NCBI RefSeq assembly: GCF_019059575.1
Contig: NW_024881981.1
Coordinates: 372,001-436,000, forward strand
DNA length: 64,000 bases
Reading direction: 5' to 3'
DNA from: Amphibalanus amphitrite
Lineage: Eukaryota > Arthropoda > Thecostraca > Balanomorpha > Balanidae
Position numbers and translations under genes: made by a program. Under the pieces are notes generated by a model. That model had not been told where the DNA came from, searched no databases, and worked only from the letters and a program-made list of their open reading frames with translations. Within the stretch, counting starts at the first letter, position 1. Each line of letters begins with the position of its first letter. Of the stretch, positions 1 to 64,000 are shown one piece after another.

Positions 1-215
1 TTAGTTTCCCAACATATATTCACTTAAAAATAAACATCGCAATTCGCAAATTCATCGCCATAAAGTCGCAAAGCTCAGATTATACGATAAACCAAGAAAG
101 GCCGTTTGAAAATATGTTCCATAAATACCATCGATGTATTATAAAGGCATGCCGAGCCGAGCATGGGCGACGTCAACTCTTCAAAACATGAAATAGGGTA
201 CTTGATTTGTAACAG
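1..215. other. Sequence downstream of the KHVPV-repeat gene, no feature seen
   Basis: AT-rich unique-looking sequence with no open frame or repeat that I can support. Confidence 0.5.
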
Positions 216-221
216 TTTATT
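216..221 (-). terminator. Polyadenylation signal of the KHVPV-repeat gene
   Basis: TTTATT on the plus strand reads AATAAA on the minus strand, about 285 bases past the stop codon of the minus-strand gene ending at 507. It is the first canonical signal downstream, so the 3' UTR is probably about 290 bases long. Confidence 0.6.
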
Positions 222-506
222 TCAATAAATAGGTAAAGGTGGCTGAAAAAATACAGCCATCAGCTTCCCACCATTCACTGACTCAGTCAGCGTAAAGTTC
301 CACACCGCACCATGCATACCGGTTACAACAGCATACAACTAGGCCATTTCGAACAGTCGAACAGTATCGGGAAGTGTCTTTTACACTGTCGATGGACGAT
401 AGAACGGTACAGCGACATACCCTGGCCATTCGGCGTTGTGCACAGCACACCTGCAGAGACCCTGTTGCCGGCCTGCGCACCCGCACACTGTCAGTCTCAT
501 ACGGCC

Positions 507-2580
507 CTAATACGATCCGTACCCGTACCCTCCGCCGTGGCCGTACTCGCCGTACCCGTGCTTCTCCTGCACGTAGATGGGCACGCTGACGGGAATTTTC
601 TGCACGCGAGTGTGGTGTTTGACCACGGGCACCGGCTTCAGCACCGTGTGGTGCTTCACCACCGGCACGTGCTTGATGATCGGCACGTGCTTCACGATAG
701 GCACGTGCTTGATGACCTCGTACGGCTGAGGCACTTCTTTATACACGGTTTTGTAGACGGGCTTGTAGACGGGGACCTTCCTGACGACAGTGTAGGGCAC
801 GCGCTGTTCCACCACGTAGGGCTCCTTCTTGACGTAAGTGCGCACCGGAGTCTCGTATCTGTCAAAACAGGAGCATTGTGCAGTTCACATCGAACTATAT
901 GGTATAATGAGACTAACGACAGGCGCAATGACATAACTTTTTTACGGGCGGAGTGTTGTGGTCGGATGCGAAATGTAAGCTCGTTTTACACGGTTCCACG
1001 GTTGGGGACTTCTCGTTCAGCCCCAGGGTCTCTTTAACTATGGGTCTGTTCCAGTCGCACTTCCTAACACCTCTAAACTCCTCCAAGAGCAATACAGGGT
1101 GTCCGGAAAGTCCTGGCGCTTCTTTTGGACGCCGTGTAACGCGCGCTGTGATTATTGGACATTCAGCCAATCATCACAGACATGACCCCTCGTTGATTGC
1201 TCAGCCAGAGGTCGTGTAAATATGACCTTGAAATCGTTTTCAGTGATGGGTAGATGGGCGAAGATGCGCCTTGTCGCTGAATGCCTGCGCGCGGCGGCCG
1301 GGTGCGACTTGAACGAGGCTCGAGCTGCAGCGCGATGCGGCGTTTTTCGATGAATGGTTTAGCAGGTAAAGGTTTATTTCGACTCGGGAATTCCTTAGAA
1401 AATATCCTCAGACCGTTTCGAACGCGATATGGGAACGGAGCAGCATTTCAGCGCGGCAATCGAAGAAAGTGCGGGGGTCTGATGGACAAAAATGTCCCAT
1501 CATCTTCGTCAATGTCGAATAAATGAATAACAGGCTGGCCCACGAGGGGTTCCTGGACAGCCACATCAACCCGAGGGTCAAGACGACATGCCCTACGGGT
1601 CACTTCGCATTTCAACAGCACAGAGCACCCTCCAACAACGCCGCTGCCATTCAAGCTAAACTGACAGAGGAGCTTGCCGGGCCAGATCACCGTGGCGAAA
1701 TGAGATCAGGCCGCCTTATTCTCCTAACCTGACCCGCTCGACTACGGCGTGCTACGCGTTTTGTAGAACAGGATCTAGGCCATTTCTCACCCCAACCTGG
1801 AGTCGCTGAAGACTCGCATCATGACAGCATGGGAGGACCTGGAAATGCCCCGCATCGTCAAAACCCGCAGACGCTTCCTCCCCTACGTCGAGGCCGTCGT
1901 CGGCGCCGGCGATGGTTACATTGAATGAGCACGTAGCGGAAGCATGTGGCTTGGTGTCCCTGGTCATTGTTTTGATCCATTGATTAGTATCTATGAACCA
2001 ATGGCATTTGTTTTAGAAAATGTTGAAAAGCGCCAGAACTATCCGGACACCCTGTAGATAGAGGAGGTTGGAGCACGGCCCTCCTTGGCTTTGTAGGGGC
2101 TATAGCTGCCACTGGAACAGGGAAACAATCTAGGAGGAGTTGAGAGGTGTTAGGAAGTGCGACTGGAACAGACCCTATGTAGTTCGGCGACCGTAAGGTA
2201 CCGGGGACCTCTTGCACTCACCCTGCTCCGTGAGCTCCGCCGGCTCCGGAAGGGGCAGCGGCCGCCCCGTCACCACTCACAGCGACCACTGCCACAGCCA
2301 GCACAATCTGGCAGCAGAGATATACCGAGGTCAAACGAAATAAATTCACACTCAGTAAGATATTGCTACCGGAAACCAGCAATATGTTGGTGAGATAAAG
2401 CCAGTAATGGATTGCTGAGCATCGTGAATGATTTGATGGACGGTGTCAAACTGTTATGCGTCACATACGCTCTGGGATTACCGTGGTGAACCGTCCATCT
2501 CCAGACATATGAAGCGGTTATGAGGCCACACCGGTTCAGCAGCAGTGAGATCCCAGAGAGCTACTCACAAAGGTCTTCAT
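507..2580 (-). CDS. Secreted Val/Pro/His-rich repeat protein, cuticle-type, three exons
   Basis: Three exons join in frame on the minus strand: 2580-2569 (four codons, MKTF), 2307-2222 and 858-507. Both introns are GT-AG with GTGAGT donors and intron phases that match, giving 149 residues. The first ~20 residues form a signal peptide (MKTF joined to IVLAVAVVAVSG). Next comes an Ala/Gly-rich linker, then a core of about 85 residues built from valine-proline-lysine repeats (VPYTVV, KVPVYKPVYK, KHVPIVKHVPIIKHVPVVKHH). The C-terminal tail is Gly/Tyr-rich (GYGEYGHGGGYGYGSY). This layout is typical of arthropod cuticle or other extracellular-matrix proteins, but no chitin-binding R&R consensus is visible. 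The function is therefore only inferred. A TATA-like box lies 45 bases upstream of the ATG. The large second intron carries a mariner remnant inside a foldback element. Confidence 0.85.
1039..2179. repeat. Foldback element with ~50-bp inverted arms, interrupted by a mariner
   Basis: The left arm (about 1039-1090) reads TATGGGTCTGTTCCAGTCGC and continues; the right arm (about 2128-2179) is its reverse complement with a few mismatches (ends GACTGGAACAGACCCTATG). The arms enclose the mariner remnant at 1093-2056 and the short stretch 2057-2127. The simplest reading is a non-autonomous inverted-repeat element into which a mariner later inserted. The whole lies in intron 2 of the KHVPV-repeat gene. 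No target duplication was clear. Confidence 0.65.
1093..2056 (+). mobile_element. Degenerate Tc1/mariner element with transposase remnant
   Basis: The terminal inverted repeats are CAGGGTGTCCGGAAAGTCCT at the left and, reversed, CAGGGTGTCCGGATAGTTCT at the right, each flanked by TA, the Tc1/mariner target. The interior translates in scattered frames into mariner transposase. The best-preserved part is 1788-1928, where an open stretch starting HPNLESLKTRIMTAWEDLEM runs 46 codons to a stop. An upstream segment around 1600-1690 reads like the catalytic-domain sequence, with frame breaks and in-frame stops in between. The gene is dead. Confidence 0.85.
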
Positions 2581-2622
2581 GATGAGAACGGATGCCGACT
2601 CTGCTCTTCTGATACGCGGTGG

Positions 2623-2634
2623 CTTCTTTTATGC
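2623..2634 (-). promoter_or_regulatory. TATA-like core promoter of the KHVPV-repeat gene
   Basis: The minus strand reads GCATAAAAGAAG here. An initiator-like TCAGA follows about 20 bases downstream (2608-2612), which would give a short 5' UTR of about 30 bases before the ATG at 2580. The spacing fits a TATA-type promoter. Confidence 0.55.
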
Positions 2635-2640
2635 GCGCGC

Positions 2641-4423
2641 CGGCAGACGTCTCGGGAGTGCGGCGATGGCCGTGGCACGAGCGAGGTCAGCCGGGTCGCC
2701 GCGGAGACCGCGGCCGACCGGCGGTCGAGTCACAGTAGACATCGTACACAGACACACAGAAGCGACCCGACCGGGAGCCTTACCGCAAGCTCAGTCCGGT
2801 ACAGACGAGGACCAGCCGGGAGTCGTACTGACTTCATAGGCATACGGGTAGGCACGCTCGGTAGCCAGTCGCAACATAGCTCTGTCCCGAATGCAATTAC
2901 ATCGCAAGACAGAAGGGTGCTGTGTCAGGCCCCGAAATAAGTAGCGTTGTATCCTGCCTCATATATCGCTAGTGACGTGTTAAATTCTATCCCGGCTGCA
3001 CGCTTAACTGTAGAACTATAATTAATGACTCTTATAGGTAGGTTCTCCCCGTAACTGTTGCATGGGAAAGATTACATCGAGATAACGTTTATTACCATTT
3101 TCCGCGATGAACATTGATGATAGAATAGATGAACATTTAACAGTCTGCTCTGAAGTTTCATCGCGGTTATAGGTATCTAATTTTACGGTCAGTCTGCTTG
3201 TGTATTAGCGCCATGCGTAGCAATTTCAAGAAACTGGTAGCCATCTCCATGCGTCCATGGCAAAAAAAGCGAGACTGGAGGGTCCGAAGCCGGGGCATAG
3301 TATGCAAAACCATGTATTTATCGTTTTGAAACGGTCAGTGCCAACTGCCGTAACGGGCTAGCTACTTCACTTCGTGTTCGGTACTATAACCGCCGTTCGC
3401 TCGCAAGAATCGCTGCGGAAAATGGCTCTGAGAACTGGGAAGGTATGGATCGAAGTCGCTCAGGGCTGTCCGTCTGTGAAGTCGCATTTTTCGGACGGCC
3501 TGCGAGTTACGACTGGATCCGCACGGTGGTCCACCCGAGCGGCAGAGCAGGAAATGAGGCGTCAGTTCCCAGAGCTCCTAGCCTCCCGCAGTCCTGAATG
3601 GTGAGCGCGTCAGCGAAGGAAAATATCCGGCATAGCTGTCATTTTCAACGGTAATTCATGTTCAACACGTTTACTACCTGTCCGTGTATACGTAAAAATT
3701 ACTTATGCACGCTAGCCATTTGTGCCTGTTTTAAGAGCCCACACGCATACAGAAACGGTGGTGTCGGTACATCGAAACAGAACGGCTTCTTCTGAATTGT
3801 TATGTGGTGTGACGGCGAATCGCTGTCATTTGACAATTCCACATTCCACAGAATGAAGACAAGCTCATTTCCTTACGCCATGTGTCTAGGCAATGAATTG
3901 TTTATACAATGAGGAGCAGACGACTTCCGTGGTGGGTTTCCTTTTTTTAATTTCATTGATTCTATTGCTAGAAAATAAGTTACAGTTAATCCTCACCGGC
4001 AAAGGGGAGTCGATGCAACTCCTTCAGGTAATGATTTTCACGAGTAGCTCAGAAATGCATAAACGGAACGGATTGAAATGCAATATATTTAGGCTCAGCA
4101 CCTATACATAGATCAACAATGAGTAGGTAACCTTCTATTATAAAATGTCTCATAACAATGTTATAATATAGGTACATACCTAAGCTTGCGGCTCGGCATG
4201 ACAAATTAGACCGAACGATTATTTCACATTTCGCCTGTTTAGTACCACATTCACAGAGCATGGCACGGTTGAACGGTTCTACGTTAAACGTACAAAGTAT
4301 AGCATGTAAATAGTGCTGTCCACTATTCGCCCGTGAGTTATCGCATAACCTCCCAGCTAGTTATATCAGTGCGTCTCGATCTATGTGCCATTCATTCATA
4401 TCCAATAAAATAAACCACTCCAC
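2641..4423. other. Intergenic stretch, no gene recognised
   Basis: No coding region, RNA gene or clear repeat found. The open frames here are short and have no recognisable composition or motif. Confidence 0.5.
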
Positions 4424-5620
4424 TTAACCCGCACCCCACGGGGGGGGGGGCTATTCATAGCCCCCTCCCGTTTTTCTGCAATAACTTCCAACCCACTTGA
4501 CCTATCGACGCCAAACTTTCAGTACCTTCAGCTGCATCAATTTGACACCTTGTGTTAAAATTTGAACTTCGCAGCTACCATAGGTCGCCCGGAAATGACG
4601 TCAGAAAGATGTGATGTTCGGCCGATTTCGACGCAAAACATTGAACCACGGCAATCGCTCCCAATAGCTCAGTTTTTAAGCTAGATCCAATTTCTTTGCA
4701 TGAGAGGACTCAGAATTAACTGCGCTATCAAACTGCTATCTCGGATTTTCAAAATTTTGAAAATTTCGAAAATCTTTTATAATAATATTCAAAATTTATA
4801 TTTTTATATTTTTTCAAAAAGTTTTTGACTTTTCGAAAAAAACCGGAATATATGTGACAGAACGCATGCTTATGACTAATTCTAGCAAGTTTTAGCTAAA
4901 TATCTTCAAAAATGGCCAAGTTATACGCATTATTGCAAAAAAAATTCACAATTATTAAGTTTTTAAATCAATTTTTCAGTAGGTACGTATTTGACATCGC
5001 ACACCAATATAAATAGCACCATCGCATTCCGGAGCTCAAACTGCTTGCAATAGACACCTTTTTTGTTGAAAAATTTAAACTCCAAAATTTGACCTTTTTT
5101 GATCTGAAAGTGACCTGATCTAAGCTAAATTCGACTCAAAATGACCTCGAATGACACAGACGACATCAAATTCGAAATCTATGGCCTAAATGGACCATAA
5201 AACATGTGTCACGTGACCGACGCATGATATAATATTTCCGTGACCTGTGATGACCTGACCCTGACCTGAAAATCAAAGTACAAGTTTGGTACTCTCAAGG
5301 TATCTAGAGCATCTATTCACGAGTGTGTAAACCAAAAATGAGCCTGATCTTACTTTTAAGACGGCGGCCAGAGCACAAAATGTGAACAAGCCGAAATGCT
5401 AATAATTTTTACTTTGACCTGACCTGTGACGTCATCGGTGACGTCGAAGTCAATGAAATAAGGTTTCGCTCGACAGTTTTTCCGGGGCTATCAGACGCCG
5501 TTTGAATTTTGACGATCGGCCCAGTAGTTTCGGAGTTAGGAGGGGGGGGGGCTATGGAGAGCCCCCCCCCCCCAGTACCTAGGGCGTGTTATACGCAGAC
5601 CCCAGTGGGGCGCGGGTTAA
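4424..5620. mobile_element. TTAA-flanked MITE with G/C-tract termini (TTAA family A)
   Basis: A 1.2-kb segment is bounded by TTAA on both sides. Its ends are near-perfect inverted repeats: CCCGCACCCCACGGGG at the left and, reversed, CCCGCGCCCCACTGGGG at the right. A homopolymer G run lies just inside each terminus, followed by a C run. TTAA target duplication and CCC-starting termini fit piggyBac-type or Kolobok-type DNA transposons. There is no transposase, so it is non-autonomous. The interior contains many TGACCT/AGGTCA motifs, shared with the elements at 6580 and 33284. Confidence 0.8.
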
Positions 5621-6579
5621 GTGAGTATTCCGTAAAATATTTTGAATAAATGCACATTTATATACCTGCGACGGAAGCAGTGCGGGAGATCTGTTCGCAC
5701 AATCTAAATATTAACCGGGACAAATAATTCATCGATAACCGCACAATGTAATCCCTCAATCGAACCGAATGCACCCGCCTGCACTGAGCACTGCACGAGG
5801 AAGTGCCAGTTCCGTGTACGGACGGCCGGTGTGGGGCGGGGTAGCCTTGTATGTACCGTCCGAGCCGCAGCAGCAGTCAGCAAAAACCCGGTCTTGCTGC
5901 AGCTACCGGCGACAGGAAGCATCGCCCGTTCGACAATTAGGTCACTGTCATCACCCTTCCGAGTAACGACAAATAAACTGCAGCAAATAAAATTGGGTGA
6001 AATATTGACCGATGCATTGGCTGTCAAAGAGTCAACGACATCCGCGGCGCTTCATAAGGAAAGACTACAGGACCTTGGGAGTTATGGTGCGGTCTGAGGA
6101 TGGCCGTGGGAAAACACTTGTATTGAGGAACTTCCATACGTTGGCAAGCACGCAACTGATATTCATAATCCGTGACATTTTAAAAAATTGCGCGGCGCGC
6201 AAGTTGTACGCAAAAGTGGTTGTAATCTTTGAAAAACAAAATTAACCCGCAACGGTGTGGTCTTGGACTTTCCAGTTACGTCCTGATCTGGGCTGTTTAA
6301 GCACAGCCATCAACGCCTATCTCAACATCTCCATAAGCTACACGACCGTCTTCGCCGTTTCATCCCCGATTGACTTTGAGCTGAGCGTATAAAAAGTAAA
6401 AACGATGTACGCCGTACCAAAACACAGCTAATTCGACTGGTACCCAAGTCACCGATGACCTCTGAGGTCAGATCAAAGAACCTAACAGGGCCCAGGGGTC
6501 TAGTTAGTGACTAATAACTGCGCTAAAAAAATAGTTGTTGAGCTACGATTTGGGCACCATCGCTAGCTGAAAAAAAAAA
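5621..6579. other. Intergenic stretch between two TTAA-type elements
   Basis: Nothing gene-like is supported; small open frames have no recognisable motif. An imperfect TGACCT-centred palindrome near 6456-6470 may be the edge of repeat-derived sequence. Confidence 0.4.
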
Positions 6580-7494
6580 CCCTCGCCCGTATAGGGGAGG
6601 GGTCGAACGGAACCCCTCGGTGTTTCACGAATAACTCGCGTAAAAAGGGGCCGAATGCGACGAAACTTTCAGTAACCTCGCGTTAATCAATTTTACACCT
6701 ACCTGAAAATTTCATGACCCTGACCCAAATGACTTTTGACCTGTGACCTATGTCTCGAAGTCGAGACCATGTTTGGCCGGAATCGCGATTCGGCGTATGT
6801 CGGCTCGGGTTAGCCGCGCGGTAGCAGTCTTTTCGACTCGTGGTTTCAAGCGTTCAAACACGTGATATGCTTTTGTCCCATGCATTAGGGTGGGTGTCAA
6901 GGTCACCTAAAGGTCAGGTCAGGTCACTGACCTTTAATGACCTCAGTTCACTTTTTCGAGTTTTACATGTTGCTAGGCTAGTTTTTGGAGACGAATTTGA
7001 ATTTAGCAGCCATTTGAACATTTACGAAGTAGTTTTGGTACCTTCGTAACATGTTACGAAGCAGACAGTGGTAGTTGACAGGTACAATGTAAGTACATAC
7101 TACGAATACCCGGCAGGATCCCTACTGGTTGCCCTGACCTGACCCAGCCTGGCCTAAATGCATCAAAACACCATCTGTGATCAAAAGTAACATGATAGGT
7201 ATTCGTGATCAGCACCCCGAAAACCCCGTAGCAGCCACACTTACGACGTTCTAACAGGTCCCGATTTTCCCGACTTTTGGGCCATTGACCCGACCTGGAA
7301 GGTCAACCAATGACCTAGGACCTTAAAATTGGGTATCATCGGCTTCCTTTCGTCGCGGGCAATACGCTCATTTTTTTTTTCGCGAAGCTCTAGCTCGATC
7401 AGAGGCCAAACGGCAAAGGGGGCCCAACAGATCCTCCACCCCCTATGCGTTCGCGGCTGGCAAAACACCAATACGGGCGAGGGTAAAGGAAGAT
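6580..7494. mobile_element. Inverted-repeat MITE, AGGTCA-rich (family B, copy 1)
   Basis: The termini CCCTCGCCCGTAT (left) and its exact reverse complement (right) bound about 915 bases. The interior is related to 34657-35927 in opposite orientation, for example the stretch around the 'ATAACTCGCGTAAAAAG' motif and the TGACCT/AGGTCA clusters. The flanking TTAA has decayed on both sides (AAAA/GTAAA). The site at 6881-6890 (TGCATTAGGG) is the uninterrupted version of the locus that carries a 428-bp insertion in copy 2. No coding sequence. Confidence 0.7.
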
Positions 7495-7836
7495 ATGCTA
7501 CATGACCTCCCTCGACCAACTGCGAGACTTCAGCGGCTTTGATCTGATCTTGACCTGAGGTCAACACTCAAGTTGAGCTTTTCACAAGCAAGAAGATATC
7601 ACTCGACTCGGCTAAGCATTACGAACAAGACGGTAGATAATCGTGAAACCGCCCCGCGGCCACTTTAGACGAGGTTATTTACCCCCCCCCCCAAAAAAAA
7701 ACAGGACACATTTATTTGGGCTATTGACCTGACATTTGGAGGTCACTGGTTGATCTGAGGCCTCAAAATCGTGTACAAGCTCGTAATAGGGCACACGCTC
7801 ATTTTTCCAAGCACTATCTCTCATCTATGGGGAGAA
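7495..7836. other. AGGTCA-rich repeat fragment cut by the hAT insertion
   Basis: A C run followed by an A run (about 7681-7701) and sequence with TGACCTGAC motifs resemble the neighbouring TTAA-type elements. This piece looks like the left part of an older repeat split by the hAT element that begins at 7845. Confidence 0.4.
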
Positions 7837-8373
7837 ACGGAGAGCAGGGGCGTCGTTTTGTATTGGCCTGGGAGTGCCCGAGCACTACCAATGTTCAGCT
7901 GAGCACTACCAATGTGTTGTTGAGCACTCCCAACATTTTTCTTCACTTATTGAGAAAATTGCATTCAAACATGTCATACAAATAAAATGAATGAGGTTCT
8001 TATGTATAAAATCAACATGATAGCAAGTAACTTCAATGGTACCTAAGTGGTAACTATTGATGAAAATCTATAGACTTACTCCACAAGTAGATTGAATTTG
8101 AATTGGTTGACCAATTCAATCTTCTTGTAGCGTACCTAAGTCCATAAATTTCCATCAATACCTAGGTATCATTTTCACTTTCCACATCATGTCATTACGT
8201 CAAGTAATTTCAAGTTATGTGGTACCTACCTACCTACCTATATACCAAGTTTCACAATAGTCAGGGGCGTCATGCACATAAGCACATATGCAAGTACATA
8301 AATAAGGTTCTAGCCACAGTAGGTGCATGTAGCTGACAATGAGGTTTCACGTGTCTAGGACTCCGGTCCTTAA

Positions 8374-8833
8374 CCCTATAAGTGGCAGGCTCCTGGCTAC
8401 CCCGCTATTAGTGGCAGGGGGGTAAAATTGTATTGGTAATGCATAGGCGGTGTCAGGGCACCTATGTTGGGAGGTAAAACATAACCCCCCTTTTTGGACG
8501 CCTGGATCCGCCTATTATAGCAAAAACGTGTCAAAAGAGGATGCACAATAACTGTATATGTTATCACATGATACCTTTTATTCACTGTTCGTAAAACTGG
8601 TGCAGCATCGTGATCTTCGCCCAAATGACTCGCTTCACGAATAGGACCCCCCAATTCCCAGTGCTCTGGAGCCGCCCCTGGTAAAGTTATGAATTTGAAA
8701 TTTTCAGGGAATGTGCCCAATTTAGTTTTAGGAAAAGTCAGAAAATTTCAGCATCGTAGCTTCAGCGGTTTCGGAGATATTCCCGAAAAACCTGAGGGGT
8801 GGATAAAAACAACCCCCCCTGCCACTAATAGGG
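8374..8833 (-). mobile_element. TTAA-flanked MITE with CCCTATTAGTGGCAGG termini, short copy
   Basis: The element is flanked by TTAA (8370-8373, 8834-8837). Its termini are CCCTATAAGTGGCAGG and, reversed, CCCTATTAGTGGCAGG. The left end has the terminal motif twice, separated by CTCCTGGCTAC. Its interior is almost identical to part of the copy at 11125-12000, in opposite orientation, and lacks roughly 400 internal bases of that copy. TTAA duplication points to a piggyBac-like or Kolobok-like transposon. Confidence 0.85.
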
Positions 8834-9008
8834 TTAATGGATTTTAAGAGGCTCGAAAACGCAATTGGTTATAGAGGTCCATAACTGCCTCTGAGTCCCG
8901 CATACCACGCGACCGCCCCTAATAGACCCCGATCCGTCTCCACACCAGCCGCTGGAGGCCCTACACCGACTTCGGAAGGTGCCGCGGTGCTCCAGAATAG
9001 GCCATAGG

Positions 9009-10035
9009 TAGGGGAGAGCGGGGCCAGTTGAAACACGGGGTCAGATGAAACATGGCTTTATTTTCAACAGTATGCAACATATGGCGTTGCCGACACCACT
9101 GCGCATCCGCGCTCGACCACTTCCTTTGTCAACGGCGTTTGGGCGGCAAGCGGACGGCAATTTTGATTTGACACTTGTTTTTGTGTTTTTGAGGGGCGTT
9201 TGGGAGAAATCGTTTTTATTAATATTTTGTGATATCTCATATACCTTTGTTTGCTGAAAGAAAAACTCCTGGCGCCGGAATAACACCTTATTTGGCCCTT
9301 CATTCAGCATGATGCCGTCCCTCCAGCTCGTTTGACATGTGCTTTACGGCGCGTGCGAGATGGCGGGAGCGGATGGGGTCAATTGAAACGCTTCTCTGAG
9401 GGTCAGTTGAAACAAGGCCACAGGCCGTTTCAATGGACCCCGGTGGCCTTTGCAATGGTTATTGTTCAGGGGCTGTAAACATTAAAAAGGAAATAGTCCA
9501 CCTTTGAAATGAGTTTTAAACTGAAATAGTAGTTTAATAGAGCTCAATTTTTGACCCCTTCTTCTCCAGCCTTTTGCTTGAAAGCACACTATAGCCTGAG
9601 ATATTTCTCATTTTTCTCATCCGCCCATTTTACCATAGTCTATGTACTTTATGTTACCTATTATGAGGAACTTTGCACTTTTAGCTTTCCAATGACCTAT
9701 TGAATGTAGCATTTGGAAAAGTAAACCGGACAAAATATCTCCTTAAAAAAGTGGCCTTAAATAGGAAAACATCCCATTGTTAAGGATAGGTGCAATTGAC
9801 CCCATGGGCTGGTTCAATTGACCCTCGCATCGGGGTCATTTGAAACGGGCGTAGAGCTGTTTTATAAGCATGCGTTTGGCAGCAAAATATGTTTGAAACA
9901 TAATTTTACATATCTTAAAATAAAGCCAAAAGAGCATATTTTTTCATGGCATTGTGCATTTTTCGATATGACTACTAGATCTCGCTGTGCATGTCAATAT
10001 ATAAAAAGTGGTTCAACTGGCCCCGCTCTCCCCTA
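9009..10035. mobile_element. MITE with perfect 22-bp termini and GGTCARTTGAAAC motifs
   Basis: The left end GGGGAGAGCGGGGCCAGTTG (extended by AA) is repeated exactly in reverse at 10012-10033, with TA on both sides (9009-9010, 10034-10035). The interior repeats a GGGTCAATTGAAAC-like motif in both orientations near the ends (9042, 9378, 9401, 9785, 9815, 9833). These are probably subterminal transposase-binding repeats. No transposase is encoded. The superfamily is uncertain; TA duplication suggests a Tc1/mariner-type system. Confidence 0.8.
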
Positions 10036-10125
10036 TATTGATTTGAGTGGGTGATGCAGCCTGATTCCCCAGGGTTCAACGCCAGGTCATTACCGCATCA
10101 GACCCCGAAAACTGAAGCTCGTAAC

Positions 10126-10937
10126 TACGAGGGGCGTTCAAAAAGTTTCGGGCCGAACAATGAAGGAGTTGGAATTTTGGCCTGCAAGGCGGTGTGTTAA
10201 ATGATGTGTTATTGGGATGTCCACTTACGCAAATTAAGTAAGTGGCCATTAATTAAGTCTCTTCTGTGATTGATTCGGGCTTCTATTCGTAGCATAGTTC
10301 GCCATTTCGGATAGGATGGGCGACGCCCAGAAGAGAGCAGTGATTCGTTTCATAGTAGTTAGTGCAGAAAAGGCACCAAGCGTTAACCCTCGCCCTGGAC
10401 ATTTTTCATAACACGGCCTGGCAGGGGGAGGGGTCGATGCGCCCCCCCCCTCCGCTCGTCAACTTTCCAAAACAGGGGCACACAATTGATGATGTGCGTC
10501 CATTCGATAAACATCGAGGAGAGGCTATAGGGAAGCTGACGTAAAGTGTGCACCTGATCCGCGACCACGCACCTGCGGACATGGGCGGGATGACGAACAG
10601 TGAAGCGATGAGCTTCGAGTTGTTGTCGCATCCACTTTTTCTCTCCGAACCTTGCACACTCTGGTTAGTGGTTGCCACCTCTTCCCCAACATCAGAAAAT
10701 TAGCAGCGGCAACCTCGCTAACAGCAGGGAGACGAAATCAGCCGTCTTGGACGTGCAGGATGGGTCCAAAACCCACTTGGTTATGGAGGCCTTGAGGGCT
10801 CTCGCGAAGCGCTGCGCGAAATGTGTTTGTCTTAACGGTGTTTATTTGAATAAATGAACTTTTTGGTCTAATGAGTCGATGCTGTATCTCTCTGCTCCTT
10901 CATGGTCGGGCCCGTAGCTTTCTGAACGCCCCTCGTA
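10126..10937 (+). mobile_element. Degenerate mariner element
   Basis: The termini are TACGAGGGGCGTTCAAAAAG and, reversed, TACGAGGGGCGTTCAGAAAG, the pattern of mariner elements inserted at TA. A transposase remnant reads on the plus strand from about 10314 (MGDAQKRAVIRF) to a decayed C-terminal end (AKCVCLNGVYLNK, ending about 10854). Stops, frameshifts and a large internal deletion or replacement (about 10384-10470) leave it non-functional. Confidence 0.85.
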
Positions 10938-11124
10938 CTGTCATCCTTTTATTCTGGCAAGCAGGTCTTTCTAACTATCGTTGTGTTTCCAGTCATCGTT
11001 AGTTGTCGAACCCTTCAATTGGCGTGGGTCTTCAAAACCGTTCCTGGCCCCGCAGCCGTCTTTTTTAGTCGGCTTGGGCTCTCAAAGCTGTTCCTGTCCC
11101 CTTTCAGCACAGCCGTCCTTTTAA

Positions 11125-12000
11125 CCCTATTAGTGGCAGGGGGGTTGTTTTTATTCACCCCTCAGGTTTTTCGTGAATATCTCCGAAACCGCTGAAGCTA
11201 CGATGCTGAAATTTTCTGACTTTTCCTAAAACTAAATTGGGCACATTCCCTGAAAATTTCAAGTTCATAACTTTACCAGGGGCGGCTCCAGAGCACTGGG
11301 AATTGGGGGGTCCTATTCGTGAAGCGAGTCATTTGGGCGAAGATCACGATGCTGCACCAGTTTTACGAACAGTGAATGAAAGGTATCATGTGATAACATA
11401 TACAGTTATTGTGCATCCTCTTTTGACACGTTTTTGCTATAATAGGCGGATCCAGGCGTCCAAAAAGGGGGGTTATGTTTTACCTCCCAACATAGGTGCC
11501 CTGACACCGCCTATGCATGACCAATACAATTGTAGTCGTTCTCTCATAAGAAAATTGTAACATAACAAGACCATTACCAGCCCTTTTTAGAAACAGTACC
11601 AACAAAAACCTTATTTACTATACTTTTTGTGTACCCCCAATCTCAATGATCTGTATCCGCCTATGATTTTTGAAAATGCATATTTTTAGGATCCATGTGA
11701 ATTCCTGGTTCATTCTCTATCGATCAGCAAAAGTTGCATTAAGATTGGTTCAGAAACCTGGCCGTGATAAACAGTCTAAAATGTATCTGCAATTTGCCCG
11801 TTTTTACCCCCCTCTACCCCCCCCCCCCTATTGACATTTTTTAATTTTTATCTTTTAGAAATGTAGATCACGTTGAGCGAAATCGAATGCCGTTTGAATT
11901 TTGAAAATCGGCCCATTAGATCTCGAGATATCAAGGGGGGTCGTAAGCAGCCCCCCCCCTGCCACTAATAGGGGTAGCCAGGAGCCTGCCACTAATAGGG
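11125..12000 (+). mobile_element. TTAA-flanked MITE with CCCTATTAGTGGCAGG termini, long copy
   Basis: The flanks are TTAA (11121-11124, 12001-12004). The left end is CCCTATTAGTGGCAGG; the right end carries the same motif twice in reverse. It shares a block of about 320 bases (11237-11560) with the copy at 8374-8833 in inverted orientation at very high identity, so both moved recently. The open frame in that block is probably incidental. Confidence 0.85.
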
Positions 12001-12301
12001 TTAAGTCGATGTGGGCCTCTTTCAGAATGGCGTGCATTCCTCCGACACTATTGCCTATATAACTGCACGTTTTGTGCATGGCGTCCGGTGTGGACCCATA
12101 TTTCCAAAGTTTTTTTTTTGTGTTTTTTTTTTTAGATTTCGGTTAGTCTTGTCAATGACCAGGGCGAAAAATAAGTGGCCGAAATCCGATGAGAAAGGCA
12201 GATTTGGGGGTACCCTACCTTGTAAGCCCCGTCATATATGGCCAGCCGCCGCCTTTGGGCACTACCAATCATTTTCGGAAAACGACACCCCTGACGGAGA
12301 G

Positions 12302-12968
12302 TATCGAGAACCTAGGAAGAAAACCGATAGGTCCGGCAAGTATTAGTCATCGACAACAGAATGTTTCTTTATCACGCAATATATACCTAGGTACAATAAA
12401 CATGTAGGTAGGTAGGAACCTACATTTATTGCTCATAATATACAAAATATACGTTAACGTAAACAACGAAAAGATAAGCACACATTTCGTCTTATGAGAA
12501 CAAAAGCATTGCAAATGCGCCACGCCGTACCCAGGGCAATGAAGTCCGTAACCATGGACCCTTTTTTGTACGTTATCTAGAGATCATCTCCGGCAAAAAA
12601 AAAAACGGGTCGGGTCCTAACCCATGACCAAAGGTGCCGCTAAAAAGCCTAGCGAATTGTAGGCATGAACCTAAGCATAACTACCTATGCTCATAATAGA
12701 ACACTGGTCTCAAGCCTCAGGTGGCGTTGTAACAAGGATTGAGGAATGACAGGATCATGCCAGTTCACACGTCCCCCAGGAAAACTCCCAAGTGGTGCGT
12801 GCCGACGCGGCGGTCCTCCCGAGCTGTACCGTTCTCAGGCCGAGCGGCGCCTGCGCGCGCGTTAGGGACAACCACATAACCGCGCCGAGCGAGCCGGAAA
12901 CTGCTGACCGAGCGCAGGACGGCGGGCATTTTTGTGGGGTCGGTGTGCCGTACCGGTGGTGGTGCCCA
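12302..12968. other. Intergenic region upstream of the Gly/His-rich gene
   Basis: It holds a short GTAG microsatellite (about 12403-12416) and then GC-rich sequence from about 12780 that should contain the promoter-proximal elements of the gene starting at 13023. No gene seen. Confidence 0.5.
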
Positions 12969-12975
12969 TATAAAA
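12969..12975 (+). promoter_or_regulatory. TATA box of the Gly/His-rich gene
   Basis: TATAAAA lies 48 bases before the ATG at 13023. A GTGCAGTG initiator-like site follows near 12996-13003, about 30 bases downstream, the normal spacing for a TATA promoter. Confidence 0.75.
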
Positions 12976-13022
12976 CGGTCCGCCCGCTGCCCGAGTGCAG
13001 TGCTGTGCACGAGTGAGCAACC

Positions 13023-15456
13023 ATGAGGCAGCTGGTGAGTGATGGCTCCCATCCGTGCTCCCTCCCGATCATTGTTTTACATAAAATGACTATATCAAAT
13101 ACTTGTCATCTCCACAATGGGCGTCTAAGTATATTTTTTTTTCGCGTTAGGCGTGCGCTTTTGTTCAGATGAGATAAATACAAATACGTACCTACATCTG
13201 ATTCAACTTTCAGTTTGTGCAATGAAATACAAGTCGATGATATTTTGCCATTTCAGACATTTGGAGAATGTGTCGATAAATTTTTAGACCCCGGGTGCAG
13301 AATCACCCGATGCTTCAGTGTCAGGATAAATGTCGGCGAGACGTCAACGGTTTCGCTACCTCACGAGTCACGAACGCAAACAATATTCTGCGGGTTTGGA
13401 TTTCTATCGTGGTAGGATAACGTAACAAAAGGTAACAAGTTCTCCTGACGCATCAGTGTGACCTATTGTAATATGTGTACCGGCAGGTTCTGTCCCTCGT
13501 GGCGCTGGCCGGTGCGGCCTCTGCGTACCCGTTCACCTCCCTGGTCTCCACCACTGGCCTCTCGACCGTCAACCCACACCTGTTCGAGTGAGTGGTCACG
13601 TCTTTGGTGGAAATGTCCGACCGAAACATGTGATTAAACGTTCAGTTTACCTAGGCTTTGTTTGACGCTAGTGCTTTTTCGAAGCTACATCTTTTCAGCG
13701 TTCATGCTATAGACGAGTGTTCGATAATTCTCTCGGAGCCTCCGATTAAAATATAATGTCTTCTAAGAATACATTAGCGCAAGGTTCTTCTTGTACATGG
13801 GTAATATTTTGGCATGCATTTACATGTGCTCTTCCTGTTTCCAGTACCACTACAATGAACTTCATCGACTTCTATCAAGATCCTGTCACCGTGATCGACC
13901 ACGGACTACTGGGATTCCCCTTCGCCAGCCACCTGTTTCAGCCCACTGTCAAACATCACCTCCACGTACAGGAGGTGCCCGTACTTGTCGAAAAACCTGC
14001 CGAAAAGGGCACAAAACCCACCAAACCCAGTGGAAAGAAGAATGGCCAAGGAGGCAGCACAGGTCAGAATGTGCAGCAAATTCACGTAGTCGTCGGAGAG
14101 CCAAGACATGCTGGTCAAGGCGGTAGCCATGGCTCTGGCGGCGGTAGCCACGGCTCTGGCGGCGGTAGTCACGGAAATGGTGGCGGAAGCCACGGCAATG
14201 GCGGCGGAAGCCATGGCAATAGCGGTAGCCACGGACCTGGAGGCGGTAGCCATAGTTCTGGAGGCGGTAGCCACGGCTCTAGCGGGACCCCCCAGAAGGT
14301 GGTTGTGGTTATCGGGCAAGAACCCCCTCGTGGTCACGGAGCCCAGGGCAGTGGAGGGCACGGATCGGGCGCAGGAGGCGCCCAAGGAGGTGGAGCTCCG
14401 TCAAGAGCCTCCGGGGGTGGCGGCCACTCTCCATCCGCGGGCGCTCAAAGACGGACTGGCCAGTCTTCTCGTGGAGCTCCCAACGGAGGGTCGCACTCAG
14501 CTGGAGGCCACGGCACTCAAAGTCAACCGATCGTCCTCGTCGTCGGCAACGGGCAACAGACTCCTCATGGAGCTGGCCACGGACCCGCAGGTCACGGCCA
14601 CGGAACGGCTGGCCATGGCGGAGCCGGCCATGGAGCAGCAGGTCATGGCCATGGAGGAGCCGGCCATGGAGGAGGCGGCCACGGCCATGGACCAGCCGGC
14701 CATGGTGGAGCAGGTCACGGTCATGGAGGAGCTGGCCAAGGCCACGGAGGTGCTAACTCAGCTCATGGCGCCGGTAACCAACCACTCATCATCGTCCTGA
14801 ACAAGGACGCACAGGCGCCGCAGGCTGGCCACGGCGGTCACGGTGCCGGCAGCGCGGGCCAAGGTCCAACACACAACATCCACCAGGTGCCACTGTACCT
14901 GCTGCAGCCGGGTCACGGCAGACCTGGCGCGCCTCACGGCGGGCCTGGGGCACCCCACGGTGTATCTGGAGCGTCTCACGGCGGACCTGGGGCACCCCAC
15001 GGCGGACCTGGTGGATCTGGAGTGCCTCACGGCGGCCCTGGCGCGTCCCACGGCGGCCCTGGCGCACCCCACGGTGGATCTGGAGCGCCTCACGGCGGCC
15101 CTGGCGCGTCCCACGGCGGACCTGGTGGGCCTGGTGCGTCCCACGGCGGACCTGGCGCGCCTCACGGCGGACCTGGCGCGTCCCACGGCGGACCTGGCGC
15201 GTCTCACGGCGGACCTGGCGGGCCCTTCAGTGGGCCTGGCGCGTCCCACGGCGGACCTGGCGCGCCTCATGGGGGACCTGGCGCGCCTCACGGCGGACTT
15301 GGCGCACCCCACGGCGGACCCTTCAGTGAGCCTGGCGCGCCCCATGGTGGAAATAGTGGTAACAAAGCTTCACAAGGTTGGAACAAACAAACAGTCCCCG
15401 GACTGGGAATTTCAGCAGGACCGCAAGGTTCGCAGAAATTCGGTGTTTGGAAATGA
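13023..15456 (+). CDS. Secreted Gly/His-rich repeat protein, cuticle or matrix type, three exons
   Basis: The exons are 13023-13034 (MRQL), 13487-13587 and 13845-15456. The phases match and the donors are GTGAGT, giving 574 residues. Residues 1-17 (MRQLVLSLVALAGAASA) are a signal peptide. An N-terminal unique region of about 100 residues contains KHHLHVQEVPVLVEKP. It is followed by three low-complexity zones: GGGSHG repeats (around residues 125-165), GHG/AGHG repeats (about 275-345) and roughly two dozen GGPGAPHG/GGPGASHG units (about 400-545). This composition suggests an extracellular structural or metal-binding (histidine-rich) protein. No enzyme domain is visible. The four-codon first exon is the same arrangement as in the KHVPV-repeat gene. 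Exon 2 ends mid-codon and joins to make Asp38. Confidence 0.88.
13845..15456 (+). repeat. Coding tandem repeats in the Gly/His-rich gene
   Basis: Within this exon, 14110-14285 holds GGCGGTAGCCACGG-type units, 14560-14750 holds GGCCATGG/GGTCAC units and 14915-15330 holds an 18-base unit encoding GGPGAPH or GGPGASH, in places expanded by GGP or replaced by PFSGPGASH. Synonymous differences between units are few in the last block, so it is probably the youngest and most length-variable. Confidence 0.8.
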
Positions 15457-15514
15457 TTGCCATAACCGTATCTACCAGCGTACTTATTCCATTGTTGTAT
15501 TGTCTTAGTGTGTC

Positions 15515-15520
15515 AATAAA
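15515..15520 (+). terminator. Polyadenylation signal of the Gly/His-rich gene
   Basis: AATAAA lies 59 bases after the stop codon, giving a very short 3' UTR. Confidence 0.75.
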
Positions 15521-15801
15521 ATGAAAATCATTCCTTAGCCTGACGCAATGGCGGAGAGGGTTGAATCTAATTCAGGGCCCAGACCCAGTCCGGTTCGAAG
15601 CCTGGACATAGCCAAAACATGCTCAGTGGGAGTTCTTCTTGACCTTTGGACTGGTCAATGTTGCAACTAAGAACGGCCATTGAACTTCGAATTACCGACA
15701 CAAAATCAGCGCCGATATTAGAGATACCACCTGTAAAAGCAGGCCCGGGTCTATTGTTAGTTGGCTTATTGGAATCAACAGGGAAGCTTTGGCTCTCTGG
15801 A

Positions 15802-15899
15802 GCGCCCCATGGTGGAAATAGTGGTAACAAAGCTTCACAAGGTTGGAACAAACAAACAGTCCCCGGACTGGGAATTTCAGCAGGACCGCAAGGTTCGCA
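15802..15899 (+). repeat. 98-bp duplicate of the 3' coding end of the Gly/His-rich gene
   Basis: Positions 15802-15899 repeat 15337-15434 with no difference that I can see, at an offset of 465 bases. The duplicated part encodes the last GAPHGGNSGNKASQGWNKQ region but lacks the final codons and stop of the gene. The sequence between is not duplicated. It could be debris of a local duplication or an alternative last exon. Confidence 0.85.
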
Positions 15900-16440
15900 T
15901 CATCGACAAAATGCTGTAAAACTAAGGGCCCACGGCCTTCACTGACCGCTTTCCTGCGGTCGGGTGTGCTTTTGAATGAGCCTTGCCGCCGATCGCCCGT
16001 ATCATATCGATCGTTCTGTGTGCTTGGTCGCCATCCGAGGCGTAACTAATCTGTGCTGAATGTTGACTGGCTTGATGGATATAAAAGTAGCATGATAAAT
16101 AACTAAACTGGAAGGGAAGTGGGACCTGGCCGAATGGCTCGTAAAGGGTGTGGTCTTCTACGTAGCAGATGGAGGTGGAGCGAAGCGTGTTCGAGTTTGC
16201 AAGAACCCTTCTTATCAGGCCAAGGAAAAATTGGTGAAAACAAAATGTTTGTGCTAGGTACGTGTGATACATGGTATCGCTTCCAACACACTCCATCAGT
16301 CATTTCACCTTATGAAACTGTAAATGCACTGTATCAGTCATCTTATGAAAATGTACATTGTATTAACAGTAGAAATCCGAGGCGTCACCCCAAAACGCCC
16401 AAAGATGGGGAAATTATCATGCACATGGCCCGTCCTCACC
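15900..16440. other. Sequence between convergent Gly/His-rich and HAT1 genes
   Basis: It contains the HAT1 3' UTR on the minus strand. No AATAAA for HAT1 was found here by eye. No other gene seen. Confidence 0.45.
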
Positions 16441-17733
16441 TCAGAGGTGGGCCAATCGCTCCAGCACGTGTTTGTACTCCTCCTCCAGCTGCGTGTACAG
16501 TCGGTCCAGCGTCTCGAGCCGCTGCTCCCGACTGGTGACGGAGAGAGCCAGCTCCTCCGGGCGAAGCACCTTCAGCAGCTTCTTCATGTCAGAATCCTCC
16601 TTCTGGTACGGCGTGTACAGGCGCCTCTTGACATCCAGGCGGAAGTTCCTGTACTCTTCCTTGTCGGAGACGTTCGTTGCCTTCAGTCGCAGGATTTCGT
16701 ACACACGGCGCACCTGCTTGCTGTTCAGCTTCAGGCACTTTTTGGCCTCCTCGGCCATCTCCGGGACGAAGCCCTGCATCAGCTTCTTCGGCTGGAAGGC
16801 GGCCAGCTTGGCGCAGTTGCGACAATCCACGAAATCACGTAACCTCGTGAAGTTGTCGGAGGGATCTTCTACGGTGATGTCGATCACGCGCGTGTCCGGA
16901 ATATAGTGCCTATACACGGCGTCCAGCATCTCTGCGCCCAGACCCATCTTCTGAAAAGGTGGAAGCACCAGCATCTGACTGATGCGGGGCCTAACATTGC
17001 AAGGGTAGGCGTAGTACTCGTAGACAGTTGTGTAGCCCGCTATGGCGTACCGCGTCTCGCCCTCAGCGCTGCTGTACCGTTCGAAGCAGAGGAAGAACCG
17101 CCAGCGGTCGTCGTCCACGTCGATGTAGCTGGCAGCATCGATGTACCACAGGATGAACGTCTGCAGCGCCTGGTGGTACTCTCGGAGGCCGGGCGTCTGC
17201 GCCGTGCAGTAGTAGATCTCGAAAGTGCGTGACGCGTCGCTGTCCGATGTCGAATTCGGCGAGAATGTATGGTGAAGCTCACCGAACGGACGGAACGACG
17301 CGTCCTTATCAAGAGCCTTCACGAACTCGTCAATGTTGGTGAAGAACTTCGGAGGAAGCTTATCAGCCACGGGTTTCAGCACTTCGTCCGGTTCAACACC
17401 CTGCGACTTTTTAGGGTCGATCTTCGTCTCGTACGTCATGCCGAGGTATGTAGCAAGACGGGCTGCCGAGTAGTAAAGCTTTACACGCAGACCTTTGTAG
17501 CCAAAGATGGTCTCTGTATCACCAAACACTTGATGCGACATTTCTGGGGCGAAGGAGGCATCGTCACGCTCCAGATCCTCTCTGCAGCGTACCAGCTTCA
17601 GCTCCAGGGCCTCGTTGCTGTCAGTGACGAACTCCTGCTGGGCAGACCCAGCGATGTCCAGAGAGTCCATCGTCATCGTGGAGTGTGGCAGGGGAAGAGA
17701 GAAGACGATTCCAGGATTTATTTCATCTGAAAC
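16441..17733 (-). CDS. HAT1: Histone acetyltransferase type B catalytic subunit HAT1
   Basis: HAT1 acetylates newly made histone H4 (Lys5 and Lys12), working with an RbAp46/48-type partner before chromatin assembly. From the ATG at 17676 the protein is 411 residues, close to the usual ~420. An N-terminal HAT1 domain begins around residue 22 (NEALELKLVR, FGDTETIFGYKGL). The GNAT acetyl-CoA loop is at residues 242-248 (QKMGLGA), preceded by RPRISQMLVL. Glu270 in DITVEDPS aligns with the catalytic glutamate of the family. The C-terminal helical part ends LYTQLEEEYKHVLERLAHL. The exon has a good acceptor (AG at 17735-17734), and the frame stays open from that acceptor. So a non-coding first exon, or one adding a few residues, lies upstream; I could not place it. 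All recognisable coding sequence is in one exon. Confidence 0.95.
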   Translation of the reverse strand, partial: VSDEINPGIVFSLPLPHSTMTMDSLDIAGSAQQEFVTDSNEALELKLVRCREDLERDDASFAPEMSHQVFGDTETIFGYKGLRVKLYYSAARLATYLGMTYETKIDPKKSQGVEPDEVLKPVADKLPPKFFTNIDEFVKALDKDASFRPFGELHHTFSPNSTSDSDASRTFEIYYCTAQTPGLREYHQALQTFILWYIDAASYIDVDDDRWRFFLCFERYSSAEGETRYAIAGYTTVYEYYAYPCNVRPRISQMLVLPPFQKMGLGAEMLDAVYRHYIPDTRVIDITVEDPSDNFTRLRDFVDCRNCAKLAAFQPKKLMQGFVPEMAEEAKKCLKLNSKQVRRVYEILRLKATNVSDKEEYRNFRLDVKRRLYTPYQKEDSDMKKLLKVLRPEELALSVTSREQRLETLDRLYTQLEEEYKHVLERLAHL

Positions 17734-17735
17734 CT

Positions 17736-19839
17736 GGAACAACAAAAAGGAAAATTCATTAAGAACTGTCAAATCCTGAAAGAGTTTAAACAAAATATCT
17801 AGATGCATGTCATGACAGTAAGTGTCAGAGATCCTTCTCCCATGAGAAGCCAGGTACACCCAGTTCACATAGGTACCTATTTCCATTCTGACTGAAGGTC
17901 AGGTAAGATAACATAGGTCACTCGAGACCCAAAAGTCCTGATGATAGTGAGGATTGTGTCAGCTATCTTAAGCCAACTGTCGGTCGCTCATCTGATATCA
18001 TGTTGTTTCTCTTCGAAACTCATGTAAGACAGCAGATAAAATATGCCTCTTGCTTGAGATATGCCAGACACAAGGGGATTTGATAAAACTGGAATGTGTC
18101 CAACGGATATGGTCTAGACACAGTAGAAGATTTATCTGAGAAAACTTGATGGGTATTTAGTTGCAGGAAGGCTTACATACATGTACATTGTACATGTACC
18201 ATTGTCCAGACTTAATCAAATAATGTAAAATCTTTGATGGCAAAAGTCATATAAAACCAAAGATGTTCTTCTCTTGTCCATTAGGTAGGTATATGGCTGC
18301 ACTCGAGACCATTGTTACAAGATATGCATGTAACATGTTTTGCTAGATGTTCCTCATCTCTCTTTCTCTATAGAGAAAGAGTATACCTAATGCATGCACA
18401 TCTGGAATAGCCTTTCAGAAAACGTTATGACCACACCAGACCTAACTAGCTTTAAGAGTCTTGTCCAATGTCATTCATGAGAAACTGCACCAGCCTGCAA
18501 AACACTTGATGGGAATGACTTTTTATCATATATTTTTGATTTATGTATATTCTCTTGAGCTCTTAATGTGGATGCTCTAACCTCAGTTGCTATGCAAACC
18601 CTCTATACTTGTGAACTCTATTCAACTGGCACATCCTTTGATCCTGGGTTTCTTGCCCATCCTTGGGCTGCCAGGCTTGGTGAACCCTACCAGGTAAGAA
18701 TACCAGGTGAGGATAGTTTTTTGGTTAGCTCAGGTAAGAACAAATATGCTCAGAATGTTCTCAAGCTCAGACCTCTGTCATTTGTCCTGAGATGGTGGAG
18801 ATCTGTCATTGGTTAGGCACATACTTATAAGCATTTTTTCATGGCCTTTTGACATTTTAGTCTAAAATGTCAAATTTTAGTGGAGTTTGATTGCAATTTA
18901 TATCATGTTTTGTATGCCATTTTTTATTTGAGTGATCTCAATATATGCTATTGGATTTTGAAGGTGGAAACTGGCATGCTAGCTATGCTACACAAGAGCA
19001 AAACTTACTGACCAATTCACATTAAAGGCTGGCCAGTGGTCTTATGCCATTTCAATTTTAAGCCATATACAGCCAGAAAACCCAATGTATTTACATGAAC
19101 TATTTCTAAGTAGGACATAGTTTTCAAATACGTTAAGCTTAAAGCAAGAAAGGCAATCTCAACTCAGATGTTTAAATTGCTACTTGCACATTTTTCCGAC
19201 AGTTTCCTTCTCGTCCCAGCCCTCCCCATCTGCTCGGGTGCTGGGCAGGGAAACAGGTGAGCTTGGGAAAATCATCTGCTTAGAGAAAGCCAATACATTC
19301 ACAAAACTAGCATGGGCCCAAACTTCAAAATGGAATCATCTGAATCATGAGCAATTTGACTTTGGCAGCTAGAAATTGGAGAATGAGAACCATTCTGATT
19401 CCAATAAATCTACCCATCAAACCATAGCAAACCCAGAGATAAAGAAGCCAATTGATTGTTGCAATAAAGAAAATGAGGATAAAAATATTTCACTTATCTA
19501 ATCTAACCAACAAAAAACCCGAAAGACGCGGTATTATAAGAAAAATACCTATATGCCCACTGACAAGTGTTCGCAACCAGGGGTTCGCAACGGTTCGCAA
19601 CCAAGGCCGTTTCGCAACGTTCGCGCCAAAAATAATTGTGATTTGTGACATAAGCGACGTGACAAGGACAATTGTGGTAGCTTGTGACTACTAAATGAAT
19701 ATAGTATGCGTTTACCACACATACAAAGATTTCCACAAAACTATCCGATGACTGAACACTCATATATGCAACGTAATCAATACACCTCATTGACTGCCGC
19801 AAGAGGAAAAAAGCACCAGCTCAAGCTTCGGCCCGTGGA
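17736..19839. other. Upstream region or first intron of HAT1, no gene recognised
   Basis: AT-rich sequence with two perfect short palindromes (18178-18198 and 18360-18381). No open frame with recognisable content. The HAT1 promoter should lie here or further right but has no obvious TATA box. Confidence 0.45.
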
Positions 19840-19847
19840 CCTGCCAG

Positions 19848-20147
19848 CAGGGCTGCGGAGTCGGAGTCGGAGTCGGAGTCGGAGTCGGTCGGAGTCGACA
19901 GTTGTGACCGGAGTCGGAGTCGGAGTCGATTTTAGAAACCCGAGACGGAGTCGGAGTCGGAGTCACCGAAAATCTGTCGACTCCGCGGCGCAGCCCTGCT
20001 AGGTCTGCGGAGTCGGAGTCGGGAGTTGGAGTCGGTCGGAGTCGACAATTCTGCCCGGAGTCGGAGTCGGAGTCGGAGCTGGTTTTTGAAAGCCGGAGTC
20101 GGAGTCGGAGTCGGAGTCGCTGAAAATCCATCGACTCCGCAGCCCTG
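19848..20147. mobile_element. hAT-type MITE with (GGAGTC)n arrays, copy 1
   Basis: This 300-bp element is flanked by the exact 8-bp duplication CCTGCCAG (19840-19847 and 20148-20155). The termini CAGGGCTGCGGAGTCG (left) and, reversed, CAGGGCTGCGGAGTCG (right) are identical. The inside is almost entirely GGAGTC hexamers in one orientation, broken by short unique pieces. In the middle (about 19980-20020) a CCGCGGCGCAGCCCTGCTAG stretch looks like an internal junction of two terminal sequences, as in a dimer or nested copy. Without the duplication it would be taken for a microsatellite. Confidence 0.85.
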
Positions 20148-20155
20148 CCTGCCAG

Positions 20156-20360
20156 GTTACACAACTCATAAGACGGTTTGGGGAAATCGTGGGGATCGGA
20201 CGTGTCGCATCGAGCTCCTGCCCTGTTCCTTCGTCAGCTGTTGCTGTGACTCAGCTGTTGACGTGAACTCCAACGGTCGCTTTTCAAATTTTCCGAAGCA
20301 AATTTTCTTCATCGGTCTACACAGTAAATGGTCTCTGGTGAATTTAAATGAGAATTTGAA
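20156..20360 (+). other. Possible 5' UTR of the CR1-like LINE
   Basis: About 200 bases precede the in-frame ATG of LINE ORF1. They may be the element's 5' UTR. A TTTGAAAT at 20355-20362 also occurs right after the 3' tail (25608-25615) and could instead be a target duplication marking the 5' end, in which case the element is slightly 5'-truncated. Confidence 0.35.
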
Positions 20361-22646
20361 ATGCCTCTCGAACATTCACCGGTGTTACCGCGTCGACCTT
20401 CTGCATCTCTTCGAGACGACAAATCGGAGCAGAATCGCGCGCCAGATTCGTCACGAAACCTGATCCCCGACGCGGGGAACGACGCCACGGACTTCGCAAG
20501 CAGGGTTACCGCTGCTAGGGAAATTTCCTTTTTCTATGGAAATCAGCGAAGATCTAGGGATATATGGATTTCACACGAAATCTAGGGAAATACCACAAAC
20601 CCGAAAATTTGTTGTTTTTTCAACAATCGAAATCATTGTTGTCATGAATTATTCTTCCGCATGTCATATGAAATAAATATGAGAACAATTTTCACAAAAT
20701 CAGGTTTGATACTCTCGTTTTAAATACATAGGGGGTTAATTACATATGTATGCATGCATATATGATTCCTGCTAATTGCTATTATTTCAAAACAAACTGC
20801 TTCCATGCTTTGTATTGTCCATATCGGGTGCGGCTAATTTTTACATCAACGTTTTGTTTTTGCGCGATTTTTACAATTTCTAGCGCATTTCACTTCTTTA
20901 CGGTTAAACTGACGGCATGCGAAATAATGCATCGACTCGTCTCTTATCGCCAGCACTACCTATACGGTATAGTTTCCCGCGTCCCGCAACATGAACACAC
21001 CACAATTTACGATATACCACGCACTTATATTATACCATTACCACATACAGTAATTTGCTATATGCCTCATTAGACTCTCTTACGTTAACGTAACGAATGT
21101 AGTTAATTGCTGTTTACGACGCATCGACTATAACACGAATGGTTAAAATGAGGAAAGTACGTCAAAATCCAGGAAAATAACCGCATCTAGGGAAATGATT
21201 TTCAAAATAGGGAAATTTTTGTGAGAATCTGGGGAAACCAGCGAGACGCCAGCGGTAACGCTGTTCGCAAGTGGTGGAGACGGGCGAGACGGGGAAGGTA
21301 CAGAAAAACGTGCAGGTATGGATCAGGCCAAGGCTATATAAACCTATATAAAGGATCAGGCCACCAGCAAACCAGTCGGTAAGCTTGATGAAAGCATTTA
21401 CAAGTTATTTGGCCAGGAATCAGTTAGTTCCCTCTCTCGCTCATCCAGCGATACTGGCAGCGAGGGGGCAGTGTGCAAAGGGGGCCCTAACAAAGTTTGT
21501 GGTAACCCAGTCAAGGACGGTGAAACAGGAGTCCAATGCGACAGGTGCCATGATTGGTTTCACGGTGCCTGCCAGGGAATACAGAAGGCAGCACTTAGGG
21601 CCCTTGAGAGATTTGACACTCTTGCATGGCTGTGCTCAAAGTGTAAGTCGGACCTGAAAAGTAGGAAGGATCGTCCCCCAATGTTGGCTGCCCTTGAAAG
21701 TAAGATCGGACAGCTTGAAAAGATGATTATCAGGCACATGGAAGCGGTCGACAGCTCAGTCCAGGTTCAGGAGCAAACCATGAAGGAACATGCTCACCAG
21801 GTGGAAAAGTCCCTGCAGGAGTATGCAAAAAAGGCCAAAGAACAAGTCAAAGTTGTCGAACAGTCAGTCATGCAACACAAAGCTTCGTACGCTGACACTG
21901 TTAAGGGCACATGTAGCGAGATTGCGAATGTGGTGAAATCTCAGCTAGCCATGCTCCCCAAAGCAAATGAGGTTAGCGACAGGAAAAATGTGCAGGAGCT
22001 GTCAAAGGTGCTGGATGACCACTTGGACAAGGAGCGACGCAAAGCAAATGTTGTAATACACAATCTCCCTGAACAGGACGGCAGCACAGTGGGCGAAAGG
22101 TCGGCTAAAGACATGGCCCTCTTCACCACCATTCTGAAAGATGTCATGAAGATCCATGCTCCAGCATCAAAGTCATTCAGAGTTGGTAAGAAGTATGAGG
22201 GCAAGCCAAGGCTACTGATAGTTACTCTTGAAAATGCTGCTTGCAAACATGACATCCTGAAAGGGGCCCCCCAACTCCGACATTCCGAACAGTATGGGAA
22301 CATATATATCACCCCAGACCTCACCCAGAAAGAAAGGGAGACTGGCAAAAAGTTGAGAGCAGAAATGGCAGCTCGCAGAAAGGCTGGTGAAGCCAACTTG
22401 ACAATCAGAGGGGGGAAAATTGTACAGGTACCACCCACTGTCGTGGTGGAGGGAGGCAGTAGGGCTCCTGCTGTCCTCTCTAGTGGCAGTGGGGCACAAG
22501 CACAGGCAACATCTAATGGAGAGGCTCAAAGTAGAGAATCTACACGCGCCCCAGCTGTCCCCGGTGGTGACGGCGGGGCACAGGCTGTGCAACGACCACT
22601 CACCACCCCAACACAGGCCAGTTCTGCCCCTGCTGCGCAGAAGTGA
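20361..22646 (+). pseudogene. LINE ORF1: PHD finger, coiled coil, RNA-binding protein, interrupted
   Basis: The frame begins at the ATG at 20361 and runs open to the hAT insertion at 20501. Leaving out that element and one copy of its duplication, it continues in the same frame at 21272. It reaches a second in-frame ATG at 21318, then a TAA at 21339-21341 in a 33-bp segment bounded by repeats of GATCAGGCC, and is open from 21342 to the UGA at 22644. The intact part holds a C4HC3 PHD-like finger (about 21472-21650: CKGGPNKVC, CDRCHDWFHGAC, WLCSKC). It continues with a coiled coil (about 21690-21900) and a region like the RNA-binding part of CR1/L2 ORF1 (RRKANVVIHNLPEQDG to TQKERETGKKLRAEMAARRK). 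No ATG lies between 21342 and the finger, so this copy probably makes no normal ORF1 protein. Confidence 0.85.
20501..21263. mobile_element. hAT-type MITE inserted in LINE ORF1
   Basis: The termini are CAGGGTTACCGCTG and, reversed, CAGCGTTACCGCTG. Exact 8-bp duplications TTCGCAAG lie at 20493-20500 and 21264-21271. Inside, a CTAGGGAAAT-like motif recurs near both ends (20514, 20555, 20580, 21186, 21210), probably transposase-binding subterminal repeats. The 763-bp element encodes nothing recognisable. Its insertion point falls between the second and third base of a codon of LINE ORF1. Confidence 0.88.
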
Positions 22647-22650
22647 CTAG
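22644..22650 (+). promoter_or_regulatory. Candidate UGA-CUAG stop-codon readthrough site in the LINE
   Basis: The only stop between ORF1 and ORF2 is TGA followed directly by CTAG. UGA-CUAG is the established leaky-stop context in animal readthrough genes. The frame continues without interruption on both sides. Confidence 0.65.
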
Positions 22651-25502
22651 GTCAGCCTCCAGCTAGCCACAAGCCCAGGAGTCTGTGTGTGTTATACACA
22701 AATGCTGACCAGTTCGTGAGTAAGCGGGATGACATGTGCATGCTCATCTGTAATGACGAGCCTGATCTGATTATGGTAACAGAGACAATTCCCAAGGCCC
22801 AAAAAGTTCCCATAGCCCCCGCTCTCCTCAACATACCTGGGTACACACTCTACACCAATTTCTCGCTATCATCTCCTAATCTTGGATGCAGCGGCATAAG
22901 AGGAGTATGCATCTACGCAGCTGATTATCTCAGGGTGTCAGAAGTCTCTCTCAGCTCATCGTCAGTGGAACATGTGTGGCTTAGACTGTCACTGATTGGG
23001 AGTGACTGTCTGCTGCTGGGATGTGTTTACCGCAGTCCGTCAAGATCTGATGAAGAGCATGCCACTCACCTGGGTCAGCTCATTCGACAGGCAAGTTCGA
23101 TGTCCTACTCGCATCTGGTGATTGTAGGAGATTTCAACTTTCCCCAGATCAATTGGGAAACTGAAGCATCCAACGCACCTGACACCCATCTTTCACAAAC
23201 TTTTCTCGACACGATACATGACTGCTTCCTTTTCCAGCACGTCCGCTCTCCTACTAGATTTCGATTGGGTGAAACTCCAAATGTACTGGACCTGGTGTTA
23301 ACCAACGAAGAAGGCATGATTCGTAATCTCGAGCACCTTCCTGGACTCGCCAGAAGCGATCATGTTGTCCTGAAATTTACTATTGTTTGCTATGCGGATG
23401 TGTGTACCTCACACCGCCCACCGATTCTACACATCAACTACGAGCGCCTTGCAGGTGTCCTGAGGTCACGAAACTGGGATGATATCAGAAACTTGGACCT
23501 GGAAGAAGCATACGAATCGTTCAAGTCGCAAATCACCGGAGACGTTGAAGACTGTTCGGTCAAGAGAAGCGCCCACTCCAGGAAGAACCTCTACATGAAT
23601 CGGGCGGCGATGCAGCTGAGAAAGAGGAAGCAGGTGCTGTGGGGCGTCTACCGTCAAACTCTCGACAACGTGGATCATGCCCGGTTTGTGAGGTGCAGAA
23701 ATCAGCTTAGGGGCCTGACGAGAAAACTTCGAAGGGACCACGAGTCAAAGCTGGCATCGAACCTCAGACAGAACCCCAAAGCATTTTGGAGGTACGCCAA
23801 CTCTAGGCTGCGTACTAGGTGCCGTGTTGAAGACCTGATGGATGACAACGGTGAGCTTGTGTCCAGCAACCGAGCAAAAGCTGAAGTACTAAGCAGGTTC
23901 TTCTCCAGCGTCTACACCTCAGAGGGAGCTGAGCCTCCCCCAGCTCTGCCATGCAACTTCCAGGGACCCCCACTGGTTGACGTGGATGTATCGCCACAGA
24001 AAGTTGAGGCTAAGCTGGCGGTCTTGAAGCCAACTAGCTCGCCAGGGCCGGATGCTATTCATCCCCGAGTGCTCCGCGAGTCTGCAGGCCCCCTGTCCGT
24101 ACCCTTGAGTTTGCTATTTGCAAAATCACTGGAAGCAGGAAGTCTCCCCTCTGATTGGAAGATTGGCGAAGTAGTCCCCATATACAAGAAAGGCGACCGC
24201 AGAAACCCCGCGAGCTACCGACCAGTGAGCCTTACCTCCATTCCGTCAAAGGTGCTCGAGTCCATCATTCGCGACCATCTTCTTCAACACTTCACGGACA
24301 GTGGCCTGCTGCATGCGGCTCAGCACGGATTTCTCCCGAGGAGATCATGTTCCAGTCAGCTACTGGAGGTGATGGAAGATTGGAGTGCTGCATTGGAAGA
24401 TGGTGACCCAGTTGATGTCGTATACCTCGACTTCGCCAAAGCCTTCGACTCGGTGCCGCATCAGCGACTCCTCAGTAAGCTGCGCGCTTATGGAGTCGGG
24501 GGGAAGCTGCTGAGTTGGATTGAGGCTTTCCTTGTTGGTCGTACTCAGAGGGTTGTGCTGCAGGGATCGAGGTCTGACTGGGTCCCCGTCACCAGCGGTA
24601 TCCCCCAGGGATCTGTCCTTGGTCCCGCCCTCTTCACGATTTTCGTCAATGACATGCCCCAGCAAGTGTCGAGCTGTGTCAAGCTGTTTGCAGACGACAC
24701 AAAACTCTACCGTCGTGTGACAGGTGACCCTGCCGGCCTTCAAGCTGACATCAACGCTCTGGTCAACTGGTCGAAGAAGTGGCTGTTGCCCTTCAATGTG
24801 TCGAAGTGCAAAGTGATGCATGTCGGAGGTCTGAATCCTGAGCACACATACTTACTGGATAACGCCGCGATTGAGAGCGTGAGCGAAGAGAGGGATCTGG
24901 GCATCATTATCGACGAGAACCTGAAGTTCCACCAACAAACTGCTGCTGCCATTGCAAAAGCGACCCAGATGTTGGCTGTTGTGAGGCGCTCATTTGCTAC
25001 CCTCGACGTGATCACGCTGCCTCTGCTGTACAAGTCTGTGGTGAGACCGTTCCTCGAGTACGGCAACATTGTATGGGGGCCATTTGGCAGAGTCAACCAG
25101 AAACGGTTGGAGCGGGTACAACGTCGAGCGACTCGCATGGTTGACACCATCAGACATCTCCCATACACCGAGCGTCTGCGCCGTCTCGACATACCGTCGC
25201 TGTACTATCGTCGTCGCCGAGGGGACATGGTGACAGTGTTTCAGCTGTTCCATGGTGGCATGTCAGTGGATCCTGAAGCGCTTCCGACCAGACACAGCTC
25301 CGACCGCACAAGGGGACATCAGTGGAAGCTGCAGAAACCGAACGCAAGAACGCTCACGAGGAGGAACACCTTCAGCACAAGAGTCGTGAATGACTGGAAC
25401 TCTCTGCCAGCTTCTGTAGTGTCTGCCACCAGCGTCAATCAGTTCAAGGCCAGGCTGGACGAACACTGGAAAAGCCTGAAGTATGACATTCCATACCCAT
25501 AA
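22647..25502 (+). CDS. LINE ORF2: APE endonuclease and reverse transcriptase
   Basis: This is an open frame of 951 codons directly after the ORF1 stop and in the same frame. The endonuclease domain starts around 22689 (LYTNADQFVSKRDD) and includes GDFNFPQINWE (about 23128) and the SDHVVLKF motif (about 23356). The reverse transcriptase has SPGPDAIHPRVLRE, PIYKKGDRRNPASYRPVSLT, YLDFAKAFDSVPHQRL, GIPQGSVLGPALF and the catalytic FADD at 24687-24698. No RNase H domain follows. The first ATG in frame is 22734, past the Asn of the first endonuclease motif. So a normal start there would delete part of the active site; readthrough of the UGA or re-initiation at a non-AUG codon is more plausible. No frameshift or stop occurs in the domains, so the enzyme may be recent or active. 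Confidence 0.9.
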   Translation, partial: LGQPPASHKPRSLCVLYTNADQFVSKRDDMCMLICNDEPDLIMVTETIPKAQKVPIAPALLNIPGYTLYTNFSLSSPNLGCSGIRGVCIYAADYLRVSEVSLSSSSVEHVWLRLSLIGSDCLLLGCVYRSPSRSDEEHATHLGQLIRQASSMSYSHLVIVGDFNFPQINWETEASNAPDTHLSQTFLDTIHDCFLFQHVRSPTRFRLGETPNVLDLVLTNEEGMIRNLEHLPGLARSDHVVLKFTIVCYADVCTSHRPPILHINYERLAGVLRSRNWDDIRNLDLEEAYESFKSQITGDVEDCSVKRSAHSRKNLYMNRAAMQLRKRKQVLWGVYRQTLDNVDHARFVRCRNQLRGLTRKLRRDHESKLASNLRQNPKAFWRYANSRLRTRCRVEDLMDDNGELVSSNRAKAEVLSRFFSSVYTSEGAEPPPALPCNFQGPPLVDVDVSPQKVEAKLAVLKPTSSPGPDAIHPRVLRESAGPLSVPLSLLFAKSLEAGSLPSDWKIGEVVPIYKKGDRRNPASYRPVSLTSIPSKVLESIIRDHLLQHFTDSGLLHAAQHGFLPRRSCSSQLLEVMEDWSAALEDGDPVDVVYLDFAKAFDSVPHQRLLSKLRAYGVGGKLLSWIEAFLVGRTQRVVLQGSRSDWVPVTSGIPQGSVLGPALFTIFVNDMPQQVSSCVKLFADDTKLYRRVTGDPAGLQADINALVNWSKKWLLPFNVSKCKVMHVGGLNPEHTYLLDNAAIESVSEERDLGIIIDENLKFHQQTAAAIAKATQMLAVVRRSFATLDVITLPLLYKSVVRPFLEYGNIVWGPFGRVNQKRLERVQRRATRMVDTIRHLPYTERLRRLDIPSLYYRRRRGDMVTVFQLFHGGMSVDPEALPTRHSSDRTRGHQWKLQKPNARTLTRRNTFSTRVVNDWNSLPASVVSATSVNQFKARLDEHWKSLKYDIPYP

Positions 25503-25585
25503 GAGCCCAGACTGTCCTAGTCCTAGAGCTCGATGAGAACGGGATCTCCAGGCCAAGTGGCCTTTTCCCTCCCGATCACTGTGAA

Positions 25586-25607
25586 GGTAAGGTAAGGTAA
25601 GGTAAGG
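25586..25607 (+). repeat. (GGTAA)n 3' tail of the LINE
   Basis: Four tandem copies of AGGTA/GGTAA end the element, matching the short repeat tails of CR1/L2-type LINEs. Confidence 0.8.
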
Positions 25608-25610
25608 TTT

Positions 25611-26339
25611 GAAATATGCTACGAACATCGAATATACGCAATATTTAACAAAAGATAAAAATAAACTGGTTATTTCATATATTTGTTCTTCTTTGAAGAC
25701 CCTATTTTTTCGTATTTGGCATTTTTTTCAAGCCACGTGATCAAAGTGTCTACCAATGCAATTGCATTTATACCAGCCTTGCTCGTTTGTTGCAAGGCCG
25801 TATAAGTTTGTTGTGTTGTTGGCTGCGTTGGTTGTTTGCAGTGTAAGTGTGGCAGGCAGAGCACATTGCGTTTTTGTTGTTTTCTCATTCGTTTGTTTGA
25901 TTGTTTGTTTGTGCTCGTTTGTTTTTCTTTTTTTGGATAAACAGTTTTGGATAGTTGTTTGGCTTGGATTTATAGGGAGCAACTTTGTACGTGGAAAAGT
26001 TAAAATGATTTTTGATTGCACCCAAGGCATGGTGATGGTGTAAGACTGAGTCTGACTGAGTCCTGGCCGTGTTTCCATTGCCATGGTGTTGGGCTTAAGA
26101 TCAGAGTTCTGCTCGCCCCCCGTTTATTTATCAGCAGGCTGCGAGCATGCTGCTACTTCTTGGCTCATCATTGATCTAATTCAAGTGGTCTATTCATTAG
26201 ACCAATGAGAGGCCAAGAAACGCCAGCAATAACTTCCTAATGGGAAAAACTGACAGCACGCTGATATAAAAACATTGACCAAACAGTGCCCTGGTTTACC
26301 AAATTTGAACAATTATTTTTTCTTAACTGCTGATTAAAA
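25611..26339. other. Intergenic sequence with a GTTT-rich simple repeat
   Basis: A GTTTGTTT/GATTGTTTG-rich tract runs at about 25880-25930. Nothing gene-like is supported. Confidence 0.45.
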
Positions 26340-26347
26340 GACAAAAG

Positions 26348-26909
26348 TTAATGGATACCTGGACATGCTGCACAATGATTGTTGACAAGATCATGAAATG
26401 CAGACCACAAGAAGCCACCAGTTGGCTGTTGTGGGCCGGAAGCTATGGAGTCACAAATATCGGACGAGCGGTGTGTTCGAGGCTGACGGAAGCCAGCGAG
26501 GGCAGGGCAACGGAGCAGCACGTGCTCCAGCACATCAGTCTCTTCTCGGCACATGGCACAGAGCGCCGCAGGGCACCGCTTGTCTGGGCACTGGCACGCC
26601 GCGGAGTGGAGACAGCCGATTCGGTGCAGAGTACTGGAGCGAGCGGCCCCAGTGGCCCGCCCATGCACCGAAACGGCGTCCTCTCGGTCCTCTCCGGGGA
26701 TAGGGAGCGGCGGCGTGCTCCCGAGTAGTGGCTTGAATAGTGACTCGGACCAGTTGTCGCGCCATTGACGCGAGGCCGCACAATGAACCGCCCGGGTCAG
26801 CGAGCGGTCGTTTGAAGGCAGGGCCTGCAGGGCGGCTGCTTGTTTAGCCAGGTCGTTCGCGATCTCATTCTCGATACCGCAGTGGGCAGGAACCCACCGC
26901 AGTATTACT
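26348..26909 (-). pseudogene. 5'-truncated non-LTR retrotransposon, RNase H end and C-terminal CCHC-like motif
   Basis: The minus strand reads, without a break, from the end of an RNase H domain (LRWVPAHCGIENEIANDLAKQ, about 26903-26840) to a terminal zinc-knuckle-like motif (CAMCREETDVLEHVLLRCPAL, about 26560-26500) and a TAA at 26350-26348. This is the C-terminal end of an ORF2 from an I, R1 or Loa-type LINE, a different clade from the CR1-like element nearby. A stop immediately upstream of the open part marks the 5' truncation. It is a dead-on-arrival copy with little decay. Confidence 0.85.
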
Positions 26910-26930
26910 TAAGGACGCTTGGCGACGTTC

Positions 26931-27733
26931 AACAAGGTCTTTCATACTTATCTTCTCCACGCCGAGGGTTGAGGCCTCACCTGGGCGGCCGCTCCTCCGA
27001 TGAGTAGACTGACTCATGGCGGCTCGCCAGTTCCAGCACGCGACGACCGGGGCGAGAACATCAATTCAATGTACCCTGCCACTGGCCACGTCCCAGTCGT
27101 CTAGTTTCCGTGGGATAAGCGATCTCTAGTTGGCGTGTATCGCCACGTTAAGCGGCAGCACCGTTCACAGGAGTTGCAGGTGGCGCCAGCAGTGTGGCAG
27201 GGTGCCGGATCTGCGACGCACGCAGCCTCAGTGCAGTTGGCGGCAGCCGGCACACGCCGGCTGAATTCTCGATCTGTCCGCTGGACTGTGCTCCTAAGTG
27301 CCTTCTCACTGCCTTTTGCCGACAGCCTACATGACACCTACATCGATCGTCAGAGTTTACTTTCCTCGTGGTCAAAATGCCAGGGCCTACGCTACTTCTG
27401 AAGGAGTCTTTTGGTGGCATCTTCCTCACCTTCCTTGGAGATCCTGTAGGGAACATTCTAGGTCGTGGACGACGCTGTGTGCACTGTGCGGACTCTGCTG
27501 TTATAATTTTGAAGCCAATTCGTTTTTTAATGCACATTACACAGTCAGCTCAGTTCAGACACCAGTCTCGCTTTTGGCATCTAGCTTCGAGCTCGGAACA
27601 TATTTTGACCATCGTTTTTTTTTGTGCTTCGTGTCGTGATATTGTCTTCTAACGAACGCTCTGGTACCTACCTTTCAGAAATATCAGAAAATTACTATTT
27701 GAAAGAACAGCGGCGTCGTCTCTTCAACGCACC
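26931..27733. other. Upstream region of PPT1
   Basis: It contains the PPT1 promoter and 5' UTR. The sequence just before the ATG is AACGCACC. No TATA box was identified. Open frames on the minus strand here are short and have no recognisable motif. Confidence 0.45.
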
Positions 27734-30605
27734 ATGACTTTGGCGGTGATTGTAGCGGCATTTCTGCTGGTAACGGCAGTGTCGGCAAAGGAGCCAACTC
27801 CAGTCGTCATGTGGCACGGCATGGGTGAGCTCTCTGCTTAATCACAGCTTCTCGCACTCAGTTCTAACGTAGATTGTATTTATGCTCCCGAGTGCCCTTT
27901 ACAAGCACCGTTCTACGGTTCACTCATAAAATGACCAGATGAAAGTCATTTGAAAAATGACGTGAAAAAAATTGATCCTCAGATAATACTGATATGATTA
28001 GTTATATTGCTGAAAGAAATGCATGCCTTAGACCATTTTTGAGAGCCTTTGCGTGGCACCCATCGAGCCTTACAATTTTTCGTTGAGATCAGGAGAGAAT
28101 GTATCCATTCACCGTTATTAGAACACATTCAGCAAGACATCTCTAATTCCATATGTTTGAGAATTAATGCTTCTAGCTACATTTGTGCTGCTGGTTTTGA
28201 CGTGTGCATATTTGTTTGTGCATAATGTCAATATTTTGTTTGTTTTCATCTTTAGGAGACTCCTGCTGCCTTCCATTCAGCATGGGTGCCATCAAGGAGG
28301 AATTGGAAAAGCAGGTAGCTGGCGTGTATGTGCGCTCACTGGAAATCGGCTCCAGTGTTATCCAAGTGAGTCTCAGATATTTTATTTATTGAGCTGTTGA
28401 GGGTAGTGATGCCACTCACGGCATTTTCGCAACAGTTGATTCAGTGCAGCTGTATAGCGGAATCATGGTATGTAGGGATTAGGGAACCATAAAAAGTTAC
28501 GTCCGATACAGATAATTATGACAGCTAAATATGGCACCTCATGAGAAATTATCTCCTCAGGATACCCTGAACGGCTTTTTCATGCCGATCGACGCCCAAG
28601 TGGAGGAGGCCTGTCAGAAGATCGCTGCTGATGAGAGCCTCCAGGGAGGCTACAACGCCATGGGCTTCTCCCAGGGAGGACAGTTTTTGTGAGTCCAGTA
28701 GAGAGCAGAGAAAAACTGTCACTGTGGCTACGATCAGAGGATCAGTAGGCTAGGACGTGTAGTGTACATATCAACAACAGCAGGTTTTGAAGTAAAGCCA
28801 GTTTGCAACGGGGCGAAGTAAGAGCAAGTGCTAAGCGCTAAGTGGACTTTGTTTTGCACTATGCAGATCCTGACTCATTTAGATTATGCAGCGCACTTCG
28901 ATAACTTCTAAAATGCCGGTTGTGTGTTTGTGTGTGTGTGGGGGGGGGGGAGGGGGGAGTGGAGCGAATGCCGGATATTTTAACAACTACCCAGCCCAGA
29001 GAGATTTGGCTATACAACAAAGCTGCGCTTCTGGTTTAGTTGAATTTTGATTCGTTTACTTGTGCATTAGAAATGAATTGGCTGTTGCCCACGCCCTGAT
29101 TTATGTGTCCTTGACCTGTCGCATGCCCCATCAGGCGGGCGGTGGCGCAGCGGTGTCCCAGCCCTCCGATGAAGAACCTCATCACGTTCGGTGGCCAGCA
29201 CCAGGGCGTGTTCGGACTACCGCACTGCCTCGGTACCAAAGGCGTGTGCGAGGTCGTCAAGAAGCTGCTTGACTACGGAGCATACGAAAGGTAACCTGTA
29301 ATCTCAGTTGGGTTACCCTCCATTTATCTCCAGTTATATGCCTCTCTTCCTAATCTTTATTTCTGTCTATCTGAAAAATACACATGCAGTAAGTAGGCTG
29401 CTTGACATGTTTTTTTTTTCGCCGCGCTGCGTTTACGTAATCTTACGTTCCTCTATCCGTTCTGCTCCTGATTTTCAGTTTCGTGCAGTCTCATCTGGTG
29501 CAGGCCCAGTACTGGCACGACCCCCTCAAACAGCAGCAGTATGTCGAGGTGTCCCAGTTCCTCGCCGACATCAACAACGAACGGGTGAGCTGAATCTGCT
29601 GTCCAGTCCAGCCTGGACTGGAGAGAAAACGTTGGATGCGTTTTCTCGCATTGTATTATCACCGTTTTGATGTACAGCTTCTCGTAGTATACACTATACA
29701 GGTGGTATATTCGCTCAGGTAGTTTGAGGAAATATGGTGGAAAACTGCCTATATTTGATGATTGAAATTCATATTATATTTATCAGTTAGCGGATGCTAG
29801 TTGTTATTCCACGTTACAGAGAACGTTGCGCTTCCTATAGTTTGAGTCGTCACTGATTTTTTCTTCTTTTTTTTGTGGCGTATCTGAACGCATCATCTAA
29901 AACCGTCGTTTTCCTGCAGGATGTGAAGAACGAGACGTACAAGGAGAACCTGAACAAGCTGGAGAACCTGGTGCTGGTGATGTTCTCCAACGACACGATG
30001 GTGGTGCCGCGCGAGTCCTCCCACTTTGGCTTCTACGCCCTGGGCCAGGACCAGGTGGTGGTGCCGCTGCAGCAGACTCCGATCTACACTGAGGTGAGTG
30101 CACCGGGTTGCTGCCAGGGTGGAGCGTTACTCCGCTCAGCTGCCGTCTTTACAGTCAGACCAGTAATAAGAACCGATCTTTGTGATACAACCTTTCCTCT
30201 AGGGGCTTATGGCCTATGATGAAAACTTTACTGGTGCCCTGAAGTGATTATCGTTATTCAGTTTGGCAGCTGCACAGCGGGGTCTAAGGACGGTCGAGAT
30301 GCAGCTTGGTGGTGCTTCCCAGGCCTCAATCATCATCACGCCTCTTCTCTTAATCACCTGTGTCCCAGTCGGTCGCCACTCACCAGTCCCCTCTACTCAT
30401 CACCAGTCCTGCTTTCTCACCTCACCCGTCCTACCCCCTGACTGAGTCATCTGACTTCTGACGGAACCACCACCGACAGGACTACTTGGGCCTGAAGCAG
30501 CTGGACGCGGACGGCAAGCTGACGATGCTGGAGACGGAGGGCGACCACCTGCAGTTCAGCATTGACTGGCTGGTGGAGAACATCGTCAACGTGTATCTCA
30601 AGTAG
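27734..30605 (+). CDS. PPT1: Palmitoyl-protein thioesterase 1, seven exons
   Basis: PPT1 removes thioester-linked fatty acids from S-acylated proteins in the lysosome. The exons are 27734-27824, 28256-28365, 28561-28688, 29135-29290, 29479-29584, 29920-30093 and 30480-30605, all with GT-AG borders and consistent phases. The product is 296 residues (human protein 306). Residues 1-18 are a signal peptide ([18 protein letters not shown]). The alpha/beta-hydrolase triad is Ser104 in GFSQGGQ, Asp222 in FSNDT and His278 in EGDHLQF. The spacing Asp-His (56) and Ser-Asp (118) equals the human enzyme. The oxyanion-side WHGMGDSCC motif and a likely N-glycosylation site (NET, residue 201) are present. 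Nothing is missing, so the gene looks functional. Confidence 0.96.
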
Positions 30606-31285
30606 GAGGTGCGACGACTTCTTGTTCTACCTGGGCATTCTGTGGGGACGGACCGTCTGCCATGGGTTGGGTCCGGTTGTTAAATATCACTGCTTCAGAC
30701 GGGCCACGAGTTACAAGTCACGGCTACGAATTCCCCGAGTGATTAAGTGCCTTTGCCTGTCTTTCTGACACATGCCGTCTGTTGGACACATACTAGTCCG
30801 TAGCCGCCTGCTCACCGGTCTCTGCGCCGGCCGCAGCCACCAGCGGACTCTGCTAGTGATCAGAGGCGTTCTTAGGGTGCCCTGGGAAACGACGAGCTTT
30901 TTATATACTCACCGATTAGCACTTATATACGTAAGAAAGAATGGATCAACAGTTTTTGGTGCTCGATTCTGCATGCGTAATTACCATTTTGCTTTTGTGC
31001 GAAGCCGAATAGTTCGAGAGCATTGTTCTCAAGGCTAGTAAGACAAATATTCCACTTCAGTTGTTTCGGGCTTTGGTATCTGCAGCGAACGAACGCGTGC
31101 TAGATGATTCAAGCTGCTTTATTTCTACTCTTTCTCACGCTTGCATAATATGCTGCGATGCAGTTACCTGTGATTCATTTTTTTTGTGCATGCCCTTGCG
31201 ATTTATTATAGTTGTAGTAGCTGCTCCTGTTGTCGCAACTCTGGGCATTTTTTGTTGATAAGCTGTAGTGTAAAGAATCATTAAA
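30606..31285 (+). terminator. PPT1 3' UTR with ATTAAA polyadenylation signal
   Basis: The first plausible signal after the stop is ATTAAA at 31280-31285, preceded by T-rich sequence. It gives a 3' UTR of about 700 bases. Confidence 0.5.
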
Positions 31286-33283
31286 ACATGTAAACCAGTA
31301 TCACTCGTTGGCTTTTGCTATTTCTTTTCTCTCTTAGACCACCCCTGTGTGTCAAGTGGCGCTTCAACCTCTGTGTCACCCCGGCAGTTAGCCTCTGAAA
31401 CGGAGTCACCGAGACGGTGTCAGTTTGTGTGCCGGATAAGACTGGGCTAACTTTGTGTAAATTCGATGGCATTTATAATCTAGATAGCCGGAAGTTGATG
31501 AGAGCGGAGCGCATGTGGAGGAGACAACCGTGACGCGCTTTCCGGGTGGTTTGCTGGTTTCCTCTTGGCGCTGAACATAATCAAGGGAAGGCACATGCGA
31601 TTGGGAGCTGCTGGGCATCACCGATCTGAGCTTCATTGCTCTGCGAGCTCCGGGCGGTTGCGGAGAGGGGTACCTGGAGAACCTGCTTTTAGCTATGGTC
31701 TAAGGTCGGGGACATTTGGCCGCTACAGTAGCGTCATCTGGTATTGCGGTCAGCATGCTCGAGGGATGTAGGTTGCGGGCACGACTGCCCAGCATTGGTC
31801 CAAGATCCCCCTGCTGTTGCGCGTTGACAGTAACGTATGCGGAGTCGATCTCAGCACGACCGAGACTGAGTAGCTCATCCGCTGTCGTATCTGGTATCAT
31901 ACTCGTACTTGTGGGAGGGAGCATCTCACTGTGTGAGATAAGACGGCTGGGGCGACCACCAGCCTGGCACCTAGTCAGTCGATTGGGCTATGGATATCCG
32001 CGGACCGCGACTGCCCGTGCTATGTTCCACGGGGTATCCTGAATGATGACTGACGATTGAAGGCAGATCATACTCGTGTTGAAGAATGGTACGTACGTAT
32101 GCGAAGGGTCAACACCTGCTTTATGGCCTCGAATAGGCTGGATGACCCTAACTGCAATCATGTGAGCGTTAAAAGGCCGGCGAATTCGCCAACTTTCTGC
32201 TGCGCGGCGGTGAGAGCCGACTTCCCACCACGGCCGCGCGGAACACTGCAGCTAGGTACATACATACCCCAGCTGGCGGGGAGCCCGGCGCGCAGCCTCG
32301 CCACACTAGTCAGTCGTACCTTTCCAAACATGGCCGAGCGATATCGAGACGAGGACAGCCGTGAGCTGAACGGTAGCGTAACCCCCTCGCCGCGAAATGC
32401 AACCGTGGATCGAACGAGCGTCGACTTTTCTGTTCGGCGAGAGCGTCGCCTACGAGCGTGCTAGCGTTAAAAATCGAGAGCTAATGGCATAATGGTAAGG
32501 TAGGATAGTTTGATGTGGATGTCTATGTAAAGCATGGTGTCCATTGTGTAGCTTGTGTTGAGGGATGTATTCTTGGGTATGTGTGTGTGTATGCTCAAAA
32601 AGGCCTATTTTATTGCATTGCATGCAAATATATATTCATATATATTTAATGAATATCGCTTTTTGGTGTTCAGAGTAGCATTTCCGTTATTCTAGACACA
32701 GTTTATCCTCGCGGGCGCTAGCCGCTAAGAGTAGAACAACTAATGCCTTCCTCTTTCCTAGGACAGCTAGAAAATAATTTGAAATAGTGCCACCAAACGT
32801 TCGCATCTCCCTCATGAGCGAGACTCTTCACTTGCCACTGAGCTGGCATGCCTCTGCTGCCCCCTGGACTGCGCCGTCCGCAGCGCCACCAACGCTGGCG
32901 CTGCCTAACGGTCTCGCTAGGCATACTAGCCCTGTATAGTCACCACTTCCGCTCGTTTTCCACAGCTGTAAAGTGCAAGATATACGACGTTTGGAGAAAT
33001 ATGAGGATGTATGCACCCATAACCCATCAATGCTAATGATGTTGACAATCAATAGTGATTAAAGGGCATTTCCTATGTGAAGGATCATTATGCTTAGCCT
33101 TGCTCAACTAGGCACAGCCGTTCACCTGATCAAATTAGACGACAGCATAGATATGACTTGAAGATATCCAAGTGGGTTTTCTACGCCTTAGCATGCGTAA
33201 CAAAAGTCTATTTCGATCACCTTGTAGGTCAGGTGAAAGGTCAGGTCACCAGAGGTCATCAAATGTCACATTTCGCTCACTTT
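31286..33283. other. Intergenic region, no gene recognised
   Basis: Short open frames only. A short TGTG repeat is at about 32580-32592, and AGGTCA-rich repeat sequence begins near 33220 at the edge of the TTAA-element mosaic. Confidence 0.45.
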
Positions 33284-34445
33284 TTAACCCGCGCCCCGCT
33301 GGGAGTCCTGGATTTCCACGCCCTGCTGGGGGGGGGGAGGGGCGGGGGATTAACTCCCCCTTCTAACTCGACTCCTGGGCCACTAGCGATACAAGGAAGG
33401 CGGCGTTCGAAAGAGCGCCAAAAATAATGTCTAAATCACCTCGGTCACTTTTTGGTCAGGTCAAAGGTCAGGTCACCAGAGCTCATTGAAGGCAAAATTT
33501 CGCCGATTTTCAGGTCGAATGTCGACAATTTCCAAGAAGCCAACGCATAACTCGGGAATCAATTAAGCTACAGCGTCGTGGAAAGCGCACTCGATAGCCC
33601 TATTAACGTTCGTTCTGAATATATCTCTCAGATTTGACATAACGTCAACGGTTTTGCCTGCAGTGGGCAAAAACTGTCAAAATAGCCAATTTTTCGGATT
33701 TTTTTTTCTGCAATAACTTTTTGACGTAAGCTTTGCACCAGCTTTCTTTTACCGGCATCGCGTTTCTCTCGTCAAGACGCATCGAATGAACCATAATTTG
33801 AAATGTCAACTTGAAAATCTGACATCGGGTCAATGTCATGACCTGACCGGAAAGGGTCATGTTGCATATCAGTCGATCTGTATCATCGAGCTGAACACAT
33901 CTAAGGCGTTTTCATCGCTCTAGCATGCCTCTGTCAAAAGTTATTCGCGAAAAACTTTTAGATACCATTCTTGACCTAAGATGACCTCAGGGGCATAAAC
34001 AGAAGTCACGGTTCCATTTTCATGTTCAGTATGTCATTGTCTAAGTTACTCGTAATTCAGTGTTTGAGAGTGTTTATAATGCCTTTCGTCAAAAAGAGGC
34101 GGCTTTCCACTTTCACCCATTGACTTGTTTATATTGGGGAGGTCGCAAAATTGACCTGACAAGGTCACCGATATCAAAATTCCGAGATATGCATTTTGAA
34201 CATACTATTGCTCTTAGCAATCGCTGAAAGTTTCAAAGCGATCGGTCACTCGATCTAGCTATGGCAGACATTGAAACTTTTTTTAAAAGATTTCCGTGAT
34301 CTGGGATGACATCTTCACTTAAGTGAACCAGGTCACTTGTAGTGACTTGGTGACCTGATCTTGAATGACCTTGGTCGGAAATTTTCACAACATATGTAGA
34401 ATTGATGCATAGTAAGGTGTGCCAAAAACTACAGGGGCGGGTTAA
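33284..34445. mobile_element. TTAA-flanked AGGTCA-rich element (TTAA family A, second copy)
   Basis: The left boundary is TTAA plus CCCGCGCCCCGCTGGG, almost the same terminus as the element at 4424-5620. The right boundary is a reversed TTAACCCGCCCCTG. A G-run follows the left terminus. The interior has repeated AGGTCAGGTCA blocks (33450-33490, 34330-34375). No coding capacity. The end repeat is shorter and more diverged than in the 4424 copy. Confidence 0.65.
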
Positions 34446-34656
34446 AAACTACAGGGGCGGGGGAGGGAGTGTTCAAATACCCCCTCCCCCCTCCCCAGCA
34501 GGGAGGGGGAGGGTTAACAAAAAGGGAGGTTAACAAAAAGACGCTGCTTATCTCACGAACGAATAGAGCTACGACGCCGCGGAGAAATGCATTCGATATC
34601 TCTTCTAAAGGTCTTTTGAGCAATGCTCTCATATTTGGCCTAAGTGTCGCCGTTTT
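34446..34656. other. G/C-tract repeat fragment between TTAA elements
   Basis: ACAGGGGCGGG is repeated, then C and G runs, then TTAACAAAAAG. It looks like the truncated end of another member of the same TTAA group. Confidence 0.4.
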
Positions 34657-35927
34657 TTAACCCTCGGGTGTTTTGCCAGCCGCGAATGTATGGGGGGATC
34701 CGTTGGACCCCCCTTTGCCGTTTCGCCCCTGATTGAGCTAGAGCTTCGCGAAAAAAACGAGCATGCTGCCCGTGACGAGAGGAAGAAATGATGCCCAATT
34801 TTAAGGTCCTAGGTCATCGGTTGACCTTCCAGGACAGGTCAATGACCCAAAAGTCGGGAAAATCGGGAGCTATTTGAACGTAGTAGAGTGTGGCTGTTGT
34901 TTTTTTTCGGTGTGCTGATCGTGAATATCATGTTAGTTATAATCATAGATGATGCCTTCATGCATTTAGGTCAGGTCGAGTCAAGTCAGGTCAGGTCAGG
35001 TCAACCAGTAAGGGTTTTGCCGGGTATTTGTAGTAAATGGCAACCGCCCCTGACATTCGAATTCAGCTAAAAAAAAAAAAAAACTAGCCTAGAAACATGT
35101 AAAATTTGACAAAGTGAACCGAGGTCATCAAAGGTCAATGACCTGACCTAACCTTCCGGTGACCTTGACACCCACCCTAAAGGCCGCCCCACACTGGAAC
35201 TCGCATGCGGGTTGCGAGTTTTTGAGTTTTCGGGTTTCTTCAAAAACAAATCATACAATCTAAGCTGAGTGACCCACGCTACCATGTAGCAAGCGAGTCT
35301 GCATATTTTTAGCTTGCAAACCACCTTGCATCGCATTCCAAAAGTTGATTTTGAGTCAACTTTCGATTTTCCTCGCTGCGAGGTCTGCGAGTTCTGCGAG
35401 GTTTGCGGGTTTTTCGTTGGAGTCGGATTTTGGTTCATTGCGCTGGTATTGCGACTATATGTAAGTTTCTGAAGGTGTACCGGCTTCACTGCATTCCTAT
35501 AGTTACCATAAGGGAGCGGTCTAATCACTCTATGAATTAGTATTATGCCCGCAAACTCAAAACCCGCAAACTCGCAACCCGCATGAGAGTTCCAGTGTGG
35601 GGCGGCCTTAATGCATGGGAGCAACATCATATCCCATGTTTTAACGCTTGAAAGCACGGAAAGACTGCAAACGCGCAGCTAATGCGAGCCGACATACGCC
35701 GAATCGCGATTCCGGCCAAACGTGGTCTCGAAAAGTAGGTAACAGGTCAAAGGTCATTGGGGTCAGGGTCATGAAATTTTCAGGGTAGGTGTAAAATTGC
35801 TTAACGCGAGGGTACTGAACGTTTCGTCGCGATCGGCCGCTTTTTACGCGAGTTATTCGCGAAAAACTGAGGTGGGGGGGGGAGGTCCGTTCGACCCCCC
35901 CCCCTACACGGTCGAGGATTGAAAGAC
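34657..35927. mobile_element. AGGTCA-rich inverted-repeat element (family B, copy 2)
   Basis: It starts TTAACCCTCG and ends in a reversed CCTCGACCGTGTAGGGG. The content matches 6580-7494 in inverse orientation over most of its length. A 428-bp element has inserted at 35181. Poly-G and poly-C runs sit near the right end, as in copy 1. Confidence 0.65.
35181..35608. mobile_element. Harbinger-like MITE with ~40-bp inverted termini
   Basis: The ends are AGGCCGCCCCACACTGGAAC and its exact reverse complement, and similarity extends about 40 bases inward (TCGCATGCGGGTTGCGAGTTT-like on both sides). A TAA is duplicated at 35178-35180 and 35609-35611. A 3-bp TAA duplication is typical of PIF/Harbinger elements. 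The related element at 6580-7494 carries the site without insertion. No transposase. Confidence 0.85.
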
Positions 35928-36029
35928 GTTTTCGGTCAACAGCATGAGGAAGTGTTTAACCCCAAGTATAACATTTGTATATGTATAACATTTTCCAAAA
36001 GAGACATAATTTATATCATCCTATCTGCT

Positions 36030-36270
36030 CATAGGCGTAGGAACGGGGGGGGGGCATGGCCCGCACTTTTCGACCATTTTTTTAAGTGAAATGTGTATTT
36101 TTTTTATTTTAGTACAAAACTAAGAGCAGGAAATGGCTTGGCAAGGCGAGATGAGCACAAAACTGCAAAAAATCTTCATAGGGGTATTGGGTTTCCCACA
36201 AAGTGACATTGAAGTTTCGCTGCCCCCCTCCCCCCCCACAAGCACTTTTCGTGAGATTCCTACGCCTATG
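36030..36270. mobile_element. Small MITE with CATAGGCGTAGGAA termini
   Basis: A 241-bp segment whose ends are CATAGGCGTAGGAACGGGGG and, reversed, CATAGGCGTAGGAATCTCAC. A longer internal palindromic GCACTTTTCG motif also appears near both ends (36060 and 36241). TA within the termini could be the target duplication. Confidence 0.7.
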
Positions 36271-36880
36271 ATGCATTTGCTTATTATGGAGAGGTCGCAA
36301 AATTGACCTGGTTTAGGTCACATTAAAATATGAGGAATAAGTTTCCCTCATACCGAAGTGCATACTCATCACGTTTATCGTTTGCTGAACGTTTCAGAGC
36401 CAGCATTCAATGGGTCAAGCTACATTGGTGTAAGTATGTCTACCACTCTGAGAGAAAAATTACCCTAGGCTCTCGGAATTCTTTGGACCTCCCGCCTAAT
36501 AAATCTTCGAAACCCCCTCAAATGTCGGTAAGCCTAGCGTAGTGAAGAGTTTTTCCGAGAGTTTTCCGGTAGAGTTGCCAATTCGGCTGCGTCCGGGGAG
36601 TGTATCGTAGAGTTTCAGTTCACCGAGTGTAACGCGCGGAGTGTCAGCTGAGCTCTCTCGTGCGATACCTGTTTACTCTCATTTCCAGCTGCACTAGGTA
36701 TAACCGTTCTTGAGGTTAGGTCACTTTACGTGACCTGGTGACCTGACCTTAAATGATCCAGGTCTGAACTTTTCACATGAGCTGGAAAAGATGCCCGATA
36801 AGGTGTGCCAAAAAACGGCGGCGCGTTGCTCCACCGTTCGTTTTTCAGCTATCCACGGAAAACCTTGGGGGAGGAGGAAA
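36271..36880. repeat. Diverged fragment of a TTAA family A element
   Basis: Two stretches match the right part of 33284-34445: GAGGTCGCAAAATTGACCTG at 36290 (compare 34140) and the block from the AGGTCA cluster (36718) to AAGGTGTGCCAAAAA (36798), compare 34330-34430. It ends about 260 bases before the carbonic anhydrase TATA box. Confidence 0.6.
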
Positions 36881-37147
36881 GTGCACCCCCGCTGCGGCGC
36901 ACTCCAAATTTATGGGGCTCGAATTACTACGTAAACCAAGGCCACCAACACTCCCGACTATGTAGTGTTTACGAAGACACACACAGAAGCCCGTCGGACC
37001 CTACTCGCGTCCCCGTCGCTACCGACGATGCCCTCCCCGTCGGACGGCCGCGGCCTACTGTCGTGACCGACAAACGTCGGAGGCGGCGGGGCCGCGCGCG
37101 CTCGACGGTCACGTGGTGGGGTCGGCAGCGCGTCGGCGCGGCGCCGG

Positions 37148-37154
37148 ATATAAT
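37148..37154 (+). promoter_or_regulatory. TATA box of the carbonic anhydrase gene
   Basis: ATATAAT stands in GC-rich sequence 90 bases before the ATG at 37244. A CAGTTG initiator-like site near 37176 is at the expected distance. Confidence 0.65.
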
Positions 37155-37243
37155 GGAGCGCCGGCCGTCGGCGGCGGCAGTTGACGGCGAGTCAGTCGGT
37201 GGCGGTGGATCGCGGGTGTACGAGGCGGACAGAGAGCAGCACC

Positions 37244-40200
37244 ATGGCAGGCTGGGGATACGGCTCGAAAAACGGTAGGCAGCGGCGGAACGGGCCCTTC
37301 CATTACTTACCCCTAATAGTGTTATATTGGCCAGCTCTGCGCGACCTAATGCAGCGTTTGGTAGCACAATAACTATAATGTCGGGAGATGTATAGCGCAT
37401 CATTATTCATTACATGTTTCACAGTATTGAGACTGGCTGTGATAAGCAGGATGAGGTGCCTATTCATCAAACAAATGTGATGAGATTTGCTATAACGACG
37501 CAATGACTCACTTATTGAATTCTGAGCAGTTATGATTATGCGCGCCCGTAGCTATAAATTTAGTATTAGGTGTAGGTAACTGGCGTATTAGACATTTGAA
37601 CAATTACGTAGGCATACTGTACAAAAGTCATCGTTATGCATAGGCAGCGGAACGAGGGGGTACCGGGGCATCGTGCCGCCCTTTGATTTTGATGGGCGTT
37701 GCATGGAAAGAATGGGACCAAAAGTCGGCATTGCCTCCCCCCCCCTTAATTGAAGGTGTTCCGCCGCCACTGTTGTCATGCATGGCGATGTGGAGCCGTC
37801 ATGCGTGTGCGGTGTAAGAAGATTACGATGGAAGTCTGCCTGTTGAACGGTGGCAAAATTTACGGATCCGCTTGAGCAGGGAGCTCCTCTTGAACGCGAA
37901 CAAATTAGCTTGGTATACAGAGAGGCCTTTCCATTGAACTGAGCGGTAGAGCATACACATCAATATAAAAGGATGTAAACGTCAATCTTGATCAAGGTCA
38001 TACCTACTTATCACTCAAAACTTTCGGCATGAAATCCATATCCCGCGCCTAAGCTAGCTATTTTTAGTGGCGACAATTAAAGTTGCTAAAGGTGGCACTA
38101 CGGTTCGTCTTTTTGTGATATGATCTGAAGGTTTCATCTGAAGTGTTCTCTTGGAATGAACACCAGCCGTCGGTTCGGGCACGCGTCGGACGTGTGTCCG
38201 TGCGGATGTGCTCCTCCATCCATAAACCAATCTGCGTCCGTGCGCACGCCTTCATCTATAAACCAGGGCAGTTAGGCAGTTGGGCACCCCGCCGCATCGC
38301 TTCATCTTCTCGGGCGACGAGGCATTCACGGGTGCTCTCGATAGAGTGAATGAGACGGGCTCCTCAGATGTTTCCAGTAGATGAGTTTGGTTCCCCAGGT
38401 GTTCCCAGTAGATGAGTTGGGTTCATCAGGTGTTCCCAGTAGATAATTTGGGTTCCCCAGGTGTTCTCAGTTGTCAGTAGTGATTAGTGAGGTGGGTAAG
38501 AGAGGAGGGCTCCTTGTGTGTCGCTAGAACCCAGGAGTGAAACGTCGTTGACTGATGACGCAGGCTTTCGATATCTTAGTTGAGATACCTTCAATGGCTG
38601 CTCAATGCCCATTCGCCCATAAAATCGTGCAACTGCTGCCTGCCGTTTACTACTCTGCAAATAGACGTTTATCGGACTATTGGCCGAGGGATCAGATTGT
38701 GCGCGGATGCAACGGCTAACCTGTTTAAAGTGGCAGCTAATGCTGTTCCCTATTTTGCAAGGCGAATACTAGACTTATAGTATCGTGGCAAAAAGAAGCA
38801 TGAAAGAGCTATCTGAATGCGTCATGTCATCATTGCTGAAAAAAAAACTTCCAAATATTCAGAGTCTTGGTAGACATTGATTTATGCTGACGTGATATTC
38901 CTGACACTGGAGCAGTACGTTCGTTGCCTCACTGATTGACATAATCAATCAACTGTCCAATTCTGACGGTCTGACCTGCCCCTGCCTGCTCGCCGCAGCG
39001 GCGAGCGCTAGTGGGTTTCGGCACCGTGTTGTGGTCGGCCGAAGCTATATTGGTCTGCCACGGCACCGTATCCCACTACTGGGGCGAGGTGACATGTCGA
39101 AACCACCGGCACGAGGCGTGGAAAGGCCGTGACTCGGCGCGAGCGCGGACCAGCTAGACCGTAACCGTGACCGAGACCAGAGACCAGACGTTGTTCGTGC
39201 GCGGACCAGACCGAGACCAGAGACCATAGACCAGACCGTGACGGAGACCAGAGACCCTGTTCGTACCGGGATAAACGATGGTTGATCTGAGACGGACCGT
39301 GGCTGAGTGACGACAGACCTGAAGTCCCGTTTCGATGGTCTAGGTGTGGTCCTTGTTGTGGAGTCGGTCCTGCAGTTGCGATAGGTATGGTGGTGGAAAA
39401 TGGTGCTTCATGGGTCAACGCATGCCCGCAGCGTCAGCCTGTTTACTGTCGCAACCAGCGTAACGGGGTCGTTATTGACTCGAGCAAGGCATTACTCATC
39501 CGCCGGAACCAATAATGCGTAACGGTATTGGCCAACTCGCTTTCACAAGAATGCGTCATTACGTATTAGGTGCTGTTTGTTACTTGTGGATATTTGGGGG
39601 TCCTAAGTCCTAACTATTGATTTAGGGGAGCACTTGCATTCAGCATGTGCACTGTGCATGCACTGAAATGTACCTATGCCTAATGCTCGTTACCACACAT
39701 TTTATGTCATGATGAATTAAACGTCTCATATGACCATTGAACAATTGAATTTAGTTTTGATATTTTGATCGAAACTTCGAATAACTGATTTCAACCCTTG
39801 ACAGTCGCATATCCAGAACTAATCGCAGCTCATGGCCAGCGCTTGATTAAATTGCAGGATTTTCATTTTACCGCAAACTGTAATGTCGATGTTTGGTCCA
39901 TTCAACCCTCTTTGAGTATGAAGGCTTCCTTGTACCACATTTATGACCCAGGGGTGACTATTGCCTGCTGATTATACATTTAAGCCTTGCTCTACAAATT
40001 ATGTGAAGGTAAATGTGTCCTTGATTTAATACGGTACCGTTGGTCCGTTGCCCACTGCTCGAACCTCGAACACGGCAGTGACCTGCAGTTGCCGTTTTCC
40101 TTCCCCGGTCTGGTTTCTGTCGACCCGTTGTATCGCATGAAGCATCAGTGGGAACCGCTACAAACCAGGACAAATTCTTTTGTCAGGAAGAATCTGCGAC

Positions 40201-43200
40201 CGTTCGTCCTTACCATTACTCACGCAAGACTTCACTGCTTTTTCCAGCTCATTGACAGTTCATAACGATCCGCTATCCTCAAGGGCGATCTTATAAGGAG
40301 GATAGGTAGGCCTGTCCAGTTATCAGCTTCACTAATGAACTCATTGTCCATAACAATTGACCTGTCACTCGGTGTAGCTGCCTCGGGATAGGCTTTTAGC
40401 AATATCACGTTTGCAGCGGGCTGCTGCATCGCGCCTGCTTACCTACCGATATCGGCTCTCAAAGATCCATCACAAAAGTACACTAATGCAATGCAAAGTT
40501 GGATGCCTGCACGCGAAGTCAGTAATTCTCAAGTCCAAAATCAGAGTCTAACCCGGCAGGGTTAGACCAAGCGGCGGCAGGGTCAAGGGTAGGGCTAATA
40601 CCTGGTTTGACTGTTTCGTTGCAAAGGTAGCGTGTGGCATCGTAGGGCGGCACTCTGTGTAGGAGCTACACAAACAGTATTTTACCTATGCTGCGTCAGA
40701 AATAATACCCGACATTAATTCTGTGTGGCTTGCTTGCTGCCGTTGATCCGACGCAATTGCAACAAATGATGTTTATCGTGCTGCTCATGTGATGTGATTG
40801 ATAAGACTTCACTTGTGGGTCGGATAACCACGGTTGAATTTCGGCCCCGCTCGTCCTCCGCCCTATCACCTGGGGTGGGGTGAGCGCATGCAATCACTAT
40901 TTTTGACGAGCACATGAAGAGGCCATCCTATTGAAGGCCGTTAGATGACCTGTTGAAACTGGGAGTACCGGCACTTGACTGTCAGGGAGTGTCAACTTCA
41001 GCGAGGCCAGGCTGTTGCACAATCTCTTTTCACTACTGTGAAGCGATAAAAGCTCAGCTCAGCAGGCAGTGAATTCAGCGAAAGTTATAATGCACCGGCG
41101 TTACTATTTCGAGATATTTACTAAGGTAACTGAACAGCCACTGCCAAGACCCGCTGGCTAGACTTAGCTCGTTCTGTTTTTCTCCTGCCAGTCTATTTGG
41201 CCGTCGGGCGGATCACCAAAAGAATGACTGTCCTGGACAACGCATATGGAAACCTTTTAAGCCGGGACTTAAACGTCAACTCAGTCGCGATCGAAACAGA
41301 GATAATCCGAGATATCGTGGGCATCAGCATAGTTCATGGTATCGTGCCTGTCGGGCCATCAAGGTCATGGTGCACTTACCTACACAGGATGGAGCTTCGC
41401 CGAGCCAATAATGCCGAAATGCTGAGCCTCCGGCATGGCTAAAACGCATTTGTTTGGTATGAGCAAAAGTATTAAATGCTGGACAGTCCGATTCACTGTA
41501 TGTAATGTGATTAATGTCAGGACATAATGCCAGTGTAAATGATATTGATACCATATATTCATTAAATTTCTTTTTTATAATTTGTTAATTTGATAACCGA
41601 TCCATACTTCAAACGGCATTCATCGGAGTTATCTCGACTGCCTACCCTGTGCAAACGTCTATGGCCCTGTCCGCCGGTGTTGCTTGCTCGGAAATACCTG
41701 ACCCTTCCTTGAAGTCTCCTCCAGTCCAGTGATTGTGTGCCATAACCTCACCGCCCGGCCGCGTCTCACCCCTGTGACCCCTGCACCTGTGCCCTCAGGT
41801 CCGCACGCCTGGAGCAAACAGTTCCCGGTGGGGGACGGCCAGCGGCAGTCGCCAATTGACATCATCACCGCGCAGACCAAGCCGGACGAGGCTCTGGAGG
41901 CCAGCCCGCTGGAGATCAGCTACGACCCCAAGGACGAACAGGTCATCGGTAACACTGGTAAGTGCTTACAGCGGCCCGGCCCGCCCGGGTCGGCGCCGCC
42001 CCGTCTGCCGTCTTCAATCACCGGGCGGCTGAGGGGGCCACAGAGTCGGCCGACGTCCGACCGGGAGTGTCTAATGGAACACGATCTTTCGCCGTTCCAT
42101 ACCGCCAACGGTACAAATTAGAAACATGGTTCAGCACCCGTGTTATCTCATCGAGATGAAACGCTACAATAATTAGGTTCGACAAATAACGTCGTCTTGG
42201 ATCTGCCGTTGATCTTCCGCTATGGGTGGTGCGGCGTCTGTATCGGTGTTTCTGTGCCGTTCCACTCATGCCTATGAGTACATATGGGAGGGAGTCTGCA
42301 GTAATATCAGTGTCTAGATACACGCGCCCCACACTGTGACCCACTGTGTCCCCGCCCCCCAGGTCACGGCTGGAAGGTGGACTACACGAGCGGCACATCC
42401 TCGATCCGCGGCGGCCCGCTGGAGGGAGAGTACGCTCTGGCGCAGTACCACTGCCACTGGGGCCGAGAGGAGGACCGCGGCTCCGAGCATACCATCGACG
42501 GAAAACGGTACGCCGCCGAGGTAAGCAAACGGGGAGGATAGGGAGGAGAAGGAGCGGGGAGGGCAGGGAGTGGGGAGGACACGGGGGACAGCGAAGAATA
42601 CGATTACAGTGAGGACGGTGAGGAATAGAGGAGATGCGAGGGATAGAGATGTAGGGGAAGTATAAGCTAGCTATGTGGGTACGAGTATCAGAGGACGAGA
42701 TACGAGTACGACACGGGTCACGTTTATTGGATCATCTGCACAAGACAGAGTTAAAAAGCTTTTAGGCGTCCTTTAGCGACGATTAATCATCTTCTGCAGA
42801 CTGGCTGAGCTTCATTCGCCTTTCACTATCGTAACAAACCATGACATGTCTTTGAAGTATGCAACAACTGATGACATCATAGGGGGCGTCGGGCCATGCG
42901 GCCACATCATTGTTATCTTCACACAGCCATATAGTAAGGTCAGCACAGCCACTCTAAAGCTGCCATTAAATCTCCGCATGAGTTGACGTTACACGGTGAA
43001 CCCACGTTGGGCTTTACTGCGAACCGGTTCAGACTCGCCGTAAAACAGACGGCTGTACCGTACCGGCCCGCCGGTCTATGAGGCTTTCATGGCGGGCGCT
43101 CCCGTAGAAAAGCGGTCGATTTATAGTGACTGTAGCCACGCGACCGGGCGGACCCCGGAGACTCAGTGGTCTATGGTTAGGAACTGGAAATGATGGCTGT

Positions 43201-46200
43201 TGCTCTCATAAATCATAGACGTAGGGAAGCTAACAGTACTCATTTAGGTGTTTTGTCGATAATGGTGAAATCAGACCAATTCCAAATGACAAAAAACGAT
43301 GCAGATTGATATTACTGTTCATTGCTCTGGTAAAGATTAACAAAAAGACGTATATTGAGGCACAGAGCAGCATATTTTAATAACCGGTTGGATTTATTAA
43401 AATATGCTGCTCTGTGCCTCAATATACGTCTTTTTGTTGACAAACGATGCAGGATTACCAGTCTCGGATTATCGGTCCTGGCATGCTATATGGCTATTGC
43501 ATGCCAGCCAGCCCAGGTTCTGATGTAATTCTGGCAGAGCGTCCACCTGTCTCGGACGTTCCGCTCTAGTCTGAGCAGCTCTAGCTGCCAGCCCGCGATA
43601 CCCCGCCAGCCGCTCGGGCCGAATTGGGTACGTTACCGTCTATCTCCAGTCCTCTCTGACGGCCTCGGGGCCGGGCAGCGCATCCACTCGAGACCCAGCT
43701 AATGGCAGCCGCGGGCCAGGGAGACCCGTGTGGCTGTCCGCCTCACTTCTACCGGCACCAGAACAATGGCCAGAAACGGGGCCGCCCTGTCACGCGGAAC
43801 CATTGATCCCGATGTGCGGCCACATAAGGCCAGCCACATGCGGGTCAAAACAGACGCGCTTCTGCCTTCTATCCCAGGCACGTCATGGATAGAAACGCTG
43901 GGTAGAGGCGATAAACCATGAGAGCGTTGTGGTTTTAGTTCAAGCCGGCGCTCTGTTGAAGGTCTCACACGGCTGATGCTCGTATCCCTCTCTGCCTGAG
44001 AAGGAAGATGTGTTGATGGAAAATGCTTAGGTATGCTGATTGCCGAGTACGTGGTCGTAATCAGATAACGTTTCCGTTTTGTTTCTCTCACGAGCGTGCC
44101 TCGCTCAAGAGTGTTGCATGGATTATGGATGCCCTTCAGTCCCTCGTCTAAAGTCTTAACATTCCAAGCTTGCTTCTTCTTCCATGTACCAACATGACGG
44201 GTCGGATAACTGTCATCGGAGTCACGAGCAGGGTATTTTGTGCGGTTTTTGGTTGACACACAGTCTGATCTTCCGACACAGTGACTCACTTGTGATATGG
44301 GGCACACATCGAGCACTTCTCCCTGCGGTTACGGTGTCGGTGTGTCAACTCTCCGGGACGGGACTCCTTCGAGTCCCAGCGGCCGTTCTATGAGCCACCG
44401 AGCCAGTCATTTCCGTCCTACTCGCCACCCGACAGCCGCCACGATCATTTGGCACACTGCGGTGACGTCACGCTGCCAGTGACGTCACGATGGGAGTCGG
44501 CGTGACGTCAGACCCACGCCAGGAATGGCGGAGATGAGCTTTGGTTCGGTCCGGTGAATGATGGGACAGCCGCTCCCAGCGAGCTGAGCGCGGCGGCTGG
44601 CGGCGGTCGAGCCATTAGCTCTGATTCGGCAGACAGGCTGCTGGGAGCAGGTGGCAAGCTGCTGGAGACAGGAGGCAAACTGCTAGGGATGAACGGAACA
44701 GGAGACCGCAGCCCGTCTCGGGCTCAAAAGACGGACTGCTTGGTCCTTCGTGGAATAGGTCTAATTGCTCAGAGTAAAGCTACTTGAAGGGCAGTGAAGG
44801 CGCCAAATTTTATTCAAAAGATGTAGATCCTGGGTCTGAGTTCAAAAAGGTAGAGCTTTGAGCGTTTTCCTATACGGAACATTATCCTACCTGATCAGAA
44901 GTCTTAAATCTGATGGGTAAAAGCGTTCGGTATCTGCCTACGAATTACCGTGAGCGAAGAACAGACAATTCATCTTCGTGTGTGGAAATGATTTGCATGT
45001 GAAGTAGTTCCTTGCTCCATTTAAATTCAGGAGAAAGGTGCTAAGTAGGAGCGCGGAGCGCGTCCTCCATTTTCTGTTCAACGCTTCGCTGTGTTTGCGG
45101 TTAGCGTGGCAAGGCACTGTGTGCGTGTATGTTGCTGTTATTCCTGCTGGCCGCTGCCGTCCGTCGACCACCGGGGGGTCACCCCGCGCGTCCCTATCCA
45201 CCCATTGATCACGTGCTGTTTTCCACATACCTTCGCACGTGTCGCGCCGGCACTCGCGCTGCAAACTAACTAGGGTGGCGCACCTGGTGATTTACACCTG
45301 CCTCACGCCCGTCCTGCACTGTGCCTCGCAGCAAAACAGAGACGCCGACCTGGGTTGGAATCCAACCCGAGGCCCGGGCTTAGGGGTTGCTGGCTCTGGA
45401 TTCGATTGTAGAAATTACCTGTTTCATGCTCTGACCAGGGCACTGAAGAGTTGTTCTGACCTAACCGTTCTTTCTTTTCAGCTGCACCTTGTGCACTACA
45501 ACAAGAAGTATGGCAGCTTCGCGGCGGCAGCTGACAAAAGCGATGGCCTGGCCGTCATAGGCATCTTCCTCAAGGTGAGTGAAAATCATACCTCAAACAC
45601 CACAGATAATTATCTTTCTGTCCTATGTTTTGATAGATTATCTCGATTAATACCAACACACGCATTTACATACGGAATTACGACGAATCTTATGGCGGGC
45701 GATGGGACACCGGCTCCTCGGACGTTCAAGTCCTAGCTGCTGCTTGCGTCGTTGTCTAGCCCTAGCCCCGGATCCAGTCATAACCGCAGGCACCAGGCCG
45801 TCACCGTTGTGGGTCACCCGTCTAGCCGGCCGCCCCGTGGTGGTCATGAACTGCGTCGAATTCCGGCTACTGCGGGAGAGGGTACTGGCTGCAGGAATCA
45901 GCGTTATGGTCACAAATCACGCAATGCTACAGAGCAACAACCGCGGCGCTGTGCCGTCGGCACGGTAAAACCTAGATTTATGAGCGGGCAGCACATTCTG
46001 ACGAATAGGTACGGGTACCGCCGGTGACCACATATTTCGCCGCTTATATAATCTGCTGAGGTCTCGGAGGAACATACCTGTGACAGTGAGGCAGCAATAG
46101 TAAAGCCAGTTTAATAACTTCCTGACTTTTATAGCCCAGCTTGAATAGAACAAAACTTTTCCGGTAATACACAACTGCAATTGTAACAGACAATTTCATG

Positions 46201-49200
46201 GCTAAAGCACGGCTGAAAATTGTTAAACGTCTTGCGTTTTACACATCAAATTGGTTGTGTAATAGTTGTAAATGTTGTTAAACTGGGACATGGTTTAGTC
46301 CAGATTCGCTCCCACTGCCCCGCCCACTGCACGTGAGTGCACAATGCTGCCTTTCTAGACGTCCCGACCAAGGTCGGGGCAACCTCCCTCTAAAGCGGAG
46401 CAGTCACATGTCGCTCTCTGATGGATGTCGGAAGCGTCACCGGGTCGGTAATGTCAGCGTATCTCATGCACCGGAGGTGCTGATCAGTGCCCGTCGGCCG
46501 TGTACCGCGGTGGTGTCGACCCAGTTCGGACAGCGCATCATGTCAGAACGGTCTAGGCTCGGCTGCGGGTAACGGGACCGAGACTGGGCGAGACTTAGCA
46601 CGCCTCCGCACCCTTCGCCACCACGGCATGGAGCAGCGAAACCACCGGTCTCAGCACCTGACGGACGGCGCTAATTTATGTAGATGCTGAGGCATGAATT
46701 CCTCAGATGTGCACACGTGCCTAGCCTGCAAATTCAATTGATGTTGACCAAAAGCTATGGCAGAACCTTTCATCAGTCAACTGCCCGCCTACGCGCGTTA
46801 TTTGTTTATGCTGATAGTGGCTCCTCTCGTGCTGGGCTCGACGTCTCCTCTCTCGTATCCGTATCTCGCGTCTCCAGTATCTCGTGTATCGACAATCACG
46901 CTCTCTGAGCGCGGGCGGGGCGCCACCCTCTGCCGGTATCGGGCGCGGTACCGTCTGCTCTTGTCTTGACCTCGTGACCGGGCACTGGCCTATCTATCTG
47001 CCGACGGCCTCCGCCCCGGCCGCCCCGGTACTTTGATAACACGGACTGCCTCCCACTGAGCCGGGGCGGGGCGGCGTCCCGTGGGGCTGACGAGGCCACG
47101 CCGGTGTGTGCTGCTCGAATGCCGCGGGAAGGGTCCCTGACCCTGTCCGGGGGAGTGCCAGAGAGAAAGGGCGACTTCCCTGACTGTGTGCCCGCAGAGG
47201 AGAGTGGTTGCTCCCTAAACCCGTGCGACTGTTTGGAAGAGGAACAGCTTCCCACATACACTCGTACCTATGCAATGGTTGATCGGCAAATACAAACTCA
47301 TTCAGGAAACTGCTATTCAATATTTGACCAAATCGTAACAGGCTTCCCTTTCTCACTTCATTCTTCTCCTTGTCTTGAACGACAGGCAAAGCATGCATCT
47401 CTGAATCATACCCTCACAGGCGTCAGGATGTGATTCAAGCTGGCCGAGAAATGGACATGGGTAGGTAGTACAACAGCTTCATGTCGTTCGGAAGTGATAC
47501 TTTCTCGATTTAGCTTATTCCGCCGTCTGTGCCCGATCAGCATTTTCTTTTCCTTTTCCCTAGAACAGGAAGACGCCAATAACATACCGGAGTTGTATGT
47601 GAAGTAGGCATGCATCTATTGTTGCCCGTAATAAGGAGAAACGAAACAAACAACCTGCGGGGAACCATAATCTGTTTCCGTTCGCCAGGGAAGCGGAAAA
47701 GCGATGACGGCGGGGCCTGAATTTGCCCGTCAGTTTTCATGGTAGGTTTCTCTCGTCTTTCCTTTAATGGAAAGGTCAGTGGCCGACGGTTAGTGTCCCG
47801 GAGTGCCTAGCCGCTGGCGGTGAAACCGACGCCTGCCGAGAGGCTAAATTGGCGGACCGCCGCTCCGGCCATCGCTCTCGGATGGGGTGTGTGCGGGGAG
47901 GTGTCTGAATGTGTTTGGGAGATGAAGTGCGTATGTCAGGGAAAGCTATGCGCATAGAGAGGGAAATTGTGCACCACCTCAAGCTGAAGTCCGTATCGTG
48001 TTTCAATGCTCGTAGTTGAAGCCGGGTTTGGGTACTCGTAGCCGGCCGCCTTTAGAAAATGCGAGACGGGCCGGGCCGGGCGCAGCTCGCAGTGGCCGCC
48101 CACAAACCTGGCTCACATGACTCGTGTTTTGCAAACAATCACGTCACATCCCACAACAGTTCGGGCCGCTCAAAGTTACAGCTACGTGTCTGTTACATTG
48201 AGCGGCTGACGGGCTGCCTTCAGACAGGGTTTCGGAGTCGGAGTCAGAGTCGACGTTGCCCGAAGTCTTTGGAACATGCCAGAAGCTGGAGTCGGAATCG
48301 GACCAGGTGCATCGAATTGAACTCTGGAATGTTTATTGGAAGCTGTGAAAAGACCTGCCCATGTGACAATTGGTTGCTCTTCCTGAAAATTGAGCGTGCA
48401 AATCCTGCCTTTATTCTGGATGAAACGGGGACATCTGCTTCTAGCAATGAGTGTGCTTGAGTGTGTGTAATATTGTGGCGGTGATGATGAAATGGTATGA
48501 TTTGGTATTGAAAGGCCAACTTGCAATTCGACCTCAAGTCAAAGTTTTATATGTTCAGAGCCTAGAAAAGTCATGGTGCTTGTCAGCCAGTCCCATGTTG
48601 TTGAGCTTAACCTCTTTGCATACTGATATCTTGCTGATGTTCGAGACTCGGTGCTAAGGGTTATGCAGTGCGTTCGGGAAAATTTATTATTGCTAAGGTA
48701 TTCTAAAAGCGTAAGGAGCGTCAAAGAAACGTTCCCAGCTCCCACACCGCCCAGGCTATTCATTTCTTATAATTCATAATTTATATTTCGTGTCCGATCC
48801 AGAGTCGGAGCCGAGCTTGGAGTCGAAGTTGGAGGTGAAGTTGGAGTCGGAGTTGGAGTCAGAGTTGGAGTCGGAGATGGGCGGAGATGGAGTCGGAATC
48901 GGAGTCGGAAGTGGAGTTGCCCAGAAAGCCGGAGTCTGAACAGTGCTACCACGACTGACTCTGAAACCCTGCTTCTAGAAGGTTAACAGTTTACAAGTAT
49001 CTGCGTCTTTTGCTCGAAAGGCTAAACGATTTCATGTATGCAGACGAAATACGAGTATGCAAACAATATCGAATATCAATTACAAACATCTTTTAGATTT
49101 TAAGGCACATTCTCTCACACGTTTTATGCTTTGACCACAGGTGGGAAAGGAGAACAAGGAGCTGCTCAAGGTGACGAACGCCATGAAGGACATCAAGTAC

Positions 49201-52200
49201 AACGGCAGCAAGACCAAGATCGAGCCCACCGACCCTGACAACTTCATGCCCGGTGAGTGTGCTATTCCTGCGCGCAGAGAACCGTTGAAAGGCACCTAAA
49301 CTACGGTCTCCGGTAGCTGACGTCCGTAGAAACGTTCCCAATTCCATCAAAAGTCTCTGATTTTAGCGTCCAAGTGCGTATCATTAGGTGGCTGCGTTCA
49401 AATGTTCGGTAATTGATTCGATACCGTCCAAGCTGGGGTCGTGATCAGAGCCTTTGCGAGCTGGCTGTTCCGTTCATCTGTCTGCACCTCTGCAGCCGGT
49501 CGGCTGCATGCAGGACGGTCATCATCATTATCATCAGCATCAACAGCAGCGGCAGTGGCTAGTGCCAAGTGTTTATTTTATCTGGTTATGTTGAGCGATA
49601 ACATTATCGTAAGCCCCATACGGAAATCAACATTTGTTTTCTATGTCTAGCTCCCATCGGGAAGTTTTAGGAGTTCTTGAAAACTTTATTCCCGCTCCTT
49701 GGACGCCAGAATAGTTTGTCCCACGTATTGCGTTTACGCAATATTTCTGTATGCGGGTACTGCGTAGTACGTATCATAGTACGAGCTCGTACATGGCTAT
49801 TGGCTATAGAAAAGAACGGTGACAGACGACAGCACTCAGTAAACGAGGAAAATGCTACCGTCTGTGTGTGGTTTCGTTTAGATATCCTGCTGGCGAGAGG
49901 CTGTAACATGCCTGGAACCTTTGCATAAACCGAGGCTCGAACCCTAACACGATCCGCCCCGGGTCGTCCCTGTGATGAGTCACAACTCCCGTGGCGATTA
50001 GTTTGTCCTCAGTCTAAACTTTCTTACGACTCCCATGGCGCGGGCACTCGTGTTTAAAAATGGCGCAACGGGCACAAATGCGGGTAGGGACACCGCGAGC
50101 TGTAGGTATATGATAGTCATACGGATTCAGTGTTAATGTTTAACCGAAATGCCGAGAAGTTAGACTTCTGCATTTAAATTGCCACTGTCTCGTAGGTAAG
50201 AGTGACAAGAAGATGGTGTGTTAGCTGCTAAGTCGGTGATTTACATTATGAAAGCTGTGTCCGTGTCTGCTATTACTTATTACGGCCTGTCGTTTTATTC
50301 ATGAAGGACATGTATCACTGCATTCACATTTCAATGTAAGCACATTCCCATGGACTTGAAAAAGAATAGGACCTGTAGGTATGTCAATCGTATTAGGATG
50401 ACTTCCGTACCACGTCTATTCTCTTGATAGCATAAAATGTTGCCGAGAAATGTCTTTTTTATTCGATTAATTCATTGGTATTGTATAATTATAAAATTGG
50501 GCGGCAAGTGATTGTCTATATCGGCACAATCATTCATATGACGTAGTCACTGACCACTGGTCAGTGGTCACCTCTGCGTGGACTATCCTGATATCGGATA
50601 TCGGCCTAGTCCAGTCGCGATCACCTGCGTCACAACGCGGCCACACTGGTCACTGCGTCCTCCACCCACTCGAATTGATCTGGGTTTGTTATCGAGCCAG
50701 CTGTCGCCGTTTTGGGGCGGCACGCCCCTCCCCGGCAACAGACAGAGAAATATTGCCGGTATTTACTTCGGAGCATTTAAATTCGCAGTTAATGCGTCTT
50801 CCTCGCCGGCGGGGATACATTCCACTCGGGCGGCTGTCAGGGCCGTACGCCGCAGGTGCTCGCTCAGCCGTGACGCGCCATCCCGGCCCTTCTCCAGCGC
50901 TCTCTCATCTCTCTCTCCCTCTTGCTGTCTTCTCTCCTCTCTTCTCTCTTCTCGAAGCGGTGCGTTGCGCCACTACGGACAGTGTCCGGCCATGCTTGTA
51001 TCCAGCCTGAGTCTGGACGAACATAAGCTTTATCAAGTGTTATAAAATTAACGTAAGTTTTATTATTTTTACCCTTTGTGAGGAAAGTCTGACAGGAGCG
51101 GCTGCGCTGCAGTCGGCTCTGCTGACCCGTATGACCTCTGGCAGAGACGGTCCGCCCTGCCGGTGGCAGCGGTGACCTCTCTGTCCCCGGGCGGGCTCCG
51201 ACCAGCTCCGGTAAGGTAACTGCCGAGATTTACCGTCTCGCCCGGAATAGCTAGCTGGTAGCGGCTGCAGTATACAGTCGGAGACTGTGTGGCGGCGTCC
51301 CGGGCGCGCAGGGGACCGCGCCGCGCGACTGCTGTGCCCCCGACCCACCCCTCTGTTCGGCCGATATAACTGTCCCAGGTGAGCGGTCTCCAGGTCAGCC
51401 CCCCGACTATTTGCGGAGGCCTGCCATGGCGACTGGACGCCGAACCTGCACGGCATGTTGGCACCAGCCATATCTCAGGGCGGCCAACAGACAACAACGT
51501 CGCCGTCGGCTGTCCACTCGATCTTCCCCGTAGAGGGTCGGCTGGTGACCGGTCAGACACTGCCCTGCCCCACCCTAATTGACAGGGTGTAACGGCTATC
51601 GATTGGAGAGCGTTTGGTGTTCAATTTTGGTGCAACGCTCGGCTGCTTGGAAGACTACCCAGTCCCTAGCCCGGCTGTTGGGCATTTGTGGATTCGTACA
51701 AGTACAAGGTCGGTCCGAGCCGAGTTTTCTCTCGTTTGTGATGTACTCCACCTAGAACGGCGATTTTATTCTTTTAAGTTTAGCTCGTTGTGACTGACAG
51801 TTTCAATGCTAGCATTATTGTCAGCGTTACCCGTAGCGGCTGCATGTTCGTGAACGTCCTGAACTAACAGCATTGATGCAGGGATGGCTGGCTCATTAAG
51901 TGAAAGGATAAGACGATTCCAACGTTCTATTCAATCATGTAGGTGTGAATCGTCATGCAGGTATGCAAACATTGCTCCGAACAAGATAAGCTGTCAGTGA
52001 AGTAGATACTGTGGTCTTTGAGGCAAATGAGCAGGCCATCTACGATACCTATACTTGATAAGTGGATGATGTGATAGCGGAAGACTTTCCAAGGACGTAC
52101 CTGTCCCTATCGATGAGTGTTTACCGATTGTCTTTGGTTATCGAACGTTTTCAAACAGTGCATCACATGATCGACCGTAAGGTTACTCGCGGTTCATCTG

Positions 52201-52569
52201 TACCGTACACAGTTTTGACAACACTTGAGGGTAGATTTATCCAAGGCTATGTAAACTTTATCGCAGTTTGGTTATCTGTGACCTGTTTAGTGTTCATAGG
52301 TTGAGGACCTGCCCGACCCAAAGGACGCCAAACAACTCCAAATTCTATATCTCTTAATCATATTGGAGTGGTAGGCGCGACGGATCTTCCGATTCACTTG
52401 AAGATAAATCATTTAAAGGGACTTTGTAATGTGGATGGGTACTGTGCTCAGTGTCATAAAGCTTCATAGGTGGGCACCCGCGCTTTGGTATGCCAGCGCT
52501 TGAAGTGTCTCATCCGGAGCAAGGATTGCGATGCCCGACCCGGATCTCGCTCTCCCTCCCTCCCTCCCT

Positions 52570-52632
<63 letters not shown>

Positions 52633-52648
52633 TCTCTCTCCCTCTCTC

Positions 52649-52737
<89 letters not shown>

Positions 52738-54271
52738 CACTCTAATCTGTTCTCATCCCTTTTGAGGTTCAGGTCCAACTGACCACCTGTTCCAGGCTTC
52801 CACTGACATGATCCCTTTGCAAATGACTCGCCGTCACATTAGTGTAGCTTCACATTGTCACAAACTATTATCCGTGCTACCCGCCGCTGACCAAACGCAG
52901 CCCAGCTGCCCTGAAGCTTGAACTTCTCATTACGATCTTATCATCAAAGAATGAAGCGTCGAAAGGCAAAGGTGCAAAAGTCAAGGACTTCTGCTCTGGG
53001 TGCAACAACACGAGCGCCTGGTCGTTTGGCGTAAGTGTTCGTATCCCGTCCCCTTCTCCCTTTATGCGCCGGGTACGGCGACCCCACCTGACGATGAGTG
53101 CCCCGTTCTGTTCCACAGACACGCGCGTCTACTGGACGTACGAGGGCTCGCTCACCACGCCGCCGCTGTACGAGAGCGTCACCTGGATCGTGTTCGCCGA
53201 CCCCACGGAAATCTCCAAGGAACAGGTGCGTACGGAGTGCGTTCGACCGTGACCGGTCACCAGAGTGTTCAGTGAGGCAGGTCGGCACCCTCCCCGCACT
53301 GGGCTGAGGCGGTAGAGAGCGCAGCTCGCCGGCGCCGACCTTCGCGCGGTCGGCGCGGTCGATTGGGGCCGCCGGCGGGCGCCGAGGGCTGCGGCAGCAC
53401 GCGCCGCTGGGTGATACCGGGCTCCGACGGCGCCGCCGCACCACGCCAGGCCCGCATTACCTGAGCTCAGCCTCGCAGCGGGGTCTGGCCTTGGGTCGAC
53501 CGCAGGCTCGATGTAAATCGCGTCACCGATGGCGTCGGAGATCTATCGCTGTTGTGGCGGCGGCGGCGGCGGAGGCGCGGTAAATCCCTCACTCCTGCGG
53601 CGGCGGCTGTGGGTGTGGTGAGTCCCCTGCGGCGGCCGGCCGCTCCGCTAATACGTGACGCAGCCGGCGTTCTGCCAGTCACGGACGCCGGGACTCGGGT
53701 CGGCTTACCTCCTCCCCTGCATTCGTTACGTTGGGTCTGGCTGCTCGACCCATAGTCCGGTAACCTGCACATCATGGTCACAGACCCACTTCTAACGCCG
53801 ACTGCGATTCGGTCATGTGCTTACTCATGGCTCATGAATGTCCACTGTTCACTACTCGACCATAAAAAACGCATATTTTCTTTCGCTAGAGGCGACGAAG
53901 CGTCCACAAAAAGGTCTCTGGAAGGCTTTTGATAATTATCAACGATTTTAGCCGCTAGCAGTAGACAAAAAGCTCTAAGGAAGATGGTGGCTAACCCCAT
54001 TTAGTTTTTCTCGATGGAGCAAAAACTGCATAGATCGCTGCCATCCGGGGCTTACCCTCTCTGCTCCGGTTTACGGCTGACGGGGTTCTGTGTTCGTTCG
54101 CAGTTGGCTGAGTTCCGGCACCTGAAGCGGCACGCCAACGACGACGAGAAGGGCGAGGACAGCGACGACGACGACGGCATCATCGCCGACAACTACCGGC
54201 CGCCGATGCCGACCGGCGAGCGTGCCGTGCGCAGCTGCAACGCGCCCGTCAAGTTTGTCAAGAAGCAGTGA
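37244..54271 (+). CDS. Cytosolic alpha-carbonic anhydrase, seven exons
   Basis: The enzyme interconverts CO2 and bicarbonate. The exons are 37244-37274, 41799-41957, 42363-42520, 45482-45574, 49141-49252, 53119-53225 and 54104-54271. Phases and GT-AG borders agree, and the product is 275 residues. There is no signal peptide, so it should be cytosolic, in the CA1/CA2-like group. The zinc ligands are His93 and His95 (QYHCHWG) and His118 (ELHLVHYN). His65 is the proton shuttle (NTGHGWKV), and Glu105 with Thr197 (SLTTPP) forms the gatekeeping pair. All catalytic residues are present. The oddity is an acidic segment at residues 232-244 ([13 protein letters not shown]), between the last strand and the NYRPP motif, absent in vertebrate CA2. 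No polyadenylation signal was found by eye. Confidence 0.95.
38361..38470. repeat. 31-bp tandem repeat, about 3.5 copies
   Basis: The unit, roughly CCAGTAGATGAGTTTGGTTC plus CCCAGGTGTTC, starts at 38374, 38405 and 38436, an exact 31-base period, with a few substitutions. Confidence 0.75.
39160..39255. repeat. GACCAGAGACC-rich imperfect repeat
   Basis: GACCGAGACCAGAGACCAGAC-like pieces recur four or five times with short interruptions. Confidence 0.55.
43339..43438. repeat. Perfect inverted repeat, 45-bp arms, 10-base loop
   Basis: The left arm 43339-43383 begins AACAAAAAGACGTATATTGA; the right arm 43394-43438 is its exact reverse complement; the loop is CCGGTTGGAT. In the transcribed strand of the carbonic anhydrase gene this would form a 45-bp fully paired stem. 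Confidence 0.95.
44464..44512. promoter_or_regulatory. Cluster of four TGACGTCA-like motifs in intron 3
   Basis: GGTGACGTCACG, AGTGACGTCACG and CGTGACGTCAGA lie within about 50 bases. TGACGTCA is the classical CREB/ATF site, so this could be an intronic enhancer; that is inference. Confidence 0.4.
45575..49140 (+). other. Carbonic anhydrase intron 4
   Basis: 3.6 kb. It holds the hexamer-array hAT element copy at 48225-48971; the rest has no recognised gene. Confidence 0.55.
48225..48971. mobile_element. hAT-type MITE with (GGAGTC)n arrays, old copy
   Basis: The termini are CAGGGTTTCGGAGTC and, reversed, CAGGGTTTCAGAGTC (14 of 15). The flanks CCTTCAGA and CTTCTAGA agree at five of eight positions, consistent with a decayed 8-bp duplication. 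A short hexamer array lies at the left end and a longer one at about 48800-48925, in reading direction GGAGTC/GGAGTT. About 550 bases of unrelated sequence fill the middle. Confidence 0.7.
49253..53118 (+). other. Carbonic anhydrase intron 5
   Basis: 3.9 kb with a long CT microsatellite (52551-52735). No gene recognised. Confidence 0.55.
52551..52735. repeat. CCCT/CT microsatellite
   Basis: Five to six CCCT units lead into about 170 bases of almost pure CT with a few CCT interruptions. Confidence 0.97.
53226..54103 (+). other. Carbonic anhydrase intron 6
   Basis: Very GC-rich, with CGG-type simple sequence around 53559-53615. No gene seen. Confidence 0.55.
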
Positions 54272-57200
54272 GGGCCGCGCGCCGAGCGTCGCCCCGTGGC
54301 CGTCTCCGGCGCGGGGCGGTCCGCGCCAGACACCGCCGCTCAGCCCACCCGCGGCCGGCTGTCCAGAGACTGCCGGAGACCCGGCTCACCGCTCACCGCA
54401 CTGGTGGAGACATGCGCTTCCTGTTAGAGGCTCCCAGCGGGGCCAGCCTTAGCTACATCAGTAGTGTTTGTCTAGGACAATCCAGAGATATATCGCATCG
54501 TTGCGCGCCGAGAGTTGTTGAGCCGAATTAGTTTTGTACTCGATGTTGATTGTTTCTGTGAGCGGCCGTCCGCGCTGACGGTTTACCGTGGCGTCGATAT
54601 GTCGCTCGTGACCCGCCCCGCCCCGTCTGACTCTGTGGACTGTGCCGCCGGTGTACGGTTTTGGTCGGGGATTTAGCCCCGACTGGCAGGCCGTAGTGCG
54701 GTAGTGCAATCAGCACGGCGGGGTCGCACAAGGGTCAGGTCCCAGACACTGCAATACACCAGTGAATATACTAACCCCGATCTCTATGATGTTGTTGGTC
54801 GTGCGGTCACCGGGTTCAGAGACCTAGATAGAGAAGGTAGGGAGGATAGCGCTGCTGACGAGAAGATTGAAAGAGGAGCCTGGAATTTCCGAGCTGCAGC
54901 GTGCAGGGGTCGTAATACGGCCCCAGAGCTCTGGGAACGTGGCATGAGAATCACTGCAGCCGGTGAGCGTCTGCTCACATGCTGGCATCACGGCCGATCA
55001 GCATTCACATCACGGGACGCCACAGCTGTGAACAGTCACCGTCAGCCCGGAGCTGCAGCCCGTTTTGTGTAAAAGGGCACCTTTGTATCCGAGGTTATAA
55101 GTGGGGGGGGGGGGGGGGTGACCTTAAACGGACCGACGATCAAAGGTCAGACTCGCAGTTGCCTGGGATGTGTGTGTGTGTCGGCTGTGGAAAAGTATGA
55201 GGTGGTTAATTGTCAGCGTCAGTGGGGTGGTGGCTGTCTCCGTGACGCAGCCATTTCCTCGAAATAAGCGACGGTGCGACACTGAGCGAAGGGATATCGT
55301 TAGCTTTCGAGCACAGAATGCAGCAATACCATCGATCACCTTTTTTACTGCAACACAGTCAGCGAATATGACCAGTTGCATCGTGGTGTCCTTGAGCGTA
55401 CACGATACTGCCGGCCGTTAATGACGCGGTACGCTGTCCGATTCCAGTGCCACTCCCCCTCCCGATGGCCGGTGTAGGGAAGTATGAGCAGCTTGCTGTC
55501 TTGGCTTCCATTAGTCCCGCCCCTCCCCACTCAGCCGCCCGGCTTCCTTACTACGCCAAATGCCGCCGGATTTCTTTACACTGCCAGAGCGGCTCCATTA
55601 CCCATTCTCTGGCTGTCGCATCGTTCTCGATTACCCAATTAGCGGACCCAATTACCACCTGCATCGGCGAACTCCGTTTCTTTAACTGGCTTCTAGCCCC
55701 ATCGCCCTAGCTCGGCTCCACCATGCAATGCATCAGCCATCTTTTTCCATTACCCCGCAAGCCTGGCTCTTCTACCGTCCCCTCCCTAGCCGTCTCAGAT
55801 AACCCAGCAGCCCAGCTCAATCACCCCAGAAGCCCGACCCTTCTACCGTCCTCCCTAGCCGGCTGCAGTACCCCACCAGCCCAGCTCAGTTCCCCACCAG
55901 CCCGTATTTCCTTGCCGGTCAGCCAGTCCGGCGCCGCATCGTCTCCCTTCCGGCCGGTTGGACGGCACTGCGCTACGCACATCGCTATTGCGTGGGCGCG
56001 CTGCGCTACCACCGGTTCGGGCCCGGTGCCAGCTCGCCGCGCGATCGATGCGTCGGCCGGGACGCGGCCGGCGCCGGAGATGGCCCATCGGCGCAGCGCC
56101 GGTCGGCCGGTCGGTCGGCCGCAGCAGCCGGTGCCGAGATCGGTCAGCGGGCGCTGCGGCGGGATTGGAGGAATACATGGTACCCGACCTACTACCGCCC
56201 GGGAACGCCGACCTAATGGTAGACCGCTCACACACTGTCACCAGCCAGTGTTCCGTTTATGGCGCAAAGTAGACAGGAAGCGAAACAGAGCCAGCCCGCA
56301 CCACAGCCAGCAGAGCTCAGTCACCGCGGCTGAACCGCTGACACCGAGCGGTCTGCTGCTCCCCCCAGGGACCATTCGCTGCCACTATCGCGTGCGTGCG
56401 GCTCCGATAGTACGCGACCGGAGCCGGTACAGACAGACGGCATAAAGCAAACGAGCAATCAGGCTCGGTCCGTTTATTGACAGATCCAAAAGTAGCGGCG
56501 TGATCGCTCACTCTGTCTATCAAAAACAAAAGAGGACGGGAAGAACGAGGAAGCTTCTGCTCCACCGATTCCAGAGAAAATGGCAGCCGACAATCGCCCT
56601 GCCTCACTCGGAGAGGCAGTGCTCTGCTCCACGGACCGGGAGGACGCGACCCGCTCAGACGCCAAAGTGGCAGAGTCAAATCATTTAGATTGTGCAGGTA
56701 GATAGGGTCAGTACGCGACCAGAAACCAGCGCTCAGCTCTGGCAACGACTTTCAGAGGAACAGGTGGACAGAGGACAGGTGGAAGAAAATAAATCAAATA
56801 GAAAACACATATCAGCATTGAGACAAAAGTAAGTACTAACTGCCGAACATTTACCAATCCACTGCAGGTTTGTTTCACTCGGTAGATAAATTTCACAAGA
56901 AACTGCACATGGGTGTAAGAGTACCGCAGATCGCCGCATAACAAAATTAAATAGCATTCGATATATACAAACAGTGTAAACCATAAAGTCGAACTATCTG
57001 ACTAGGAGGGCAAACGCCTATCCTAAGCCTTTATGCTATCCTATGGTAGCCAAGTCTCTTTTCAACGACTAATAAGAACTATCAGGGTAAATCACTCTGA
57101 AAAGCTTTAACAATTATTGCTTTGACTCACGCATCAGGCACACATACACTTTCCGTAAGGATCTAAGCCCACAAGGCTTAGTCGGCACCAAAGCAACACC

Positions 57201-58556
57201 AGACAAGACATGATCATTTCTGTAAATTTATGGCTAGACGCTCCTGAGAAGTGAACACCGTCATTTGAGAACGTAACATATTAAAGCTGTTCCGCAACCA
57301 CCTCCCATGTTGATTCGATCATATAAAATTTATAGAAAATATTGTCCATTTCTGATCGCTGCTAAGAATCACGTACCCAAATCGATAAGAAAACTGCAGC
57401 TTGACAGTTCAAAACCAGCCAACAACGCTCATTCGAGACGATTGAGCACACGAGTAGGCACTTGCTGCCAACAGGGCTGCGGTCGGGGATTGCGGCGCTG
57501 GCGGACACACTAGCTGCCTCACCCGGTCGAGTGTAGTGGTTTCCACCACTAGTGGGTCCGCAGGCGGACACCCGAGTCCGGCTGAAAGCTGACCGGCCGC
57601 TGTATGGCCGCCACTGCCGCCGCCTTGGAGGAGAAGCGGCGAGACAGCCGGTGGCGGGTCTCGCGGCGCCGCTGTGAACAGAGCGTTACCCGTCAGTCAC
57701 GGGGTGTAAGTTACAGTGTGAGTCGCTGTGGACAAGGCGTCGGTTAACAATCACAGGGCGCAACTGCGGACAGGAAGGTAGGTGGCCACCGGAGCGCCGC
57801 TGTAGATAGGGCGTCAGACGTTAGTCATCGGGCGCAACTGTGGACAGGAAGGTAGTCACCAGGACGCCGCTATCGATAGGGTATAATTCAGATAGCTATG
57901 GCCATAGGCCACCCCCTGTGGACAGGAAGTCATTCACAAATCACAGGACGCCCGTACAAGGGAAGGACAGACCACCGATGGCGGTTTGCCGGTGCCCGCC
58001 GCTATCCAGCCCCGTTACCGACCCCGTCCGGCCCGGTCCGACCCTATCGGCGTCCGCTACCGTCCACCGGGCACGGGATACCGGTCACTGCCGGTGGGTG
58101 GGGCACGAAACGGGATACGTGCGGCCGCCGGCCTGACCAACATATACAACACAGGCGGGCTCAGCTGCAGCGGGAATACGGAAACGGAGCGAAACGTGGA
58201 TAAACACCAGCGCTCACTGACATGTAAACGGAAGGAATGTGGTATTGGGGTCCAGGATCTCCGAAAATTTCGCGACTGGTGAATCTTCCTTGACCTCAAG
58301 CAATCGATTACCAGGGAAGATACTCCCTTCCCGTTTCTCAAAGTCTATTCTGAACAAAATGCCGTAGACGGCACAATCAAAGCACCTGGCCCAGTGACAA
58401 ACAGGAAGGAATCACAGCCACAGTTCAGCAGAAAATGATGTCACATCCAGTCAGCCAGTACAGTCAGTAGTACGGTCAGTGTGCTTATGACGTTATCCTG
58501 TTGCCAACTGCAATGTCATAAGGCGCGGAGGAAGGGTCACTCGTCCCGTCACTCAC
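54272..58556. other. Region between carbonic anhydrase and the anoctamin exons
   Basis: It should contain the carbonic anhydrase 3' UTR and the 3' exons of the anoctamin gene on the minus strand. None of the latter could be recognised, which fits the poorly conserved polar C terminus of ANO8. It also holds a 16-base G run (55103-55118) and a minisatellite (57660-57960). The open frame at 54704-55072 has no recognisable motif. Confidence 0.4.
57660..57960. repeat. Diverged minisatellite, unit of about 75 bases
   Basis: A block with GGGCGCAACTGTGGACAGGA, then a CCACCGGAGCGCCGCTGTAG-like stretch and GATAGGG recurs three to four times with drift, best seen between 57757-57830 and 57830-57895. 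Confidence 0.65.
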
Positions 58557-59386
58557 CTTCCTGTGCAGCTGCTGGCGCACTCTGTACTCGTGTGACGCGA
58601 TCGCCTTGCGGATCCAGTAGGGCACGTTGGGCACCACCTGAGTCAGGGTGAGTTTGAGCGCCAGCAGGGTGTGTTCCAGTAGTACAAACACCACCACCCA
58701 CTCGACGGATGTGAGGCCGGGAGCCAGTGAACGCAGCGCCGGGGACATGCAGAGCAGCGCGCAGTTGGTGAACACCGCCACGAAACCGAGCACCTCGAAC
58801 GCCGGCTGTGGGAGGGAGGGAAGGGGGAGGGTCAGTGGTACACAGTGGGCAGCGGCTACAGGCGGAGCCGGCAGGGAACAGTCGGCTGAGCACCGGCCGG
58901 GGAGACCTCCAAACAGCACGGCGGCTGGAGCGAGTGGTACGGAACGCGTGCCGCCACTGGGCGCAGGTCTCTCAGTAATGGATCAGACCCAGCCAGGCCC
59001 AGCCATGACAGCTCAAACCATCCATTTACAATAAATATTTCCAACAATCAATACCTATCGTCTTTTGTCAGTTTCTAGGTCAGCAAGCTCAGTCAATAAA
59101 GGAATCAATCCCATCCGATCTGATCCCGACCCGGTCAAAGGCCCACACCAGCCACCAGCCACCCCGACCAGTTCGTTCCCGCGCCGCTACTCACCATCCA
59201 GGCTCCGATGTTTCGCACGCTCTTGGCCGGCGGCCGCTGGTAGACCTTGCACAGTTTGAAGGCATCGGCACGGATCTCCAGCAGGTTGTTGAAGACGGCC
59301 CAGAAGGCAGCCATCGGGAAGACGGACGAGAAGAGGAAGGCGTAGCCGAACTGGACGAACATCTCCAGGTAGTCGTCGGATGTGTC
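58557..59386 (-). CDS. ANO8: Anoctamin family membrane protein, ANO8-like, two internal exons
   Basis: Two exons with GT-AG borders in phase 0: 59386-59195 (64 codons) and 58805-58557 (83 codons), joining as GAWM-PAFEV. The first begins DTSDDYLEMFVQFGYAFLFS and includes LLEIRADAFKLCKVYQRP, the hallmark anoctamin segment. The second has hydrophobic stretches (PAFEVLGFVAVFTNCALLCM and VEWVVVFVLLEHTLLALKLT) and ends in a polar KAIASHEYRVRQQLHRK. The anoctamin fold is a dimeric ten-helix membrane protein acting as a chloride channel or lipid scramblase. ANO8 works at ER-plasma-membrane contacts. The wording is closer to ANO8 than to ANO10 by my reading, but this is not aligned. The gene extends on both sides; upstream exons were not found within 4.6 kb. 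Confidence 0.85.
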
Positions 59387-61732
59387 CTGTGGGAGAGGAG
59401 GGTGATCCCGGGTTAGTAACTGCCGGCGGGTGGGCAGGACGCAGACGGCGGCACCTGAGTTCTGAAGCAAAATTGGTAATCACTATGGGGCCTGCGAGTC
59501 GACGCTTCTATCGATCCCGTGAATGAAAGTCAATGTTTATGTTTTAGAAGTAAGCAGCCTCGCAAAGTCCTCATGCGTCGGTCAGCGTTGTGCCGTTATA
59601 GGCCGTTGAACGCAACATTACCGCAAGCGTCATAGCAAAACCGGGAAAAGTGAACCGGCCTGAGGGCGACCAACCCACCAGGTATGCCTTTCGTCAGTTC
59701 AGTCACCGCTCATGAGGCGGCTCTATACGTATTTTACGTAACGCGTCTGATGCTGACCTCATCTACAATCTACATTCATAGATAACGTGGCTTCTTTTGC
59801 CTAGATATTATGAAAACATAAATCACCATCATAAGCCAGTCACTCTTCATAACTAGTTGAATTGTTCCTTTTTCCGCCAGGCAGCGTTCATGCTAAAAAC
59901 GAATATGTGTCCTATAAACAGTAAAAGCTGTTGGAAAAACGCAGCCTTTTCAGAAGAATGGCTAATCACTTCTATGCGATTGGGTATCAAAATACGTAAT
60001 CACACTTTCATGACAAGCATGTTTACATTTCCATAGAAGATAGCACTTTCTTTTCCGATAACCCTCCGGAGGAGGTCCGCTGCAAGCACTACCTCGTCGT
60101 GATTGTTTGCCACGGTATACGGCACATGAGCCCTGAACACGGCGAAATAACACAACGCAGGAGCTCTGACGCCTTGTGCTGGTTCAGTCTAATATGCAGA
60201 TGATTCGCCGCGGAATCAAGGCTTCCGAGTGTGTATATATTCTGAGTGTGTAGAACAATTGAAGCAAAAAAGAAAAGGTTAGTAGCTAAAAGAAGTCCCG
60301 GCTGCGTGTGCGATTGCAGAGCACACAGGGAAAATATTGCTGATGTCTAACCAGTCGAAAATGGCAGTCCAGCTATCCCCGTGATAAGTCAGAGCCTCAT
60401 TTCTCCTGACACGAGCACAAAGGCTCGCTCATCGCGGCAGACGAAGCGAAATGTCAGCACAGGTAACGAGTGTTTGTCGGCCGCACGTGAGGTCACAAGA
60501 TGGGTGTCAGCGATAACTAGGGAAAGACCGACAGGAAAACTGCCGTAGATGACAAGGAAGTCTTGAATGGCAGACGTAACAAAACGCGACTGAACTTTCT
60601 AATGGCGTGTTGGCTGAGCAGCCCACACTCGAAGTAGCGCTGTAGCGTCAAAAGACAACTTTATCATGTACTCCTCAGTAACGATTCCCCTCCTCGTGTC
60701 AAACCGAGCCTATGAGAATCATGTGTCACTGGTGCCGAAGTCCTGCTCCCTCCCGAGCGCCCAGTTCTCGCGTGAGGACCGTCGGCGGCGGGGACGCTGC
60801 CCGCACCCGTCCATTTTCCTGTCGCCGTACGTCATGGTGCCGCGTCCTCACGCTCACAGGAAAGCCTCGGCGACTGACCGCCGGGCCGGCCCGAAGCGAC
60901 CGCTCGCCAGGAAAACGGAACCAAGGACATCGGCCCAATGAATGCTCGACCACTTATCGGCGACATCGGTCATGCTAGCGCCGTATTTCGTGTGCGGCTC
61001 ATCGCGGTGCGATGCTCACACAAAGACGGTGCCCGTGACTCAGCCGAGCGGTCATCGGTAGGTGGAGGCACCCACCGCTGACACTGGTGGAACCTACCAA
61101 CCAGCGGCACCCACCAACGACACCGGCGCCACCCACCACTGACACCGGCCAGCCGGGTGGATTTTTTTGTGGTGACTACTCATTATTTACAAATCGAGAG
61201 CATTTAATATATGAATCGAAGAGATAACGCAATTGTCAGATTCATAAATAAAGTAGGTACACAAGCCATTACTAATCTTACCTCAAGGCATTCTGACTTC
61301 AAACAATTCGACCTTGCATGCACAATATTTACCTAAATTTTAACGTTTTCAGAAATCGAGATGAACAGCCGATCAGCCGACAATCTTCTAACAAATCATA
61401 ACTCCAACAACAAAAAAATATCTAAGCTGATCGGCTAGTTTTGGAATTTGAACGGTACCATATTTAAGGTGGTGATACACATTAGTCATTACACATGTTT
61501 TATATGCACTTTTAGCAATTTCCCGCACCCGAAAATGTCATCAAGACGTAGTCCCGGACAACGTATGAGCCATTAAGAGCTTTTTAACAACATCCGAAGG
61601 GGACTAGAGGTCCTGAAATGATGGGTTCATAGTACGCATCGCATACCCGAAGGAAGGAACATCGAAGGAATACGCATTTCACATACCCCCTACTCATTGG
61701 ATGTAATTAGTCCATCCGTACCGTAACCTGTG
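59387..61732 (-). other. Anoctamin intron or upstream sequence, no exon recognised
   Basis: A short imperfect repeat of CACCCACC-ACTGACACCGG lies around 61062-61157. Nothing else supported. Confidence 0.45.
61062..61157. repeat. Short tandem repeat with GGCACCCACC-type unit
   Basis: Units near GGCACCCACCACTGACACCGG recur about four times with indels. Confidence 0.55.
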
Positions 61733-61740
61733 GTCTATAC

Positions 61741-62602
61741 CAGGGATGCGGAGCCGGAGCCGGAGTCGGAGCCGGAGCCGCCGGAGCCGGCATATTTTGC
61801 CCGGAGCCGGAGCCGGAGCCGGAGCCGTGAAACAATATAGCCCGGAGCCGGAGCCGGAGCCGGAGCCGCCAAAAAAGGGGGCGACTCCGGCTCCTTTTTA
61901 TTTTTTGAAGAGGAAAAAATAATTGACCTAGTTCGGTTTGACAGTACAAGGCAGTAAAACATATGGTACTGTCATGGGCCATCAAGTGAATGAAAAAAGC
62001 CGAATATCCCCAGTATCCCACAATCAACTTCCTGTCTGCTCCTCCCCCCCCCCCCCCACACACACACGTCTACTGCATCCCCAGAACATGAGGACCGGTC
62101 ATCAGGTGACGGCCATTGTTTTGAAGCCAGTGCAGTGGACTGCGACTCCCAGCACCGTCTCTTCCCACCCCAACTCCCCCCCCCCACCCCTCAATGCAGC
62201 CGAGACGGGTGTCAGCTTACGATGCAGGTTCAGTGAACTCCGATTCGCGGCGACTGCGTTTCCAATGCCATCGCTTCCTAGTCCTTTGTTCTACCAGTTC
62301 TCTCCGAGGTGCGTTTGCGCGGGGCGCGGTGAGCCGGTCATGGCTAAGAGTAACGCGTATAACCAATCCAACTTTCCTTCCACCCGTATTTGATTGATTG
62401 CATAGGGGATGTACTGAGTCGGAGCCGGAGCCGCCGGAGCCGGAGCCGCCGGAGCCGGACCATTTTACTCGGAGCCGGAGCCGGAGCCGGAGCCGCCATA
62501 ACATTTCACCCGGAGCCGGAGCCGGAGCCGGAGCCGATTTTTTTCTCCGGAGCCGGAGCCGGAGCCGGAGCCGTCTGAAATATCCACGGCTCCGCATCCC
62601 TG
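61741..62602. mobile_element. hAT-type MITE with (GGAGCC)n arrays, intact copy
   Basis: Exact 8-bp duplications GTCTATAC (61733-61740; 62603-62610) flank identical 11-base termini CAGGGATGCGG/CCGCATCCCTG that run on into GGAGCC hexamers. Hexamer arrays occupy both ends (61748-61880 and 62418-62590), interrupted by short unique spacers such as CATATTTTGCC and CATTTTACTC. The 540-base centre has C runs and no gene. The exact duplication indicates recent insertion. Confidence 0.9.
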
Positions 62603-62610
62603 GTCTATAC

Positions 62611-64000
62611 TGTTTCATTCCAAGCTTGCGGCCGAAGCACCTTGCTGAAAGCGGTGCGTGTTTTCTGTATATGCAGTGCTTACCAAGCTCTTACATTCAA
62701 AGACGTAAAATATTGAACGGAGGAGCAAAATGCAAGAAATCCGACCGCAAGCTTGATATGGAGCAGAGTACAACAGAGTGTATAGTAATCTTGCCGTAGC
62801 CCTTTGCAATTCTTCAACGTTCCCGTAGCTCCGGCCCGCGGTGAGTCACCACAGGCCACGTCGGGACAAAGTGGCGAGGAAGGCCACTGGCACCCTTCAC
62901 CTCATACCGCGACCAGCCAGTCGAAGGAGTGTGCCTTCCCCACCACCACGGCGAGCCCCCGGCCACCTACCGAAGGTGACCTTGGTCACAAGGAAAGATT
63001 CCTTTCTGTGATGGTCCACACAATCGAACTACGAACAGACCATATATAGAAAGCTAGAAACTGTATGTTTCGGCATGAAAAACTGGTCTAAATACGTTCT
63101 TTACCTGGCTGTAATCAGATCCACCCAGAAGGCATGCAGTCGCGGAAAATAGCACTGCCGTGGTGCAAATGAAAGTTTTCTTTATTTCAGTTTGTGCCAT
63201 CCAAAAAATACTTGAGCGAATGGAGCACGCATTGCATGTTGGGCGGAAAACCAGTATCGTTGCATGTCGGGGGACGATCTGAAACCCAATTTCCTTTTCT
63301 ACAATTAAACGACTTGACTGACAAGTGACAGGTCCGGGCAGAGGTGCCGATACCGGCCGTACGGAGCACTCATAGGTCCCAGATGGCAGCACACGGTGCA
63401 GCCGAGCTCCACCTCGGATTGGATTACCGACATTAGGCTGAGCTTAGCGCGGGCGATACTGCGGTAAAGCGATTGGATGTCTACCAGATCAATGCAACGC
63501 GCTATATACTCGCATTGCTCAATGCAGCGATATCCAGGCGTTGGGGCGGTGGCGGCGCCGATGCCTCAGTGTGTGCTTATCGACAAGTTCCTCACCAATG
63601 CACGGGCCATAGTGTCTGCACTGGTGACGTCATAGCGTATGTTTACCGCACCCCAGCCGTAACGTCACAACACTAGGGACCTCCAAAACAGTGAACCCAA
63701 TACGGCGAGCCATAGTAAACTGCAGGGAAGTTCCTTTCACTTGGTACGAACACTGCATCGTACATAGTGAACATGAGACTGGTCGCACAGTGTGGCTGCT
63801 ATTTGATCCCGTACGATAGCAATCAAGCAATTCAACGTCGAAAGCAGTATTGTTACAGCTTTCATTCATCAAAGCAGGTGGGCCATGGACATATTTGACA
63901 GTAGTAGCACGAGGGTAGGTACAGACTGTTGCACCCTACGACCTATAAACTCGACCCACGATCAGGAATAAAAACGGACATTTTCACAAAAATTCAAACT
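62611..64000. other. Right end of the window, no gene recognised
   Basis: Short open frames only, without motifs. It may be intronic or upstream sequence of the anoctamin gene. Confidence 0.4.

Follow-up and report, generated by a model that had tools for sequence, protein, structure and literature searches.

An in-frame UGA-C junction between the two reading frames of LINEs in Amphibalanus amphitrite as a proposed site of programmed readthrough

Introduction

How does a LINE translate a second reading frame that continues in the frame of the first and has no start codon ahead of its endonuclease motif? The question is raised by one element in the window, by which we mean the whole 64,000-nucleotide stretch of the Amphibalanus amphitrite genome analyzed here. 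As a preliminary description of the sequence had claimed, ORF1 and ORF2 of this element share one frame and are parted by a UGA stop (22644-22646) with CUAG directly 3' of it (22647-22650), and no other stop lies between them. That description proposed that ORF2 is made as an ORF1-ORF2 fusion by readthrough of the stop. In LINEs with non-overlapping ORFs, translation of the second ORF is described as not known in the relevant passage of a 2007 paper (PMC1965478).

In RNA viruses, UGA-CUA and UGA-CGG are type II readthrough signals, according to the sections of a paper that deal with them (PMC3542737). Most viral type II sites have an extended 3' stem-loop starting about 8 nt after the stop. 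Parts of another paper (PMC4132726) give about 1.5% readthrough in a reporter system in human cells for UGA-CUA alone and about 3.5% to about 31% for genes with UGA-CUAG; readthrough at UGA-CUAG is described there for OPRL1, OPRK1, AQP4, and MAPK10, for which a 3' context of about 12 bases is sufficient. Against these rates, the wording of the preliminary description, which called the context the strongest known leaky one, was too strong.

The LINE copy in the window

The LINE copy, a member of what we call family A, occupies positions 20174-25609 of the forward strand, as delimited by blastn against five other copies (L031, L032, L033, L034, and L054). The LINE itself contributes approximately 4.6 kb, and positions 20501-21263 belong to an insertion that arrived later. 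The ORF1 frame, which encodes a Gag-like protein, was called from stop to stop at 21342-22643 (21342-22646 with its own stop) and has 434 codons counted from the preceding stop. Its front is broken in this copy by the 763-base insertion and a 33-base duplication, so that the N-terminal part is interrupted; L031, which is 99% identical to the window copy, has an uninterrupted ORF1 of 493 codons that begins with an ATG, followed by an ORF2 of 951 codons. The ORF1 protein contains a PHD finger (21495-21644; Pfam PF00628, E 1.3e-8, residues 52-101), followed by a region and a tail that were judged by eye to be coiled and disordered. The 3' end of the element is a (GGTAA)n tail at 25586-25607.

ORF2 (22647-25502, 951 codons) holds endonuclease and reverse transcriptase domains in one ORF (Pfam PF14529, E 8.4e-15, and PF00078, E 7.6e-34). 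It opens with an in-frame linker of 16 codons without an ATG (22647-22694), which leads to Tyr17-Thr18-Asn19 (22695-22703), the first residues of the YTNAD motif. These three residues are invariant in the seven families that were aligned, and Asn19 (codon 22701-22703) we take to be the catalytic Asn of motif I of the APE type. Reading into ORF2, no ATG occurs in frame until codon 30 (22734-22736), beyond this motif, in agreement with the preliminary description, and because the motif is 5' of that ATG, a protein begun there would miss Tyr-Thr-Asn. An annotation that requires an ATG would likewise misplace the ORF2 start in this family and drop the endonuclease motif.

The ORF2 profile matches LINE-1 ORF2p, and the element is a non-LTR retrotransposon (LINE) with an APE-type endonuclease. 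A profile search of the PDB with the endonuclease part gave only a weak match to TDP2 in which Asn19 is not covered. The PHD finger was found in ORF1 of four of the five families scanned and is absent from family E, and short tandem 3' tails were seen by eye in families A to F. From the PHD-type ORF1, these tails, and its general look we presume the element to be a CR1/L2-like LINE. CR1-like LINEs with a PHD-finger ORF1 were reportedly described by Kapitonov and Jurka in 2003, and would resemble the window LINE in both the PHD finger of ORF1 and the combined endonuclease and reverse transcriptase of ORF2.

Copies and families sampled

The comparison is confined to one genome of 807.6 Mb, from which all families were drawn. 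A 501-base query spanning the junction listed 40 similar places, including near-full and partial copies as well as more distant families. The near-full copies of family A number eight, counting the one in the window, and match the query at 96-100%. Among L001-L030, the loci of this family in which the junction is present (TGACTAGGTCAG) keep TGACTAG in register, while L010 and L013 are without the junction. Longer stretches taken at places on this list yielded the first ring of relatives, families A to G; the search described next supplied the second ring. A protein search with the N-terminus of the endonuclease returned 1103 candidates, 150 of which were scored and listed; junction regions were taken at 80 of these 150 places (60, then 20) spanning different score classes, and the regions obtained earlier were added. 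Families were defined as clusters at 80% DNA identity, which sorted the junctions of L031-L051 and L059-L118 into 38 clusters. Two of these, L071 and L099, have no ORF1-like frame upstream and were left out of the family counts as 5'-truncated. The later 20 places added one new family (L142), while L141, L143, L144, and L149 had no usable junction, being truncated or decayed. The final sample is thus 37 usable families. ORF2 proteins are 49-76% identical among families A to F and 52% identical between G and A, and families A to G each have an ORF2 of 947-960 codons beyond the stop. No relatives of the element were confirmed in collections of viral contigs and genome contigs.

The stop codon and its context

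The junction stop is TGA in all 37 families, and the +4 base is C in 36 of them. The preliminary description had expected alignment of other copies to be informative, and within this genome it is: the near-full copies keep the heptamer, and an in-frame UGA-C recurs in families that are much diverged, so the junction is not a matter of chance. Positions +4 to +6 read CTA in 23 families, CTG in three, and CTC, CTT, and CAG in two each, with CAT, CAA, CGG, CGC, and TGT found in one family apiece. CUA or CGG, the two type II triplets, therefore follow UGA in 24/37 families, including the window's own, and the other 13 have neither. The hexamer CARYYA occurs in one of the 37 (E, a CAG family). In the first ring of families, the four bases after the in-frame UGA at the equivalent place are CTAG (A and F), CTAA (B and D), CATA (C), CAGC (E), and CTCG (G). 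Counted by copies, TGAC is present at 91 and TGAT at three of 94 loci assigned to 36 families. The only sampled family without C at +4 has UGA-UGU, alike in its three copies (L081, L139, and L140), and this family may express ORF2 differently.

Across 36 families, the information content per position is 2.00, 2.00, 2.00, 1.82, 1.10, and 0.51 bits from +1 to +6, and then 0.03, 0.34, and 0.23 bits from +7 to +9. Upstream of the stop, A is frequent at -2 (24/36 families) and at -5 (23/36). The heptamer itself is not over-represented genome-wide, with 23,904 forward matches to TGACTAG compared with 42,578 for the reversed pattern.

At none of the junctions read has the stop been replaced by a sense codon, so that production of a separate ORF1 protein seems to have been retained as well. 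Folding of single sequences of up to 130 nt found nothing unusual before or after the stop; in seven families with three windows each, no unusual 3' hairpin or stem-loop was detected (z -1.75 to +1.37). The NPGP motif of 2A (StopGo) peptides was found at none of 84 loci, the scope for most second-ring loci being the junction region.

The shared frame and candidate start codons

The linker was delimited by reading upstream from YTN until a stop was reached in the frame of ORF2, and because it was read in this way, its whole number of codons is not evidence by itself. The informative feature lies upstream of the stop, where at least 100 codons are open in ORF2's frame in some copy of 35/37 families. 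This count is made up of 34/36 families plus L142, which has 139 open codons; the open stretch is just 52 codons in L092 and 48 in L105. In most second-ring families the upstream sequence covers approximately 110-210 codons, which were assigned to ORF1 from their open frame and general appearance rather than by homology search. The ORF1 proteins of families A to E align. No sampled family has an out-of-frame junction at the family level, and frame was lost through decay, by frameshifts or rearrangements, in single copies (L015, L028/L053, L030/L058, and L052). The preliminary description had pointed to sense codons or frameshifts in other copies as evidence against readthrough; these are absent among families, and frameshifts appear in single decayed copies. 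The commonest linker length is 16 codons, and the linkers of L094 (41 codons) and L115 (45 codons) are still open.

An in-frame ATG before the endonuclease motif is absent from 28/37 families and present within the linker of the other nine, at differing places. A conserved start just upstream of YTN, also raised in the preliminary description, is lacking in most families, but four (L080, L094, L100, and L115) carry an in-frame ATG immediately ahead of YTN (as part of YTNADQ), and a second route of initiation beside readthrough is possible in these. Among other in-frame linker codons, CTG occurs in 15/36 families, GTG in 12/36, TTG in 10/36, and ACG in 7/36, compared with 9/36 for ATG. No start codon common to all families, or at one fixed place in the linker, was found. 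In some families the stop shares bases with an AUG, in the form AUGA in 10/37 and UGAUG in one (L081, where the stop overlaps an AUG on both sides), never in ORF2's frame. Because ORF2 shares the frame of the stop, such an overlapping AUG cannot start it, and the arrangement of SART1, in which the ORF2 start codon overlaps the ORF1 stop, is not found in the sampled LINEs.

Selection at the junction

Mean pairwise identity between families is 1.00 for the stop, 0.95 at +4, 0.67 at +5, and 0.45 at +6, and falls to 0.23-0.39, near chance, from +7 to +30. It is also raised at -2 (0.49) and -5 (0.44). Two fourfold-degenerate sites just downstream show identities of 0.32 and 0.29. Because +7 to +30 and the silent sites are at about chance while TGA-C is nearly fixed, resemblance through neutral inheritance should have been erased. 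ORF2's own stops provide a control: among 26 contexts from 25 clusters, they are TGA in 11, TAA in 10, and TAG in five, with C at +4 in three and UGA-C in one. The contrast between 35/36 UGA-C at the junction and 1/26 at the ORF2 stops gives a Fisher P of 4e-15, a value that is too small because the families share ancestry and are not independent trials. Since UGA ends ORF2 in 11 of these 26 contexts, the host does use this codon as a terminator and has not simply reassigned it. Taken together, the near-fixed TGA-C, the silent sites at about chance, and the mixed stops of ORF2 indicate that not only the stop but also its weakness has been retained. A sense codon at this position would yield the fusion only and a strong stop ORF1 only.

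The linker evolves as would be expected if it were translated but loosely constrained. Its pN/pS is 0.49 (P 0.013) in 12 family-disjoint ungapped pairs, the calculation relied on here, which agrees with moderate selection; the ratio is 0.69 in the ORF1 tail and 0.08 at the start of the endonuclease. Two other estimates were set aside, one of 0.61 from 29 pairs, several of which are not truly alignable, and one of 0.47 from 19 pairs that were picked by protein identity and are redundant and biased.

Readthrough and its alternatives

The UGA at 22644 is very probably a programmed readthrough stop, by which these LINEs would make an ORF1 protein and a minor ORF1-endonuclease-reverse transcriptase fusion. 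Most ribosomes would stop at UGA and release the ORF1 protein. A minority would decode the UGA as a sense codon, with the C-U-A-G 3' of the stop weakening termination, and would pass through the short linker to produce the fusion. Readthrough would in this way determine how much ORF1 protein is made relative to enzyme and would tether the enzyme to an ORF1 particle, similar to gammaretroviral Gag-Pol. What the sequences display directly is the common frame, the stop with its context, the conservation of these features in 37 families of one genome, and the lack of an in-frame AUG ahead of the endonuclease motif in 28/37; the occurrence of readthrough, its rate, and the purpose of the fusion are inferred.

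The main alternative is that ORF2 is made separately, either by termination-reinitiation or by internal initiation at a near-cognate codon such as CTG or GTG in the linker. Such a route has precedent in two-ORF non-LTR elements like the window LINE, as portions of one paper describe coupling at a UAAUG stop-start in SART1 and a proposal of unconventional reinitiation for L1 (PMC5972666). Codons that could serve for it (CTG, GTG, TTG, ATG, and ACG) are present in frame in the linkers, and AUGA or UGAUG overlaps occur at the stop, though out of ORF2's frame. However, no candidate is shared by all families or placed consistently. Separate initiation would also require neither a common frame nor UGA-C, whereas 36/37 families have UGA-C and 35/37 a long in-phase open frame. 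With a linker ATG in only nine of 37, these counts support the preference of the preliminary description for readthrough over reinitiation, and we regard separate initiation as improbable.

Two further explanations are each less probable still. The junction could be a relic, in which a stop arose once within an originally undivided ORF and was simply passed on to its descendants, with ORF2 expressed in some other way. The families do plausibly share one TGAC ancestor, and ORF2 identities of 49-76% among A to F are in keeping with common descent; the chance-level identity around a nearly fixed TGA-C and the mixed stops at the end of ORF2 nonetheless make this very unlikely. Bypass of the stop at the RNA level, by splicing of the junction or RNA editing, seems similarly remote. 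Nothing in its favor was found, and an RNA altered in this way and retrotransposed would leave stopless genomic copies, and none is present among the junctions read.

A broader version of the readthrough proposal is that a whole ancient lineage of animal LINEs depends on obligate UGA readthrough, producing its endonuclease and reverse transcriptase only as an ORF1 fusion in a manner akin to Gag-Pol, across dozens of families, with UGA-CUA favored and UGA-CGG and CARYYA-like contexts as occasional substitutes. We lean only slightly towards this wider claim.

Comparison with known systems

Readthrough of the junction would tie LINEs to the logic of retroviral Gag-Pol. Gammaretroviruses such as murine leukaemia virus are LTR elements that also produce a structural protein and a minor reverse transcriptase fusion from one RNA by readthrough of a stop. 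They differ in that their stop is UAG with a compact pseudoknot, classed as type III in the sections of PMC3542737 cited above. The replicases of alphaviruses and tobraviruses are closer in signal, as the same sections describe UGA with CUA or CGG and an enzyme carried as the C-terminal extension (PMC3542737); they are viral systems, whereas the window element is a LINE with no unusual 3' structure. In the vertebrate genes OPRL1, OPRK1, AQP4, and MAPK10, the seven bases of the signal are, from the parts of PMC4132726 that describe them, identical to those of the window's family. These genes extend host proteins, whereas in the window LINE a 951-codon enzyme frame follows the stop.

Among retrotransposons, SART1 and L1 differ from the window LINE by their stop-start coupling or reinitiation (PMC5972666, in part). 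A parallel is offered by group 3 of the Paramecium germline LINEs, in which ORF1 and ORF2 are likewise in one frame and readthrough of the ORF1 stop is suggested by the authors in the passages on that group (PMC5405496). This group belongs to a ciliate clade of its own, and the suggestion was drawn from consensus sequences, those passages giving no analysis of the stop context. In open-licence PMC full texts, we found this single earlier proposal that a LINE uses readthrough, and no report of readthrough in an animal LINE. The preliminary description's view that this strategy is unusual for LINEs fits that literature, but the idea had already been put forward for Paramecium. Zorro3 of Candida was considered as a precedent and rejected, as the relevant portions of two papers describe multiple stops between its ORFs and a first ORF2 ATG that matters (PMC1965478, PMC7175516).

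For the translation of second ORFs, a large group of LINEs here suggests an answer through its sequences, namely a fixed weak stop at the junction as against a mixed stop at the other end of ORF2. The families also supply natural variants of what would be one readthrough site, with CUA, CUG, CUC, CUU, CAG, CAA, CAU, CGG, CGC, and UGU after UGA.

Additional features of the window

The 763-base insertion at 20501-21263, which lies inside ORF1, is flanked by an 8-base target duplication (TTCGCAAG) and is absent from L031 and L033. Its 14-base ends form inverted repeats matching at 13/14 positions, and it is presumably a small DNA transposon of the hAT type. The 33-base insertion at 21330-21362 is partly duplicated, has TATATAAA sequence, and places an in-frame TAA in the front of ORF1; it is absent from L031 and L032. 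Further downstream, on the minus strand at 26348-26908, a frame of 186 codons looks, on visual inspection, like the RNase H tail of a LINE different from the one described above.
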